Below, in pieces: positions 1-60,154 of a DNA stretch of 60,154 nucleotides. The position numbers and the translations under genes are program-made. The DNA is from an uncultured Duodenibacillus sp. (lineage in GTDB: Bacteria > Pseudomonadota > Gammaproteobacteria > Burkholderiales > Burkholderiaceae_F). The notes beneath the pieces are model-generated. The model made no database searches, was not told the DNA's origin, and saw only the letters and a list, made by a program, of their open reading frames with translations. Where the stretch lies: NCBI GenBank assembly GCA_944390745.1, contig CALXQK010000014.1, positions 1-60,154 on the forward strand. Direction: 5' to 3'. Each line of letters starts with the position of its first letter. Within the stretch, counting starts at the first letter, position 1.

Positions 1-265
1 CGTAGTCGGCGTGCCCCGGGCAGTCGACGTGCGCGTAGTGGCGCTTGGCCGTCTCGTACTCAACGTGCGCCGTGTTGATGGTGATGCCGCGAGCCTTTTC
101 TTCAGGCGCCGCGTCAATCTGGTCGTAAGCCTTGGCTTCGCCGCCGAACTTCTGGGCGAGAACCGTGCAGATGGCGGCCGTCAGCGTGGTCTTGCCATGG
201 TCAACGTGACCGATCGTGCCCACATTCACATGGGGCTTAGTGCGTTCAAACTTACCTTTTGCCAT
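1..265 (-). CDS. tuf: Elongation factor Tu, N-terminal part (runs off the window)
   Basis: EF-Tu is the GTPase that delivers aminoacyl-tRNA to the ribosome. The visible 88 residues begin [20 protein letters not shown] and include the P-loop GHVDHGKT, the switch I region ending in [13 protein letters not shown], and the start of the DCPGHADY G3 motif. The ATG at 263-265 follows an AGGAG ribosome-binding site. It is the last visible gene of a tRNA-Tyr/Gly/Thr-tuf transcript, the usual proteobacterial arrangement for one tuf copy. The carboxyl end lies outside the window. Confidence 0.98.
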
Positions 266-334
266 GGTTAACTCCTGAACAAAGGCCGGGAACAAACCCC
301 GGAGCAGCAAAAATGAGAGATTCGAAGGAATATC

Positions 335-409
<75 letters not shown>

Positions 410-422
410 ACGCTTGAGAAAC

Positions 423-496
423 TGGAGCGGGTGAAGGGAATCGAACCCTCGTCGTAAGCTTGGAAGGCTTCTGCTCTACCATTGAGCTACACCCGC
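423..496 (-). tRNA. glyT: tRNA-Gly(TCC)
   Basis: Minus-strand cloverleaf with acceptor GCGGGTG/CACCCGC, D-arm GCTC/GAGC, anticodon loop CTTCCAA (anticodon TCC), T-loop TTCGATT and encoded CCA at 423-425. It lies between tRNA-Tyr and tRNA-Thr, the order also seen in the E. coli tufB operon. Confidence 0.96.
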
Positions 497-570
497 CTCG
501 GCGTACAACTGCAATTCGGCTTCGACCGCACTGCAATCTTTGTTTCGCTTCCGCCTGTCAACCAGGCAGC

Positions 571-656
571 TGGTGGAGGGGGATGGATTCGAACCATCGT
601 AGGCGTAAGCCAACAGATTTACAGTCTGCCCCCTTTAGCCACTCGGGCACCCCTCC
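571..656 (-). tRNA. tyrT: tRNA-Tyr(GTA)
   Basis: A class II tRNA of 86 nt on the minus strand. Acceptor GGAGGGG pairs with the 3' strand ending CCCCTCC. The anticodon loop is CTGTAAA (GTA), there is a long variable arm, the T-loop is TTCGAAT and CCA is encoded at 571-573. It is the promoter-proximal tRNA of the tuf transcript. Confidence 0.96.
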
Positions 657-670
657 GTAGCGAATGGCAG

Positions 671-699
671 ATTATGCGGATAGAAATGCACTTTGTCAA
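671..699 (-). promoter_or_regulatory. Sigma-70 promoter of the tRNA-tuf operon
   Basis: Read on the minus strand, a perfect -35 TTGACA (694-699) is followed after 17 bp by -10 CATAAT (671-676), about 15 bp upstream of tRNA-Tyr. The rest of 657-895 shows no gene. Confidence 0.85.
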
Positions 700-895
700 G
701 TACATCCTGGGTTTTGCGTGTCAGGCGTTGTCAGCCGTCCACCCCGAGTCTCGATTCTTTTTCTTTGATGTTTTCTAAGAACCGGCCCGGTTGCCGCGCC
801 GGAGTCTGCCATGCACTCCGAGCGAGGTTTGCCATTTTACACAACGACCGGGAAATTACAAATTTTTTTAATCTTTTCTGCCGGCACGCCCGAAT

Positions 896-1249
896 TCAGC
901 CCATGGCCCCCATCAGCTGCAGCACCACGGCCACAAGCAGAATCCACCAGCCCGCGCGCCCCGTCTGGTCGGCCCAGGGATAGCGCTGCTCGGCGTAGTC
1001 GACCTCCGCCTCAATCCAGCGGGCGTCTCCGTTCTTGGCCTTGGCCACAATCAGCCCGGAGAGAACATAGAGGCGCACCAGGATGAGCACCAGACCGAGA
1101 TTGCCCAGGGCGCTTGCCGGCGCCTGCGAGACGAAGTCGCTCGCAGCCGCCGCGAAAAAGGCCGCGGTGCCCACATACATCAGGGTCTGAACAAACCGGA
1201 TTTCCTTCATGTAGGGCTTGCGAAATTGCTGCAGCTGCTGTTCGTTCAC
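896..1249 (-). CDS. Small inner-membrane protein of unknown function
   Basis: I do not recognise the family. The GTG start at 1247-1249 was chosen because a strong ribosome-binding site (GAGGAGGAAG) lies 7 nt upstream, giving 117 residues; the frame stays open further upstream but without such a site. Three hydrophobic segments are visible: about residues 20-38 (TLMYVGTAAFFAAAA), 48-70 (LGNLGLVLILVRLYVLSGLIV) and 100-116 (AGWWILLVAVVLQLMGAMG). A charged loop (KNGDARWIEAEVDYAEQRYPW) separates the last two. Its neighbours are the tuf operon downstream and a divergent secreted protein upstream, which say nothing about function. Confidence 0.7.
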   Translation of the reverse strand: MNEQQLQQFRKPYMKEIRFVQTLMYVGTAAFFAAAASDFVSQAPASALGNLGLVLILVRLYVLSGLIVAKAKNGDARWIEAEVDYAEQRYPWADQTGRAGWWILLVAVVLQLMGAMG

Positions 1250-1500
1250 GGGTGATTCTTCCTCCTCGAAAACCTGGCTCGCCGGGCTCGCGCCGCGGAC
1301 ATGAGCCGGATTGTGGCACGCCTGCGGCGCCATGCGCATTTTTCGCAAGCAATCTTCATCAAACCGCAAAGCCGGTGCAACAGACTTTTCAAAACTTTTC
1401 CAACCCTGGCCGAATGCCGCGGCGCGCAGTAAAGTAGTCCCATGGACTGAATGGCAGTTCACCAATCCAGTCTGAACCGCACTCTTTCGGAGTCTTTCAT

Positions 1501-1980
1501 ATGTCAGCTCTGCGCCTTGACCTCAAACGCCTTGCAATAGCCGCAACAGTGCTTCTTGTTGCCGCCGCCGTCGCCGCCCCCGTCGTCCTGGCGCGGCCCG
1601 GTCACGGACCACGCCCGGGCTTTCGTCCCGGCGGTCCTGGCTTTCATCCGCGCCCGCCCATCGTACGGCCGGTGCCTCCGCCGCCGCGCCCGCACTATCG
1701 CTGGCACCATCATCGCGGCTGGGACTGGGACTGGGTGGTGGCGCCCCTTGCCTTCGGCGCCACGGCCTACGGCATCGGCGCGCTGCTTGACTCAACGCGC
1801 TCGGACGCCGCCGCCTCGGCTGCCGCATCGGCGGCAAGCGCCGCGCAAAGCGCCGCCATCGCCCAGGACGCGGCCAACCGGGCGCAGAACCGCACCATCT
1901 ACTGGTGTGAGGGCGAACAAGGCTTCTATCCGCAGGTGCGCAGCTGCCCCACGGGCTGGAAGGCGCTGCCCGCTCCCTGA
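1501..1980 (+). CDS. Secreted Pro/Gly/His-rich protein with C-terminal two-cysteine motif
   Basis: 159 residues. An amino-terminal hydrophobic segment (about residues 10-32, ending VLARPG) looks like a signal peptide or anchor. It is followed by a low-complexity segment of Pro, Gly, Arg and His (about 33-75, with HHHRGWDWDW), a short hydrophobic stretch (about 80-95), and an Ala/Ser-rich helix-like region (100-130). The C-terminus has a WCxxxxxFYPxVxxCPxGW motif. Small exported proteobacterial proteins often carry a similar C-x-YP-V-C-P-GW ending; its role is unknown. The two cysteines could form a disulfide and the histidines could bind metal; both are inference. It lies divergently from the membrane protein at 896-1249. 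Confidence 0.75.
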   Translation: MSALRLDLKRLAIAATVLLVAAAVAAPVVLARPGHGPRPGFRPGGPGFHPRPPIVRPVPPPPRPHYRWHHHRGWDWDWVVAPLAFGATAYGIGALLDSTRSDAAASAAASAASAAQSAAIAQDAANRAQNRTIYWCEGEQGFYPQVRSCPTGWKALPAP

Positions 1981-2038
1981 GTCCGGAGGCTCCTGCAGCC
2001 CTGCACGCAGCTGACGTCTGACGCCTTGCGCGCGTTCT

Positions 2039-3001
2039 TCACGCGCCCGCCGCCGGCCTTTCCGGGCCGACGGCATTTTTTTGCAGCCACTCCTCAATCA
2101 CGCGGCTTACCTGGTGCGGGCACTCCGTCAGCGGCCAGTGCAGGCACTGCACCGTCCGCACCTCCCCCTGCGGCAGGCGGTCCGCCCACTGCGCCAGCAG
2201 CGCCGGATCGGTATAAACGCCGCTTGAGGCGGCAATCACCAGCGTCGGCGCAGTCAGCCGCCCGGGCGCGGGCGATCTGCGTGCGGCCTCCAGCATGTCG
2301 CGCAGATAGCAGGCCGCATGGATGTAGCGAAGATCCGCCCAGGGCGAGGAGTACTCCCGCACAAAGTCCTCAAGCTCACGGCCGCCGCGCGCGATTTTCT
2401 CCCGGGCGCGCGCATCCATTGCCCGCAGATCCTGCGGCTGCAGCCTGCGGTGCACGCCGCAGGCGTTGACCGCCCTTGCCAGAGCCTCGAGCAGCCGCAC
2501 CCAGGGGCGCCGCCTCTGCATGTCGAGCGCCCTTTGCGAAAGCGCCTCGGAGACGAGCGGATCCAGGAGCACAAGCCCCGAGGCAAGCCCGGGACGACGG
2601 GCCGCAAGGTGCATCACCACATGGGCTCCAAGGCTGTGGCCGACAAGCACAGGATGCTCGACGTCCGCCGCGGCAAGCATCCCCTCGAGATCATCGCTCC
2701 AGATCTCGAGCGAGGCCCTTTTGCTGCAGGAGCTCGAGGCATGTCCGCGCAGATTGAGGCGGATCGTCTCCCGGCTCCGGCACAGGGGCGCGGTCTCCAC
2801 AAACTCCTCCCAGCGGCTTGCATTGCTTGCCGCGCCGTGAACGAGCACAAGCGTGCCGCGCACGTCTTCTGCGCCGGCCGGGGCGCGGCGCCGCATCCAG
2901 TGAATCATCGCCCCGTCGCGCTCAAGCCAGTGCGCCGTTTCCCCGGGCAGCAGCCGGGGAGCAAGCCTTGTGCGCTCCTCAGGGTCATACAGACTCCGCA
3001 T
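2039..3001 (-). CDS. Alpha/beta hydrolase
   Basis: A 320-residue alpha/beta-fold hydrolase. The oxyanion-hole motif HGAASN lies near residue 63, the nucleophile elbow is GHSLGAH, and a carboxyl-terminal His (in LHWPLTECPHQ) is a plausible third catalytic residue. The substrate is unknown. The ATG at 2999-3001 has an AGGAGG site 6 nt upstream; two ATGs a few codons earlier lack one. The gene overlaps the 3' end of the upstream AAA+ regulator gene by 17 bp, so the two are translationally coupled. The hydrolase is therefore probably part of that regulator's function or a target of the same signal, which is inference. Confidence 0.85.
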   Translation of the reverse strand: MRSLYDPEERTRLAPRLLPGETAHWLERDGAMIHWMRRRAPAGAEDVRGTLVLVHGAASNASRWEEFVETAPLCRSRETIRLNLRGHASSSCSKRASLEIWSDDLEGMLAAADVEHPVLVGHSLGAHVVMHLAARRPGLASGLVLLDPLVSEALSQRALDMQRRRPWVRLLEALARAVNACGVHRRLQPQDLRAMDARAREKIARGGRELEDFVREYSSPWADLRYIHAACYLRDMLEAARRSPAPGRLTAPTLVIAASSGVYTDPALLAQWADRLPQGEVRTVQCLHWPLTECPHQVSRVIEEWLQKNAVGPERPAAGA

Positions 3002-4328
3002 GACGCGCCTCCTCATCATTTCCCCCGCCTGCCCGGTCAGCGCCGCAGCGCTCCTGCGCCGCCGACAGCTGCCGGTAGAGCGTGCGCTCGGACATGCCGA
3101 GCACCCGGGCGAGCTCGCCGCGCGAGCCGCTGAAGCTGCGCTGCGCCCAGAGCAGGTACATGTCCTGCAGCCGCTGCAGCGGCACCAGCCGCGCGGCAGC
3201 GGTGAACAGCTGGGCGGGCTCCCTTCTCTCCGGCGGAAGGTCCTCGGCGGTGATGGTCGTTGCCTGTGCGTGCAGCGCCGCCTCCTCAATGGTTTCGCGC
3301 AGCTCCCTTGCGTTGCCCGGCCAGGCCCGGCGCGCGAGCGCCTCGAGCGCCTGCTCGGTGATGGTGCAGGTGTTGGCCGGCGGCAGCATCTGCACAAAGC
3401 GCCGCGCCAGCGGCGCTATATCCTCGCGGCGCGCACGCAGCGGCGCGACCTCGATCACGCGGTGCGCGAGCAGTTCGGCCAGCCCCGCATCAAGCCGTCC
3501 CTCCGCGGCAAGCTCGCCCGGCGCCTTTGATGCGCTCGCCATGAAGCGAAAGGCGGCCGCCGCCGGCACGGCCGCGCCCTCGGGTTCATAAAACCCCGTC
3601 TGCAGCACGCGCGCCAGGCGCGCCTGCACGGGCAGCGCCAGCGCCTCAAGATCCTTGATGAAAAGCGTTCCGCCGCCGGCGCGCTCCATCAGCCCGGGGC
3701 GCGCGGCGCGGCCGCGGATCCTCTCGCACCCCTCCAGAAGCTGCACGGCATTTTTTTCGCGCACCGCACGCGCAGGCACGGCGACAAAGGGTCGCGAGGC
3801 GCGCACGCTGTTTTCATGCACCGTGCGCGCATAAAGCTCCTTGCCGAGCCCCCGCTCGCCGACAATGAGCACCGGATGGCTTGATGCCGCCGCACGCGAC
3901 ACCGCCAGCATCAGCGCCTGGTGCGCGGCCGACACCCCAACCTGTCCGCGAAGGAACTCACCGGTGCTCAGTCCGCGCTCCAGACGGATGCGCTCGAGCC
4001 AGTAGACCATGCGCCCGTCGGCGGCAAACACGGGGCGCACCAGAATGCGAAAGCGCGTCAGCCCCGCCCCGGCAAAGAGCGTCTGCTCGAGGCTGGCCTG
4101 CGTGCGGGTGCGCAGCATCTCCCGCGCCGGACAGCCCAGCGCGCAGCGCGCGCAGTCGTCGCTGCGGTGCAGCGCCTCCCAGCAGCGCCGTCCCTCGAAG
4201 CGAAAGGCGCCGAAGACCTGCTGAAAGGCGGCATTGACCGCCGCCACGGACATATCCTCCGGGCGCACCAGCATTGCAGGCTCCTCGAAGGCTGCCAGAA
4301 GGCTGCCCAGCTCACTTGATACTGCCAT
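2985..4328 (-). CDS. NtrC-like PAS/AAA+/Fis regulator lacking the GAFTGA loop
   Basis: 447 residues in three parts. The N-terminal PAS-like domain (about 1-115) carries a cysteine cluster, Cys49, Cys59, Cys62 and Cys66. The AAA+ domain (about 130-370) has Walker A GERGLGKE (157-164), RREDI and the sensor II-type PGNARELRE. The C-terminal Fis-type helix-turn-helix is RGELARVLGMSERTLYRQL. The ESELFGHEKGAFTGA segment that contacts sigma-54 is absent, and Walker B reads GGGTLFIKDLEAL instead of the usual LFLDE. It therefore probably does not remodel sigma-54 polymerase and may act as a sigma-70 regulator or repressor, as TyrR-type relatives do. It is transcribed away from the cyd operon, with two palindromes between them. 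Confidence 0.85.
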   Translation of the reverse strand: MAVSSELGSLLAAFEEPAMLVRPEDMSVAAVNAAFQQVFGAFRFEGRRCWEALHRSDDCARCALGCPAREMLRTRTQASLEQTLFAGAGLTRFRILVRPVFAADGRMVYWLERIRLERGLSTGEFLRGQVGVSAAHQALMLAVSRAAASSHPVLIVGERGLGKELYARTVHENSVRASRPFVAVPARAVREKNAVQLLEGCERIRGRAARPGLMERAGGGTLFIKDLEALALPVQARLARVLQTGFYEPEGAAVPAAAAFRFMASASKAPGELAAEGRLDAGLAELLAHRVIEVAPLRARREDIAPLARRFVQMLPPANTCTITEQALEALARRAWPGNARELRETIEEAALHAQATTITAEDLPPERREPAQLFTAAARLVPLQRLQDMYLLWAQRSFSGSRGELARVLGMSERTLYRQLSAAQERCGADRAGGGNDEEARHAESV

Positions 4329-4416
4329 GGTGTCCGTTGAGAAACAGCTTGTTGAAGGATCCTCGGATCGCCCTGAAAAAGGAGGAGAAAAACTCCATCC
4401 CGATGCTTCTTCTTGT

Positions 4417-4434
4417 CTAGGCGAAAACGCCTAG
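4417..4434. promoter_or_regulatory. Palindrome 1 in the regulator/cydP intergenic region
   Basis: Perfect inverted repeat CTAGGCG-AAAA-CGCCTAG. It lies about 90 bp upstream of the AAA+ regulator start and about 170 bp upstream of cydP. It could be an operator or a short hairpin; nothing shows which protein binds it. Confidence 0.5.
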
Positions 4435-4457
4435 CAATACATAAGTTTTTAAATTTT

Positions 4458-4475
4458 ACTGTCAAAACTGACAGT
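4458..4475. promoter_or_regulatory. Palindrome 2 in the regulator/cydP intergenic region
   Basis: Perfect inverted repeat ACTGTCA-AAAC-TGACAGT in AT-rich DNA. Its centre is 41 bp from that of palindrome 1, about four helical turns. It has the same 7-4-7 geometry but a different sequence. I find no FNR-type TTGAT-N4-ATCAA or sigma-54 -24/-12 element nearby. Confidence 0.5.
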
Positions 4476-4601
4476 GCCTGCTGGAAACACGACAGAATTT
4501 TCTGATTTTTTTCGAATTGTTTCCGTCTGAAGCCGAATGCGGCGCCTAAGATCACGCTGTTGAGTTGTCTGCAGTTTTTTTCTTCCGCAAACAAGGATCC
4601 C

Positions 4602-4841
4602 ATGAGCATGAATCAAGCTGGCCCCGAAGCGTCCGGCTCCCAGGCCGCAATCAAGGCCGCCAGAAGTCCGCGCCTGATTCTGGAGATCGCCGTCGTTCTC
4701 CTGTGCAAGCTTGCCGTCATCTTTGCCCTGTGGTTCTTTTTTTTCGGTCCTGACAAGCGCATCGACCAGACCCCGGAGAACATCGCCGCGGGCGTGCTTG
4801 ATCGCGCACCTTCCGCTGACATCGTCAAGAACGATCAGTGA
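4602..4841 (+). CDS. cydP: Cytochrome bd oxidase putative small subunit CydP
   Basis: 79 residues with one transmembrane helix (about 25-47, ILEIAVVLLCKLAVIFALWF) followed by FFGPDKRID and a short polar tail. This matches the small CydP proteins found upstream of cydA in betaproteobacteria, thought to assist or belong to the bd oxidase. The ATG at 4602 follows AAGGAT. It is 138 bp upstream of cydA on the same strand. Small size limits certainty, but context and the LALWxxFF helix end agree. Confidence 0.8.
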   Translation: MSMNQAGPEASGSQAAIKAARSPRLILEIAVVLLCKLAVIFALWFFFFGPDKRIDQTPENIAAGVLDRAPSADIVKNDQ

Positions 4842-4979
4842 CGACTCTGCAAACCAAAGGAAAGTTCTCATTCCTGCCCGAGGCCTGGAGCCAAGGACGG
4901 AAACCCCGCCGATGACGCGGCCGACTGACGCCTGACGGTACAGGCCGGCCGCCCTCTTCGGGTTCAACGGAGCTCATTT

Positions 4980-6533
4980 ATGTTTTCTCAAGAACTTGTT
5001 GACCTGTCGCGCCTGCAGTTTGCGCTGACGGCCATGTATCACTTCCTTTTCGTGCCCCTGACGCTGGGACTCTCGTTCATGCTCGTCATCATGGAGTCCT
5101 GCTACGTGGTGACCGGCCGCCAGGTCTACAAAGACATGACCCGGTTCTGGGGCAAGCTCTTCGGCATCAACTTTGCCCTGGGCGTTGCCACCGGCATCAC
5201 CATGGAGTTTCAGTTCGGCACGAACTGGGCCTACTACTCGCACTACGTGGGCGACATCTTCGGCGCGCCCCTGGCCATTGAGGGCCTGATGGCGTTCTTC
5301 CTGGAGTCGACCTTCATCGGCCTGTTCTTCTTCGGCTGGAACCGCCTGTCCAAGGGCGGCCACCTCGCCGTCACCTTCCTCATGGCGCTCGGCTCGAACC
5401 TCTCGGCGCTGTGGATTCTGGTGGCCAACGCCTGGATGCAGTATCCGGCCGGCAGCGAGTTCAACTACGAAACGATGCGCATGGAAATGACCAACTTCTG
5501 GGAGGTGGTCACAAGCCCCTGGGCGCAGGCCAAGTTCATGCACACCATCAACGCCGGCTACATGACGGGCGCCATGTTCGTGCTCGCCGTCTCGGCCTGG
5601 TACCTCATCCGCGGCCGCGACATCGGCTTTGCCAAGCGCAGCCTGCGTCTGGCGGCGATCTTCGGTCTCGTGGCCTCGCTGCTGACGATGCACATGGGCG
5701 ACGAGTCGGGCTACCTCGTCACGCAGAACCAGCCGCAGAAGATCGCCTCGATGGAGGCGGTCTGGGAGACGCATGAGGCGCCCGCCCCGCTGTCGGTCTT
5801 CGCCATCACCGATGAGGAGGCCCGCAAGAACACCTTTGAAATCAGCGTTCCCTGGCTCATGGGCCTGATGGGCACGCGCAGCCTCTCCGAGGAGATCGAG
5901 GGCATCAACCCGCTCGTGGAGAAGGCCCAGGCGCGCATCATCAACGGCCAGAGAGCCGTGACGCTGCTCGAGGCGCTGCGCAAGGACAAGGACAACACCG
6001 CGCTGCGCCAGCAGTTTGAGGAGGTCAAGGGCGACCTCGGCTACGGCCTGCTGCTCAAGAAGTACACGGCCGACGTCGCACAGGCCACGCCCGAGCAGAT
6101 CCGCGAGGCGGCCCTCTCGACCGTTCCCGCCGTCGTGCCGATGTACTGGAGCTTCCGCATCATGATCGGCTGCGGCATTGCCTCGCTGCTGGTGTTCCTG
6201 CTCGGCGCCGTCTACTCGCTCAAGGGCACCATCGCGCGCAAGACCCGCTTCCTGTGGCTGTGCGTGGCCGCCCTGCCGCTGCCCTGGATCGCCTGCGAGG
6301 TGGGCTGGTTCGTGGCCGAGTACGGCCGCCAGCCCTGGACCATCTACGAAGTCCTTCCGGTGGATCTGTCGGTGTCGGCGCTCTCCACGGGCGACGTGCT
6401 CGGCTCCCTGATCGGCTTTGTGGTGCTCTACACCGCCCTTTTGATTGTCGAAGTCTGGCTGATGGTTCGCTTTGCGAAACTCGGGCCGAGCTCGCTCGGT
6501 ACCGGCCGCTACTTCTTTGAACGCAAGGCTTAA
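4980..6533 (+). CDS. cydA: Cytochrome bd ubiquinol oxidase subunit I
   Basis: 517 residues, close to the 522 of E. coli CydA. Subunit I of the quinol bd oxidase reduces O2 to water in the inner membrane and carries hemes b558, b595 and d. The N-terminus [20 protein letters not shown] contains the conserved helix I histidine. The periplasmic Q-loop is long (about residues 255-385, including the [10 protein letters not shown] segment), which marks the L-type. The signature [12 protein letters not shown] lies near residue 440. It is the first large gene of the cyd cluster and is separated from cydB by 21 bp. A high-affinity oxidase fits a microaerobic lifestyle. Confidence 0.98.
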
Positions 6534-6554
6534 TCCCGCAAGGAGACGCGAATC

Positions 6555-7694
6555 ATGATTGACTATGAAATTCTCCGTGCCATCTGGTGGCTCTTCATCG
6601 GCGTTCTGCTCGTGGGCTTTGCCATCATGGACGGGCAGGACATGGGCGTCGGCACGCTGCTGCCCTTCCTGTCGAAGGACGACACCGAGCGGCGCTGCAT
6701 GATCAACTCCGTCGCCCCGCACTGGGACGGCAACCAGGTCTGGCTCATCACCGGCGGCGGCGCCATCTTCGCGGCCTGGCCGCTGATGTACGCCGCAGCC
6801 TTCTCGGGCTTTTACTGGGCGATGCTCATCGTGCTGATGGCGCTCATCTTCCGCCCGGTGGGCTTTGACTACCGCGGCAAGTTCGAGTCCACGAAGTGGC
6901 GCAGCACCTGGGACTGGCTGCTGTTCATCGGCTCGGCCGTTCCCCCGGTGATCTTCGGCGTGGCCATCGGCAACCTCCTGCAGGGCGTGCCGTTTCACTT
7001 CGACGAGTCGCTGCGTCCGATCTACACGGGCAGCTTCTTCGGTCTGCTCAACCCGTTCGGCCTGCTGTGCGGCGTGGTCTCGCTGCTGATGTTCGTCTTC
7101 CACGGCGCCAACTACCTCGTGCTGCGCACCGAGGGCGAGCTGCAGCGCCGCGCCATGTCGATCGCCTCGCTTGCAGGCATCGGCACGGCCGCGCTCTTCG
7201 TTGCGGGCGGCATCTGGGCCTACTTCGGCCTGGACGGCATGGTGGCGACCGCCGGCCTGGATCCGGCCGGTCCCTCCAACCCCCTGCTCAAGACGGTGGA
7301 CGTCTACGCCGGCGCCTGGTTTGCGAACTTCTCGGACTACCCGGTGCTGTGGCTGGTGCCTGCGCTTGCCGTGGTCTGCGCCCTGCTCGGCGTCTTCTTC
7401 GTGAAGCAGTTCAAGGGCATGGCCGCGATCCTGTGCTCTTCGGTGGTGATGCTCGGCGTCATCCTCACCCCGCTGCTGGCCATGTTCCCGTTCATCATGC
7501 CGAGCTCGAGCGATCCGCGCTCAAGCCTCACGATCTGGGACTGCACGAGCTCGCAGCTCACGCTTGAGGTGATGTTCTTCGTGACCCTCATCTTCCTGCC
7601 CATCGTGCTCATCTACACGGGCTGGGCCTATCGGACGATGTCGGGCAAGCTCAATGCCGAGTACATCCGCAAGAACGACCACCATCTCTACTAA
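6555..7694 (+). CDS. cydB: Cytochrome bd ubiquinol oxidase subunit II
   Basis: 379 residues, the same length as E. coli CydB. This integral membrane subunit pairs with CydA. The N-terminus MIDYEILRAIWWLFIGVLLVG and the motif DGQDMGVGTLLPF are typical, as are NSVAPHWDGNQVWLITGGGAIFAA-type residues around position 55. Multiple hydrophobic helices follow. The start is preceded by AAGGAGACGCG. It is the second structural gene of the operon, with cydX 78 bp downstream. Confidence 0.98.
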   Translation: MIDYEILRAIWWLFIGVLLVGFAIMDGQDMGVGTLLPFLSKDDTERRCMINSVAPHWDGNQVWLITGGGAIFAAWPLMYAAAFSGFYWAMLIVLMALIFRPVGFDYRGKFESTKWRSTWDWLLFIGSAVPPVIFGVAIGNLLQGVPFHFDESLRPIYTGSFFGLLNPFGLLCGVVSLLMFVFHGANYLVLRTEGELQRRAMSIASLAGIGTAALFVAGGIWAYFGLDGMVATAGLDPAGPSNPLLKTVDVYAGAWFANFSDYPVLWLVPALAVVCALLGVFFVKQFKGMAAILCSSVVMLGVILTPLLAMFPFIMPSSSDPRSSLTIWDCTSSQLTLEVMFFVTLIFLPIVLIYTGWAYRTMSGKLNAEYIRKNDHHLY

Positions 7695-7772
7695 TCCGGA
7701 ATCCCTGTCTGCGGACGCCCCTGCGGGCCGTCCGCGGCGAGGGCTTCCGCCTTTACTGCAGAGGCACCAAAG

Positions 7773-7868
7773 ATGATCTACTTCTACTGGCTCACGGGCC
7801 TGGGCTTTGCCATCACGCTCTCGGTTGTGATCTCCACCATGCTCGACAACCGCGAAGCCGATGAGTAA
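7773..7868 (+). CDS. cydX: Cytochrome bd small subunit CydX
   Basis: A 31-residue single-helix protein beginning MIYFYWLTGLGFAITLSVV and ending in a charged tail (DNREADE). E. coli CydX is 37 residues, has the same topology, and stabilises the bd oxidase. A ribosome-binding site (GAGGCACCAAAG) precedes the ATG at 7773. The stop codon overlaps the ybgE start by 8 bp (ATGAGTAA), so the two are coupled. It is easily missed because of its size. Confidence 0.9.
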   Translation: MIYFYWLTGLGFAITLSVVISTMLDNREADE

Positions 7869-8148
7869 GGAGAAAACGGGGGGCCTTGCAGCCCGGCTTG
7901 CCCGCGTCGCAAGTCTGGCTGCGGCCTGCGCAATCGTGGCCGTCATCGTGCTCTACCCGCGCCTGATCGCGGCGGACGCCGCCAGCGTCCCGCACGGGTT
8001 TCTGGCGCTGCTGCTCATGGGCATGAGCGCGGCCTGGGTGCACGGCTTCGGCTTCGTGCCCGAGCGGCGCGTGCTGCGCGTCGTCTTCTCACCGCTTGTG
8101 GCCTGGCCGCTCATCGCCCTCGGTCTGTGGGGCGTCTTCCTGCGTTGA
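7861..8148 (+). CDS. ybgE: Cyd operon protein YbgE
   Basis: 95 residues with three hydrophobic segments. The central LLMGMSAAWVHGFGFVPERR followed by FSPLVAWPLIALGLW matches the E. coli YbgE pattern (HGVGF-P ... FxPLLA). YbgE is a small inner-membrane protein of unknown biochemical role that is encoded with cydABX. The gene starts inside the cydX stop region and ends 13 bp before the globin gene, so it is probably co-transcribed with the oxidase. Confidence 0.8.
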   Translation: MSKEKTGGLAARLARVASLAAACAIVAVIVLYPRLIAADAASVPHGFLALLLMGMSAAWVHGFGFVPERRVLRVVFSPLVAWPLIALGLWGVFLR

Positions 8149-8161
8149 TGAGAAGCCGCCC

Positions 8162-8545
8162 ATGACGCCTCCCCAGACGCTGTATGAGCGAATCGGCGCC
8201 GCCGAGGGCATCGAGCGGCTGGTCAGCCGATATCTCGACATCCTGCAGAGCGATCCGCAGTGCGCGCCGCTGCGCGCGCGGTACACGCAGGGTTTCGAGC
8301 GCTACCGCCGGCGCATGGTTGAGTACCTGTCGGGATTTTTCGGCGGGCCGGCGCTTTACATTGAGCGCCACGGCCTTCCTGCGCTGCGCGAAAACCACCA
8401 GAGCATTCCGATCTCCGCGCAGATGCGCGACCTCTGGTACGGCTGCATGCTCAAGGCCATCGGCTGCGAGGTCGCCGATCCGGCGCTGCGCGGAGAACTC
8501 GAGGCCGCCTTCTGGCAGATGGCCGACAGCCTGCGCAACTGCTGA
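8162..8545 (+). CDS. Group II truncated hemoglobin
   Basis: 127 residues with the group II layout: YERIGAAEGIERLVSRY (helices A-B, Tyr at B10), FFGGPALY (E-helix start), GLPALRENH with the probable proximal F8 histidine, and LWYGCM containing the G8 tryptophan. Truncated globins of this group bind O2 and NO. The usual Phe after the proximal His region is replaced by Ile (NHQSIPIS), so it is somewhat divergent. It follows ybgE by 13 bp, which suggests co-transcription with the bd oxidase. A shared role in O2 or NO handling is inferred from this. Confidence 0.85.
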   Translation: MTPPQTLYERIGAAEGIERLVSRYLDILQSDPQCAPLRARYTQGFERYRRRMVEYLSGFFGGPALYIERHGLPALRENHQSIPISAQMRDLWYGCMLKAIGCEVADPALRGELEAAFWQMADSLRNC

Positions 8546-8563
8546 GCGGCTTGTAAGGTCCGT

Positions 8564-9121
8564 CTAGAACACCGGCTCGCCGCGGCGCATCAGCGTTCGG
8601 ATTTCTATTTCCAGATTGCGCCGGTCATCGGCTAGCCAGACAATGCCGTCCTGAATCGTGGCCGCAAGCCGCATGCTGCGGGCGGCCATCTCCGTGAGCG
8701 CCTCAACCGAGGCATCTGACACCGCGCGCACGGTGAGCTTGTCAATCTTGGAGAAATCCCCCTTGTGCGACTGCCACCAGGGCTCGTAGCGCGCCTCGTC
8801 ATAGGCAAGCACCACCACGTCGGCGCTGCGCCCCGCGGCGCGCCGCAGGGTCTTGACGTCCGGCACGCCCACCTCGATCCAGCGGCCGATGTCGCCGGCC
8901 TCATCCATCTCCCAGAGCGCGGCCTCGCCCTCGGCCGACAGTCCCCGCCCGAACTCCACCCGTTCCCCCGCGTAGAGCGCATAGGCAAGAATGCGCACCA
9001 TCATGCGCGACTCGGTCTCCGAGGGATGCCGCGCGATCGTCAGCGTCCGCTCGCCGTAGTAGCCGCGGTCGATGTCGCTTACGTCAATGGATGCCTTGTA
9101 GATAGTTGCGCCTAAAGCCAT
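8564..9121 (-). CDS. yaeQ: YaeQ family protein
   Basis: 185 residues, the family's usual length. The start MALGATIYKASIDVSDIDRGYY and the ARHPSETESRMMVRILAYAL segment are hallmarks of YaeQ, a protein with a nuclease-like PD-(D/E)XK fold whose role is not settled. The conserved GRWIEVGVPD segment sits near residue 85. It begins 5 bp after the stop of the AEC transporter gene, so the two are probably one transcript. Its 3' end converges on the globin gene with 18 bp between the stops. Confidence 0.93.
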   Translation of the reverse strand: MALGATIYKASIDVSDIDRGYYGERTLTIARHPSETESRMMVRILAYALYAGERVEFGRGLSAEGEAALWEMDEAGDIGRWIEVGVPDVKTLRRAAGRSADVVVLAYDEARYEPWWQSHKGDFSKIDKLTVRAVSDASVEALTEMAARSMRLAATIQDGIVWLADDRRNLEIEIRTLMRRGEPVF

Positions 9122-9126
9122 GATTT

Positions 9127-10071
9127 CTAGAGTCTCAGCAAGGTCATGGTGAGCGGCACGGTGAAGGCCGACACCAGGGTGGAGATGAAGAGCGCGCTGC
9201 TTGCGAGATCCTCCTCGCTGTCAAACTGCGCGGCCATGATGTAGAGGTTGACCGCCACGGGCAGACACGCCAGAAGCGTTGCCGCCTGGGTCTGAATGTC
9301 GTCGAGCCCGATCAGGCGGCACAGAAGGTACACGCACAGGGGCTGCACGGCAAGCTTGAGCAACGTCACGACAAGCGCCTTCGGAAGCGCCCGCGAAATC
9401 GAGTGCGCCGCAAGCCCCATGCCCACGGCCATGAGCGCGCAGGGGGTCGTGGCCGAGGAAATGAGCGAGACGCTGCGGCCGAGCACCTCGGGCAGCCGCA
9501 GCCCCGTGAACATCCACAGCGTGCCGGCAATGATACCTACAACAATGGGATTGCGGACGACGTTGCCAAGAGCCCCGGCAAACCGGCGCAGGTCGATGCG
9601 GCCGTTGGTGCGGCCGAACTCCACGCAGGCCGTGGCCGTCGTCCACAGCAGCAGCACGTTGAAGACGATGATGAGCGAGATCGTGGGCATGGCCGCCGCG
9701 CCCAGCCCGGCCTGCACGATCGGCACGCCGAGCTGCACGTTGTTGCCGAAGATGCCGCCCATGCCTGTAATGACGCGTCCGGTTGAATCCTGGTGAAAAA
9801 GCCTCGCCCCGAGGAAGCTTCCCAGCAGGTAGACCGCCACGCACGAGCCGAAGAAGGCGGCGAGCACCCCAAGATTGACAGGCGGCATGTCGCCCGAGCG
9901 GCTCATGAGGTCAAAGAGCATGACGGGCATCAGCAGCTTGAAGACAAAGCGCGAGAGCGCCTTTGCGACCTGCTCGTCGAAAAAGCCCGTCTTCACGAGC
10001 CCCCATCCGATGAAGACCATCAGAAAAAGGGGCGTCGAGAGCTGCAGCTGCAAGATGAATAGCTCGATCAC
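9127..10071 (-). CDS. AEC-family transporter
   Basis: 314 residues from a GTG start at 10069-10071, chosen because AAGGAT lies 6-7 nt upstream and the length fits the family; the frame extends 44 codons further without a better start. It shows about ten hydrophobic helices in two halves, with GNNVQLGVPI in the first half, the conserved crossover signature of auxin-efflux-carrier-like permeases. Bacterial members transport organic acids such as malate or malonate. The substrate here is unknown. It is co-transcribed with yaeQ. Confidence 0.88.
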   Translation of the reverse strand: MIELFILQLQLSTPLFLMVFIGWGLVKTGFFDEQVAKALSRFVFKLLMPVMLFDLMSRSGDMPPVNLGVLAAFFGSCVAVYLLGSFLGARLFHQDSTGRVITGMGGIFGNNVQLGVPIVQAGLGAAAMPTISLIIVFNVLLLWTTATACVEFGRTNGRIDLRRFAGALGNVVRNPIVVGIIAGTLWMFTGLRLPEVLGRSVSLISSATTPCALMAVGMGLAAHSISRALPKALVVTLLKLAVQPLCVYLLCRLIGLDDIQTQAATLLACLPVAVNLYIMAAQFDSEEDLASSALFISTLVSAFTVPLTMTLLRL

Positions 10072-10153
10072 CGCGCAATCCTTGAAAACATCACAAGCCC
10101 CGGAGCGCCGGGCGCTGAGGGTGTGAATTATCGAACTGCGGCGGCTTGAAGCG

Positions 10154-10200
10154 CAAAAAAATTTCCGCGCCGCGGCGCTTTTCGGCCGCAGGCGCGGAAA
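10154..10200 (-). terminator. Rho-independent terminator of the FadL-type porin gene
   Basis: Arms TTTCCGCGCC (10162-10171) and GGCGCGGAAA (10191-10200) pair perfectly, with a further GCGGC/GCCGC inside. On the minus strand the hairpin ends in a T tract (10154-10161). Confidence 0.85.
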
Positions 10201-10264
10201 CAATTTCTGAGGCGGGCGCAGAGCAGACCGCGCACCCGCCGGGAGCGTTCAAGGGAAGACGCCC

Positions 10265-11587
10265 CTAGAAGCGATAGACCATCTGGGCGCCGAAGAGATA
10301 GGCGTCGAGCGTATCGAACTCGCCCACGCGCGTTCCATTTTCGTCACCGTAAAGCGGCGCATCGCCCACGCCGTGCAGCCAGGCAAAGCCGAAGTCGCCC
10401 TGCAGGTTTTCGGTCACGTGCCACGTGGCGCCGAGGGCAAGCCACAGACGATCGGCATCCGGGATGAGGGCCGTACGGTAGCGATCCTCATCAATGGGCG
10501 AGGTCTCATAGCCCACGCCGGCGCGCACCGTCCAGGAGCTGTTGATCTTGTAGTCGGCGCCGAGCGTAAAGAGCCAGGTGTCCTGCCACTTGTTCTGCAC
10601 ATCAACTTCGAGCGAATCCTGATTGCCGCCCAAACCTGCCAGGATGCCCTGAATCAAACCAGCATAAGCCGGGTTGTAAACCTCGAGACTGCCCAGATTA
10701 CCGCGAACCTTGAGCGTGTCAAAGCTCGACCAGTCGGCCCAGCGGATCAGCGCGGAGATCCTCAGCTGCGGCGTGGCCTCCCAGGTTCCGGTAAGCAGCA
10801 CGGTCTGCGGAGCCGACAGCGAGGCCGTCGCGCTTCCAAAGCCTGCGATGTAGCTCTTGTTGTTGGGGTTGAAATTGGGGTACAAAGTATCCTTGGAGAG
10901 CCCCACACGCAGATCTCCATCGGCATGATGATTGACCTGGGAGCGGTATGACAGACCAAAGCGCAGGGTTTCCGTCGGAGACCACATGATGCCGAAGTTG
11001 GCGCCCCAGGCGAGGCTGTCGGCGTCAAGACGCCCGTAGCCCATGCCGCCCAGTACGCCCGTTTCGTACTGCGCGTCGGCGTACTGAATGGAGATGCCTG
11101 CACCGATCGAGAGCTTGTCGGAGATCTTCCAGGCGACGTTCGGATTGAGGTCAAAGACCTTGATCTCGGCGTTCATGCCGCGGTCAATGTGTCCCCAGGT
11201 GCGGCTGTATTCCGTTGCCAGACCATAGGGCACCGTCAGACCAAGACCAAACCAGATCGAGTCGTTCATCTGGCGGGTCAGGAAGAGGTTGGGAATCGGC
11301 ACGCCGTACTTGCTGCCGTTTTCGGTCTCTCCGTCATCGCCCTGGTAGGACAGATCAAGGTCCACGTACACGCCGCCCATCTGAAACTGCGTGCCGGGAA
11401 GCAGAACCATGCCGGCGGGGTTGTACCAGACGGCCGAAAGATCGTCGCCCACGATGCCCGCACCGGCGTAGGCGCGGCCCAGGCCGGAAACAGACTGCTC
11501 AGACAGCATGAAGCCCGCGGCATGGACCGAAGAGACCGATGCCAGCGTCGCCGCCGCGAGCGCGGCGATCTTGATGCAATTTTTCAC
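10265..11587 (-). CDS. FadL/OmpP1/TodX family outer-membrane transporter
   Basis: 440 residues from a GTG at 11585-11587, with CGGAGAA upstream. The signal peptide is KNCIKIAALAAATLASVSSVHA. The mature N-terminus AGFMLSEQSVSGLGRAYAGA is the conserved FadL hatch segment, followed by DLSAVWYNPAGM. Alternating aromatic beta-strands end in the terminal Phe (MVYRF) required for outer-membrane insertion. FadL-type 14-strand barrels let hydrophobic compounds such as long-chain fatty acids cross the outer membrane. The exact ligand cannot be read. It stands alone with its own terminator. Confidence 0.95.
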   Translation of the reverse strand: MKNCIKIAALAAATLASVSSVHAAGFMLSEQSVSGLGRAYAGAGIVGDDLSAVWYNPAGMVLLPGTQFQMGGVYVDLDLSYQGDDGETENGSKYGVPIPNLFLTRQMNDSIWFGLGLTVPYGLATEYSRTWGHIDRGMNAEIKVFDLNPNVAWKISDKLSIGAGISIQYADAQYETGVLGGMGYGRLDADSLAWGANFGIMWSPTETLRFGLSYRSQVNHHADGDLRVGLSKDTLYPNFNPNNKSYIAGFGSATASLSAPQTVLLTGTWEATPQLRISALIRWADWSSFDTLKVRGNLGSLEVYNPAYAGLIQGILAGLGGNQDSLEVDVQNKWQDTWLFTLGADYKINSSWTVRAGVGYETSPIDEDRYRTALIPDADRLWLALGATWHVTENLQGDFGFAWLHGVGDAPLYGDENGTRVGEFDTLDAYLFGAQMVYRF

Positions 11588-11923
11588 AACAAATTCTCCG
11601 AGGAGGGGAAGCTCCGGCCTCAAGCCGGCAATGCGCCTGTCGCGGGCGCAGCCCGCAGCGCATGTCAAACAACAAAAGCCCTTCGCAGACATGCCGAGGC
11701 GCCGCCCTGCTGTCCATCCAGCGAGCGGACCGGCGTTGCGAAAGGAGGAATCAAGGGAGTCAAGCCAGGGGGCGGAACCCTCTGCGGCGCCCGGAGACGG
11801 GGTCATCAAGCGGGCGTCAAACGACTCCGAACCGAATTATTCGGATTTTTGTGACTATAGGGAGAGGGGGTGAATTAGTCGTTATCCCTATGTTTTGTAG
11901 CTCACTTCCCTCTTCGTGAAATT
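11588..11923. other. Intergenic region upstream of the FadL-type gene
   Basis: 336 bp without a gene. It contains an inverted repeat ATAGGGA (11857-11863) / TCCCTAT (11885-11891) and a short CCGAA-TTA-TTCGG repeat (11832-11844). The DUF4870 transcript ends here and the porin promoter must lie here. I could not pick a convincing -35/-10 pair. Confidence 0.5.
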
Positions 11924-12355
11924 CTAGACAGGCATGGTCTGCCCGTTGGAGAGCCGGATCCAGCCGCGAATGATGCGGTAGCCCACCCAGATGCCCATCA
12001 CCACAAAGCCGACCATCCATACGGCGATGCCCACGAGCAGCCAGGAGAGCACAAGGCCGATGCCGGCCACGATGAGCGCAAAGAACATCGCGTACCAGAA
12101 GGTGCGGATCTGCCATGAAAAGTGGCTCTCCACATAGGTGCCGCGCGCATCCGAACGCATCACATAGTTGAGCACCACGGCCGCAATCGAGGGCCAGCCG
12201 AAGAGAAAGGCGCCGATGATCGAGGCTCCCGTGGCAACGCCGATCAAGATGGAGACGCCGTGAAGGATGTAGACAACGCGCGCAACCGTCACGATCGAGG
12301 GCTGCGGCGTGCGAAGTTCAGTCTCGGAAATGCGATCGGGAAGATTGCTGGGCAC
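11924..12355 (-). CDS. DUF4870-type membrane protein
   Basis: 143 residues from a GTG at 12353-12355, with AAGGAGT 9 nt upstream; the frame stays open for 96 more codons upstream but with atypical composition. It shows a polar N-terminus, then VVYILHGVSILIGVATGASIIGAF-like helix 1, a Tyr/Arg-rich loop (YVESHFSWQIRTFWYAMFF), two further helices, and a C-terminal GYRIIRGWIRLSNGQTMPV. The IRTFWY and YRIIRGWIRL segments are typical of this small family, which has no known function. It appears monocistronic. Confidence 0.82.
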   Translation of the reverse strand: MPSNLPDRISETELRTPQPSIVTVARVVYILHGVSILIGVATGASIIGAFLFGWPSIAAVVLNYVMRSDARGTYVESHFSWQIRTFWYAMFFALIVAGIGLVLSWLLVGIAVWMVGFVVMGIWVGYRIIRGWIRLSNGQTMPV

Positions 12356-12639
12356 GGCAGGGGACTCCTTGAATTCTGGCGCGCCGCACGCGGCGCTCGA
12401 GCCCTGCGGACCTTTTGCAGAGGCCGCACGGCCTGTCTCTTTGATTGTATGGTCATTGAGCCCGCGCAAAACGAACGCCTCGACAAATTTGTGCAAATTT
12501 TCGAAACAGCGAACAGTCTGCGCAGACAACGAAAGGCCGAGGGCCAAGAAGCTCCCGGACGGCAACACAACCTGCGGCATCTTCTCATTCGGCCGTCTCG
12601 CAGGCATGCCCCCTGCCAATGAAGGGCGCATAAACAAAG
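12356..12639. other. Non-coding region between ppk and the DUF4870 gene
   Basis: About 285 bp between the ppk terminator and the DUF4870 gene start. It contains an AT-rich stretch near 12485-12500. No gene, repeat or clear promoter was recognised. Confidence 0.4.
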
Positions 12640-12674
12640 ACAAAGCCGCGAACGCCTCTTGCTGCGTTCGCGGC
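12630..12674 (-). terminator. Terminator of ppk
   Basis: Perfect 11-bp stem GCCGCGAACGC (12645-12655) / GCGTTCGCGGC (12664-12674). On the minus strand it is followed by a T-rich but interrupted tract. It lies 26 bp after the ppk stop. Confidence 0.8.
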
Positions 12675-12700
12675 TCTGCGGTCTTCAGCGCCCTTCGGCT

Positions 12701-15133
12701 CTAGCGCTTGAGCAGGTCAAGCACGCGGCGAATTTCGCTTTGCGAATCCACGGGCTTCTCGCCCGCACCGGGCGACAGACGCGTGTAGCTGCCGTCGGAG
12801 GCAAGCACCCAGGCGTGGGTGTTGTCCGCAAGCTGCGGCTCCACGATCTGCTCGAGGATGTTGTTGCGCAGCGACTCGTCAAGCACGGGGGCAAGCACCT
12901 CGATGCGCCCGTTGAGGTTGCGGGTCATCATGTCGGCGCTGCCCACATACATCTGCGGCTTGCCGTTGCGGTGGAACCAGTAGATGCGGGCGTGCTCGAG
13001 AAGCTCGCCCACGATCGAGCGCACGGTGATCGTCTCGGAGACGCCCTTGATGCCCGGGCGCAGCGAGCAGATGCCGCGCACGATGCACTCAATCTTCACG
13101 CCCGCGCGGCTTGCCTCGTAGAGCTCGCGGATGATCTCGGGGTCAACGAGCTGGTTGCACTTGAGGATGATGTGGCCGTTGCCCTCCTTGCGATGAATCT
13201 GCGCCTCCTCACGGATCAGGCGGGTGATGTTGGCGCGCAGATGGTTCGGCGAGACGAAGATGCGGCGATAGTCATTGATGACACCGAAGCCGGTCATCAC
13301 ATTGAAGAGATCCTGCACGTCGTTGCAGATCTCGGCATTGGAGGTGAAAAGTCCCAGATCGGTGTAGATCTTGGCCGAGGAGGCGTTGTAGTTGCCCGTT
13401 CCGATGTGTGCGTAGCGGCGCAGTCCCGACTCCTCGCGGCGAACCACCAGGCAGAGCTTGGCGTGGATCTTGAGGCCCGCAAAGCCGTAGACGACATTGA
13501 CGCCCGCGCGCTCGAGCTCCTCGGCCCAGTTGATGTTCTGCTCCTCGTCAAAGCGCGCCTTGAGCTCAACGACCGCCGTCACCTGCTTGCCGCGGCGACG
13601 AGCCTCCAGAAGGCTCTTCACCACGGGCGAATCGCTGCCGCAGCGGTAAAGCGTCTGCTTGATGGCGACGACCTTGGGGTCGACGGCCGCAAGCCGCAGG
13701 AACCGCAGCACGCTGTTGAAGCTGTCGTAGGGGTGGTAGACCATCAGATCGCGCTGGCGCAGCTCCCCGAAGAGATCCTCATCGGGCTCAAACGGCTGCG
13801 GAAGCTTCGACTTGAAGGGCGGATACTTGAGCCCCGGACGGTCAACCCCCATGAGACGGATGAATTCGTTGAACGCCAGCGGCATGCGCGACTTGTAGAT
13901 CTGCGTCGGGTGCAGATCAAGGTGGCTGATGAGAAACTCCTGCAGGGCCATCGGCATGCCGCGCTCGAGTTCAAGGCGCACGATGGAGCCGAAGCGGCGC
14001 TGCTCGACGTAGTCGCGCACGGCCGAGAGCAGATCGTCGGCCTCGTCCTCCTCGATTTCTCCGTCGGTGTTGCGCGTCACGCGGAACATGCCGTAGTTCT
14101 TCACCTGATAGCCCGGAAAGAGCGTTCCCATGCGGTGCGCGATCAAATCCTCCATGAGCAGAATGCGGCCCTCGCCCGAAGTCAGGTTCGCGGGCTCGTC
14201 CCCGCGAAGCTCGTCGGGAATAAACAGGAAGCGCGGCACGTTGTTGGGGCTCTTGAGTCGGGCAAAGTGCGGACGCTCGTCGGCCGGGTTGAGGCTGCGC
14301 AGCTCAATGACGAAGTTGATGCTGCGGCTTGAGATCATCGGGAACGGACGGCCGGCATCCACCGCCTGCGGCGTGAGAACGGGGAAGATTTCCGTTTCAA
14401 AATACTTGTCGAGAATCGCACGCTTCTTGGGCGTGAGCGACTCGTAGGCGACAAAGCGCACGTTCTTCTTGTCGAGCGCCGGGCGCAGTTCCTTGAGCCA
14501 GAGCGTCTCGGCGACGTCGAGCATCTCGCAGACGCGGCGGCGAATCTCCGAGAGCTGCTTGGCAGGCGGCATTCTGTCGGCGCCCGTGGAGGCTGCGCCG
14601 CTACGCGCCTGGCGCTGCAGGTTCATGACGCGCACCATGTAGAACTCGTCGAGATTGTTGAAGAAGATCGACAGGAACTTCACGCGCTCAAGCAGCGGAA
14701 CGCCGGCGTCCATCGCCGTCTCAAGCACCTTGCGGTCAAACTCAATCCAGCTGATCTCGCGGTTGGTGTAGAGCACGGGCGCGTCCAGATCGGTATGCTC
14801 GCCGAGCTCCGCCTCAAGGCCTGAGGCGCGCGCACGACGGCGGACAGCGGGCTTCTTGGCAGCCGCGGTCTTCTGGGCCTTCGCCCCCCGGGCCGGGCCT
14901 GCGGCCTTTTTTGCCGTCTTCGCGGCCGCGGCGGGCTTGTCCGCCTGGGCGGACTCCCCGGACGGGACGGCCGCCGAAGCCTTCTGCGCTTTTGCCGAGG
15001 CGCGGCGGGCGCGCGGCGCCGCCGGGGCCTTCTGCCCGGAGGACGGCGCGTCTGCCGTCTGACCGGCAGCCTCGGACTGCACGACTTTTTCCGAAGGGAC
15101 GGTCTTGACATCGGTCGGGTTGGAATCTGTCAC
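12701..15133 (-). CDS. ppk: Polyphosphate kinase 1 with a basic N-terminal extension
   Basis: 810 residues from a GTG at 15131-15133 (GGAG 9 nt upstream); a typical Ppk1 has about 690. The enzyme polymerises the gamma-phosphate of ATP into polyphosphate. The catalytic core starts near residue 121 at LYTNREISWIEFDRKVLE. It includes KIHAKLCLVVRRE with the presumed autophosphorylated His and HIGTGNYNASSAKIYTDL. The C-terminal domain has YVGSADMMTRNLNGRIEV. The first about 117 residues are extra: low-complexity Ala, Lys, Pro and Arg (for example AKTAKKAAGPARGAKAQK), like a histone H1 tail. It stands alone with its own terminator and divergent to the response regulator. Confidence 0.96.
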   Translation of the reverse strand: MTDSNPTDVKTVPSEKVVQSEAAGQTADAPSSGQKAPAAPRARRASAKAQKASAAVPSGESAQADKPAAAAKTAKKAAGPARGAKAQKTAAAKKPAVRRRARASGLEAELGEHTDLDAPVLYTNREISWIEFDRKVLETAMDAGVPLLERVKFLSIFFNNLDEFYMVRVMNLQRQARSGAASTGADRMPPAKQLSEIRRRVCEMLDVAETLWLKELRPALDKKNVRFVAYESLTPKKRAILDKYFETEIFPVLTPQAVDAGRPFPMISSRSINFVIELRSLNPADERPHFARLKSPNNVPRFLFIPDELRGDEPANLTSGEGRILLMEDLIAHRMGTLFPGYQVKNYGMFRVTRNTDGEIEEDEADDLLSAVRDYVEQRRFGSIVRLELERGMPMALQEFLISHLDLHPTQIYKSRMPLAFNEFIRLMGVDRPGLKYPPFKSKLPQPFEPDEDLFGELRQRDLMVYHPYDSFNSVLRFLRLAAVDPKVVAIKQTLYRCGSDSPVVKSLLEARRRGKQVTAVVELKARFDEEQNINWAEELERAGVNVVYGFAGLKIHAKLCLVVRREESGLRRYAHIGTGNYNASSAKIYTDLGLFTSNAEICNDVQDLFNVMTGFGVINDYRRIFVSPNHLRANITRLIREEAQIHRKEGNGHIILKCNQLVDPEIIRELYEASRAGVKIECIVRGICSLRPGIKGVSETITVRSIVGELLEHARIYWFHRNGKPQMYVGSADMMTRNLNGRIEVLAPVLDESLRNNILEQIVEPQLADNTHAWVLASDGSYTRLSPGAGEKPVDSQSEIRRVLDLLKR

Positions 15134-15520
15134 TTTGCTGATCTCCGATAGTGGACAAGGGCGCCGGGCCCGGCGGCGGGCGTCGCTGGCGGAGCGCCTC
15201 AATCAAGGGGCTTCGCCGTGGCTGTTGTTCTTTGCTTCAGGCCCCGGATCCCGGTCTGTTCCGGGACGGACCCAAGCCTGATCGGTTAATGTAGCACCCG
15301 TGTACTTCAATTCCATGACAAGAATCAGCTCCCGGCAAAAAGCGTCCCCCTGCAGGCGTTGCGCAGGGGCCCTGCCCCGTCCCATTTGTTGCACTTTCTT
15401 AAGCTTGCCACCTCCTTAGTGAAGGTATCATTATCCGCAAAGGCATGCAGCGCGCGGGATCCGCGCGCAGATCGCGCGCCCTTGTGACATGCCCAAGCGT
15501 TTGTGAACACGAGTAGAGCC
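15134..15520. other. Divergent promoter region between ppk and the response regulator
   Basis: 387 bp without a gene. It must hold both promoters. A CTTAAG (15398-15403) and a CTTAG (15415-15419) lie close to the candidate response-regulator promoter and might be part of an autoregulatory site, but they do not match a PmrA/QseB box spacing that I can defend. Confidence 0.45.
15405..15431 (+). promoter_or_regulatory. Candidate promoter of the two-component operon
   Basis: TTGCCA (15405-15410) and TATCAT (15426-15431) match the sigma-70 hexamers at 5 of 6 positions each, but the spacer is only 15 bp, so this is tentative. The gene starts 90 bp downstream. Confidence 0.35.
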
Positions 15521-16177
15521 ATGCGAATTCTCTTGGTTGAAGACGACCCGATGATCGGTGAGGGCGTCGTGGACGGACTGAGTGCCGAAGGCTACGCCGT
15601 CGACTGGGTGCAGGACGGCAACTCCGCACTCATCGCGCTGCGCACCACGCCGTTTTCCCTGGTGATCCTCGATCTGGGCCTTCCCGGACGGGACGGCATC
15701 AGCGTGCTGCACGAGGTGCGCTCGCAAAAAATTCATACGCCGGTGCTGGTGACCACGGCGCGCGACACGGTGGCCGACCGCGTCGCCGGCCTTGACGCCG
15801 GCGCCGACGACTACCTCATCAAGCCCTTCGATCTCGACGAGCTCTCAGCGCGCATCCGCGCCCTGCTGCGCCGCTCGGTGGGCCGCAGCGAGCCCACCAT
15901 CGAGCGCGGACGGCTGCTCATCAAGCCCGAGACGCGCGAAGTGTTCTTCAACGGCAAGCCCGTGCTCTTGTCGATCAAGGAATACGCCCTGCTCGTCGCC
16001 CTGGCCGACCGCCCGGGCATCGTGCTCTCACGCGGGCAGCTCGAGGAGAAGCTCTACAACTGGGACACCTCCGTGGGCAGCAACGCCATCGAGGTGCACA
16101 TCCACCATCTCAGGAAAAAGCTCTCGGACGACGCCATCAAGACGGTGCGCGGCGTCGGCTATCTCCTTGAAACCTAG
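15521..16177 (+). CDS. OmpR-family response regulator (QseB/PmrA-like)
   Basis: 218 residues from ATG 15521. The receiver domain begins MRILLVEDDPMIGEGVVDGL, has the phospho-acceptor Asp in VILDLGLPGRDG, the conserved Thr in VTTARDTV and Lys in YLIKPFDLDEL. The C-terminal winged-helix domain (about 125-218) has LSIKEYALLVALADRPG and NAIEVHIHHLRKKL with the terminal TVRGVGYLLE. The pattern is closest to QseB, PmrA and TctD regulators. It is paired with the sensor kinase 99 bp downstream, but a strong palindrome sits between them. Confidence 0.95.
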   Translation: MRILLVEDDPMIGEGVVDGLSAEGYAVDWVQDGNSALIALRTTPFSLVILDLGLPGRDGISVLHEVRSQKIHTPVLVTTARDTVADRVAGLDAGADDYLIKPFDLDELSARIRALLRRSVGRSEPTIERGRLLIKPETREVFFNGKPVLLSIKEYALLVALADRPGIVLSRGQLEEKLYNWDTSVGSNAIEVHIHHLRKKLSDDAIKTVRGVGYLLET

Positions 16178-16186
16178 CGCCTTGAA

Positions 16187-16210
16187 AAAGCCGGCCCGCG
16201 GGCCGGCTTT
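16187..16210 (+). terminator. Perfect 24-bp palindrome between response regulator and kinase genes
   Basis: The 24 bp read identically on both strands (AAAGCCGGCCC arms meeting at GC). It begins 9 bp after the response-regulator stop. With only four-base T/A flanks it could be a partial terminator, an mRNA-stabilising hairpin or a cruciform-forming site. Either way it may lower kinase expression relative to regulator. Confidence 0.6.
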
Positions 16211-16276
16211 CTGCTCTTGTGCAGGGCGCCGCCCCTTGCCCAGCCTCCCCTGAAAAAAACAAAAGGACCCGGCTTC

Positions 16277-17635
16277 ATGGCCAGCATCCGCAGCAAGATC
16301 GTCTTTACGCTCGTCTCGGCGCTGATCGTCGCCGGGCTCGTGGCCTCCTGGGCAACGTACCACGCCACGCGCTCGGAATTCTCGGCAATCTTTGACAGCC
16401 AGCTTCGGCGCACCGCCATGGAGATCGTCGAGACGGGCAGCGTCGACATCAGTCACATCACGCTCGTCGGGCAGTCTCCGCAACTCAAACTTTTCGTGCA
16501 AATCTACGACGCACACGAAAACCGCATCTACATGTCGCAGCACCGCGCCCCGCTTCCCGTGGCCGAGACGACGGGCTTTTCGGACGTCACGCTTGCATCA
16601 GGCGAGGAGTGGCGCCAGTTCACCGGCACCGTGGGCACGCGCATCATCCAGGTCGCCCAGCCCACGGCCGTGCGCGACCAGCTTGCCGTGTCGGCCGCCA
16701 TGCGAATCGTGCAGCCGATGCTGGTGCTCATTCCGTTTCTTGCAATTGCCATCTGGTTTGTGATCGTTCAGTCGCTGCAGCCCCTGAACCGCACCGCCCG
16801 GGCCGTGGCGCGCCGCTCGCCCTCCTCGCTTGAGCCCCTGGAAACCGAGCACCTGCCCTTTGAGCTCAAGAGCCTTGTCGACGCCATCAACAACCTGCTC
16901 AAGCGTCTCTCGGAGAGCCTCTCGGCGCAGCAGCGCTTTGCCTCGGACGCAGCCCACGAACTGAGAACGCCCCTGGCGGCCATCAAGCTGCAGGCGCAGC
17001 TTCTGGCGCGCTGCCGCCCGGAGGACCGCGCCAAGTACGCCGCGCGCCTGCAGCAGGGCGTGGCGCGCGCCACGCGCCTTGTCGAGCAGCTTCTGACCAT
17101 TGCGCGCCTGGATCCGGAAAACGCCGACAAGCCCATGAGCGAGGTGCGCCTTGCGGCGGTGGCCGAGAGTACGGTTGAGGAGCTCTCGCAGTCCGCGCGC
17201 GACAAGGCCATCACGCTCACGGCCCGCGCCGAGCCGCTTACGATGATCGGCATGCCCGACGCCATCCACCTGATGGTGGTCAACCTCACCGACAACGCCA
17301 TTCGCTATACGCCCGAAAACGGCCGCATCGAGATCGGCGTCGCCCGCGAGGGCGACGAGGCGGTCATCACCGTCACCGACGACGGCCCGGGCATTGCTCC
17401 CGAGGAGCGCGAGCGCGTCTTCGAGCGCTTTTACCGCGCCCTGGGAACCAAGGTTTCCGGAACGGGTCTGGGGCTGGCCATCGTAAGCCGCATCGTCGCC
17501 ATGCACGGCGGCACGATCTGCGTGACTGACGGCTTTGCAAGGCCCGCGCGCGACGGCCTCGAGGAGGGGTTCGGCGCCCGGTTCGTCGTGCGCCTGCCCC
17601 TGACCCCGCGCCGGGCGCTGCCGGCGCTGTCATAG
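16277..17635 (+). CDS. Sensor histidine kinase (QseC/PmrB-like)
   Basis: 452 residues from ATG 16277. One transmembrane helix lies near residues 10-30 and a second near 155-178. The periplasmic sensor part between them is about 125 residues. HAMP-like linker (QSLQPLNRTARAVARRSPSSLEPL), H-box FASDAAHELRTPLAAIKLQA, N-box VVNLTDNAIRYTPENG, and G boxes VTDDGPGIAPEERERVFERF and GTGLGLAIVSRIVAMHGG follow in order. It presumably phosphorylates the upstream regulator. The periplasmic ligand cannot be read from sequence. Confidence 0.95.
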   Translation: MASIRSKIVFTLVSALIVAGLVASWATYHATRSEFSAIFDSQLRRTAMEIVETGSVDISHITLVGQSPQLKLFVQIYDAHENRIYMSQHRAPLPVAETTGFSDVTLASGEEWRQFTGTVGTRIIQVAQPTAVRDQLAVSAAMRIVQPMLVLIPFLAIAIWFVIVQSLQPLNRTARAVARRSPSSLEPLETEHLPFELKSLVDAINNLLKRLSESLSAQQRFASDAAHELRTPLAAIKLQAQLLARCRPEDRAKYAARLQQGVARATRLVEQLLTIARLDPENADKPMSEVRLAAVAESTVEELSQSARDKAITLTARAEPLTMIGMPDAIHLMVVNLTDNAIRYTPENGRIEIGVAREGDEAVITVTDDGPGIAPEERERVFERFYRALGTKVSGTGLGLAIVSRIVAMHGGTICVTDGFARPARDGLEEGFGARFVVRLPLTPRRALPALS

Positions 17636-17690
17636 AAAGCGCAGGTTTATCATGAACAGTTGTTTTCACCCTGAAACAGAGGGCATCGCC

Positions 17691-18803
17691 ATGCTGGAAA
17701 ATTTTCTTCGCGACCTTGAGGAGCTCGTCAACCTGGACTGCGGCACGCACAACACCGCGGGCGTCACGCGCGCGGCGCAAATCATGAAGCGGCACTTCGA
17801 GGCCATGGGCTGGACGGCCGAGCTCGTTGACCTCGGCGAGTCCGTCGGACGCGGTCTTTTTGCCACCAACAAGCCCGGGGCGCAGCGCTACGACGTGCTG
17901 ATGAACGCGCACCTTGACACCGTCTTTGCCGACGGCACGGCCAGCGCCCAACCCTTCCGGCGTGAGGGAAATCTTGTCACGGGCCCGGGCTGCTCGGACT
18001 GCAAGGCCGGCGTCCTGGCCATTCTCTACGCCCTGCAGGGCGCCGACCCTGCCGACCTTGATCGTCTTGCCATTGCCGTGTGCATGGATCCAGACGAGGA
18101 GACGGGCTCGAAATATTCCGCCGAGTGGATGCGCTCGGTGGCCGCGCGCACGAAGACGGGGCTTGTCTTTGAGGCGGCGCGCGCCAGCGGAGCGCTGGTC
18201 CGCTCCCGCAAGGGCGCCTACCAGCTTCGCGTCACGCTCAAGGGCGTGGCCGCGCACTCCGGCAACAACCCCAAGGCGGGCCGCTCGGCGATTCTCGAGG
18301 CCGCACACATGATTGCCGAGATTTCCGCGCTCTCGGACTTTGACGGCACGGGCGTGACCGTCAACGTCGGCACCATCTCGGGCGGCTCGGCCATCAACGT
18401 GGTGGCTGCCGACTGCGCCTTCGGCGTGGACATCCGGGGGTGGACTGACGCCGACATGCAGGCGACGCTTGAGAAAATCACCGCGCGCGCCGCGCACCCC
18501 TGCATCGACGGAGTCACGATTTGCGTTGAGGTTCTGGGAGCCACCCCGGCCATGCCCCGCACCGAGGCAAGCGCCTCGCTGGTCGAAAAGATCAACCGGG
18601 CCGCAGAGCTCTCAGGCGTCAGCATCGACTGGGTCGACGCCGGCGGCGCCTCCGACGCCAACCACATGGCGCCCTCGGGCATTACGGTTGCCGACGGACT
18701 CGGTCCCATCGGCAACCATGCCCACAGCGATCGCGAATGCCTCATGGTCGACTCGATCGAGCCGCGCGTGCGCATGGCCTCGCGCCTGCTGTCCCTGCTC
18801 TAG
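17691..18803 (+). CDS. M20-family metallopeptidase (glutamate carboxypeptidase-like)
   Basis: 370 residues from ATG 17691, preceded by GAGGG; an in-frame ATG at 17652 would add 13 residues. The zinc-site motifs of the M20/CPG2 clan are present: NAHLDTVF (metal-binding His), GPGCSDCKAG (bridging Asp), DPDEETGS (catalytic Glu and metal Glu), and near the end GNHAHSDRECL (metal His). The lid domain with AAHSGNNPKAGRSAI lies in the middle. Members cleave C-terminal amino acids or N-acyl groups. No signal peptide is visible, so it is probably cytoplasmic. It lies 55 bp after the kinase. Confidence 0.92.
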   Translation: MLENFLRDLEELVNLDCGTHNTAGVTRAAQIMKRHFEAMGWTAELVDLGESVGRGLFATNKPGAQRYDVLMNAHLDTVFADGTASAQPFRREGNLVTGPGCSDCKAGVLAILYALQGADPADLDRLAIAVCMDPDEETGSKYSAEWMRSVAARTKTGLVFEAARASGALVRSRKGAYQLRVTLKGVAAHSGNNPKAGRSAILEAAHMIAEISALSDFDGTGVTVNVGTISGGSAINVVAADCAFGVDIRGWTDADMQATLEKITARAAHPCIDGVTICVEVLGATPAMPRTEASASLVEKINRAAELSGVSIDWVDAGGASDANHMAPSGITVADGLGPIGNHAHSDRECLMVDSIEPRVRMASRLLSLL

Positions 18804-18950
18804 GCGCCGCGGGGTTTGTTACAAATTTAACGCCCGCGCCACAGATCTCAACGCCTGCATTCAGGTTTTTGCGTTATTGTCTGCGGCGATATGAAACAGA
18901 GGTCGTCGGCGCCGGGCCCTCGACCTCATGCACATTCAGGAGTTTTAACC

Positions 18951-20396
18951 TTGGTTTTGAAAAATACGCTCAAGCCGGTTGCGCTCGCCGTGAGCGCCGC
19001 TGTGGTGATGACCGGCTTCATGTTCAGCCTCGGCGCCGCCCAGGCGCAGGAAATCACCCCGATGGCCGCCGCGCAGACCCAGCAGCTGCCTGACTTCGTG
19101 CATCTTGTGGAAAAGTACGGCAAGGGCGTGGTGAACATCTCCACCGTGCGCGAGGCGCGCATCATCGAGGGAGCCAGTCCCTTCGACGGCCTCGACGAAC
19201 GGCATGCCGAGATCTTCCGCCGCTTCGGCTTCCCGATGCTCCCCTTCATGGGACCGCGCGAGGAGCCTGAGCGCCGCGGCACGGGATCGGGCTTCATCAT
19301 CAGCGCCGACGGCCTGATTCTCACCAACCACCACGTGGTCGACGGCGCCGACGAGATCACCGTGCGCCTTACCGACAACCGCGAGTTCAAGGGCAAGGTG
19401 CTCGGCAGCGATGCCAAGACCGACATCGCCGTCGTCAAGATTGAGGCCAACGACCTGCCGGTGCTCAAGATGGGCAACAGCGATGAGCTCAAGGTGGGCG
19501 AATGGGTTGCCGCCATCGGCAGCCCCTTCGGGCTTGACAACACGGTCACCGCCGGCATCGTCTCGGCCAAGAGCCGCAAGCTGCCGAGCGACCAGTACGT
19601 GCCCTTCATCCAGACCGACGTGGCGGTGAACCCGGGCAACTCGGGCGGCCCGCTCTTCAACATGAAGGGTGAGGTTGTGGGCATCAACTCGCAGATCTTC
19701 TCGACCTCGGGCGGCTTCATGGGCCTGTCCTTCGCCATTCCGAGCAACCTTGCCATGCAGATCAAGGACCAGCTCGTGAAGAACGGAAAGGTCACGCGCG
19801 GCCGCATCGGCGTCGTGATCCAGACCGTCACGCAGGATCTCGCCGAGAGCTTCGGCATGAAGACGCCCAAGGGCGCCATCGTCAGCCAGATTGACAAGGA
19901 CGGCCCCGCGGCCAAGAGCGACCTGCGCGTGGGCGACGTGGTTGTTGCGGTCAATGGAAAGAACATTGACGACAGCGTCGACATGCCTGTTCTGATCGGC
20001 AGCATGGCGCCGGGCTCGACCGCCAAGCTCGACGTGATCCGCGACGGCAAGAAGATGACCATCGACGTCAAGGTCGAGGAGGCCGACTCCTCGACGCCTG
20101 CCGCAACCGGCAAGGCCAGCGCCTCGAACGCCTCCAAGCTCGGGGTCACGGTGCGCACGCTCAACTCCGACGAGCAGGAGAAGGCGGGCACCGAGGGCCT
20201 TCTCGTCGTCAAGAGCCAGGGAGCGGCGCGCAAGGCCGGCATCGTTGAGGGCGACATCATCGTCAACGTCAACGGCACGGCCATCAAGACCGTCAACGAC
20301 CTGGGCAAGGTGATCGAGAAGAATTCCGGAAAGACCCTGCGCGTGCTCGTGCAGCGCCGTGACGGCCGCATCTTCATCCCGGTGAGAATCAAGTAG
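18951..20396 (+). CDS. mucD: Periplasmic serine protease DegP/MucD (Do family)
   Basis: 481 residues from a TTG at 18951, chosen because AGGAG lies 8 nt upstream; an ATG at 18891 would add 20 residues but lacks a ribosome-binding site. Signal peptide ends AQA-QE near residue 33. The catalytic triad is visible: His in LTNHHVVDGADE, Asp in DAKTDIAVVKIE, Ser in NPGNSGGPLF. Two PDZ domains follow (about 265-355 and 385-480). The protein degrades or refolds misfolded envelope proteins. It is followed at once by a strong terminator. Confidence 0.95.
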   Translation: MVLKNTLKPVALAVSAAVVMTGFMFSLGAAQAQEITPMAAAQTQQLPDFVHLVEKYGKGVVNISTVREARIIEGASPFDGLDERHAEIFRRFGFPMLPFMGPREEPERRGTGSGFIISADGLILTNHHVVDGADEITVRLTDNREFKGKVLGSDAKTDIAVVKIEANDLPVLKMGNSDELKVGEWVAAIGSPFGLDNTVTAGIVSAKSRKLPSDQYVPFIQTDVAVNPGNSGGPLFNMKGEVVGINSQIFSTSGGFMGLSFAIPSNLAMQIKDQLVKNGKVTRGRIGVVIQTVTQDLAESFGMKTPKGAIVSQIDKDGPAAKSDLRVGDVVVAVNGKNIDDSVDMPVLIGSMAPGSTAKLDVIRDGKKMTIDVKVEEADSSTPAATGKASASNASKLGVTVRTLNSDEQEKAGTEGLLVVKSQGAARKAGIVEGDIIVNVNGTAIKTVNDLGKVIEKNSGKTLRVLVQRRDGRIFIPVRIK

Positions 20397-20421
20397 GCCC
20401 CTGAAGCGCCTTCCTGATCCG

Positions 20422-20456
20422 AAAAAAGCCGCTCCCCGTGCGAGAGCGGCTTTTTT
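20422..20456 (+). terminator. Bidirectional terminator between the DegP-type gene and dctA
   Basis: Twelve-bp stem AAAAAAGCCGCT (20422-20433) / AGCGGCTTTTTT (20445-20456). It ends in six T on the plus strand and six on the minus strand, so it can serve both convergent genes. Confidence 0.95.
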
Positions 20457-20492
20457 CATGCCTGGCCGGCGGCGCGCCGCGGCCGGGACGGA

Positions 20493-21836
20493 TTATTTTG
20501 CGTCGTCGCTTTTGACGACCACGACGGCATGCTCGCTTTCAAGCGCCGAGGCCACCTGGTTTGCCTCATGCCGGTTGTCGGGGTGCATGACGAAGTTGAG
20601 CCGCTCGTTGTCGACCTCCTTCATCCAGTGGCCGACCACGATGCAGGCGATGCCGTTGCCGATCATGTTGGTGAGCGCGCGCGCCTCGCTCATGAACCGG
20701 TCAATTCCCAGAATGAGCGCAAGGCCTGCCACCGGCACGTGTCCCACGGCCGAAAGCGTGGCGGCAAGCACAATGAACCCCGAGCCCGTCACGCCCGCCG
20801 CGCCCTTGCTCGTCAGAAGCAGCACGGCCAGCAGCGTGACCTGCTGCATGATCGTCATCTGCACGTCGCAGGCCTGCGCGATGAAGAGCGCGGCCATCGT
20901 CAGATAAATCGCCGTGCCGTCCAGATTGAAGGAGTAGCCCGTCGGAATCACCAGGCCCACCACGGACTTGTTGACGCCCGCGTGCTCCATCTTGGCCATC
21001 ATGCGCGGCAGCACCGACTCCGAGGAGGAGGTGCCGAGCACGATCAGCAGCTCCTCCTTGATGTAGCCGATGTAGCGGAAGATGGAGAAGCCGTGCCAGC
21101 GGCAGATCGCGCCGAGCACCACGAAGATGAAGAGAAAGCAGGTGAGGTAGAACGTCCCCATAAGCTCGGCCAGCGGAATGAGCGACGCAACGCCGTACTT
21201 GCCGATCGTGAAGGCCATGGCGCCGAAGGCGCCCACCGGAGCCACGCGCATGATCATGCCCACGATCTGGAAGAGCACCTGCGAGGACTTGTCGATCACA
21301 TCAAAGATGAGCGTGCCGCGGCCGCCGAACTTGTGCAGCGCAAAGCCGAACAGCAGCGAGAAGAAGAGCACCTGCAGGATCTCGCCCTCGGCAAAGGCGC
21401 CGACCACGGTCGAGGGGATGATGTTCATGATGAACTGCGTGGTGCTCTGCATCTTCCCCGGCCCCGTGTAGGCCGCCACCGAGGCCGCATCCAGCGTCTT
21501 GGGGTCGACGTGCATGCCCACGCCCGGCTCAAGCACGTTCACCATGAAGAGCCCCACGACAAGGGCGATGGTCGAGACGACCTCGAAGTACACGAGCGCA
21601 AGGCCGCCCGTCTTGCCCACCTTCTTCATGTCCTCCATGCCGGCGATGCCGGTGACGACGGTGCAGAAGATCACCGGGGCGATGATCATCTTGATGAGCT
21701 TGATGAAGCCGTCTCCCAGGGGCTTCATCTGCGCGCCGATCTCGGGGAAGAAGTTCCCGAGCAGCACGCCGCAGATGATCGCGCAGATCACCTGAAAGTA
21801 CAGAACCTTGTAGATCGGTGTTCTCTTTGTCGACAT
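20493..21836 (-). CDS. dctA: C4-dicarboxylate transporter DctA
   Basis: 447 residues. A sodium- or proton-coupled symporter for succinate, fumarate and malate in the inner membrane. Family signatures are visible: [20 protein letters not shown] early on, the serine-rich loop [13 protein letters not shown], the unwound-helix motif [20 protein letters not shown], and [19 protein letters not shown]. The ATG at 21836 fits the family start ([17 protein letters not shown]). It appears monocistronic and ends at the shared terminator. Confidence 0.97.
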
Positions 21837-22039
21837 TTTCTTAATTCCCTCTTGCGGACAAGCGTCCGAGAAAAATGCCCGGTCTGCGTTCTTCTTTTCC
21901 TTGGTGGCATCTGCGTCGTCGTCGACGGATCAGACCGCGCACTGAGTACGGATTGTTTTTCTTATGGATGAAGCGGCAACGGGCTGGGGAGAACCAGCGC
22001 CGCTGAGAATTCGGCAGGGATTATGCCAAAGGCCGCGCG

Positions 22040-22073
22040 AAAAAAACGCCGGTGAAAATGACTTGCACCGGCG
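22040..22073 (-). terminator. Terminator of the RND efflux/TetR operon
   Basis: Stem CGCCGGTG (22047-22054) / CACCGGCG (22066-22073) with an 11-nt loop. It is followed on the minus strand by a run of seven T (22040-22046), 31 bp after the TetR stop. Confidence 0.93.
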
Positions 22074-22103
22074 CTTTCGTCTGTCGCTGTAAACCGGAAG
22101 GGG

Positions 22104-22706
22104 TCAATCCTTCATCTCGCCGACCGAGTCCCATCGCCCGACAAGACGCTGGGCGATTTCCTCGGCCAGGGCGAGACGATCGATGCGGTTTTGCGCCACC
22201 GTTCTGATGGAAAGACCGTCGATCAAGGCCATGTCGGCCACGATGAACAGATCCAGATCCCTGTCGCTGCCCTTGAAGCCGTAGTTGCGGTGCATCCGGG
22301 CGAGCAGCTCGCGCATCTTTTCATCGATGCGCGCGATGATCTGCCGCAGCTGCTCGTTGTGCACGGCCTCGCTGAAGATCTCGAGCGTCACGCGGGCGCG
22401 CTTCATGTCAAGCGACGTGATCACGATCTTGCGAATCCGCTCGAGGCGCTCCTCATTGGTGGGGCGCGGGCTCATGGGCCGGGCGACCTCCTCGGCGATT
22501 CGCTTCACCTCGCGCTCGGCGAGGCTCTCGATGATCGCCCCCTTGCCGTGGAAGTAGTTGTACAGGTTGCCCACGCTCATGCCCGAGCGCCGGGCAACCT
22601 CCACCATCGTCGTGGCATTGAACCCCTTCTCGGCAAAGCACTCGCGGGCGACATTGAGAATCTCCTCGCGGCGCGCCTCATAAAGGTTGTAGTCATGAAC
22701 GCTCAT
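22104..22706 (-). CDS. TetR-family regulator of the efflux operon
   Basis: 200 residues from ATG 22704-22706 (GGAGAG upstream). The N-terminal helix-turn-helix reads ILNVARECFAEKGFNATTMVEVARRSGMSVGNLYNYFHGKGAI, a textbook TetR DNA-binding domain. The C-terminal ligand domain is unremarkable. The gene is the last of the RND operon and overlaps the outer-membrane gene by 14 bp, so repressor and pump are made together. A probable operator lies at 28745-28762 in the operon's promoter, which implies autoregulation. Confidence 0.93.
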   Translation of the reverse strand: MSVHDYNLYEARREEILNVARECFAEKGFNATTMVEVARRSGMSVGNLYNYFHGKGAIIESLAEREVKRIAEEVARPMSPRPTNEERLERIRKIVITSLDMKRARVTLEIFSEAVHNEQLRQIIARIDEKMRELLARMHRNYGFKGSDRDLDLFIVADMALIDGLSIRTVAQNRIDRLALAEEIAQRLVGRWDSVGEMKD

Positions 22707-24198
22707 GGCCGCTCTCCGCAGGGATCGAGCCGGTGGTCCCGACGGAGCCGCCCTGAGCCGGCGCACCCTGCTCGGATACGTCCTGAGGCTGCAGCTGCGA
22801 GCCGCCGCCCATGGCCTTGTAGAGCGTCACGAAGCTCGTCGCGCGCGAGAGCTTGGTGCTGATGAGCGTCTGCTGCGCGGAGAAGTTCGCGCGCTGGCTG
22901 TCGAGCACCGTGAGATAGCTCTCGGCGCCGTTCTTGTAGCGCTCCTCGGAGAGCCGCAGCGACTCGGCCGTGGCATCGGCAAGCCGCTGCTGCGCCTTGA
23001 GCTCGTCGCCCACCGTACCCTCCATGGCCAGGGCGTCAGACACCTCCTGGAAGGCCTTCTGGATGGCGGACTCGTAGTCGGCCACCGCAGCCTTCTGCGC
23101 GGCCTCGGCCGCCTCAAGGTTGGCGATGTTGCGGCCGCCCGAGAAGATCGGCAGGCTGATCTGCGGCACGAAGTTCCAGAAGCCCGTGCCGCTGCTGAAG
23201 AGATCCTCAAGCTCGCCCGAGGTGGTGCCGAAGGCGCCGGTGAGGCTGATGCTCGGGAAGAAGGCCGCGCGAGCCACGCCGATGTTGGCGTTGGCCGAGC
23301 GCAGCGCCGCCTCCGCGGCGGCGATGTCGGGGCGCTGCAGCAGCACCTCGCTCGGAACGTTCGAGATGGCCGACACCGGACTGGTGGCCGACTCGACGAG
23401 CCGGTCGGGCTCCATGCTCGGGTCGACCGGGCTGCCCACAAGCGTATTGAGGGCATTGCGGTACTGCGACACCGAGCGGCGGGCCTGGGCCTGCGCGCTC
23501 TGGGCCGAGGCCACGGTCGTGATGGCCTGCTGCACCTCGAGCTGGCTCGAGGCGCCGAGCTCGTAGCTCTTTTCAATGAGCCTGAGGCTCTGCACCTGGC
23601 TCTCGTAGGTCATGTCGGCGAGCTTGAGCAGATCCTTGGCGGCGCCGAGCGACAGCCACGTCTGCGCAATTTCAGTAATCACCGTCATCTGCATCGAGCG
23701 CTGGGCGGCTTCGGTCTGCATGTAGGCCTGCAGAGCCTGCTCGTTGAGATTGCGCACGCGCCCGAAGAGGTCGAGCTCATAGGCGGTCATGCCGAGCTGC
23801 GCGGTATAGACCTGGCTGGTCGACTCCCTGCCCGTGGTGCTCACCGACTGCGGCGTGCGGCTGGCGGTTTCATCAGCCGCCGCGGCAATCGTCGGGAAGA
23901 GGTCGGCGCGGCTGACGCGATACTGCGCACGGGCCTGCTCGACGGCATAGGTCGCCGAGCGCAGGTCGCGGTTGTTGATCAGCCCCAGACGGATCAGCTC
24001 GCGCAGCCGGGGATCGGTGAAGAAGTCCCCCCATTGCGCCAGACCATCGGTGAGCACAACGGCGCTCCTGGTCGCCTCGTCCTGGGGCCAGGCCGCGGGA
24101 ACGGGCGCCTCGGGCCTGGTGTACTCAGGCGCCAGATTCACGCAGCCCGACAACAGCAGGGCGGCTGCCAGCGGCAAAAGACAAAAACTCTTACGCAT
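22693..24198 (-). CDS. Outer-membrane efflux lipoprotein (NodT/OprM family)
   Basis: 501 residues. A lipoprotein signal MRKSFCLLPLAAALLLSGC puts Cys19 as the acylated residue. The mature start LAPEYTRPEAPVPAAWP is typical of TolC-like factors of the NodT family. Two repeated coiled-coil/beta halves form the outer-membrane channel. The last about 35 residues (after LYKAMGGGS) are Gln/Gly/Ser-rich and probably disordered. It begins 4 bp after the pump gene stop, so it belongs to the same tripartite system. Confidence 0.95.
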   Translation of the reverse strand: MRKSFCLLPLAAALLLSGCVNLAPEYTRPEAPVPAAWPQDEATRSAVVLTDGLAQWGDFFTDPRLRELIRLGLINNRDLRSATYAVEQARAQYRVSRADLFPTIAAAADETASRTPQSVSTTGRESTSQVYTAQLGMTAYELDLFGRVRNLNEQALQAYMQTEAAQRSMQMTVITEIAQTWLSLGAAKDLLKLADMTYESQVQSLRLIEKSYELGASSQLEVQQAITTVASAQSAQAQARRSVSQYRNALNTLVGSPVDPSMEPDRLVESATSPVSAISNVPSEVLLQRPDIAAAEAALRSANANIGVARAAFFPSISLTGAFGTTSGELEDLFSSGTGFWNFVPQISLPIFSGGRNIANLEAAEAAQKAAVADYESAIQKAFQEVSDALAMEGTVGDELKAQQRLADATAESLRLSEERYKNGAESYLTVLDSQRANFSAQQTLISTKLSRATSFVTLYKAMGGGSQLQPQDVSEQGAPAQGGSVGTTGSIPAESGHERS

Positions 24199-24202
24199 AT
24201 GC

Positions 24203-27200
24203 TTATTTCACCTCTTGGTTGTCCTGCGCATGAGCGGGGCTCTTCTTGCTGCCGAAGATGCGCACGATCAGCACGTAGAAGGCGGGAACAAAGAAAACGC
24301 AAAGGAACGTGCCGGCAAGCATGCCGCCGAGCACAGCCACGCCGATGGCCGACTGGGCTCCGGCGCCGGCGCCGGAGGCGGTGGCCAGCGGCAGCACGCC
24401 CAGACCGAAGGCGAGCGACGTCATCAGAATCGGGCGCAGGCGCAGACGCACGGCCTCGACCACGGCGTCGAGCACCTCCTTGCCCTCATCGACAAGGTCG
24501 CGGGCAAACTCCACGATCAAGATGGCGTTCTTTGCCACCAGACCCACGGTTGTCAGCAGACCCACCTGGAAGTACACGTCGTTTTCCTTTCCGGTCACCC
24601 AGGTCAGGCCCAGGGCGCCGAGCACGCCGAGCGGCACCACCAGAATCACAGCCACGGGAATCGACCAGGACTCATACAGTGCGGCAAGCGCCAGGAACAC
24701 CACGAGCACCGAGAGTGCGTACAGAGGCGCGGCGTTTCTGCCGGCAACGCGCTCCTGGTAGGAGACGCCGTTCCATTCTATCGAGTAGCCGTGCGGCATT
24801 TCCGCAAGGATGTCCTCAATGATCTTCATGGCCTCGCCCGAGGAGACGCCCGGGGCGGGACTGCCCTGGATGTTCACGGCGTCAAGCGCATTGAAGCGCT
24901 CCAGACGCGGCGAGCCGAAGGTCCACTCGCTCGTGGTGAACGAGGAGAAGGGCACCATCTCGCCGCTGGAGCTCTTTGCATACCAGCGCGCGATGTCCTC
25001 AACCGACCCGCGGGAGTCGGCATTGCCCTGGATGTAGACCTTCTTGAGGCGGCCCTGGTCCATGAAGTCGTTGACGTAGGCCGAGCCGAAGGCGGCGTTG
25101 AGCGTGGTGTTGATCTGCGCCTCGGACACGCCCAGCGCGCGGGCCTTGTCGTAGTCGACGTTGACCTGCAGCATCGGCGCGTCGGCCATGCCGTTGTGGC
25201 GCACCTGCACCAGACGGGGATCGGCATTGGCCTTGGCAAGGAACATGTCCATCACCTCCATCAGACGGTCATGTCCCTGTCCGCCGCGGTCCTGCAGGTA
25301 GAAGTCAAAGCCCTCGGCCGTACCAAGCTCGGGCACGGCAGGCAGCGGAAACACGAAGCCCTGCGCATCGCGGAACTGCGGCGACATGAGCTTGCCCATC
25401 GTGCGCATCATCACCGCATCAACGGACTGCGACTCCTCGGTGCGCTCGCTCCAGTCCTTGAACTTGAAGAAGCCCATGGAGTTGTTCTGGCCCGTACCGG
25501 CAAAGGAGAAGCCGCGCACCGTAAAGATCGACTCAAGCGTGTCCTTCTCGGCCTCGCTCACCACGTTGGTGAGGCGCTCGAGCACCTTGTCGGTGCGCTC
25601 GGCCGTCGCGCCGGCCGGCAGCTGCATCATCATGAGCAGCGTGCCCTGGTCCTCGGGCGGCATGAAGGCGCCCGGGATCTTCATGAAGCCGAGCACCACG
25701 CCCGCGCAGAGCACGGCGTAGATCACCATCAGGCGCAGGATGCGGTGCACGAAGATCTGCACGGTCGAGCACACGCCGTGGGTGAGCGCGGTAAAGCCCG
25801 AGTTGAAGCGGCCGAAGAATCCCTTGCGGGGCTCCCCGGTCTCGTCGGAGAGCCTGAGGACCGAGGCGCACAGCGCAGGCGTCAGCGTCAGGGCGATGAT
25901 CACCGACAGCACCATGGCCGAGACGATCGTCACCGAGAACTGGCGATAGATGATGCCCGTGGAGCCGCCGAAGAAGGCCATCGGGATGAACACGGCCGAC
26001 AGCACCATGGCAATGCCGATCAGTGCGCCCGTGATCTGGTTCATCGACTTGATGGTGGCCGTTCGCGGATCACATCGATCCTCCTTCATCACGCGCTCGA
26101 CGTTCTCGACCACCACAATGGCATCGTCGACGAGCAGGCCGATGGCAAGCACCATGGCAAACATCGTGAGCACGTTGATGGAGAAGCCGAGCACGCTGAG
26201 CACGGCGAAGGTGCCGAGCAGCACCACCGGCACGGCAATCGTCGGAATGATGGTCGCGCGCCAGTTCTGCAGGAAGAGATACATCACGCAGATCACGAGG
26301 ATGATGGCCTCGATGAGGGTCTTCACCACCTCGTGAATGGCCGCGCGCACAAAGGGCGTCGTATCAAACGGAATCACCGTCTCGACGCCCTCGGGGAAGA
26401 AGGGCGAGAGCTCGGCCACCTTCTCCTGCACGCGCTTGGCGGTGTCGAGGGCGTTGGCGCCCGCGCTCAAATAGATGGCGATGCCCGAGGCGGGCTTGCC
26501 GTCGTAGCGGCCCTCAAAGGTATAGATCTCGCGGCCGAGCTCGGCGGTGCCGATGTCGCGGATGCGCACGGTCGAGCCGTCGGGCATGCTCTTGAGAACG
26601 ATGTTCTCGAACTGCTCGGGCGTGTTGAGCATGGAGCTCGCGCGGATCGTGGCCGTGATCATGCGCTTGCCGTTGGTGGGCTGGCCGGCGATGTCGCCTG
26701 CGGCCACCTGCACGTTCTGCGTTTCAATCGCAGACATGACGTCCGAGGGCTCAAGGCCGTACTTCATCAGCAGGCCCGGATCCATCCAGATGCGCATGGC
26801 GTACGACGAGCCGAACACCTCGGTTTCGCCCACGCCCTCCAGACGCGCAAGCGGCTCCTCGATGTTGTTGGAAAGGAAGTCGCCCAGGTCGCCCACGCCG
26901 AGGCGGCCGGTCTTGTCAATGAAGCCCACCACCATCAGGAACGAGGCCGAGCTCTTGTCGACGGTCACGCCGAGCTGGCGCACCGTCTCGGGAAGATTGG
27001 GCTCGGCCGCGGAGAGCTTGTTCTGCACCTGCACCTGCGCGATGTCAGGATTGGTTCCCGCCACGAAGGTGAGCGTGATTGCCATGCGGCCCGTCGAGTC
27101 CGAGGTCGAGCTCATGTACATCAGGCCGTCAAGGCCGGTCATGTTCTGCTCGATGATCTGCGTGACGGTGCGCGACATGGTTTCGGCATTGGCGCCGGGA

Positions 27201-27349
27201 TAGGTCGCGTTGATGCGCACCTGGGGCGGCGCGATGTTGGGATACTGCGCCACCGGGAGGTTGAAGATCGACAGCGCCCCCGCGAGCATGATCACGATGG
27301 CGATCACCCACGCGAAAATCGGACGGTCGACAAAGAAACGACTCAGCAT
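24203..27349 (-). CDS. RND multidrug efflux pump inner-membrane subunit (HAE1/AcrB type)
   Basis: 1048 residues, matching AcrB (1049). The start MLSRFFVDRPIFAWVIAIVI is characteristic. The proton-relay residues are present: the Asp pair in GLLVDDAIVVVENV (helix 4) and Lys in GLVAKNAILIVEF (helix 10). Two large periplasmic loops follow TM1 and TM7. It exports hydrophobic drugs, bile salts or solvents by proton antiport; which substrates cannot be told. It sits between the adaptor gene (19 bp upstream) and the outer-membrane gene. Confidence 0.97.
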   Translation of the reverse strand: MLSRFFVDRPIFAWVIAIVIMLAGALSIFNLPVAQYPNIAPPQVRINATYPGANAETMSRTVTQIIEQNMTGLDGLMYMSSTSDSTGRMAITLTFVAGTNPDIAQVQVQNKLSAAEPNLPETVRQLGVTVDKSSASFLMVVGFIDKTGRLGVGDLGDFLSNNIEEPLARLEGVGETEVFGSSYAMRIWMDPGLLMKYGLEPSDVMSAIETQNVQVAAGDIAGQPTNGKRMITATIRASSMLNTPEQFENIVLKSMPDGSTVRIRDIGTAELGREIYTFEGRYDGKPASGIAIYLSAGANALDTAKRVQEKVAELSPFFPEGVETVIPFDTTPFVRAAIHEVVKTLIEAIILVICVMYLFLQNWRATIIPTIAVPVVLLGTFAVLSVLGFSINVLTMFAMVLAIGLLVDDAIVVVENVERVMKEDRCDPRTATIKSMNQITGALIGIAMVLSAVFIPMAFFGGSTGIIYRQFSVTIVSAMVLSVIIALTLTPALCASVLRLSDETGEPRKGFFGRFNSGFTALTHGVCSTVQIFVHRILRLMVIYAVLCAGVVLGFMKIPGAFMPPEDQGTLLMMMQLPAGATAERTDKVLERLTNVVSEAEKDTLESIFTVRGFSFAGTGQNNSMGFFKFKDWSERTEESQSVDAVMMRTMGKLMSPQFRDAQGFVFPLPAVPELGTAEGFDFYLQDRGGQGHDRLMEVMDMFLAKANADPRLVQVRHNGMADAPMLQVNVDYDKARALGVSEAQINTTLNAAFGSAYVNDFMDQGRLKKVYIQGNADSRGSVEDIARWYAKSSSGEMVPFSSFTTSEWTFGSPRLERFNALDAVNIQGSPAPGVSSGEAMKIIEDILAEMPHGYSIEWNGVSYQERVAGRNAAPLYALSVLVVFLALAALYESWSIPVAVILVVPLGVLGALGLTWVTGKENDVYFQVGLLTTVGLVAKNAILIVEFARDLVDEGKEVLDAVVEAVRLRLRPILMTSLAFGLGVLPLATASGAGAGAQSAIGVAVLGGMLAGTFLCVFFVPAFYVLIVRIFGSKKSPAHAQDNQEVK

Positions 27350-27367
27350 AGCTCTGGACCTCTCCCC

Positions 27368-28597
27368 TTACTTGGAAGCGCCGGCGGCGGAGGCGGCTGC
27401 GGCGGCGGGCGCGGCCGCAGGCTTCTCCTCACCCGGTGCAAGCGCGGGCTCGCAGCGCACGAGCGAGCCCGGGCGCACGTGCTGGATGCCGTCGATGATC
27501 ACGCGCTCGCCCTCGCTCAGACCGCTGTCGACAACCCAGTAGGGGCCGTCGGATCCGGCGATGACGATGTCGCGGCTCTCGACCTTGTTGTCCTTGGTGA
27601 CGACGTAGACGTAGGGCGCGCCCGTGTTGCGGCGCATCGTGGCGCGCTGATCGAGCTTGACGGCCTTTTCACGCACGCCGTCAATGAGGCGGGCGCGCAC
27701 GTACATGCCGGGCATGAGCTCGCGCTCGGGATTGGGGAAGACGGCGCGGATGCGCACCGTGCCGGTGGATTCGTCGACGAGCGCATCCTGGAAGGTGAGC
27801 TTGCCGATTTCTCCATAAATGCGGTCCCCGTCAAGAACAAGCTGCACGTCGGCGCTTCCCTCGGTGCCGGTCTTGATGATGCCCTCCTTGGCCTGCTGGC
27901 GCAGGTCGGCGAGCACGTCGTAGGACTGCGTGACGTCGACGTAGATCGGATCGAGCTGCTGCACGACCGTCAGGCGCTGGGCCTGGTTGGCGGTCACAAG
28001 GGCGCCGGGGGTCACCTCCGAAAGCGACACCTTGCCCGTAATCGGGCTGGTCACCTTGGTGTAGCGCAGATCAATGCGGGCGGACTCAAGCGCGGCCTTG
28101 GCAGCCTCGACGTTGGCCTGGGCCACCTTGTAGTTGGCCTGGGCCGTGTCGTTTGACGAGCGGCTCACGGCATTGACCTTGACGAGCTCGGCCGAGCGCT
28201 TGGCGTCGGCCCTGGCCGAGACGAGCGTGGCCTCGGCCTGCAGCAGCGTCGCGCGGGCGCTTGCCACATTGGCCTCGTACACCGCCGGATCGATCTGGTA
28301 GAGCGACTGGCCCTCCTTGACCTCGCTGCCTTCTTCAAAAAGGCGCTTCTGGATGATGCCCGAAACCTGGGGACGCACCTCGGCCACGCGATAGGCCGAC
28401 GTCCGACCCGAAAGCTCGGTGCGCATGATCGCGTCCTGAAGCTTGATTTCCTGCACTGAGACGAGCACAGCCTTCGGAGCCGCGTTCGCCGTCGAGGCGG
28501 CCTGCTCATTTTTGCCTTGACAGCCCGTCAGGGCTGCGGCGGTTGCACAGGCAGCCAGGGCAAAAACCGCAAGTCGCGGCGAGTTCTTCCACATCAT
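27368..28597 (-). CDS. RND efflux periplasmic adaptor (AcrA-like lipoprotein)
   Basis: 409 residues. The signal MMWKNSPRLAVFALAACATAAALTGC ends in a lipobox. The mature protein has a lipoyl/barrel-sandwich motif (RTSAYRVAEVRPQVSGIIQKRLFEEGSEVKEGQ), a helical hairpin with Ala-rich coiled coil (about 100-175), the lipoyl return KVTSPITGKVSLSEVTPG, a beta-barrel (PIYVDVTQSYDVLADLRQQ) and a membrane-proximal domain. It links pump and outer-membrane channel. It is the first gene of the operon. The last residues are an Ala/Pro-rich tail. Confidence 0.96.
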   Translation of the reverse strand: MMWKNSPRLAVFALAACATAAALTGCQGKNEQAASTANAAPKAVLVSVQEIKLQDAIMRTELSGRTSAYRVAEVRPQVSGIIQKRLFEEGSEVKEGQSLYQIDPAVYEANVASARATLLQAEATLVSARADAKRSAELVKVNAVSRSSNDTAQANYKVAQANVEAAKAALESARIDLRYTKVTSPITGKVSLSEVTPGALVTANQAQRLTVVQQLDPIYVDVTQSYDVLADLRQQAKEGIIKTGTEGSADVQLVLDGDRIYGEIGKLTFQDALVDESTGTVRIRAVFPNPERELMPGMYVRARLIDGVREKAVKLDQRATMRRNTGAPYVYVVTKDNKVESRDIVIAGSDGPYWVVDSGLSEGERVIIDGIQHVRPGSLVRCEPALAPGEEKPAAAPAAAAASAAGASK

Positions 28598-28744
28598 TAT
28601 TAAAACTCCGAAACGAAAGATTTCTGCTTCTTTTTCGTTTGTTTGGAACGCTGGTGCTTCTGAAAAACGTCCAAAAGACGACCCTCAAGCGCAAAAAGAG
28701 GGTGCAAAACCCCCATTGCGCCCGGACTGAATTGTTATTCACTC

Positions 28745-28762
28745 TCTGAACGAGCGTTCAGA
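28745..28762. promoter_or_regulatory. Probable TetR-family operator of the RND operon
   Basis: Perfect palindrome TCTGAACG-AG-CGTTCAGA, 148 bp upstream of the adaptor start, in AT-rich DNA. The geometry (about 18 bp with an AACG/CGTT core) suits a TetR dimer, and the operon encodes a TetR protein. Confidence 0.7.
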
Positions 28763-28859
28763 ATTGTACGGAAATTTATCAATATTGCATCCGTCCAAAG
28801 GAGGATCCCGCGGACAAAGATTGGGACTTCTGTGCCTCAGATCAAAGGTTTTTCCTCGC

Positions 28860-29795
28860 TCAGTGCGCAGCCCGCGACAGTACCCGCCGGATCAGGGCGT
28901 CCGCGCCCTGCGCGCATGCCAGTCCGGCAATCACGAGCACCATGCCGCAGACCACCGGAGCGGTGAAGGGGTCGCCGAGCACCACAATGGCCGTGGCCAC
29001 CGTCACGACCGGAATGAGATAGATGTAGACGGTGCTTGCAACAGCGCCCAGGGCCCGCACCGTCACGCTCCAGAAGACAAAGCACAGCCCCGAGGCCACC
29101 AGCCCCAGAAACAGCAGGTTGCCGCCCATGACGGGATCCAGGAGTTCTGCGGCCGACACGGAGAACCCGTCGAGGGCCGCCGCGGGAATCATGCAGACAA
29201 TGCCCCACATGAAGATGCGCCGCGTCACGGGCAGCGCCGGCAGCGAAAGCGTCGTGATGCGCTTGACAAGCAGCGAGTACGCCGCCCAGATGAGTCCCGC
29301 AGAGGCCGCAAGCAGGTCGCCCCTCCAGTTGAACGACACCTCCTTCTCCCCGCCCCAGCAGATGAGCCCGACGCCGGCAAGCGACAGCGCCAGCCCGGCA
29401 AAAAACCATCCGCCAAGCGGTTCGCGCGAGCTCGAAAACCGCCCCAGCAGCGCGGTGAAGAACGGCGACAGGCACACGATGACGCCCACGTTGGAGGCGC
29501 GGGTGTAGACGAGCGCCACGTTTTCCGCAAGGTAGTACAGGCAGATGCCCGAGAGCCCGGCAAGGAAAAAGAGCGCCTCCTCGCGCGCCGTCAGCCGCCG
29601 CGGCAGCCGCCTGGGCCAGAGCACCCACAAAAAGAGATACCCCAGCACAAAGCGCGTGCAGAGAATCTCCACGGGCGTGAACACCTCAAGGAGCACCTTT
29701 GTCGAAACGAAGGTGACGCCCCAGATGATGACCGTCACGAGCGCCAGCGCATGACCGAGCGCCAGGGCGCCGCGGCCTTTGTCAAAATCCTGCAT
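28860..29795 (-). CDS. EamA/DMT-family transporter
   Basis: 311 residues from ATG 29793-29795 (AGGA 8 nt upstream); a TTG 22 codons earlier is possible. Ten hydrophobic helices in two EamA repeats are seen: the first includes IIWGVTFVSTKVLLEVFTPVE, and the second starts near LAASAGLIWAAYSLLVKR. Members export amino acids or metabolites. The gene begins 81 bp after glmS on the same strand and reads toward the RND promoter, with no clear terminator between. Confidence 0.9.
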   Translation of the reverse strand: MQDFDKGRGALALGHALALVTVIIWGVTFVSTKVLLEVFTPVEILCTRFVLGYLFLWVLWPRRLPRRLTAREEALFFLAGLSGICLYYLAENVALVYTRASNVGVIVCLSPFFTALLGRFSSSREPLGGWFFAGLALSLAGVGLICWGGEKEVSFNWRGDLLAASAGLIWAAYSLLVKRITTLSLPALPVTRRIFMWGIVCMIPAAALDGFSVSAAELLDPVMGGNLLFLGLVASGLCFVFWSVTVRALGAVASTVYIYLIPVVTVATAIVVLGDPFTAPVVCGMVLVIAGLACAQGADALIRRVLSRAAH

Positions 29796-29876
29796 GATCC
29801 AGTCCTGGGGGCCGCCCCGGAGGAGTGCGCCCTCAGGGGGCGGTCGCCTTGCGTTGAGCAAGCATCCCGTCCTTTG

Positions 29877-31706
<1,830 letters not shown>

Positions 31707-31798
31707 AGTGTCTCTTCCCTCTGGAAAAAAGAATTGGGGCGGGCGGACGCCGTCCCCGGGCGGCCCTGCCGCACGCTGGGACGCAGTCGCCCGCAGCC

Positions 31799-33217
31799 TT
31801 ACCGGGCGCCGTCCTTGCCCGCCGCCTGCGCCCCGGGCGCAGGCTTCTGGCCGGCGTCCTCGCGCACGGGCCGCCTCCAGCCCTGGATCGTGCGCTGCGG
31901 GGCCCGCGAGAGCGTGAGCTCTCCGGCGGGGGCGTCCTTGGCAAGCGTCGTTCCGGCGCCAAGCGTCGCCCCCGCGCCCACCGTGACGGGCGCGATGAGC
32001 TGCGTATCCGATCCAATGAAGGCGTTGTCGCCGATGGTCGTGCGGAACTTGTGCACGCCGTCGTAGTTGCAGGTGATGGTGCCCGCGCCGATGTTGACGC
32101 CGCTGCCCATGTCGGTGTCCCCGATGTAGGAGAGATGGTTGATCTTGGAGCCGCGTCCGATGTTCGACTTCTTGATCTCCACAAAATTGCCGGCGTGCAC
32201 GTCCTCGGCGAGCACCGCCTGCGGGCGCAGCCGCGCATAGGGACCCACGCGCGCGTTGTCGCCCACCTCAGCGCCGTCAATGTGGCAGAAGGCCTCGATG
32301 CGCGCCCCGCGGGCGATGCGCGCGTTGCGAATGACGCAGTACGGCCCCACCGAGACGCCGTCGCCAAGCTCGACCTCGCCCTCAAAGATGCAGCCCACGT
32401 CGATCGTCACGTCGCGTCCGCAGCTCAGGCGGCCGCGGACGTCGAGCCGCGACGGATCGAGCACCGTCACGCCCGCCTCGGTGAGCAGCTCGGCCTGGTG
32501 ATCCTGCCAGATGCCCTCAAGCCGCGCGAGCTGCGTCTTGGAGTTGACGCCCTCGACCTCAAAGCTTCTCCTCGGACGGGCCGAGTTGATGCGCACGCCG
32601 TCGCGCACGGCCAGGCCGATGACGTCGGTGAGGTAGTACTCGCCCTGGGCGTTGGCCGACTTCAGCTCCGAGAGCCAGCCGGCAAGCCGCGCCGTGGGCA
32701 GCAGCATGATGCCGGTGTTGACCTCGCGAATCTGCTTTTGCCCCTCGGTGGCGTCCTTCTGCTCAACGATGGCCACGATGCGGCCCCGCTGGCGCAGGAT
32801 GCGGCCGTACCCCGTCGGGTTGCGCAGCACGGTGGTGAGAATGGCCATGCCGTCGCCGGCCACGCGCGTGAGCCGGTCAATGGTCTCGGGCTGCACCAGG
32901 GGCACGTCGCCGAGCAGCACGAGCGTCTGCCCGGCCTCAGGATCGAGCTGCGGCAGCGCGCACTGCAGCGCATGCCCGGTGCCGAGCTGCGGGCTTTGCA
33001 GGGCGAACTCAAGCCCGGAGCGCGACCCGAGCGCCTCGCGCACGACCTCGGCGCGGTGGCCGATCACCACCACGGTGCGGCTCACGTCGGGAAGGCGTGC
33101 CACCGTATCGAGCACGCACTCGATCATCGGCTTGCCCGCAAGGGGCTGGAGAACCTTAGGAAGATCAGAGTGCATGCGCTTGCCCTGACCTGCGGCAAGA
33201 ATGACGACATTCATCAT
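31799..33217 (-). CDS. glmU: Bifunctional UDP-N-acetylglucosamine pyrophosphorylase/acetyltransferase
   Basis: 472 residues from ATG 33215-33217; the next codon is also ATG. The N-terminal uridyltransferase has [20 protein letters not shown] and [11 protein letters not shown]. The C-terminal left-handed beta-helix begins near residue 250 ([28 protein letters not shown]) and carries [19 protein letters not shown] and [13 protein letters not shown] for acetyl-CoA binding. Both final steps to UDP-GlcNAc are thus encoded next to glmS. The last about 20 residues are a poorly conserved basic tail. Confidence 0.97.
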
Positions 33218-33852
33218 TTGCGATGTCTTTTCCTTGAAGTATTTGACGCCCTTTGCTGTCCGGGCGCCGGCTCTTTCGAAAGAATCAGCAGAATTTTGCC
33301 ATCGGCACGCAATTTCAGCGGCGCGCCCGGACTGCAAAGAGAAAAAGCCCCGGGCGCGGGGAGGCCCTGCGCCGGCGCCTTCCGGCCCGCCGCGAATGCG
33401 CACGGAGGCGGGAAAAAAATTTTCCGCCCCCTGCCGAGCGTCAACCCGCCTAGGCAGTTCCGGCAGTTACGAATTGTAAAAACTCCCCTAAAATCGGACA
33501 CTGTGCGTGTGCGAGCTTCCCCACCTAGGATGCACGATCTTGTTTTTCCGGCAGTCATGCTCTGCATCTTCCCAAGAAAACAACAAAGGCGCGTCCCTTT
33601 CTCCTGTCACGGGACAAGCCACGCAATTTTGAGTGGGGAAACACGCACCCGCAGCCGACCGCACCATGCCGGCGCAGGAATCATCCGACGCAAACTCCAG
33701 CCTTGCCTGCGTGAAGTTTGCCGGACCGGGCGGGCGCACCGCCCGGGGCCTCATTCCTTCCGAGTCCGGTCCATGCTGCAAGCCGTCTCCGGCGCCCCTG
33801 CGCCGACTGCAGTTCCAGCCCGCCTGCGCGCGGGCAGCAACAGGAGTGTTTT
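33218..33852. other. Long intergenic region between glmU and yjiH
   Basis: 635 bp without a gene. A plus-strand promoter is possible at TTACGA (33467-33472) with TAAAAT (33489-33494), 16 bp apart, which would give yjiH a leader of about 350 nt. An imperfect hairpin GGCGG...CCGCC around an A/T core lies at 33407-33428. No known riboswitch consensus was recognised. Confidence 0.4.
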
Positions 33853-34539
33853 ATGACCACTGAAACCCCCGCGGACAAGTCTCCGCAAAACCTGCCCCAG
33901 ATGCAAAAGGAGAAGGTGGGCGTCGGAGCGTACATCTCGCTCTTTCTTGCCATCTGCTTTTTCTCGGGCGTGTTCTACAAGATGCCCGCCGACTACGCCT
34001 GGCTCGGCGCCTTTGACTTCACGACCCTGATCGGCAAGTTCGGCACCATCTTTGAGAGCGCAAACTTCGTCGGCAAGGGCGGCATCAGCGCCCGCCAGGG
34101 CTTTGCCTTCGCCCTGTCGCTCGTGCCCGGCGTGATGCTCGCCCTGGGGCTGCTCGAGGTGCTTTCGCACTACGGCGCCCTGCGCGCGGCCCAGCAGCTG
34201 ATGACTCCCCTGCTCAAGCCCATCCTGGGCGTGCCGGGTTCCACGGGTCTTGCCCTCATCACCGACCTGCAGAGCACCGACGCGGGTGCTGCGCTCACCA
34301 AGGGCCTTGTCGACGACGGCTCGATCACCAAGCAGAATCTCGTGGTGATGTGCTCCTGGCAGTACGCCGGCGCCGGTCTGGTGAACAACTACTTCTCGAT
34401 TGCCTCGGCGCTGTTTCCGGCGTTTCTCGTGCCGGTGTGGCTGCCGCTGATCATCATGTTCGCCCTGAAGTTCGTCGGCGGCGCCCTGACCCGCTTCGTC
34501 CTGATGACCGTTTATAGGAAGGATTTCGCAAATGAGTAA
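33853..34539 (+). CDS. yjiH: YjiH-like nucleoside-recognition (SpmA/SpmB-type) membrane protein
   Basis: 228 residues, matching E. coli YjiH (227). A polar N-terminus is followed by hydrophobic helices and the gate-domain motif LVPGVMLALGLLEVLSHYGAL, plus GSTGLALITDLQSTDAGAAL. Members belong to the nucleoside-recognition/gate-domain family, paired like SpmA and SpmB; the transported substrate is not established. ATG 33853 follows CAGGAG. It overlaps yjiG by 8 bp (ATGAGTAA), so the pair is made together. Confidence 0.9.
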   Translation: MTTETPADKSPQNLPQMQKEKVGVGAYISLFLAICFFSGVFYKMPADYAWLGAFDFTTLIGKFGTIFESANFVGKGGISARQGFAFALSLVPGVMLALGLLEVLSHYGALRAAQQLMTPLLKPILGVPGSTGLALITDLQSTDAGAALTKGLVDDGSITKQNLVVMCSWQYAGAGLVNNYFSIASALFPAFLVPVWLPLIIMFALKFVGGALTRFVLMTVYRKDFANE

Positions 34540-34996
34540 CGCCACCGCCTCCAAGAACCCGTTCGACATCTTTGTCGCCGGCCTGCGCAAGGGCTTCGGG
34601 GTTGCCATCAACAACCTCATGCCCAACGTCATCATGGCCTTCGTGCTCGCCTACATTCTCCAGCTCTGGGGCGTGCTGCAGTTCCTGGGCGATCACTGCG
34701 GCGTGCTGATGGGCATCTGGGACCTGCCCGGCGAAGCCCTGACGGTGCTGTGCGCCACCTGGCTCAGCTGCGGGGCCGGCGTGGGCGTGGCCGCCTCGCT
34801 GCTTGCCTCGGGCAACCTCACCCCGCATGACATCACCATCCTGGCGCCCGCCCTGCTGCTGATGGCCTCCCAGATCCAGTACATGGGCCGCCTGCTCGGC
34901 GTGGCCGACTGCCCGAAGAAGTACTGGCCGTGGCTGATGTTCAATTCGCTGCTGATGGCCGGCATCGGCATGCTGATCATGCGCTTCATCGTCTAG
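34532..34996 (+). CDS. yjiG: YjiG-like nucleoside-recognition membrane protein
   Basis: 154 residues, matching E. coli YjiG (153). The N-terminal DIFVAGLRKGFGVAINNLMPNVIMAFVL and the later LPGEALTVLCATWLSCGAGVGVAASL are the gate-domain segments, with a further helix near the C-terminus. It is the partner of yjiH. A strong terminator ends the transcript 17 bp after the stop. Confidence 0.9.
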   Translation: MSNATASKNPFDIFVAGLRKGFGVAINNLMPNVIMAFVLAYILQLWGVLQFLGDHCGVLMGIWDLPGEALTVLCATWLSCGAGVGVAASLLASGNLTPHDITILAPALLLMASQIQYMGRLLGVADCPKKYWPWLMFNSLLMAGIGMLIMRFIV

Positions 34997-35012
34997 CCTC
35001 ACGCGGACCCCG

Positions 35013-35071
35013 GAAAGGCCCCCTCGCAGGACGCCCCGAAAACGGGACCGTCTTGCGAAGGGGCCTTTTTT
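35013..35071 (+). terminator. Terminator of yjiHG
   Basis: Stem AAGGCCCC (35015-35022) with GGGGCCTT (35060-35067) extended inward by imperfect CTCGCA/TTGCGA pairing. A T run (35066-35071) follows. Confidence 0.9.
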
Positions 35072-35078
35072 ATGGGTC

Positions 35079-35106
35079 TCGACAACATTCTAATATTTAG
35101 TAGAAT
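35079..35106 (+). promoter_or_regulatory. Sigma-70 promoter of the ArsR-rhodanese/TDT operon
   Basis: -35 TCGACA (35079-35084) and -10 TAGAAT (35101-35106), each 5 of 6 consensus, with a 16-bp spacer. The promoter lies almost wholly inside the inverted repeat at 35082-35111. Confidence 0.7.
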
Positions 35107-35111
35107 GTTGT
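35082..35111. promoter_or_regulatory. Operator-like inverted repeat over the ArsR-rhodanese promoter
   Basis: Perfect 11-bp arms ACAACATTCTA and TAGAATGTTGT separated by 8 bp. A nested CTAA-TAT-TTAG repeat lies at its centre. It covers the -10 and most of the -35, so a bound repressor would block polymerase. The ArsR-type protein encoded next is the obvious ligand. Confidence 0.8.
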
Positions 35112-35147
35112 GAACCTCACCTTCCCTTTCCACAGGCTCCATCCGCC

Positions 35148-35921
35148 ATGCCGAACACTGAACGCCCCTGCGGCAGCGCCGCCGACCAAGCTCCACGGGC
35201 GCGCAAGCGCGCGCTCTACGCGCAGATTGCCTGCGTGGGCCGGGCGCTCGGGCAGCCCACGCGGCTGGAGATCCTGGAAATCCTCGCGCAGTGCCCGCGC
35301 ACGGTGGAGACGCTCTCGGCGCTGCTTGACGTCGAGCTCAAGAGCGTGAGCGCGCATCTGAAGGTCTTGTTGCGCTCGGGCCTTGTCTCGGTGCGCCGCC
35401 ACGGGCGCTTTCGGCAGTACGCGGTCTCCTCGCCCGAGGTAATTGAGCTTGCCGTGATGCTGCAGCAGACGGCGCGGGCCGCGGCCGGCGCAGCGCGGGA
35501 GTACCGCAGCAGCGGCCTTGACAAAGCAGTCCCCGGCTCCGGCAGCGGTCTGGATCTGGAGACGGCCCTGCGGCTTGCCAAGTCCGGGGAGCTCCTGCTG
35601 CTTGACGTCCGCCCGCCCGAGGAATATGCCGCGGGACACCTGCCCCATGCGGTGAACCTGCCGCTGGAAACCCTTGGGCAGACGATGGCCGGACTGCCGC
35701 AGGACACGCCGTGCGCCGCCTACTGCCGGGGCAGCTGCTGCTTTCTGGCGCAGCGCGCCGCAGAGGTTTTCGCCCGCCAGGGCAGGGAGCTTCTGGTGAT
35801 TGACGCGGGCGTCATGGACTGGATGGGGACGGGACGAGGCGCACTTTTGCAAAGGGAGACGGACGGCGCAGCCCCTCAGGCCGCAGCCGTCAATCCCGCC
35901 GGACGCAACACTTTTTTATGA
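35148..35921 (+). CDS. ArsR-family regulator fused to a rhodanese domain
   Basis: 257 residues. An ArsR winged helix spans about 20-105 (ALGQPTRLEILEILAQCPRTVETLSALL, recognition helix KSVSAHLKVLLRSGLV). A rhodanese domain spans about 135-245: LLDVRPPEEYAAGHLPHAVNLP and the active-site loop Cys193-Arg-Gly-Ser-Cys-Cys. Further cysteines are Cys8, Cys29, Cys49 and Cys189. Rhodaneses carry persulfide sulfur, so the protein may sense sulfane sulfur or thiosulfate and de-repress its operon; this is inference. Its stop is 12 bp before the TDT transporter gene, and an operator-like repeat lies over its promoter. Confidence 0.9.
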   Translation: MPNTERPCGSAADQAPRARKRALYAQIACVGRALGQPTRLEILEILAQCPRTVETLSALLDVELKSVSAHLKVLLRSGLVSVRRHGRFRQYAVSSPEVIELAVMLQQTARAAAGAAREYRSSGLDKAVPGSGSGLDLETALRLAKSGELLLLDVRPPEEYAAGHLPHAVNLPLETLGQTMAGLPQDTPCAAYCRGSCCFLAQRAAEVFARQGRELLVIDAGVMDWMGTGRGALLQRETDGAAPQAAAVNPAGRNTFL

Positions 35922-35933
35922 GACCTCGACACC

Positions 35934-36971
35934 ATGAAGCACTTTATTGAAACCATGGCCCCGGGCTGGTTTGCCTCCGTCATGGGCACATCCGTTGCAA
36001 GCCTTGCGGCCTGGCTGCTCTTTGCCGGGACCCCGTGGCAGATCCTTGCCGACGCCCTGCACGTCATCGCCATCGTCATGATGGTCGTGCTGGGGCTTGC
36101 GGCCCTGGCGCGCATCATCTTCTTTGCCCCGCGCGTGCTTGAGACGATGTCGCACCCCGTTGAGGGAAGCTTCTACGCGACCTTTCCCATCGCCATGCTG
36201 GTCATGGCCGGCCAGTGGAGCATGCGCGGCATCGACCCGGCCTGGGTGGCCGCGCTCTGGTGGACGGGAGCCGCGGGCACGTTTCTGGCAAGCTACATCA
36301 TCCTTTTCCGGATCTTTACGCTCGACAGGCTCAAGCTGGAGATGGTGACCCCGGCGCACTTCATCCCGGCCGTCGGCCTGGTGGTGATCCCGGTGGCGGG
36401 CGCCGGTCTTGCCGGGCACGCCCAGGGGCTGATGCGCGAGGTCTACTTCGGCGTCAACATGCTCGGCATGGGCGCGGGCTCGTTCATGTACGTCGCGCTG
36501 CTGGCAATCACCATGCTGCGCCACTTCCTGCGCCCGGGCATTGAGGGCAAGATGACGCCCACGCTCTGGGTGCACCTCGCGCCGCTCGGCGTCATTCCCC
36601 TGAGCCTGCTGTCGCTGCTGCACGCCGTGGGCAACGAGGCGGCCTTCAGCTACGGCATTCTGGTCTCCACGGGCTTCATGGGCGCCTCGATCTGGTGGCT
36701 GCTGCTGTGCCTGGCCATGACGGTGCGCAACGCGGGCCGCGGAACGCTTCCCTTTGCACTTTCCTGGTGGGCCTTCGTCTTCCCGGTGGGCGCCATGACG
36801 GTGCTGGCCGTCCGCCTGAGCGACCTTGCGCAGCTGCAGCTGCTTTCGGCGGTCGCGCAGGCGCTCTTCGGCCTTCTAATGATCGTGTGGCTTGCCGCCG
36901 CGCTCGGAACCGTCCGGGGCCTCATCAAGGGGACCATCATCCCCAGGCCCGGGCAGGCCGCCGGCCATTGA
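35934..36971 (+). CDS. TDT-family (TehA/SLAC1-like) anion transporter
   Basis: 345 residues with ten hydrophobic helices, the SLAC1/TehA fold. The start FIETMAPGWFASVMGTSVASL matches the family's PGWFAxVMGTG pattern. Family members move small anions or dicarboxylates, and one branch (Ssu1) exports sulfite. Co-transcription with a rhodanese-containing regulator makes sulfite or another sulfur oxyanion a reasonable guess, not shown. The gene's 3' end runs 96 bp into the opposite-strand HAD gene. Confidence 0.88.
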   Translation: MKHFIETMAPGWFASVMGTSVASLAAWLLFAGTPWQILADALHVIAIVMMVVLGLAALARIIFFAPRVLETMSHPVEGSFYATFPIAMLVMAGQWSMRGIDPAWVAALWWTGAAGTFLASYIILFRIFTLDRLKLEMVTPAHFIPAVGLVVIPVAGAGLAGHAQGLMREVYFGVNMLGMGAGSFMYVALLAITMLRHFLRPGIEGKMTPTLWVHLAPLGVIPLSLLSLLHAVGNEAAFSYGILVSTGFMGASIWWLLLCLAMTVRNAGRGTLPFALSWWAFVFPVGAMTVLAVRLSDLAQLQLLSAVAQALFGLLMIVWLAAALGTVRGLIKGTIIPRPGQAAGH

Positions 36972-37748
36972 GCCGCCTTCAACAAGCTCCGAGAGCGCAA
37001 AGCCCTCGCCTCCCACGTGAATGAAGGGCACGCCCGCGGCGGCGGCCGCGCGGGCATCGGTCTGAAGCGTGTCGCCGAGAAAAACAGCCTCATGTGCGGC
37101 AACGGCCAGGTGTTCGAGCGCCTGCCGCACCAGATCGGGACAGGGCTTGCCGACAACCAGCGCTGCCTCCTGAGTCCTGCGGCAGGCGGCTGCCAGCAGC
37201 GCCCAGATTGCCCCGGTCTCCAGATGCACGCGGCCGCCTGCGGCCGGATGCGTCAGGTCGGGGTTGGCAAGCACCGCCGCCGCCCCTGCGCGCAGGGCGT
37301 TGACCGCGCGCTGCAGCTTCTCAAAGGTGAGCGTCTCGTCCCGGCACACGAGCACCACGCCGGGCGTTTCGTCCGCGCCCGCCAGGGGAAGCGTCCTGCG
37401 GGCGCATGCCAGAACCTCGCCCGAGGCAAGCGCGAGCACGCTTTTTCCGGGGAAGCGCTCGTGCACAGCCCGCACGGCCGCCTCGCCGGCCAGAAAGAAA
37501 TCCTGCTCGCGCGCGGCTAGTCCCGCGCCGGCAAACACGTCGCGAAGCGTTCGCGCCGTGTGGGTGGAGTTGTTGGAGACAAGGGCGCAGCGCCGCCTGC
37601 GCAGCAGCGCCCCGGCGCCTGGAACCGCGCGGCCGCTGACGAGCAGCACGCCGTCGATGTCGCTGATGACGGCGCGGGCGGCGCCGAAAACCTGCCGCGC
37701 GCGGTCAATCCCGTCGGCGGCAAGAATCTGAATGGGGGAGGTTTTCAT
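36876..37748 (-). CDS. HAD-IIA sugar/phosphoglycolate-type phosphatase
   Basis: 290 residues. Motif I is ISDIDGVLL (nucleophile Asp), motif II SNNST, motif III Lys in VVGKPCPD, and motif IV FLGDTLQTDARAAAAAG, followed by GVPFIHVGGEG. The arrangement matches the NagD/PGP (HAD-IIA) family of cytoplasmic phosphatases. The catalytic part ends near residue 255. The final about 35 residues are Gly/Asp/Pro-rich, encoded antisense to the TDT gene's end, and possibly disordered. Start ATG 37746-37748. Confidence 0.9.
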   Translation of the reverse strand: MKTSPIQILAADGIDRARQVFGAARAVISDIDGVLLVSGRAVPGAGALLRRRRCALVSNNSTHTARTLRDVFAGAGLAAREQDFFLAGEAAVRAVHERFPGKSVLALASGEVLACARRTLPLAGADETPGVVLVCRDETLTFEKLQRAVNALRAGAAAVLANPDLTHPAAGGRVHLETGAIWALLAAACRRTQEAALVVGKPCPDLVRQALEHLAVAAHEAVFLGDTLQTDARAAAAAGVPFIHVGGEGFALSELVEGGSMAGGLPGPGDDGPLDEAPDGSERGGKPHDH

Positions 37749-37950
37749 GGCAATCCCTGCCCGGGGCGCACGGACTCCTTTCCTTCAACCGCAAAAGGCG
37801 CAGGCGCACGCCGCCCGGGACTCCCCCGCAGCGCGGCGGAAATCCGGATTCTTGCGGGCGGCGCGCCCGCGCCTTGAAAGGCGTCCCTGCAGGACGTCCC
37901 CGGGCTTGACGTTATCAAACAAGCGCGCCGCGGCGCAGGCCGGCGGGACG

Positions 37951-37998
37951 AAAAGCGATCCGCCCCATCCAGCCTTCGCCGCGCGCGCCCCGGGGCGG
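37951..37998 (-). terminator. Probable terminator after the ABC substrate-binding gene
   Basis: CCGCCCC (37960-37966) pairs with GGGGCGG (37992-37998). On the minus strand a TTTT lies at 37951-37954. The loop is long, so confidence is moderate. The rest of 37749-37950 shows no gene. Confidence 0.55.
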
Positions 37999-38000
37999 CT

Positions 38001-39302
38001 CTAGGCCTTCACGAGCTTTTGCACCTGGGCCGCGGCGGCCTTGATGCCTTCCTCGGCCGTCACGCGCTTGCTGACGATGGCCTGCAGGTCGTTCTTGATG
38101 ACGTCGATGATCTTGAGCGTGTTCGTCCCGGGGAAGGCGTACCAGCGGAAGATCGTCGGAATCTGCGCCAGCGACGTCTTGAAGTTCGGGTTCTCGTCGT
38201 AGAAGGGCTTCAGGCGCTCGGTGCCCTTGCTGTTCATCGGCATGTAGCCCGATCCCGCCACCTGGATGGCCGTGCCCACGGGGCCGGAGGCGAACATGGC
38301 GTACTCGTAGGCGGCGCGCGCCACCTTCGGGTCCTTCGTGATGATCATGGCGCCGTTGCCGCCGCAGGGCAGGCGGCGCAGGCCGCCCGAGCCCTCGGGG
38401 AAGAGGTGCGTGCGCACGTCAAAGCCCTTGATCTTGTCCTGCACGCCCTTGAGCCACGAGGTCGAGGCAACGTAAAAGCCCACGCGCCCGGAGATGAACG
38501 ACTGCTGACCCTGAAGCGCGGTCGCATCGGCCATCAGGCCCAGGTCGACGAACTCGCGCAGCTGCTGCGCGGCGCGGATGCCCGGCTCGTCGGCAAACGT
38601 CACGCGCTTTTCCTCGGCGTCCATCATCGTGCCGCCCTCGCAGTACAGGAACGCCTGCCAGATCCAGTTTCCCGTGGCCTGGTAGTCGACGTAGATGCCC
38701 ATGCACTTGGGGTCGTAGGCGCGCACCTTCTTGGCGGCCTCAATGACGTCCTTCCAGTTGCGGAAGGGCTTGCTCAGGTCGACGCCGGCCTTTTCAAGCA
38801 GCGTGTGGTTGGCGTACATGATGGGCGTGGAGATGGCAAACGGGACGCCGTACTGCACCCCGTTGAAGTTGCACAGCCGCATCATCTCGGGATAGTAGTC
38901 GCTCGCGGCGCCCCAGCGCGGATCATCCTTGGTAAAGGGCGTGATGTCATAGGCCGCCCCAAGCTCGATGTACTGGCGGAACTGGTTGACGCCCTGAAAC
39001 GAGAGCACCGGCGCATTGCCCTGCGAGATGCCCGCAAGCGTGCGCTGCGTGAGCTCCTCGTAGTCCGACATCGGCGCCTCGAGCCGAATGTGGACGTTGG
39101 GGTGGATCTTGTTGAACTCCTTGATGATCTTCGTGTGAATCGGCCGGAAGATCTTTCCATAGGTGTGCGCAATCGTGAATTCAACCTCCTCGTCGGCAGC
39201 CCAGGCGCGGGAGGCCGAAAGCGCGGGAAGACCGGCGGCGAGCGCGGCGCCGCCAAAGAGCTGGAGCGCCTTGCGGCGCGAGATCGTGTTGGACATGTTC
39301 AC
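38001..39302 (-). CDS. ugpB: ABC transporter substrate-binding protein (UgpB-like)
   Basis: 433 residues from a GTG at 39300-39302 (GGAG 5 nt upstream) or 431 from ATG 39296. The N-terminus has a twin-arginine-type export signal (SRRKALQLFGGAALAAGLPA, cleavage near AWA-AD). The mature protein begins EEVEFTIAHTYGKIFRPIHT and has the family-1 binding-protein fold, with RNWKDVIEAAKKV and GNWIWQAFLYCEGG in the centre. It resembles the sn-glycerol-3-phosphate binding protein UgpB. It lies 201 bp after the metallophosphoesterase, downstream of the permease genes, and has its own leader with a hairpin. Confidence 0.85.
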   Translation of the reverse strand: MNMSNTISRRKALQLFGGAALAAGLPALSASRAWAADEEVEFTIAHTYGKIFRPIHTKIIKEFNKIHPNVHIRLEAPMSDYEELTQRTLAGISQGNAPVLSFQGVNQFRQYIELGAAYDITPFTKDDPRWGAASDYYPEMMRLCNFNGVQYGVPFAISTPIMYANHTLLEKAGVDLSKPFRNWKDVIEAAKKVRAYDPKCMGIYVDYQATGNWIWQAFLYCEGGTMMDAEEKRVTFADEPGIRAAQQLREFVDLGLMADATALQGQQSFISGRVGFYVASTSWLKGVQDKIKGFDVRTHLFPEGSGGLRRLPCGGNGAMIITKDPKVARAAYEYAMFASGPVGTAIQVAGSGYMPMNSKGTERLKPFYDENPNFKTSLAQIPTIFRWYAFPGTNTLKIIDVIKNDLQAIVSKRVTAEEGIKAAAAQVQKLVKA

Positions 39303-39320
39303 TGTGTCTCCATTGTTGAG

Positions 39321-39361
39321 AAAACCGGCCGCGTCTGAACCCTCTGCAGTCGTCCTGCCGG
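39321..39361 (-). promoter_or_regulatory. Attenuator-like hairpin in the leader of the binding-protein gene
   Basis: On the minus strand CCGGC (39357-39361) can pair with GCCGG (39325-39329), immediately followed by TTTT (39321-39324) and then the ribosome-binding site. The stem is only 5 bp with a 27-nt loop that can fold further. It would be a candidate GlpP target. Confidence 0.35.
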
Positions 39362-39503
39362 CTGGCCGCTCCCATGCGCTTTCTCTTCAATCTCTTACCC
39401 AGGAGTGCACGGCCACTGGAAAAAATTTTCAGGCGATCAAACTGACTGCCCTGTGCTTGCAAGAATTTCTGTTCGCCCGCTGCGGGCTGCAGCGCCGCAG
39501 CGC

Positions 39504-40346
39504 CTACAGGGGAAAAGCCTCCTCATCCTCGGTAAAGCGCATCGTCTGCGAAAGAATGTTCCAGGAGCCGTCGGCCTGCGGCTGCATGACAATGCGGGCA
39601 TACTCGGGCGCCTCATGAAGCCCCGCCATCTGCCTGCCGATGGCGTCGGGCGCCACGGCATGCGCCGCGGCGCGCAGGCACCACACCGCGACTCCCTCCC
39701 AGAGCCCCGTCATCGTGCGGTGCAGATGCCCGCAGAAGATGCCCGCGGCCGTGCGTCCGGCAGCGCGCGCCTCTTCGAGCGCCGTCCTGAGGCTGCGGGG
39801 ATTCTCAAGCCCCGCCGCATCCATGGCCTCAATGCCGCTCAAAAAGGGAGGATGGTGCATGAAGACAAGAAGCGCCCGGGGATCGCCCTGCGCACTGCGC
39901 CCGGGAAATGCGCTGCAGACCCCGCGCAGGCGATCGAGATCCTCCTGCCGCACCAGCCCCGAGGCAGCGCCCTTTTTTCGCGTCTGCAGCAGGACCGCAT
40001 CAAAAAGCGGCGCGTGCACAACGTGCGGCGCGCAGGGCGCGGCCCTGCCCGGGGCGAGATCGACTCGCTCAACCTCGGGAAAGGCGCCGTACATCAGCTG
40101 CGGGTCGTCGTGATTGCCCGCAAGCGCAAAGACCGGCATTGGAAGCCGCCCGAGGATTTCAGCGGCCGCGCGATAGGCCTGCGGCGAGGCTGTGTTGACC
40201 AGGTCCCCGGTGACCACGACAAAGGCTGCGTTCTTCTCATGCCGGGCAATGTGCTCGACAAGCCGCTCAAGCCGCCCCCGGAGGTCAACCCCGTAGAGGG
40301 GCTGCAGATCGAGGTGCGGATCGGTGATGTGAACAAACTGCATCAT
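39504..40346 (-). CDS. Class III metallophosphoesterase (CpdA/GpdQ-like)
   Basis: 280 residues. The full binuclear metal site is present: HITDPHLDLQPLY (Asp and His), VVTGDLVNT (Asp), LAGNHDD (Asn, His), MHHPPF (His) and CGHLHRT (His). Relatives hydrolyse cyclic nucleotides (CpdA) or glycerophosphodiesters (GpdQ). The gene begins inside the upstream permease stop (ATGA overlap), so it is made with a UgpE-like permease. Hydrolysis of an imported glycerophosphodiester in the cytoplasm is the likely job, by context. No signal peptide is present. Confidence 0.9.
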   Translation of the reverse strand: MMQFVHITDPHLDLQPLYGVDLRGRLERLVEHIARHEKNAAFVVVTGDLVNTASPQAYRAAAEILGRLPMPVFALAGNHDDPQLMYGAFPEVERVDLAPGRAAPCAPHVVHAPLFDAVLLQTRKKGAASGLVRQEDLDRLRGVCSAFPGRSAQGDPRALLVFMHHPPFLSGIEAMDAAGLENPRSLRTALEEARAAGRTAAGIFCGHLHRTMTGLWEGVAVWCLRAAAHAVAPDAIGRQMAGLHEAPEYARIVMQPQADGSWNILSQTMRFTEDEEAFPL

Positions 40347-41194
40347 TTCAGTCCCGAGAGCGTCACGCCCTGGATGAACCACCGCCGGGCGAGCAGAAAG
40401 AAGATCATGAGCGGGGCCACGATTACCGTTGCCGAGGCCATCATCGGCCCGACGTCGTTGCCGCCCTCGTCGGAGGCAAAGATCGAGATTCCAAGCGGGG
40501 GCGTGGCAAGCTGCAGGTCGTTGACCACCAGCAGCGGCCAGAAGAAGTCGTTCCAGTGGCTCACCAGGGAGAAGACCGCAAAGGCGGCCAGGGCGGGCTT
40601 GACCAGCGGCACCAGAATGCGCCACAGGATGTAGGGCTCGGAGGCGCCGTCAACGCGCGCGGCGTCGATCAGGTCCTGCGGGATGGCCTTGAAGCTCTGC
40701 CGCAGCAAGAAGATGCCGAGCGCGCTCGTCATGAAGGGCAGCACGAGCACGGGGAACGTATTCAAAAGTCCCGCCCGGGACATGCCGAGCACGAGCGGAA
40801 TCACCACCGCCTGCTGCGGCACGATGAGTCCGGTGAGCACCAGGCCGAAGACGACCCCCTCAAGGCGAAAGCGCTTGCGGGCGAGCACATAGGCCGACGG
40901 AATCACGGTCAGAAGCTGGATGGCGAGAATCGTCAGCGTCACGCACAGGCCGTTTCGCACGAAGGTGCCCACCTCCCCGAACTCGAAGGCCTCGACATAG
41001 TTCTCAAGGTCCCACTGCTCAGGCAGAAAATGGATGGCCGCCTGATAGATCTCGTCTTCGGGCTTGACCGACAGGCTCAGCATCCAGACAAACGGCAGAA
41101 GAATGATCACCGCACCCAGGGCGAGAATGATGTTGACGGCCGCCGTGCGCAGGCGCTCCCGGCGCAGCGCGGCGCTTGTCCTAGTCAAAGCCAT
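40343..41194 (-). CDS. ugpE: ABC transporter permease (UgpE-like)
   Basis: 283 residues from ATG 41192-41194 (GGGAGGA upstream). Six hydrophobic helices are visible, with the cytoplasmic EAA loop QDLIDAARVDGASEPYILWRILVPLVKPALA. The N-terminal portion shows the MalG/UgpE pattern (VNIILALGAVIILLPFVWML, then NGLCVTLTILAIQLL). It is the second permease of a heterodimeric importer. It overlaps the UgpA-like gene by 14 bp and the phosphoesterase gene by 4 bp. Confidence 0.92.
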   Translation of the reverse strand: MALTRTSAALRRERLRTAAVNIILALGAVIILLPFVWMLSLSVKPEDEIYQAAIHFLPEQWDLENYVEAFEFGEVGTFVRNGLCVTLTILAIQLLTVIPSAYVLARKRFRLEGVVFGLVLTGLIVPQQAVVIPLVLGMSRAGLLNTFPVLVLPFMTSALGIFLLRQSFKAIPQDLIDAARVDGASEPYILWRILVPLVKPALAAFAVFSLVSHWNDFFWPLLVVNDLQLATPPLGISIFASDEGGNDVGPMMASATVIVAPLMIFFLLARRWFIQGVTLSGLK

Positions 41195-42137
41195 AGTGAA
41201 TCCTCCCGCCGACATAGCGGTTCTGCAGCCAGGTGAGCAGCAGCATCACCGCAAGATAGATCGTGCCCACGGCCGCCGCCGTGCCCATGCGGAAAAATGA
41301 GAACCCCTCCTGGTACATCGTGTACAGAAGAATCTCGCTGGCGTGCTCCGGGCCGCCGCGAGTGAGAACCTTGACGATGTCGAAGATTTGAAAGGTCTTG
41401 ATCGTCGTGAGGATCATCACGAAAAACGAGGTGGGGCCCAGAAGCGGCCAGGTGATGTGGGTAAAGAGCGTCAGCGCCCCGGCCGCGCCGTCAACGCGCG
41501 CCGCATCGTAGATTTCCCGCGGAATCTGCACGAGCCCCGTCAGGAAGATGACCATGAAGTAGCCCGTCATCTGCCAGACGCTGATGAAGGCAAGCGTCGG
41601 CAGCACCAGATCGGGGTCGTTGAGCAGATTGACGTTGCCCGTATATCCCAGGTGCTCGAGGATCACGGCCACGAAGCCCACCTCCGGGTGCAGGATCCAC
41701 TGCCAGACCACGGCCATCGCCACAAGCGAGGCCGTCACGGGCAGAAAGTAGATCGTCTGCCAGAACTGCGACAGCCGCCCGCTCGCACGCACCGCCAGCG
41801 CAAGGGCAAGCGACAGAAAAAACGAGACGGGCACCACCATCACGGTCATCAGCAGCGTGTTTGCAACGCTCTTTCGGAATTCCTCGCTGTGCCAGAGCGC
41901 GATGTAGTTTGAAAGCCCCACGAAGTGCACCGCCTCGGTGCTGCCCATGCGCCAGTCGGTAAAGCTCACGGCCGCCGTGGCAAACATCGGAATGATGAAA
42001 AACAGCAGCAGGCAGCCCACGGCGGGCGAAAGCATGAAGGGGTTGGCAATCCAGAGCGTCTTTTCAAAGAAGCCCGCCGCCTTGTGCGGACGCGCAGGCG
42101 CGCCCGACGGCGCAGCGCTGCTCAAAGCCGTCGTCAT
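41181..42137 (-). CDS. ugpA: ABC transporter permease (UgpA-like)
   Basis: 318 residues with a short Ala/Pro-rich N-terminus and six helices. The EAA loop reads PREIYDAARVDGAAGALTLFTHITWPLLGP. The family segment LLFFIIPMFATAAVSFTDW and the C-terminal NRYVGGRIHYGFD are typical of MalF/UgpA permeases. A good ribosome-binding site (GGGAGGATG) precedes ATG 42135-42137. It is the third gene of the glpP operon, 21 bp after the ATPase. Confidence 0.92.
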   Translation of the reverse strand: MTTALSSAAPSGAPARPHKAAGFFEKTLWIANPFMLSPAVGCLLLFFIIPMFATAAVSFTDWRMGSTEAVHFVGLSNYIALWHSEEFRKSVANTLLMTVMVVPVSFFLSLALALAVRASGRLSQFWQTIYFLPVTASLVAMAVVWQWILHPEVGFVAVILEHLGYTGNVNLLNDPDLVLPTLAFISVWQMTGYFMVIFLTGLVQIPREIYDAARVDGAAGALTLFTHITWPLLGPTSFFVMILTTIKTFQIFDIVKVLTRGGPEHASEILLYTMYQEGFSFFRMGTAAAVGTIYLAVMLLLTWLQNRYVGGRIHYGFD

Positions 42138-42158
42138 CGATGCATCCTCCCCACGGTC

Positions 42159-43387
<1,229 letters not shown>

Positions 43388-43391
<4 letters not shown>

Positions 43392-44011
43392 GGCTGGACC
43401 TCCTCATTGCCGGACGCACCGGCCTGCGGCGCCGTGCCGGCGGCAAAGGCACCGTACCAGAGTCTGCGGCTGCTGCTTGCCACGCCCGCGGCGCCGGCAG
43501 CGAGCAGCTGCTGCACCTCCTCGGGGCGCTTCACAAGCCCCGCGCACAGCACGGGCTTGTCGACCAGCGGGCAGATTTCAGAGACCACCGCGGGAATGAT
43601 GCCCGGCATGACCTCGATGGCATCGCACTCAAGCCGGCGGGCGCTCTTGACGCCCGTGCCGAATGCCTGCGTGTCGATCATGAAGATTTGATAGACCGTC
43701 AGAAGCCCCAGAGCGCGGGCGCGCTGCAGCACCTGGCGCTTGGTTGAGACAATGCCGTCGGGAAGGGCGTAGCGCGTGAGAAAGTCCAGCCCCGAGGCGT
43801 CGCCTGCTAGGCCGTCAATGAGTTCAGGGTAGAGAAGAACCGTCTTTTCGGCCCGGCGGGCCTTCTGCATGATCAGGGGCAGTTCATGCAGCGCCGCACC
43901 GCGCAGCTCAATGGCGGAGACGGGACTGTAGAGCGTGTCGTCGAGCTCCTCGGCCTTGCGGACGACGGCAATGATCGGGTGTTGTGTGAGTTTGGCAAAG
44001 AGAGTGTGCAT
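43388..44011 (-). CDS. glpP: Glycerol-3-phosphate-responsive antiterminator (GlpP family)
   Basis: 207 residues; B. subtilis GlpP has 192. The family's conserved segments are visible: DGIVSTKRQVLQRARALGLLTVYQIFMIDTQAF, the phosphate-binding-like IEVMPGIIPAVVSEI, VLCAGLVKRPEEVQQLL and AGAAGVASSSRRLWYG. In Bacillus the protein binds glycerol-3-phosphate and glp leader RNA to prevent termination. Here it is the first gene of a putative glycerol-3-phosphate/phosphodiester ABC operon and overlaps the ATPase gene. ATG 44009-44011 follows AGGTGGA by 7 nt. GlpP is best known from Firmicutes, so its presence here is noteworthy. Confidence 0.88.
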
Positions 44012-44197
44012 GGAGCATCCACCTGCAAAAGGCTTCGACGCCGCAAAGAGCCGTCCGCGGCTGTTCACCGCCGCCCGGCCCCTTCCTCGGACTCGCTGCA
44101 CTCTCACTCGGTCTCTCTTCTGCCGCTCATCCTCGGGCGCTACTTTAGATGCGCCGCTTGACGGGACGATGTCATATCAATGACCGGTTGATGACGC

Positions 44198-44243
44198 AAA
44201 AAAATGGACGCCGAAGCCCCTTTTTTACGGGCGTCCGGCGTCC
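44198..44243 (-). terminator. Terminator of the dcuC-like gene
   Basis: Stem GGACGCCG (44206-44213) / CGGCGTCC (44236-44243), followed on the minus strand by seven T (44198-44204). Between this and the glpP start (44012-44197) I see a short ATCAA-N7-TTGAT repeat near 44176-44192 and GCGGC/GCCGC hairpin arms at 44057-44074 in the glpP leader. Confidence 0.9.
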
Positions 44244-44299
44244 GCGTGCGGCTGCGGCAGGCGCCCTTGCCCGGGGCGCCCGCCGCGCACGGTCAGCGT

Positions 44300-45670
44300 C
44301 TAGGCAAAGAGGATGGCGTTGACGATGAGCGTGGCGACCATGCCCAGCACCATCGGAATCCAGGTGCGGCGCACGATGGCCATCGGAGCCACGCCGGCCG
44401 CGCCGGAGACGGCGATGATCACTCCCGCCACCGGGCTCATGGCGCGCATCATGCCCGAGGCAAACTGCATGGGGGTGACAAGCGCCTCGACCGAGCCGCC
44501 CAGGCCTGCGGCCACGTCCGGAGCCAGAGCGGCAAAGGAGGAGTAGGCGCCCACGCCCGAGCCGGTGAGAAACGTCACCAGACCCACGATTGCCGCCAGC
44601 AGCGCAGTCATCATGTTCGTGCCCGCGCCCACGCCCTGGGCCGAGTTGATGAGGATGTCGATCAGACCCGAGGTCCTCAGGCCCGTGGCGAAGAACTCGG
44701 CGCAGATGATGAGCGCCACGATGCTCGTAAACATCTTGCCCATGCTCTGGAACATCGCCATGGCGTCCTTGAAGATCTTCTTGAGGTCGCCGCGGCTGCG
44801 CACGATCTCAACGATCACGACGAACACCCACACCATGAAGAGCGCGGCCACCGTATCGAGCTTGATCGAGGTGACGACAAGCTTGGAGAAGATGATGAGC
44901 AGCACGATCGGCAGCACCGGAAAGACGGCGTACCAGCGGGGAGCCTGCGGCGCATCGCTTTTCTTGACCTCCACGACCTCGCTGTAGACGTCGTCGCCCT
45001 TCTTGTCGTAGTAGCGCTGCACAAAGTAGTGCGCGACGCCCGCGACGATCAGCGTGGGGACGGCCAGCGGCAGCTGGTACTGCACAAGGTAGATGATCGG
45101 GTCAAGCCCCGCGACCTTGGCCGCGAGCGTAGCCGTGCCTGCCGTCGGCGCAAAGGTCATGCCCGCCGACGTGCCGATCACCGAGGCCGCGGCCGCGGGC
45201 GAGACGCCCACCGCGCGCAGGATCGGGAAAAGCGCCACGAGCAGCAGCATGGCAAGACCGGCGGCCGACGGAATCACCGCCACCAGAACCTGCCCGACGA
45301 TGTAGCCGCCCACGAGCACGACGTAGGGCGCCTTGAGCATCGACAGGGGCTTGATGGCAACGTCAACAAGCGCCCTTGCCGCGCCGATGCGGTCCATGTA
45401 GGCCGCAAAGCCGCCGGCGGTCATGATCAGAAACCCCGTGCCCGCGCTTTGCTTGGTGGCAATGCTCTTGAGGGCGGCAAAGATGTCAAAAAGCCAGAAT
45501 CCCGAGGGCTTGACGCCCTTGGGCAGAAAGCCGACGCCGGCAAGCGCGACGCAGACCAGAATCGCCAGACCGGCAAACAGCAGCACCATGTGCGTTGAGT
45601 AGCGCTTGATGAGCGCCCATCCGGCCAGGCCCGTGACAATGACGGCAATCCAGGGCAGCAGTGCAGTCAT
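44300..45670 (-). CDS. dcuC: DcuC-family C4-dicarboxylate transporter
   Basis: 456 residues with about twelve hydrophobic helices. The family pattern is seen in KPSGFWLFDIFAALKSIATKQSAGTGFLIMTAGGFAAYMD and PSAAGLAMLLLVALFPIL. An EVVEVKKSDAPQAPRW linker separates the halves, and SPVAGVIIAVSGAAGVAPMAIVRRT lies near the end. DcuC carries succinate efflux or C4-dicarboxylate exchange during anaerobic growth. The start has a strong AAGGAGAT site. It is 81 bp downstream of a fumarase-superfamily lyase gene on the same strand, which suggests exchange of a dicarboxylate produced by that lyase. Confidence 0.9.
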   Translation of the reverse strand: MTALLPWIAVIVTGLAGWALIKRYSTHMVLLFAGLAILVCVALAGVGFLPKGVKPSGFWLFDIFAALKSIATKQSAGTGFLIMTAGGFAAYMDRIGAARALVDVAIKPLSMLKAPYVVLVGGYIVGQVLVAVIPSAAGLAMLLLVALFPILRAVGVSPAAAASVIGTSAGMTFAPTAGTATLAAKVAGLDPIIYLVQYQLPLAVPTLIVAGVAHYFVQRYYDKKGDDVYSEVVEVKKSDAPQAPRWYAVFPVLPIVLLIIFSKLVVTSIKLDTVAALFMVWVFVVIVEIVRSRGDLKKIFKDAMAMFQSMGKMFTSIVALIICAEFFATGLRTSGLIDILINSAQGVGAGTNMMTALLAAIVGLVTFLTGSGVGAYSSFAALAPDVAAGLGGSVEALVTPMQFASGMMRAMSPVAGVIIAVSGAAGVAPMAIVRRTWIPMVLGMVATLIVNAILFA

Positions 45671-45751
45671 GGTTGTATCTCCTTAGCGTGCCGCCCGCAG
45701 GAGGTCGTTGCCCCCTGCCGGACGGCTGAAATCGTTCTGATGGATGTTTGT

Positions 45752-47173
45752 CTAGATGCGGCTGAAGTCGCCTTCAAGCGCGGCCAGGGCAGCCTCAACG
45801 CCGGCGCGGGCGGCGGCAAGGGCCTTCCTGTTTGCGGCAAGCGCCTCCTCATCCTCGGCCAGCATGGCCTCGACCTCCTCGGGCCGGGCGCTGCCCGCGG
45901 TGCGGCGCCCGGCGAGGATCTTTCTTGGATCGAGCGCGTCGTGAAACTCCGCCTCGCTCATGGGCAGCTCGGGCGAAACGCCCGGGAACTCCTCCTCGAT
46001 CTCCTCGCGGTAGATCTGCTGCATGCGCGCATAGGGAAACTCCAGCGGCAGCACGTTGTTGGCGCGCGCCCAGGACACCATGCGGCTGGCCATGTGGTGC
46101 CCGATGCGAAACGGCAGGTCGTAGTCGCGCATGAGCCGGTCGGCGATCTCCTGCGAGGCCGTCCAGTCGCTGTTGAGCTCCTCGAGGGCGCGCTCGGGAT
46201 TGATGCGCAGGGCGTTGAGCACCTTGAGAAAGCGCTCGAGCATGCTGACCGCGGCGCGGCACATGCGGCTGTTCTTGGCCACGCTCTTGCCGTCAACCAT
46301 GCCCGGAACGACGTTGTGCATGCGCATCATCACGGCGCACAGCTCGCCCACGACGTCGGAGGCGTCGGCGCGGCAGTTGTTCATGAGGCCCGGATTGCGC
46401 TTCTGCGGCATGGCCGAGGAGACGTAGGTGTTCTCGCCGCCTTCCTGAAGAATGATCCAGGGCCGGGGCTGCGCGTACTGCACCATGATGTCGTTGATCA
46501 TCGATCCGACGTGAATTGCCGCGGCCGCGGCAATCGAGGCGATCTCGAGCGGATAGTCCGCAGGCGCCTCGCAGGTGGCGTCAAAGGCATTGCGCACAGG
46601 GCGCGCAAACCCAAGCCGCCGCGCCATGGCGTCGCGATCCAGGGGCCATCCCGTGCCGTTTAGAACCGTGGCGCCCATCGAGCACATGTCGTAGCGCGCC
46701 ATGCACTGCGACAGACGCTCGCGATCGCGCAGAAAGGCCGCGACAAAGCCGAGCAGATAGTGTGCGTAGCTGTTGGGCTGGGCGGCGACGCCGTTGGTGT
46801 AGTTGGGCACGACCGTGTCGCGGTGCGCGCGCGCCAGCTCAAGGAGCCTGCCGATGACGGCATCGAGCGCCCCGGCCAAGGCAAAGGCCTCCTCGCGGTC
46901 GATCGCCATGCGCATCGTCGAGAGAATGTCCTGGCTTGAGCGTCCGGCGTGAATGAGCGTCACCTCGGGACTGGTGGCCGCTATGAGCATCGGCTCGTAG
47001 TCGATGTAGCGCTTGACGCGCCTTGCGGGATCCCTCCCGGCCTGCGCCTCGACCTCGCGAATGCCGCCCGCGGCAAGCGCGGCCGTCTTCTCATCAATCA
47101 GCCCCGATGCGCGGTTGATGACCACCGTTGCCTTGTTGATGGTTGAAATCCAGAAAAATTCATCGTGCTGCAC
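45752..47173 (-). CDS. Argininosuccinate lyase-like enzyme of the fumarase superfamily
   Basis: 473 residues from a GTG at 47171-47173 (AAGGAGG 9 nt upstream). The superfamily signature VSSAMPQKRNPGLMNN, with its catalytic Ser, is intact. HAGRSSQDILSTMRM takes the place of the lyase HTARSxND motif. The usual YTHLQxAQP reads YTNGVAAQP here, so the general-acid/base His is Asn. It probably cleaves an aspartate-type C-N bond to release fumarate but on a substrate other than argininosuccinate. The dcuC-like gene follows it and a LysR regulator is divergent. Confidence 0.82.
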   Translation of the reverse strand: MQHDEFFWISTINKATVVINRASGLIDEKTAALAAGGIREVEAQAGRDPARRVKRYIDYEPMLIAATSPEVTLIHAGRSSQDILSTMRMAIDREEAFALAGALDAVIGRLLELARAHRDTVVPNYTNGVAAQPNSYAHYLLGFVAAFLRDRERLSQCMARYDMCSMGATVLNGTGWPLDRDAMARRLGFARPVRNAFDATCEAPADYPLEIASIAAAAAIHVGSMINDIMVQYAQPRPWIILQEGGENTYVSSAMPQKRNPGLMNNCRADASDVVGELCAVMMRMHNVVPGMVDGKSVAKNSRMCRAAVSMLERFLKVLNALRINPERALEELNSDWTASQEIADRLMRDYDLPFRIGHHMASRMVSWARANNVLPLEFPYARMQQIYREEIEEEFPGVSPELPMSEAEFHDALDPRKILAGRRTAGSARPEEVEAMLAEDEEALAANRKALAAARAGVEAALAALEGDFSRI

Positions 47174-47301
47174 AGCCCGGCTCCTCCTTCCTGCCGCAGG
47201 GCGCCGAGCGTTCGCTTGCCCGGCGCGCCTGATTTGTATTGCGCTGTGCAAAGTATCAAACGACGGCGGAGCCGGGACAACAGCATTTCCGGCAAAGCTG
47301 C

Positions 47302-47318
47302 TTTGCGCAAGACGCAAA
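47302..47318. promoter_or_regulatory. Candidate LysR-type binding site
   Basis: TTTGCG-CAAGA-CGCAAA is a perfect inverted repeat with the T-N11-A pattern. It lies between the divergent lyase and LysR genes, 90 bp upstream of the LysR start and 129 bp upstream of the lyase start. Confidence 0.55.
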
Positions 47319-47407
47319 ACAAAGCGCTTTTTCCGCTCTTGCGGAGGCGAAAAATTTTCAGCAAAATCAATGCACGATTCATTCTTCCTGGAGGGAGGAG
47401 GGCCGGC

Positions 47408-48397
47408 ATGCTGCACAAAACGGATGATCTGACGGCGTGGCGCTACTTCACCGTCTTTGCCCGCTCCGGCTCGCTTTCCGAGGCCGCCCGCGTGCTGCAG
47501 GTCGAGCCCTCAAGCCTTTCGCGGGCCATTGCGGGACTCGAGAAGTCCCTCGGGTGCGAGCTCATCGCCCACAACACGCGTCCGCTGCAGCTCACCGACG
47601 CCGGCCGAACGGCCTTTAAGCGCATGCAGCACATCCTGCGGGCGCACGACGCGCTTGTGGAATCCCTCTCGAGCGGGCACCGGTCGCTTGCGGGCAGCAT
47701 CCGGCTGTCCTCGGCGCCGGGCTTTGCCGCGCGGCGCCTGACGGCGCTTCTGCAGAAGTTCCACGACCTGCACCCGGACATCACCATCGAGATTCTCTCG
47801 GGATTCAAGGAGCGCGACGTGCAAAAGGGGCTCTGCGAGGTCGCCACGCTCACCGGCGAGCCGCAGCTGCCGGATCTGGTCTACATGAGCCGCGGCCGCA
47901 ACGTCTACCTTCCGGTCGCAAGCCCCGACTATGTTCTGCGCCACGGCATGCCGCTCACGCCTGCGAACCTTCGCACGCACACCGGCTACGTCTACTGCGG
48001 CCCCGTGCGGCCGGAGACGCGCACGCTGCAGCGCGCGCAAAGCGTCGAGCCCGTGCACTTTGCCACGAGCGTGCGCTCCACCGACATTCTCGCCATTCGC
48101 CAGGCCGTGCTGAGCAGCATGGGCGTTGCCGTGGACATGCCGCTTGTGCAGATCTGCGAGGACCTGCTTGCGGGCACGCTCATCCCCATTCTTCCGGGGT
48201 GGTTCCGTCCGCCGCTCGAGTGCTACATCGTCACCAACCGCGCGGCCTGGCACATGCGGCGCGTCCGCGTCTTCCTGCAGTGGTACGCGCATGCCATGCA
48301 GGAGCTCTTCGCCTCCTACGAAAGCCAGGTCTCGGCCATCGTGGGCCTGCCGCCCGACGAGCATGCGGAAGGCCGCGACAAGGTGTATCGGTCCTGA
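47408..48397 (+). CDS. LysR-family transcriptional regulator
   Basis: 329 residues from ATG 47408 (preceded by a purine-rich GGAGGGAGGAGGG). The N-terminal helix-turn-helix is AWRYFTVFARSGSLSEAARVLQVEPSSLSRAIAGLEKSLGCEL, followed by the linker and the periplasmic-binding-like effector domain (SLAGSIRLSSAPGF...). It is divergent from the lyase-dcuC pair, the usual position of a LysR protein relative to its target. The effector is unknown, but the lyase substrate or fumarate is a fair guess. Confidence 0.93.
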   Translation: MLHKTDDLTAWRYFTVFARSGSLSEAARVLQVEPSSLSRAIAGLEKSLGCELIAHNTRPLQLTDAGRTAFKRMQHILRAHDALVESLSSGHRSLAGSIRLSSAPGFAARRLTALLQKFHDLHPDITIEILSGFKERDVQKGLCEVATLTGEPQLPDLVYMSRGRNVYLPVASPDYVLRHGMPLTPANLRTHTGYVYCGPVRPETRTLQRAQSVEPVHFATSVRSTDILAIRQAVLSSMGVAVDMPLVQICEDLLAGTLIPILPGWFRPPLECYIVTNRAAWHMRRVRVFLQWYAHAMQELFASYESQVSAIVGLPPDEHAEGRDKVYRS

Positions 48398-48450
48398 GTC
48401 GCCGCGCCGAACTCTCCGAAAGAAAAGCCTTCGGCCCCGGACAAAGGCAA

Positions 48451-48486
48451 AAGGCGGCCTCCCTCCCGTCGGAGTGAAGCCGCCTT
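48451..48486. terminator. Bidirectional terminator between the LysR and symporter genes
   Basis: AAGGCGGC (48451-48458) pairs with GCCGCCTT (48479-48486). On the minus strand it is followed by TTTTGCCTTTG. The two genes converge here. Confidence 0.8.
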
Positions 48487-48514
48487 CCTGCGAAAAGCGC
48501 AGACCGAAGACGCG

Positions 48515-49984
48515 TCAGGATGCAGCCGTCGCAGTCGCCGGCGTGCGCACCTGCAGCGCCTGCCAGCGGCGGTAGCGCGCATTGCTCGTGGTCGGCAGCA
48601 GGCTGCCCGCCACCATGCCCAGACCGGCTGCAAGGAAGCCGCCGAGAACCGAGGGAAACACCTCGCCCGCGCTTGTAAAGGTGAGCACAAGCCAGGTCGC
48701 GCCGCCCACGATGATCGACACCCAGGCGCCCTGCGTGGTCGAGCGCTTCCAGTAGAGCCCCATCACGAGCGGCCAGAAGGCGCCCACGACCGGGAACTGA
48801 TAGGCCATGGCCACCATGTCGTAGATGGCCGTGCCTTCAAACCAGAGGCTGTAGGAGAGCACCGCCACGGCAAAGGCGACCAGCGTCAGGCGCATGCAGG
48901 AAAGCTCGCGCCCCTCGATGCGCACGAAGTTGCGCAGCACATTCTCCACAAAGGTCGTTGCAGGGGCGAGCATCGTCGCCGAGGCCGTGGACATCACCGC
49001 GCTCAGCACGGCGCCGAAGAACAGCACGCGCAGCCACCAGGGCATGTAGTCGCGGATGAGCGTCGGCAGCAGGCGCTGCGGATCCGTGTTCAGAAGCGTC
49101 TCGCCCACGCCCGGCATCGCCAGAACCGCCGCGCAGACAATGAACATCGGCACGAAGGCAAAGAAGATGTAGAAGATGCCGCCCAGGATCGGACCGCGCA
49201 TGGCGGTCTTCTCATCGCGGGCGCTCATCACGCGCTGGAAGACGTCCTGCTGCGGAATCGAGCCGATCATCATGGTGATCGCCGCCGAAATCCAGAAGAG
49301 CCACCCGGAGAGCGTCATTTCAGGCCAGGGGTTGAAGAGCTCGCGCGAGCTCGCAAACGCCACAACCTGGTCAAAGCCTCCGGCCATGTCGCTTGCGCAC
49401 ACCGCAACAGCCACCAGGCCGGCGACGATGATGATCATCTGGAAGAAGTCCGTGACCGCCACAGACCACATGCCGCCGTAGACCGTGTAGAAGAGCACGA
49501 CGAAGGTGCCGATGGTCATGCCGAGCGACACGCTCACCATGCCCTCGGTCACGAGGTTGAGCACCAGCCCGAGGGCGGCGATCTGGGCGCCCACCCAGCC
49601 AAGATACGAAAGAATGATGAAGAACGCGCAGGCGAGCTCAATCTTCTTGCCGTAGCGCTTGCGGTAGAAGTCGCCGATGGTGAGCAGGTCCATGCGGTAG
49701 AGCTTGCGGGCGAAGAACATGCCCACAAGCACGAGCGCCATGCCCGATCCGAAGGGTTCCTCAACGACGCCGGCAATGCCGCCTTCAATAAAGCGGCCCG
49801 GCAGGCCCAGAACGGTCTCGCTGCCAAACCAGGTGGCAAACGTAGCCGTAATGACCATCGCCAGCGGCAGGGAGCGACCTGCCAAAGCATAATCGGCGGT
49901 ATTGCGTACGCGGCGAGCCGCCCACAACCCGATTCCGATCGACACCAGCATGTAAATGCAGACCAGTACGATCAGCTGCGTCAT
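48515..49984 (-). CDS. Sodium:solute symporter (SSS family)
   Basis: 489 residues from ATG 49982-49984 (AGGAGAGG upstream). The SSS fold is seen in DYALAGRSLPLAMVITATFATWFGSETVLGLPG, DLLTIGDFYRKRYGKKIEL, VYGGMWSVAVTDFFQMIIIV and GSIPQQDVFQRVMSARDEKTA. About twelve hydrophobic segments follow in the usual order. These carriers take up proline, pantothenate, sugars or carboxylates with Na+. The substrate cannot be read. It shares the neighbourhood of the dcuC-lyase-LysR cluster but converges with LysR and has its own promoter region. Confidence 0.93.
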   Translation of the reverse strand: MTQLIVLVCIYMLVSIGIGLWAARRVRNTADYALAGRSLPLAMVITATFATWFGSETVLGLPGRFIEGGIAGVVEEPFGSGMALVLVGMFFARKLYRMDLLTIGDFYRKRYGKKIELACAFFIILSYLGWVGAQIAALGLVLNLVTEGMVSVSLGMTIGTFVVLFYTVYGGMWSVAVTDFFQMIIIVAGLVAVAVCASDMAGGFDQVVAFASSRELFNPWPEMTLSGWLFWISAAITMMIGSIPQQDVFQRVMSARDEKTAMRGPILGGIFYIFFAFVPMFIVCAAVLAMPGVGETLLNTDPQRLLPTLIRDYMPWWLRVLFFGAVLSAVMSTASATMLAPATTFVENVLRNFVRIEGRELSCMRLTLVAFAVAVLSYSLWFEGTAIYDMVAMAYQFPVVGAFWPLVMGLYWKRSTTQGAWVSIIVGGATWLVLTFTSAGEVFPSVLGGFLAAGLGMVAGSLLPTTSNARYRRWQALQVRTPATATAAS

Positions 49985-50470
49985 CGCACCTCTCCTGAAA
50001 AAAAAAAGCGTAACGACGAAAGGGACTTGTAGGATATGCTGCAACTGGCCGCGGCTTGATCAGATCCGCTTCGTTTTTTGCAGTGCGCGCAGTATATGGA
50101 TCACGCAAAAAAATGTGTGAGTTTTCAAAGATTCTTCAGACCAAAAATCGGCCAAGATTTCATCGATATCAAAAGATGGTCAAATATTTGGGTGCAAAGC
50201 TAGTTGAAAACCCTCGGAAAGCGCCCGGATTGTTGCAATTCTTTCCCTAAAGCAAAGTACGTAAACACGGCCCAAGCCCTTGTCTTGACAGGAAATTTTT
50301 GAACTCTCCCGCCCCCGCCGGAGGCGGCGGTGCCGACCTGTCCGCCGGCGGCGGAATCAAGGGGGACGGCGCCCCTTTTTCGGGCTCAAGACCGGACAAA
50401 ACCGCCCGGCCGGCGCACGCTGCAGGAAGGGGCGCCTTCACCGGAATGCCTGCCGGAAAACGTCGCAGGC
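49985..50470. other. Non-coding region upstream of the symporter
   Basis: Nearly 490 bp without a credible gene. 50090-50270 is AT-rich (with runs such as AAAAAAATGTG and GATATCAAAAGATGG) and probably holds the symporter promoter. 50290-50470 is GC-rich and shows no gene. Confidence 0.45.
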
Positions 50471-50533
50471 AAAAAAAAGGCAGACTGCCTGCGGCAGCCG
50501 GTGAAGTCTTCACCAGCAGCCGCACAGTCTGCC
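50471..50533 (-). terminator. Large terminator after the Tim44-like gene
   Basis: Nested pairing: GGCAGACTG (50479-50487) with CAGTCTGCC (50525-50533), TGCGGC with GCCGCA inside it, and GGTGAAG with CTTCACC at the tip. A run of eight T on the minus strand (50471-50478) follows. Confidence 0.95.
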
Positions 50534-50599
50534 GTCGCGGATTCCCTGAGGCGGCGCCCTGCACGCGCCTCAGCGTCCGATGAAAGCAGTCCGGGGCGA

Positions 50600-51634
50600 T
50601 CAGGCCTGCTGCGCGCCGTTTTCCTCGACCTGCTCGATGCCCGCCAGCAGCCAGCCGGTGGACTCGTCGGCCTTTCGAACAAGAACCCAGCGCTCGTGGA
50701 CCTCCTCGAACTCGCCGGCCACCTTCATGGCGCCGTCAAACTGCACGACCGCCACATTTTCGTCGCCCTCGGAAAGAATGCCGAGAAGGTTTGCCGTCAG
50801 GTTGATCACCTCGGAGCTCTGCGGCTCGCTGCCGCGCTCGCGCAGCTTGTGGGTGACGGCAATGAAGAAGTCGTCGGTCGTGAAGTCGCTGATCTCGACC
50901 ACGTTGCCCGTATCCCAGGCCTTCTGCAGCTTGACGAAGTTTTCCTTTGCCACGGCCTCAAAGCCCGCCTTGTCAAATCCCTCGGGGATGGCCGGGCCGG
51001 CGAATTCGGTCCCCGCCCCTGCACCGGGAGCGGAGCCGCGGGTAAAGAGATCCATGACGCTGCCCGAGGTCATGCCCGTCGAGCCCATCATCTGGCCCGC
51101 GGATCCCTGCTGGCCGCCTGCGGCGGGCTGCTGTTGCGCCGATTCAAAGCGCACGGGCTCCTCACGCCGGGCGGCGCTCTTAAAGGGCGAGCCGTGGGCG
51201 GCGGCTGCGCCGCCGGCGGCCGCGGGCGAGCGCCGTGCGGCGACCCGGCCGAGCACAAGGCGCACCACAAAAAAGAGCACCAGCAGCGCCAGCGCAATCA
51301 TGATGAACTGGCCGAGCTCAGGCGACAGGCCGAGCGCGCTCAGAAGCGCGGTGATGCCCAGGGCCGCGGCGGCTCCCATCAGGATGCCGCGCCAGGGGCT
51401 GGGCTTGGCGGCGGCAGCTGCACCGGCGGCCGGGTTGCTGGCGGCGGGACGCTGCGCCTGCTGGCGCTGTCCCTGCAGCGAGGGCGCGGCCTGCGGCGGC
51501 GTCGCCTGACGCAGGGTCGGGGCGGAGCGGCCGAAGGAGGAGCCGCCGCCGAAGCGACGCGCGGCATCGGCATCCATGGCCGTCGAAACAAGAATCAGAC
51601 CGACGGCAAAAATAGCCAGAAGGTTCTTGAACAT
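50600..51634 (-). CDS. Tim44-like domain protein
   Basis: 344 residues. The signal peptide MFKNLLAIFAVGLILVSTAMDADA is followed by ARRFGGGSSFGRS, a hallmark of bacterial Tim44-domain proteins. A long Ala/Gln/Pro-rich region and a transmembrane segment (ILMGAAAALGITALLSALG and FIMIALALLVLFFVVRLVLG) come next. The C-terminal Tim44-like domain (about 240-335) has DFTTDDFFIAVTHKLRERG and HERWVLVRKADESTGWLLAGIEQ. Its cellular role in bacteria is not defined. It follows ubiE by about 180 bp on the same strand, a gene order frequent in betaproteobacteria. Confidence 0.88.
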   Translation of the reverse strand: MFKNLLAIFAVGLILVSTAMDADAARRFGGGSSFGRSAPTLRQATPPQAAPSLQGQRQQAQRPAASNPAAGAAAAAKPSPWRGILMGAAAALGITALLSALGLSPELGQFIMIALALLVLFFVVRLVLGRVAARRSPAAAGGAAAAHGSPFKSAARREEPVRFESAQQQPAAGGQQGSAGQMMGSTGMTSGSVMDLFTRGSAPGAGAGTEFAGPAIPEGFDKAGFEAVAKENFVKLQKAWDTGNVVEISDFTTDDFFIAVTHKLRERGSEPQSSEVINLTANLLGILSEGDENVAVVQFDGAMKVAGEFEEVHERWVLVRKADESTGWLLAGIEQVEENGAQQA

Positions 51635-51815
51635 GCGAATGGGTCTCCAGCGGCAGAAGTCATCCCCCTTGCGGAGAATTCCTCTGCGGTCAGTTTTGAA
51701 CAATGGACTCCCGCCTCTCTTCGTTCGGCGGGCGGTCGTTGCATTGTATCGGCTGCGCCGCATCAAGAGGTCCGTCAGCAGGCCCCGGACGCGGGCGAGT
51801 TTGTATGCAAACTTT

Positions 51816-52598
51816 TCACCGCGCGGGCTTGACGCCGATGTGCAGCGCGCAAATGCCGAACGAGAGGTTGCGCCAGCGCACATCCCCGAGACCGGCCTCG
51901 CGCATCATCCCGGCAAGCGTCGGCTGATCGGGGTGCACGCGGATCGACTCGGCCAGGTACCGGTAGCTTTCCCGGTCGCCGGCAATCAGCCCCCCGAGCC
52001 AGGGCATGATGACAAAGGAGTAGAAGTCGTACAGGGGCCGCAGCCATGCCTGGCAGCGGCTGAACTCGAGCACCAGCACGCGTCCGCCCGGGCGCACCAC
52101 GCGGGTCATCTCGCGCAGCGCCCGGTCCTTGTGGGTCATGTTGCGCAGCCCGAAGGAGACCACCGCCGCATCAAAGGTGTCGGAGGCAAAGGGCAGCGCC
52201 TCGCAGTCGCACTGCGCCACGTGCGCCCGCGTCCCGGTGGCGTGCAGGCGCCGCAGCCCCTCGGTGAGCATCGTGCGGTTGATGTCGGTCGCCCAGACCT
52301 CGCCCTCGGCGCCGGCAAGGTGCCCGAAGCGAATGGCAAGGTCGCACGTGCCCGAGGCAATGTCCAGCACCCGGTGCCCGGTCTGCACCCGGGCCTCGCG
52401 CACGCAGACGCGCTTCCAGAGGCGGTGCATCCCGAAGCTCAAAAGATCGTTCATCAGATCGTAGCGGTGCGCCACGGAATCGAACACATGGCGCACATCC
52501 TCGGCCTTTTCATCCTCGGGAACCTGGCGGTAGCCGAAGCTTGTCCGGGCCTGCTGCCCGCTGTCTGCGTTGAGTTCGGTCTTTTTTTCTTCGTTCAT
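51816..52598 (-). CDS. ubiE: Ubiquinone/menaquinone C-methyltransferase UbiE
   Basis: 260 residues. Transfers a methyl group from S-adenosylmethionine to the quinone ring in both ubiquinone and menaquinone synthesis. Motif I is VLDIASGTCDLAIRFG, followed by WATDINRTML, the post-I acidic loop, and FGLRNMTHKDRALREMTRVVRPGGRVLVLEFS. The N-terminal FDSVAHRYDLMNDLLSFGMHRLWK is characteristic of UbiE/MenG. The start is ATG 52596-52598, 36 bp after DUF971, so the two are probably one transcript. Confidence 0.97.
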   Translation of the reverse strand: MNEEKKTELNADSGQQARTSFGYRQVPEDEKAEDVRHVFDSVAHRYDLMNDLLSFGMHRLWKRVCVREARVQTGHRVLDIASGTCDLAIRFGHLAGAEGEVWATDINRTMLTEGLRRLHATGTRAHVAQCDCEALPFASDTFDAAVVSFGLRNMTHKDRALREMTRVVRPGGRVLVLEFSRCQAWLRPLYDFYSFVIMPWLGGLIAGDRESYRYLAESIRVHPDQPTLAGMMREAGLGDVRWRNLSFGICALHIGVKPAR

Positions 52599-52634
52599 AC
52601 GGATGGGTCGGGTCGGTGAATCGGCACAAGCCCC

Positions 52635-53051
52635 CTAGTGCTGGTGCGAGGGGCATCCCTGTCTGGGCTTTTCGGCAAAGGGTGCGTTGGCCGGATCGTC
52701 GGGATCGCGGCTGGCGCCGTTGCGCTTGAGCTCCTCGAGGTAGTTCTCCCAGAGCGTCTGCTGGTTTTCGCCGAGCTCGGCCAGGTACTCCCAGCTGTAG
52801 ATGCCCGAGTCGTGCCCGTCGGAAAAGACGAAGGCAAGCGCATAGGCGCCGACCGGGGCGGCGCTCACAATGGAGACGTCACGCTTGCCGACCTGCAGCT
52901 TTGCCTGGTCGGGGGTGTGTCCCTGCACGTCGGCCGAGGGGGAGAACACGCGGAGAAATTCGTAGGTAAAGGAGTAGCTGCGGCCGTCGTCAAAGGTGAT
53001 GTCAAAGCGGCGGCTCTTGTTATGCAGACTCATGTCCACGGGCGTCAGCAT
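52635..53051 (-). CDS. DUF971 family protein (GBBH-like N-terminal domain)
   Basis: 138 residues. Core features are RRFDITFDDGRSYSFTYEFLRVFSPSADVQGHTPDQAKLQVGKRDVSI, then VGAYALAFVFSDGHDSGIYSWEYLAEL, and the C-terminal QTLWENYLEELKRNGASRD. This is the pattern of the DUF971 family, related to the N-terminal domain of gamma-butyrobetaine hydroxylase. Some members are linked to Fe-S proteins, but the function is open. A final GCPSHQH segment could bind metal. ATG 53049-53051 follows AGGAAGG. It precedes ubiE. Confidence 0.9.
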   Translation of the reverse strand: MLTPVDMSLHNKSRRFDITFDDGRSYSFTYEFLRVFSPSADVQGHTPDQAKLQVGKRDVSIVSAAPVGAYALAFVFSDGHDSGIYSWEYLAELGENQQTLWENYLEELKRNGASRDPDDPANAPFAEKPRQGCPSHQH

Positions 53052-53207
53052 GATGAAACCTTCCTGGGAGTCAAGGAGATGGACGCGGGCGGCAAGCATG
53101 AAAAAAGGCACGCCCCCTTCTTTCGGAATGCGTGCCGCGGCGCATCGTGCTTCTGATATTACCGAAGCAGGACACCTGAAGATCCTGGTCATCGGAAAAG
53201 TTGCGCG

Positions 53208-53283
53208 TGGTGCCGCCGGCGGGACTCGAACCCACATCACAGCCTTCGGAGGGCCATATTCTATCCAGTTGAACTACGGCGAC
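53208..53283 (-). tRNA. tRNA-Arg(CCG)
   Basis: Cloverleaf on the minus strand: acceptor GTCGCCG/CGGCGGC (one G-U pair), anticodon loop CTCCGAA (anticodon CCG), T-loop TTCGAGT, discriminator A and encoded CCA at 53208-53210. It stands between the DUF971 gene and priA. Confidence 0.95.
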
Positions 53284-53303
53284 AGAGCACGATCAAGGGC
53301 GTC

Positions 53304-53309
53304 ATTATA
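53304..53309 (-). promoter_or_regulatory. -10 element of the tRNA-Arg promoter
   Basis: A perfect TATAAT on the minus strand, 20 bp upstream of the tRNA 5' end, followed by a GC-rich discriminator typical of stable RNA promoters. A -35 (TTCTGC at 53327-53332, 17 bp away) is weak. Confidence 0.65.
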
Positions 53310-53340
53310 CAGTCCGCGGGCCGGGTGCAGAAGCCGCGCG

Positions 53341-55350
53341 CTAAACATCCTGCGGATCGACCTCAATGTTCCAGGAGACGTCCGGATAGTCCTTGATCGA
53401 GGCCAGGGCCGCGGCAAGGTCCTTCAGAAAGGCCTGCCGGCGGGGGCGCCGCATGGTTTCAATCAAAAGCTGTCCGCGCTCGGCGTCCTTGAGACGCATC
53501 ACGAGCATCGGCACGGGGTCGTAGACAGCCACGTCGCCCGCGGCAAGCGCCGCGGCGCGCGTGCGGGCCGCACGAAGAAAGCCGAGCGTGCGCTCGAGCG
53601 CAGCCGACTGCGCGGTCAGCAGCGCCTGGAAGCTGTAGGGCGGCGCCATGGCCTCGCGGCGCGCCTCGAGCAGCCGCTGCGCAAACCGCTCGTAGTCCTG
53701 CGCCCGCACGTCGGCATAGATCGGATGCGAGGGAAAGCGCGTCTGGATCATCACGCGTCCGGCAAGCCTGTCGCGGCCCGCCCGGCCGGCAACCTGCAGC
53801 AGCGTGGCAAAGAGGTGCTCCTCGGCGCGCACGCTCGGGTTGACGAGCTGCGCATCGGCATTGAGCACCACCACCAGACTGACGCGCTTGAAGTCGTGCC
53901 CCTTGGCAATCATCTGCGTGCCGACGATGATGTCCACGGCGCCCGCATGCACGCTCTCAAAGGCCGCCTCCGCGGCATTCTTGGTGCGCACGCTGTCGCG
54001 GTCGATGCGCAGCACCCGCGCCCCGGGCCAGAGGGTCTCAATGCCCTCCTCGATGCGCTGCGTACCCGTGCCGACGGCCACGATCTCCGGATTGCCGCAG
54101 CTCGGGCAGCGCGCCGGAACGTCGTAGCTCGCGCCGCAGTGGTGGCACACCAGCCGCTGCGCGGCCTTGTGGTAGACGGTAAAGCCCGAGCAGTGCACGC
54201 AGCGGCTCACCCAGCCGCAGCTTGTGCAGGTGATGACGGGCGCATAGCCGCGCCGGTTGATGAAGACGAGGACCTGCTCGCCGCGCGCGAGCGTCTCGTC
54301 GATCGCCGTCTTGATCTCGGGGGCAAAGACGCGGGGCTTGCGACGGCTGATGTCGATGAGCTCCATCGCGGGAAGGCTCGCCGCCTGCACCGCGCGGTGC
54401 GTCAGCCGCAGCAGCCGGTAGGCGCCTGAAAGCGCCTTGGCCCAGGTTTCAAGCGAGGGCGTGGCCGATCCCAGAACGCAGGCGATGCCGTTGTCGTGGG
54501 CGCGCTTGACGGCCAGATCGCGCGCCGAGAAGCGCAGCCCCTCGGAGGCCTTGTAGCTCTGGTCGTGCTCCTCGTCGACGATGATGAGCCGCAGCTCGGC
54601 AAAGCTCGCAAAGATCGCCATGCGGGTTCCCACGAGCACCCGGGCGCGTCCCTCGTGCACCGCAAGCCAGCTGCGGGCGCGCTCGTTGGGCGTCAGGCCC
54701 GAGTGCATCGTGACGACGGTCTCGTCGACAAAGCGCCCCCGCACCCGGGCCTCGAGCTGCGGGGTGAGATTGATTTCCGGAACAAGCAGCAGCACCTGCC
54801 CCTGCGGGTGCCGCCGAAGAATCTCCTCGATGACGTGCAGATACACCTCGGTCTTGCCCGAGCCCGTGACGCCGAAGAGAAGATGCGTGGCGTAGCCCTC
54901 GCCCTGCACCACCGCCTCAAGCGCCGCGCGCTGCTCGTCGTTGAGCTCGATGCGAGGCGCTGCCTTTGCCGTCCTTGCGGGAAGCCTGCGGATGCGCTCA
55001 AGACTGCCCGCATAGCGCGCCCGCGGAACGGTGCGCAGAAAAAGCGGCAGCGTGGCCACCGAGGCCTCGCCCCAGCAGCGAATGTAGTAGTCCGCGGCAA
55101 ACCGCGTGAAGTCAAGCCACTCGCGCCGCAGGGGCACCACGTCGTGAAGCACTGCCGCGGCTGGCTTGATGCGCGCCTTGTCAACGTCGCTGGCGTCCTT
55201 GACGGCCACCACGATCCCCACATCCCTGCGCCGGGGCCCGAGCGGCACCACGACACGCTCCCCCGTGCACGCCGTCTCTCCCTCGGGCAGGGCGTAGTCC
55301 AGAGGCGGCAGCGGCACGTCAAGCAGGACTTCAATGTAGCGGCCGGACAT
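53341..55350 (-). CDS. priA: Primosomal replication protein N' (PriA helicase)
   Basis: 669 residues. PriA reloads the replisome at stalled forks. It has the 3'-DNA-binding N-terminus (MSGRYIEVLLDVPLPPLDYALPEG), Walker A GVTGSGKTE, Walker B DEEHD, and GSATPSLET. The zinc module has eight cysteines in four pairs (CTSC, CVHC, CHHC, CPSC), then the helicase motifs IVGTQMIAKGHDF and QVAGRAGR. It is about 60 residues shorter than E. coli PriA, as in other betaproteobacteria. The adjacent region to hemE contains DnaA boxes. Confidence 0.97.
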   Translation of the reverse strand: MSGRYIEVLLDVPLPPLDYALPEGETACTGERVVVPLGPRRRDVGIVVAVKDASDVDKARIKPAAAVLHDVVPLRREWLDFTRFAADYYIRCWGEASVATLPLFLRTVPRARYAGSLERIRRLPARTAKAAPRIELNDEQRAALEAVVQGEGYATHLLFGVTGSGKTEVYLHVIEEILRRHPQGQVLLLVPEINLTPQLEARVRGRFVDETVVTMHSGLTPNERARSWLAVHEGRARVLVGTRMAIFASFAELRLIIVDEEHDQSYKASEGLRFSARDLAVKRAHDNGIACVLGSATPSLETWAKALSGAYRLLRLTHRAVQAASLPAMELIDISRRKPRVFAPEIKTAIDETLARGEQVLVFINRRGYAPVITCTSCGWVSRCVHCSGFTVYHKAAQRLVCHHCGASYDVPARCPSCGNPEIVAVGTGTQRIEEGIETLWPGARVLRIDRDSVRTKNAAEAAFESVHAGAVDIIVGTQMIAKGHDFKRVSLVVVLNADAQLVNPSVRAEEHLFATLLQVAGRAGRDRLAGRVMIQTRFPSHPIYADVRAQDYERFAQRLLEARREAMAPPYSFQALLTAQSAALERTLGFLRAARTRAAALAAGDVAVYDPVPMLVMRLKDAERGQLLIETMRRPRRQAFLKDLAAALASIKDYPDVSWNIEVDPQDV

Positions 55351-55536
55351 GAAAGCAGGAAAAAGAAGGATTCGGACTATTGCAGACGATCAGGGGGAGG
55401 ATGCCGGACGGCGCGTCCGACCCCGGGGATTTTCTCCGGGCGTCCTATCGTACATCAAAAGAGGCGAAGGACCGCGCCTCATGAGCCGCACCGGGAAGAG
55501 TTCCCCGCAGGCCTTCCCGGCGCGCGGGAAAGGGCG

Positions 55537-55912
55537 TTCACAGACCTGTGAATAACTTTGCGGAAAACTTCGCGGCGCCCTTGCGCGCAGGTCTTCGGGC
55601 TGAATGGGTCGCGGCGCTGATACTGTCAGGGAAAACAATAAAAACCGTTTAATATCAACACATTGGAATTATTTTCCCGGTCCGCGGGGCATCCTGCAGC
55701 CTGCGGCGCCCACGAAATTGAGTGCCCAAAGGTTGTGGATAACTTTGCAGATAAGTGCAAAACCTCCCGGCAATCAAGGGGTTTTCGCAGAACCGGCCGC
55801 ATCAGGAACCGGCGGCGAAAAAAACGGGGCGGGCGGCTCCCGAAAGACCGTCAGAAGGTTCTCCGACGGCGTCCTCCGGCGTGAAGCCTTCTGTGGAAAA
55901 GCCTGTGGGAAA
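55537..55912. other. DnaA-box cluster with an AT-rich stretch between priA and hemE
   Basis: Two perfect DnaA boxes on the minus strand, TTATTCACA (55547-55555) and TTATCCACA (55734-55742), each extended by the same flank (TGTGRATAACTTTGC on the plus strand). A third box fits the relaxed consensus, TTTTCCACA (55892-55900), and a weaker TTTCCCACA follows (55904-55912). An AT-rich segment lies at 55632-55675. The 597-bp region holds no credible gene. It could be an origin, a DnaA-titration site or a DnaA-regulated promoter. Confidence 0.7.
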
Positions 55913-55947
55913 CCGCTGCCGCCGTCTTCCTGAAGCCCCCTAGGGCG

Positions 55948-57024
55948 TCAAGCCTTCCTCTGGTGATAACGCCGGGAATAGGCGTGCACCTCGTCGGCAA
56001 GGATCGCCACAGCCTCGGGGTCGGTATGCTGGCTGATGCCGTGGCCGAGATTAAAGACATGGCCGCCTGTGCCCGTCTCGCCGAAACTGTCGAGCACGCG
56101 GCGCGCCTCGCGCCGGATAGCCTCCTCCCCGGCAAAAAGAACCATCGGATCAAGATTGCCCTGAAGGCTCACGGCGTCGCGGGTGCGCGCACGCGCCTGC
56201 GCAAGGTTCACCGTCCAGTCGACGCCCACGCAGTCGCAGCCGCTTTCGGCGATGGCCTCAAGCCAGGCGCCGCCGCCCTTGGTAAAGAGAATCACCGGCA
56301 CGCGCTTGCCCTCGTTTTCCTTGATGAGGCCCTCGAGAATGCGCTTCATGTAGCGCAGCGAGAACTCCTCAAAGCACCCGTCGGCAAGCGCTCCGCCCCA
56401 GGTATCGAAGATCTGCAGCGCCTGCGCGCCTGCACGAACCTGCGCGTTGAGATACTCGGTCACCGCACGGGCATTGACCTCGAGAATGCGGTGCAGAAGG
56501 TCGGGGCGCGCATACATCATCTTCTTGATGGTCGCGAAGTCCTTGGAACTTCCGCCCTCGACCATGTAGCAGGCCAGCGTAAAGGGCGAGCCGGAAAAGC
56601 CGATCAGCGGCACGCGGTTGTCGAGCGCGCGGCGGATGGTGCGCACGGCGTCGGTGACGTAGCGCAGTCTTTCCTCGGGATCGGGCACGAACAGCTTCGC
56701 GGCGGCCTCCTCGGTCTGCACAGGGTGCTCAAACACAGGCCCCTTGCCGGGCACAAAGCTCAGGCCGAGCCCCATGGCATCGGGCACGGTCAGGATGTCG
56801 GAAAAGAGAATGGCCGCATCCAGCCCGAAGCGCTCGACGGGCTGCAGCGTCACCTCGCAGGCGGCCTCGGGATCCTGGGCAAGCGCCATGAAGCTGCCCT
56901 TGCGCGTTCTCACGGCGTTGTACTCGGGCAGATAGCGCCCGGCCTGCCGCATCAGCCACAGCGGGGTATAGTCGGTCTGTTCGCGCTTGAGCGCACGCAA
57001 AAACGTATCGTTGACTGGCTTCAT
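55948..57024 (-). CDS. hemE: Uroporphyrinogen decarboxylase
   Basis: 358 residues. Converts uroporphyrinogen III to coproporphyrinogen III in heme synthesis. The signatures [15 protein letters not shown] and [16 protein letters not shown] are intact, and the catalytic Asp of [13 protein letters not shown] is present, with the C-terminal [12 protein letters not shown]. The ATG at 57022-57024 overlaps the start of the divergent DUF167 gene (CATG). No clear ribosome-binding site precedes it; the upstream DNA is T-rich. Confidence 0.97.
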
Positions 57025-57421
57025 GGGTAAAACAAAAAGGGATAGGGAAAAAGTCGCCGGCGCGGCCGCGGGGGCTCGCGCCGGGGGCAATTGTGGCACG
57101 CCTGCAGCCGCGGCTGGCTTAAGCCCCTGCACGTGGCTTGCCGCCGTCCCGGAGGGCGTCGTCGTGAGCATTCACGCACAGCCGGGGGCCAGGCGCACGG
57201 CATCGGCCGGGATCTACGACGGCAGGCTCAAGGTTGCGCTTGCCGCACCGCCCGTGGACGGGCGCGCCAATGCGGCGCTGCAGGAGTTTCTCGCGCGCGA
57301 GGCAGGCGTTGCAAAATCCGCCGTCAGCCTGCTGAGCGGGCAGACCTCGCGCAGCAAGCGCTTTCTGGTGCGGGGCGCCGGGCTCGAGGAGCTTCGCGCC
57401 GCGCTCGATCCCGGAAACTGA
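57023..57421 (+). CDS. DUF167/YggU family protein
   Basis: 132 residues from ATG 57023, which overlaps the divergent hemE start by 2 bp. The family core begins near residue 38: [49 protein letters not shown], then [19 protein letters not shown]. The usual length is about 95-110, so the first about 30 residues (Ala/Gly-rich) are probably not conserved. The real start may be a later one, but no ribosome-binding site with a standard start codon stands out. Function is unknown. Confidence 0.8.
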
Positions 57422-57481
57422 GGCGCCTTCATCTGAGGGGATGCGCCCGTGAGGGCGCCGCCAGGCCCGCGCTCAAGAAAA

Positions 57482-57901
57482 TCAGCGGATCACCAGCACG
57501 GGACGGTCAGCCGAGGCAAGCACCTTCTGGGTTTCCGAGCCCAGAATGAGGCTTCCCAGGGAGCCAAGACCGCGGCTAGCCATGACGATGAACCGCGCAT
57601 CATAGCGGCGCGCCACGGCAAGAATTCCCTGCCAGGGCGCCTGGCTGTGCTCGGCCACAAGCTCATAGCGAATGCCCGCGGCCTGCGCGGCATCGCGAAT
57701 GTAGTGCAGCCGCTCGCGCGTCTTGGGGTCCTCGTTCTCGAGCCCTCCCTCGACCGGGGCGCCAGAGACGCTCGTCATGCCCAGAAGCGGAAGATTAAGG
57801 CTCTTGGCAAGCTCAACAGCCGTATCCACGCCCTTTTCCGAGAGCGGGCTTCCGTCCGTGCAGACTTGAATGACATCGGTCAACTGATTCACTTCATCCA
57901 T
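57482..57901 (-). CDS. Universal stress protein (UspA family)
   Basis: 139 residues. The ATP-binding motif ASRGLGSLGSLILGSETQKVL (G-2x-G-9x-G-S type) is complete. The first strand carries VIQVCTDGSPLSEKGVDTAVELAKSL with the conserved Asp, and the end is VLVIR. Such proteins bind ATP or AMP and are induced under stress. The gene converges on DUF167 and lies 253 bp after atpC beyond the atp terminator, so it is probably a separate transcription unit. Confidence 0.93.
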   Translation of the reverse strand: MDEVNQLTDVIQVCTDGSPLSEKGVDTAVELAKSLNLPLLGMTSVSGAPVEGGLENEDPKTRERLHYIRDAAQAAGIRYELVAEHSQAPWQGILAVARRYDARFIVMASRGLGSLGSLILGSETQKVLASADRPVLVIR

Positions 57902-58039
57902 GGCTCGTTCCTTGTCTTGAGAAAGTTGGCGACGCGGCGCTTCTCCGGATCTGCTGCCGGTCCGGTCTCTCCGGCCGCCGTCAGGTTGATGCTAGCGCAG
58001 GTTGGCTCAGGTCGGGCGGCGCAGGAGCCCGAAAGGTGC

Positions 58040-58121
58040 AAAAAAAAAACGACGCGCCGCACCCTCTGCACCCGCCCTGCGGAGACAGCCCCGCGGTGCG
58101 GTTTTCGGTGCGCGCGTCGTT
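58040..58121 (-). terminator. Terminator of the atp operon
   Basis: Perfect 10-bp stem AACGACGCGC (58048-58057) / GCGCGTCGTT (58112-58121) with an extra CGCACC/GGTGCG inside. A long T run on the minus strand (58040-58049) partly overlaps the stem base. It lies 34 bp after the atpC stop. Confidence 0.85.
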
Positions 58122-58154
58122 CCCGGACTGAGGCACGCCGCAAGTGCGGTGTGA

Positions 58155-58565
58155 TCAGTGGCGCAGGCGGCGGATGTAGGCAAGCTGTGCGGACAGAGCA
58201 GCCATCGTCGCCTCGAGCTTGGCGATCTCGCGGTTGTTCTGGGCACGGGCGCGGCTCTGCCGGGCCTCTTCGAGCGCCTGCTTGGCCTTGGCCTCGTCGA
58301 GATCCTTGCTTCGGATTGCCGTATCGGCAAGAACCGTTACGCGATCAGGCTGAACCTCGAGGATGCCGCCGGCAACAAAGACATTCTCCTCCTTGCCCTC
58401 CTCGGTCTTGATGCGCACGGCACCAGGACGAATGCGGGTGATCAGAGGGACGTGTCCGGGCAGAATGCCGAGCTCACCCTCCTGGCCGGGAAGCGCGACG
58501 AACTTCGCCTCTCCCGAGAAGATGGCCGCTTCTGCGCTGACGACGTCAACAAAAATCTTAGCCAT
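58155..58565 (-). CDS. atpC: ATP synthase epsilon subunit
   Basis: 136 residues, a typical length. The epsilon N-terminal beta-sandwich begins [49 protein letters not shown], and the C-terminal helical hairpin is [40 protein letters not shown]. The subunit sits in the central stalk and can inhibit ATP hydrolysis. It is the last gene of the operon, 93 bp after atpD, with a hairpin between. Confidence 0.97.
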
Positions 58566-58611
58566 AAGTTGCTCCGTTAAATCGGTACGACACCTCCCCG
58601 GCGCCGCGCGG

Positions 58612-58636
58612 CCCGTCCGACTGTCGCGGACGGGCG
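58612..58636. other. Intercistronic hairpin between atpD and atpC
   Basis: GCCCGTCCG (58612-58620) pairs perfectly with CGGACGGGC (58628-58636) around a 7-nt loop. There is no T tract, so mRNA processing or stabilisation is more likely than termination. Confidence 0.6.
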
Positions 58637-58658
58637 GGCGGCTCTGGAAAAGTGCTGA

Positions 58659-60077
<1,419 letters not shown>

Positions 60078-60087
60078 TCAAATCCAT

Positions 60088-60154
60088 TTAAGACACGGCG
60101 GCGGCACCACCGACGATTTCGGTGATTTCCTTCGTAATGCCGGCCTGACGGGTC
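60088..60154 (-). CDS. atpG: ATP synthase gamma subunit, C-terminal end only
   Basis: The last 21 residues, ending TRQAGITKEITEIVGGAAAVS, match the conserved gamma C-terminal helix that sits in the central shaft of F1. The rest of the gene lies outside the window. Confidence 0.93.
   Translation of the reverse strand, partial: TRQAGITKEITEIVGGAAAVS

Follow-up and report, generated by a model that had tools for sequence, protein, structure and literature searches.

A candidate datA-like element of DnaA boxes and an IHF site between hemE and priA in an uncultured Duodenibacillus and its relatives

Introduction

The best described system resembling the locus reported here is datA of Escherichia coli. 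In excerpts from three articles, datA is stated to require DnaA boxes 2, 3 and 7 together with an IHF site, in a single directionality and with spacing being important (PMC5742627, PMC10380432, PMC4585315); the first of these excerpts describes all essential boxes as like-oriented (PMC5742627). IHF at datA is governed by read-through transcription, according to a passage of a further article (PMC10950094). In the E. coli sequence NC_000913.3, box 2 (+, 4392744) is followed after 65 bp by the IHF consensus (-, 4392809) and after another 97 bp by box 3 (+, 4392906).

Other DnaA-box loci are known outside oriC. The E. coli DARS1 and DARS2 elements, which reactivate DnaA through ADP-to-ATP exchange, have a core made of a 12-bp tandem of like-oriented DnaA boxes and a convergent third box 14 bp off; DARS2 also employs an IHF site and requires Fis. 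According to an excerpt from one article, DARS2 is conserved among beta or gamma species proximal to E. coli (PMC5742627), whereas the corresponding passages of the original paper and of a later one give gamma (PMC4245941, PMC8682772). The DnaA-box clusters of Bacillus subtilis and Streptomyces, compared here by description only, also lie outside oriC and are said to restrain initiation; they are termed analogous to datA in part of one source (PMC5742627), and B. subtilis is said to have neither IHF nor datA in part of another (PMC13220808). Among the titles and abstract openings listed in searches of openly licensed literature, none mentions an element of the datA type in betaproteobacteria or beside priA or hemE, and an earlier report may exist.

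Results

Layout of the sites between hemE and priA

The window analysed is an entire contig (C14) of 60,154 bases from a genome of 2.22 Mb in 20 contigs. Among named records, its hemE has its closest relatives in uncultured Duodenibacillus and Sutterella, which suggests a Sutterellaceae-like betaproteobacterium. Family models identified priA (53341..55350, minus strand; TIGR00595, 533.8 bits against a cut-off of 230.35) and hemE (55948..57024, minus strand; TIGR01464, above cut-off; ATG at 57024 in a longer frame reaching up to 57171) on the two sides of the element, as well as gyrB, dnaN and dnaA in the genome. The priA-hemE spacer is 597 bp long and holds two perfect TTATNCACA boxes. These are the only two in the window, where 0.27 are expected and at least two occurred in 3 of 100 shuffles. 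The whole genome has six (2 forward, 4 reverse, including C4:112099 upstream of dnaA and C4:102562) against four for a reversed-pattern control, so that box number is close to chance; the outstanding feature is the tight pair of perfect boxes.

A sequence-only reading of this DNA had described the spacer as a DnaA-box cluster with an AT-rich stretch, and its individual sites are all present. The perfect boxes are box A at 55734..55742 (TTATCCACA on the minus strand; TGTGGATAA in that reading) and box B2 at 55547..55555 (TTATTCACA, minus strand; there TGTGAATAA), both embedded in the common 15-bp context TGTGRATAACTTTGC. The AT-rich block at 55632-55675 (GC 0.28 at 55625-55674) corresponds to an IHF site with its A-rich flank. 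This site, absent from the earlier description, is a perfect match (TATCAACACATTG, 55653..55665, plus strand) to the consensus WATCAANNNNTTR, 77 bp from A and 110 bp from B2. The A/T-rich tract 5' of its core (55632..55652) makes up most of the block; such tracts are frequent at strong IHF sites. Each perfect box also has a weaker box 12 bp away that had gone unnoticed: A0 (TTATCTGCA, 55746..55754) beside A, and B1 (TTTTCCGCA, 55559..55567) beside B2, both degenerate with 2 mismatches and on the minus strand.

Read in the hemE sense, the element A0-A-IHF-B1-B2 (55547..55754, minus strand) thus runs from A over 77 bp to the IHF site on the opposite strand, and from there over 98 bp to B1 and 110 bp to B2. 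By this sequence criterion, strong DnaA boxes flank a single IHF site on both sides, and all four boxes share one orientation, as the essential boxes of datA do. A TTCACA/TGTGAA repeat (55537-55552) was also present as described; its TTCACA is contained in a degenerate convergent half-box (GCGTTCACA, 3 mismatches, 55534..55542, plus strand). Outside the core, the relaxed box TTTTCCACA (55892-55900) and the weaker TTTCCCACA (55904-55912) form a weak minus-strand tandem 12 bp apart (55892..55912), for which a fixed-place counterpart was sought among relatives and none was seen.

The likeness to E. coli datA lies in two like-oriented DnaA boxes around one IHF site in the same order and relative orientation, with box A in the place of datA box 2. 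The distance from IHF to the far box is 97 bp there and 98 bp (B1) here, and both loci are intergenic and away from oriC. They differ in that box A here is 12 bp (about one turn) more distant from IHF, the far side carries tandem boxes, the element is much nearer the presumed oriC, and the neighbours are priA and hemE instead of glyVXY and queG. Adjacent genes do not, however, define what such a locus does. As datA does not adjoin priA, the likeness is geometric and common descent is a proposal. By analogy with datA, an element directly downstream of hemE would be exposed to read-through control.

Conservation in the family

A hemE match was obtained in 58 of 67 family genomes, and the downstream region was examined in 56 (G054 and G031 were omitted, the contig end being too near). 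This comparison of the priA-hemE spacer, which the sequence-only reading had proposed, revealed the box layout in 45 of the 56, in 43 of them at hemE, with priA beyond the element in 42 of these 43. In G018 hemE is about 5 kb away from the element and priA 153 bp, and in G016 element and hemE are on different contigs. No box pair was detected downstream of hemE in 11 of the 56 genomes.

The IHF consensus occurs 106-113 bp before B2, exactly in 22/45 elements and with at most one mismatch in 36/45, counts that refer to hand-picked A/B pairs and to an offset window chosen after inspecting them; shuffled controls gave means of 0.005 (maximum 1) and 0.3 (maximum 3), respectively. Outside genus g16 it is in place in 36 of 37 elements (the exception is G014). 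Independent tests of the layout are the order scan, the class scan and the distance test described below. B1 has at most 2 mismatches in all 45 elements and at most 1 in 35, while A0 is present at 2 mismatches or fewer, 12 bp from A, in 15/45; by its place it might be a counterpart of the low-affinity box 7, which adjoins box 2 in datA. The A-B distance is 178-179 in 6 elements and 185-193 in 39. A DNA similarity search with the spacer matched 3 of 67 genomes, its own included; the letters therefore drift while the layout persists. In the elements of g3-g6, g9-g13 and g18, box A follows a TTGAC (mostly CTTGAC; CTTGACTTATKCACAAA), which those of g1, g2, g7 and g16 lack.

Two further box pairs, L061 (G044:C6) and L068 (G015:C127), were rejected as examples of this element. 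Their contigs carry ParA-/Rep-like frames (by family search below cut-offs for the former, judged by eye for the latter), and the pairs are probably plasmid-type origins.

A second location upstream of lpxK

None of the 19 genomes examined in genera g14-g17 has a hemE copy with the IHF consensus in place: there is no copy in five genomes of g14, three of g15, two of g17 and in G052, and eight of g16 have a copy without the consensus. Within 900 bp upstream of lpxK, perfect boxes sharing a strand are present in 17 of the 21 genomes searched from these genera. The 14 genomes from eight other genera, which all carry the hemE-type element, have no perfect box there. The final lpxK search covered 25 chosen genomes (11 of g16, 14 others), with no match in G056; the available sequence of G050 was cut at 266 bp, and the sole box of G053 is 859 bp off. 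The full box-IHF-box layout, with at most one mismatch in each part, is present upstream of lpxK in six genomes: G048 (66/97/109), G055 and G057 (79/98/110), G062 (78/107), and G063 and G064 (69/97/109, plus a further perfect box 48 bp away from IHF). The gene on the far side was identified as xseA (TIGR00237) in G048, G049 and G063. Since the full layout occurs there, the element is independent of priA and hemE.

Not every genome of these genera has a complete copy. No perfect box was detected upstream of lpxK in G051, G054 and G061, and no full layout on the lpxK side of g14, G049, G050, G052, G053 and G058-G060. Searches of the hemE side, the lpxK side or both gave no three-part copy in the five g14 genomes, G049, G050 and 9 of 12 g16 genomes. 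For example, the complete genome G051 has a hemE copy without IHF consensus and no perfect box upstream of lpxK.

The eight g16 hemE copies (G051, G053, G056, G057 and G059-G062) keep their boxes, and the IHF consensus is absent from its place in all of them; G053 and G059 have a 1-mismatch IHF site on the opposite strand. The g16 hemE copy looks to be decaying after a new lpxK-side copy arose (compare G055, G057 and G062).

Scans beyond the family and distance classes

A strict three-part pattern matched 99 of the 399 genomes sampled from the order, and 96 of these lie among the 386 outside the family; the reversed control gave 0. The strict pattern misses the window itself, whose last box is TTATTCACA, and relaxing the last box picks it up. 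The relaxed pattern matched 75 of the 369 genomes sampled from the class (reversed control 0) and matched the genome studied here exactly once, at the element. In a phylum scan sorted by hand, matches were found in 12/20 genomes of the order, 8/67 others of the class and 1/212 of other classes, again with a control of 0.

A subset of the matches, 30 loci from the order and 27 from the rest of the class (the window's own locus and two repeats excluded), was fetched and inspected. Both hemE and priA surround the element in 23 of the order loci, priA alone in 1 and neither in 6. Flanking frames were read in four of these six. Two of them, L158 and L162 (order family f8), have the element next to a UvrD/PcrA-type helicase gene, which like priA and xseA is a DNA repair/replication gene. 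Among the class loci, priA is beside the element in 11 and absent in 16; the 20 flanking frames from 14 of the 16 include HemN-type radical SAM, shikimate dehydrogenase, DctM, malic enzyme and others, with 6 lacking any match and none matching DnaA or MnmG.

The scan pattern permitted 60-82 bp between A and IHF and 97-114 bp between IHF and B. The 57 fetched loci use only 65-69 or 76-81 bp for the former and only 97-99 or 108-112 bp for the latter, and both datA spacings fall within these classes. The A-IHF distances fall into two groups that differ by about one helical turn and have nothing between them, as looping of the DNA would demand. For IHF-B, the two classes reflect the 12-bp tandem with its pair of boxes, not separate phases.

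Position of the replication origin

In the genome studied, the element and the presumed oriC sit on separate contigs. GC skew was followed on C4 over 93-129.85 kb in 2-kb windows: all five windows left of 103 kb are negative, the 11 between 103 and 125 kb are positive, and the final three are slightly negative. The sign change coincides with a site past gyrB that has AAAGTTATTCACA, AAAGTTATTCACC and CTAC repeats within a long AT-rich stretch. Having the skew change, extended DnaA boxes and AT-rich CATCTACTATCTAC-type repeats, which we take to resemble DnaA-trios, C4:102.5-103.0 kb (L007 9.5-10.0 kb) is the likely oriC candidate. A motif, TTTGATTATTCAAAC, occurs twice in the vicinity of the presumed oriC, at C4:116075 and C4:122813 (6.7 kb apart).

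The distance to the element was taken from relatives. In the complete genome G051, cumulative skew over a 200-kb stretch reaches its minimum at 1,916,653, within a group of boxes (1,916,440-1,916,739), and the hemE-side box pair (1,942,301-1,942,494) is 25.6 kb away. Twenty further 10-kb samples of G051 were negative at 0.8-1.8 Mb (8 samples), positive at 2.08-2.9 Mb (7) and of mixed sign at 0.05-0.65 Mb (5), as expected close to the terminus. Measurements in three relatives (G051, G053 and G018) place the element and the presumed oriC about 25-35 kb apart. On stretches of 15-18 kb, the local skew minimum lies within about 1.3 kb of the box cluster in three of eight relatives (G018, G045, G053), with no coincidence in G001, G009, G010, G020 and G030. 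In G030, dnaA and hemE are 640 kb apart and samples of the whole-genome skew are flat. With five of eight relatives discordant and G030 flat, the rival origin past gyrB is thus not proved for every genome.

Trans-acting factors

The genome has four HU/IHF-type genes: one IHF-beta above cut-off, one IHF-alpha-like and two HU-like. The IHF-alpha model is the best match of one gene at 96.4 bits, below the cut-off of 111. DnaA retains R281, R285, L290 and R334 (E. coli numbers), with R227, E21 and F46 differing.

Discussion

The sites, their order, orientation and fixed spacing, the wide conservation, the alternative locations, the IHF genes and the DnaA residues make it probable that the element is a datA-like locus, at which a bend made by IHF would allow DnaA molecules on A and B to interact, leading to hydrolysis of DnaA-ATP. 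A datA-like region was the alternative named in the sequence-only reading, and the layout and conservation evidence favour it. In the proposed mechanism, IHF would occupy the central site and sharply bend the DNA, which would bring DnaA on box A to DnaA on the tandem B boxes; the like orientation of the four boxes makes a head-to-tail DnaA assembly possible. By analogy with E. coli datA, hydrolysis of DnaA-bound ATP would then be stimulated after initiation, curbing re-initiation, and the element may additionally hold some DnaA. With the presumed oriC about 25-35 kb away, as measured in three relatives, replication would reach the element soon after initiation. Against the datA-like reading stand the degenerate B1 in the window, an A-IHF distance 12 bp longer than at datA, and the genomes without a three-part copy (g14, G049, G050 and most of g16). 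Moreover, most DnaA proteins probably share the retained residues.

The best surviving of the other readings, itself unlikely, is a DARS-like element that reactivates DnaA through ADP-to-ATP exchange. The B1/B2 tandem has the 12-bp spacing of the like-oriented boxes in the DARS1 and DARS2 cores, DARS2 shares the use of IHF, the conservation reported for DARS2 reaches beta species in one of the accounts cited above, and a convergent box within 1 mismatch is found at +13 or +15 in 3 of the 45 family elements. The other 42, however, are without the convergent third box of the core, and no listed DARS2 box is like-oriented 65-81 bp beyond the IHF site, the fixed place of box A here. DARS identity was therefore rejected: the core triad of a convergent box at 14 bp plus a 12-bp tandem is absent, the window having 3 mismatches in the convergent box.

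More doubtful again is DnaA-dependent transcription control of priA (or hemE). It would account for priA following the element in 42/43 hemE-side family elements, 24/30 order loci and 11/27 class loci, but not for the 6 order loci and 16 class loci where priA is absent, two of the six adjoining a UvrD-type gene, nor for g14-g17, whose boxes are upstream of lpxK instead, in six genomes with the full layout; a simple promoter also has no need of a fixed IHF loop. No sigma-70-like promoter was found at the element, which has little weight as only 0.1 is expected.

A non-catalytic role as a passive titration site for DnaA is less probable still. datA itself was first regarded as a titration site, and the eight g16 hemE-side elements that retain boxes without the IHF consensus would suit such a function; yet just two strong boxes are present, and titration makes both a fixed IHF site and set A-IHF distances unnecessary.

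Finally, a chromosomal replication origin at hemE-priA, the least probable reading by far, was rejected: DnaA boxes, an IHF site and an AT-rich stretch conceivable as a duplex-unwinding element are all present as in oriC, hemE flanks oriC in Caulobacter, and local skew disagreed with the box cluster past gyrB in five of eight relatives (flat in G030), but the skew turns on C4 near 103 kb and elsewhere in G051, candidates rich in boxes and AT sit past gyrB, and the AT-rich block is accounted for by the IHF site. The sequence-only reading had itself doubted an origin, as the atp operon would be head-on to replication, and the skew agrees with this doubt. It had further expected, if no origin lay here, a skew turn elsewhere and a box number near background, both of which were found, and boxes not conserved in relatives, whereas they are strongly conserved.

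Returning to the datA-like reading, we tentatively propose, as a view with slightly less than even chances, that datA, far from being peculiar to enteric bacteria, is one form of an old module of the Gammaproteobacteria in the broad sense (beta included). This module would combine box A, a bend by IHF and a tandem of B boxes in fixed spacing, often at priA, and would have relocated between lineages (priA, xseA-lpxK and others) with its geometry kept, E. coli datA being a moved copy. Natural variants are available as tests, namely the g16 hemE copies without IHF site, the xseA-lpxK copies and the g14 boxes without full layout. The distance rule (A-IHF 65-69 or 76-81 bp; IHF-B 97-99 or 108-112 bp) makes it possible to search any genome for the element and to predict the spacings that should be functional. 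If the reading is true, inactivation of DnaA by IHF-bent DNA would be a general replication control in beta- and gammaproteobacteria, beyond E. coli.
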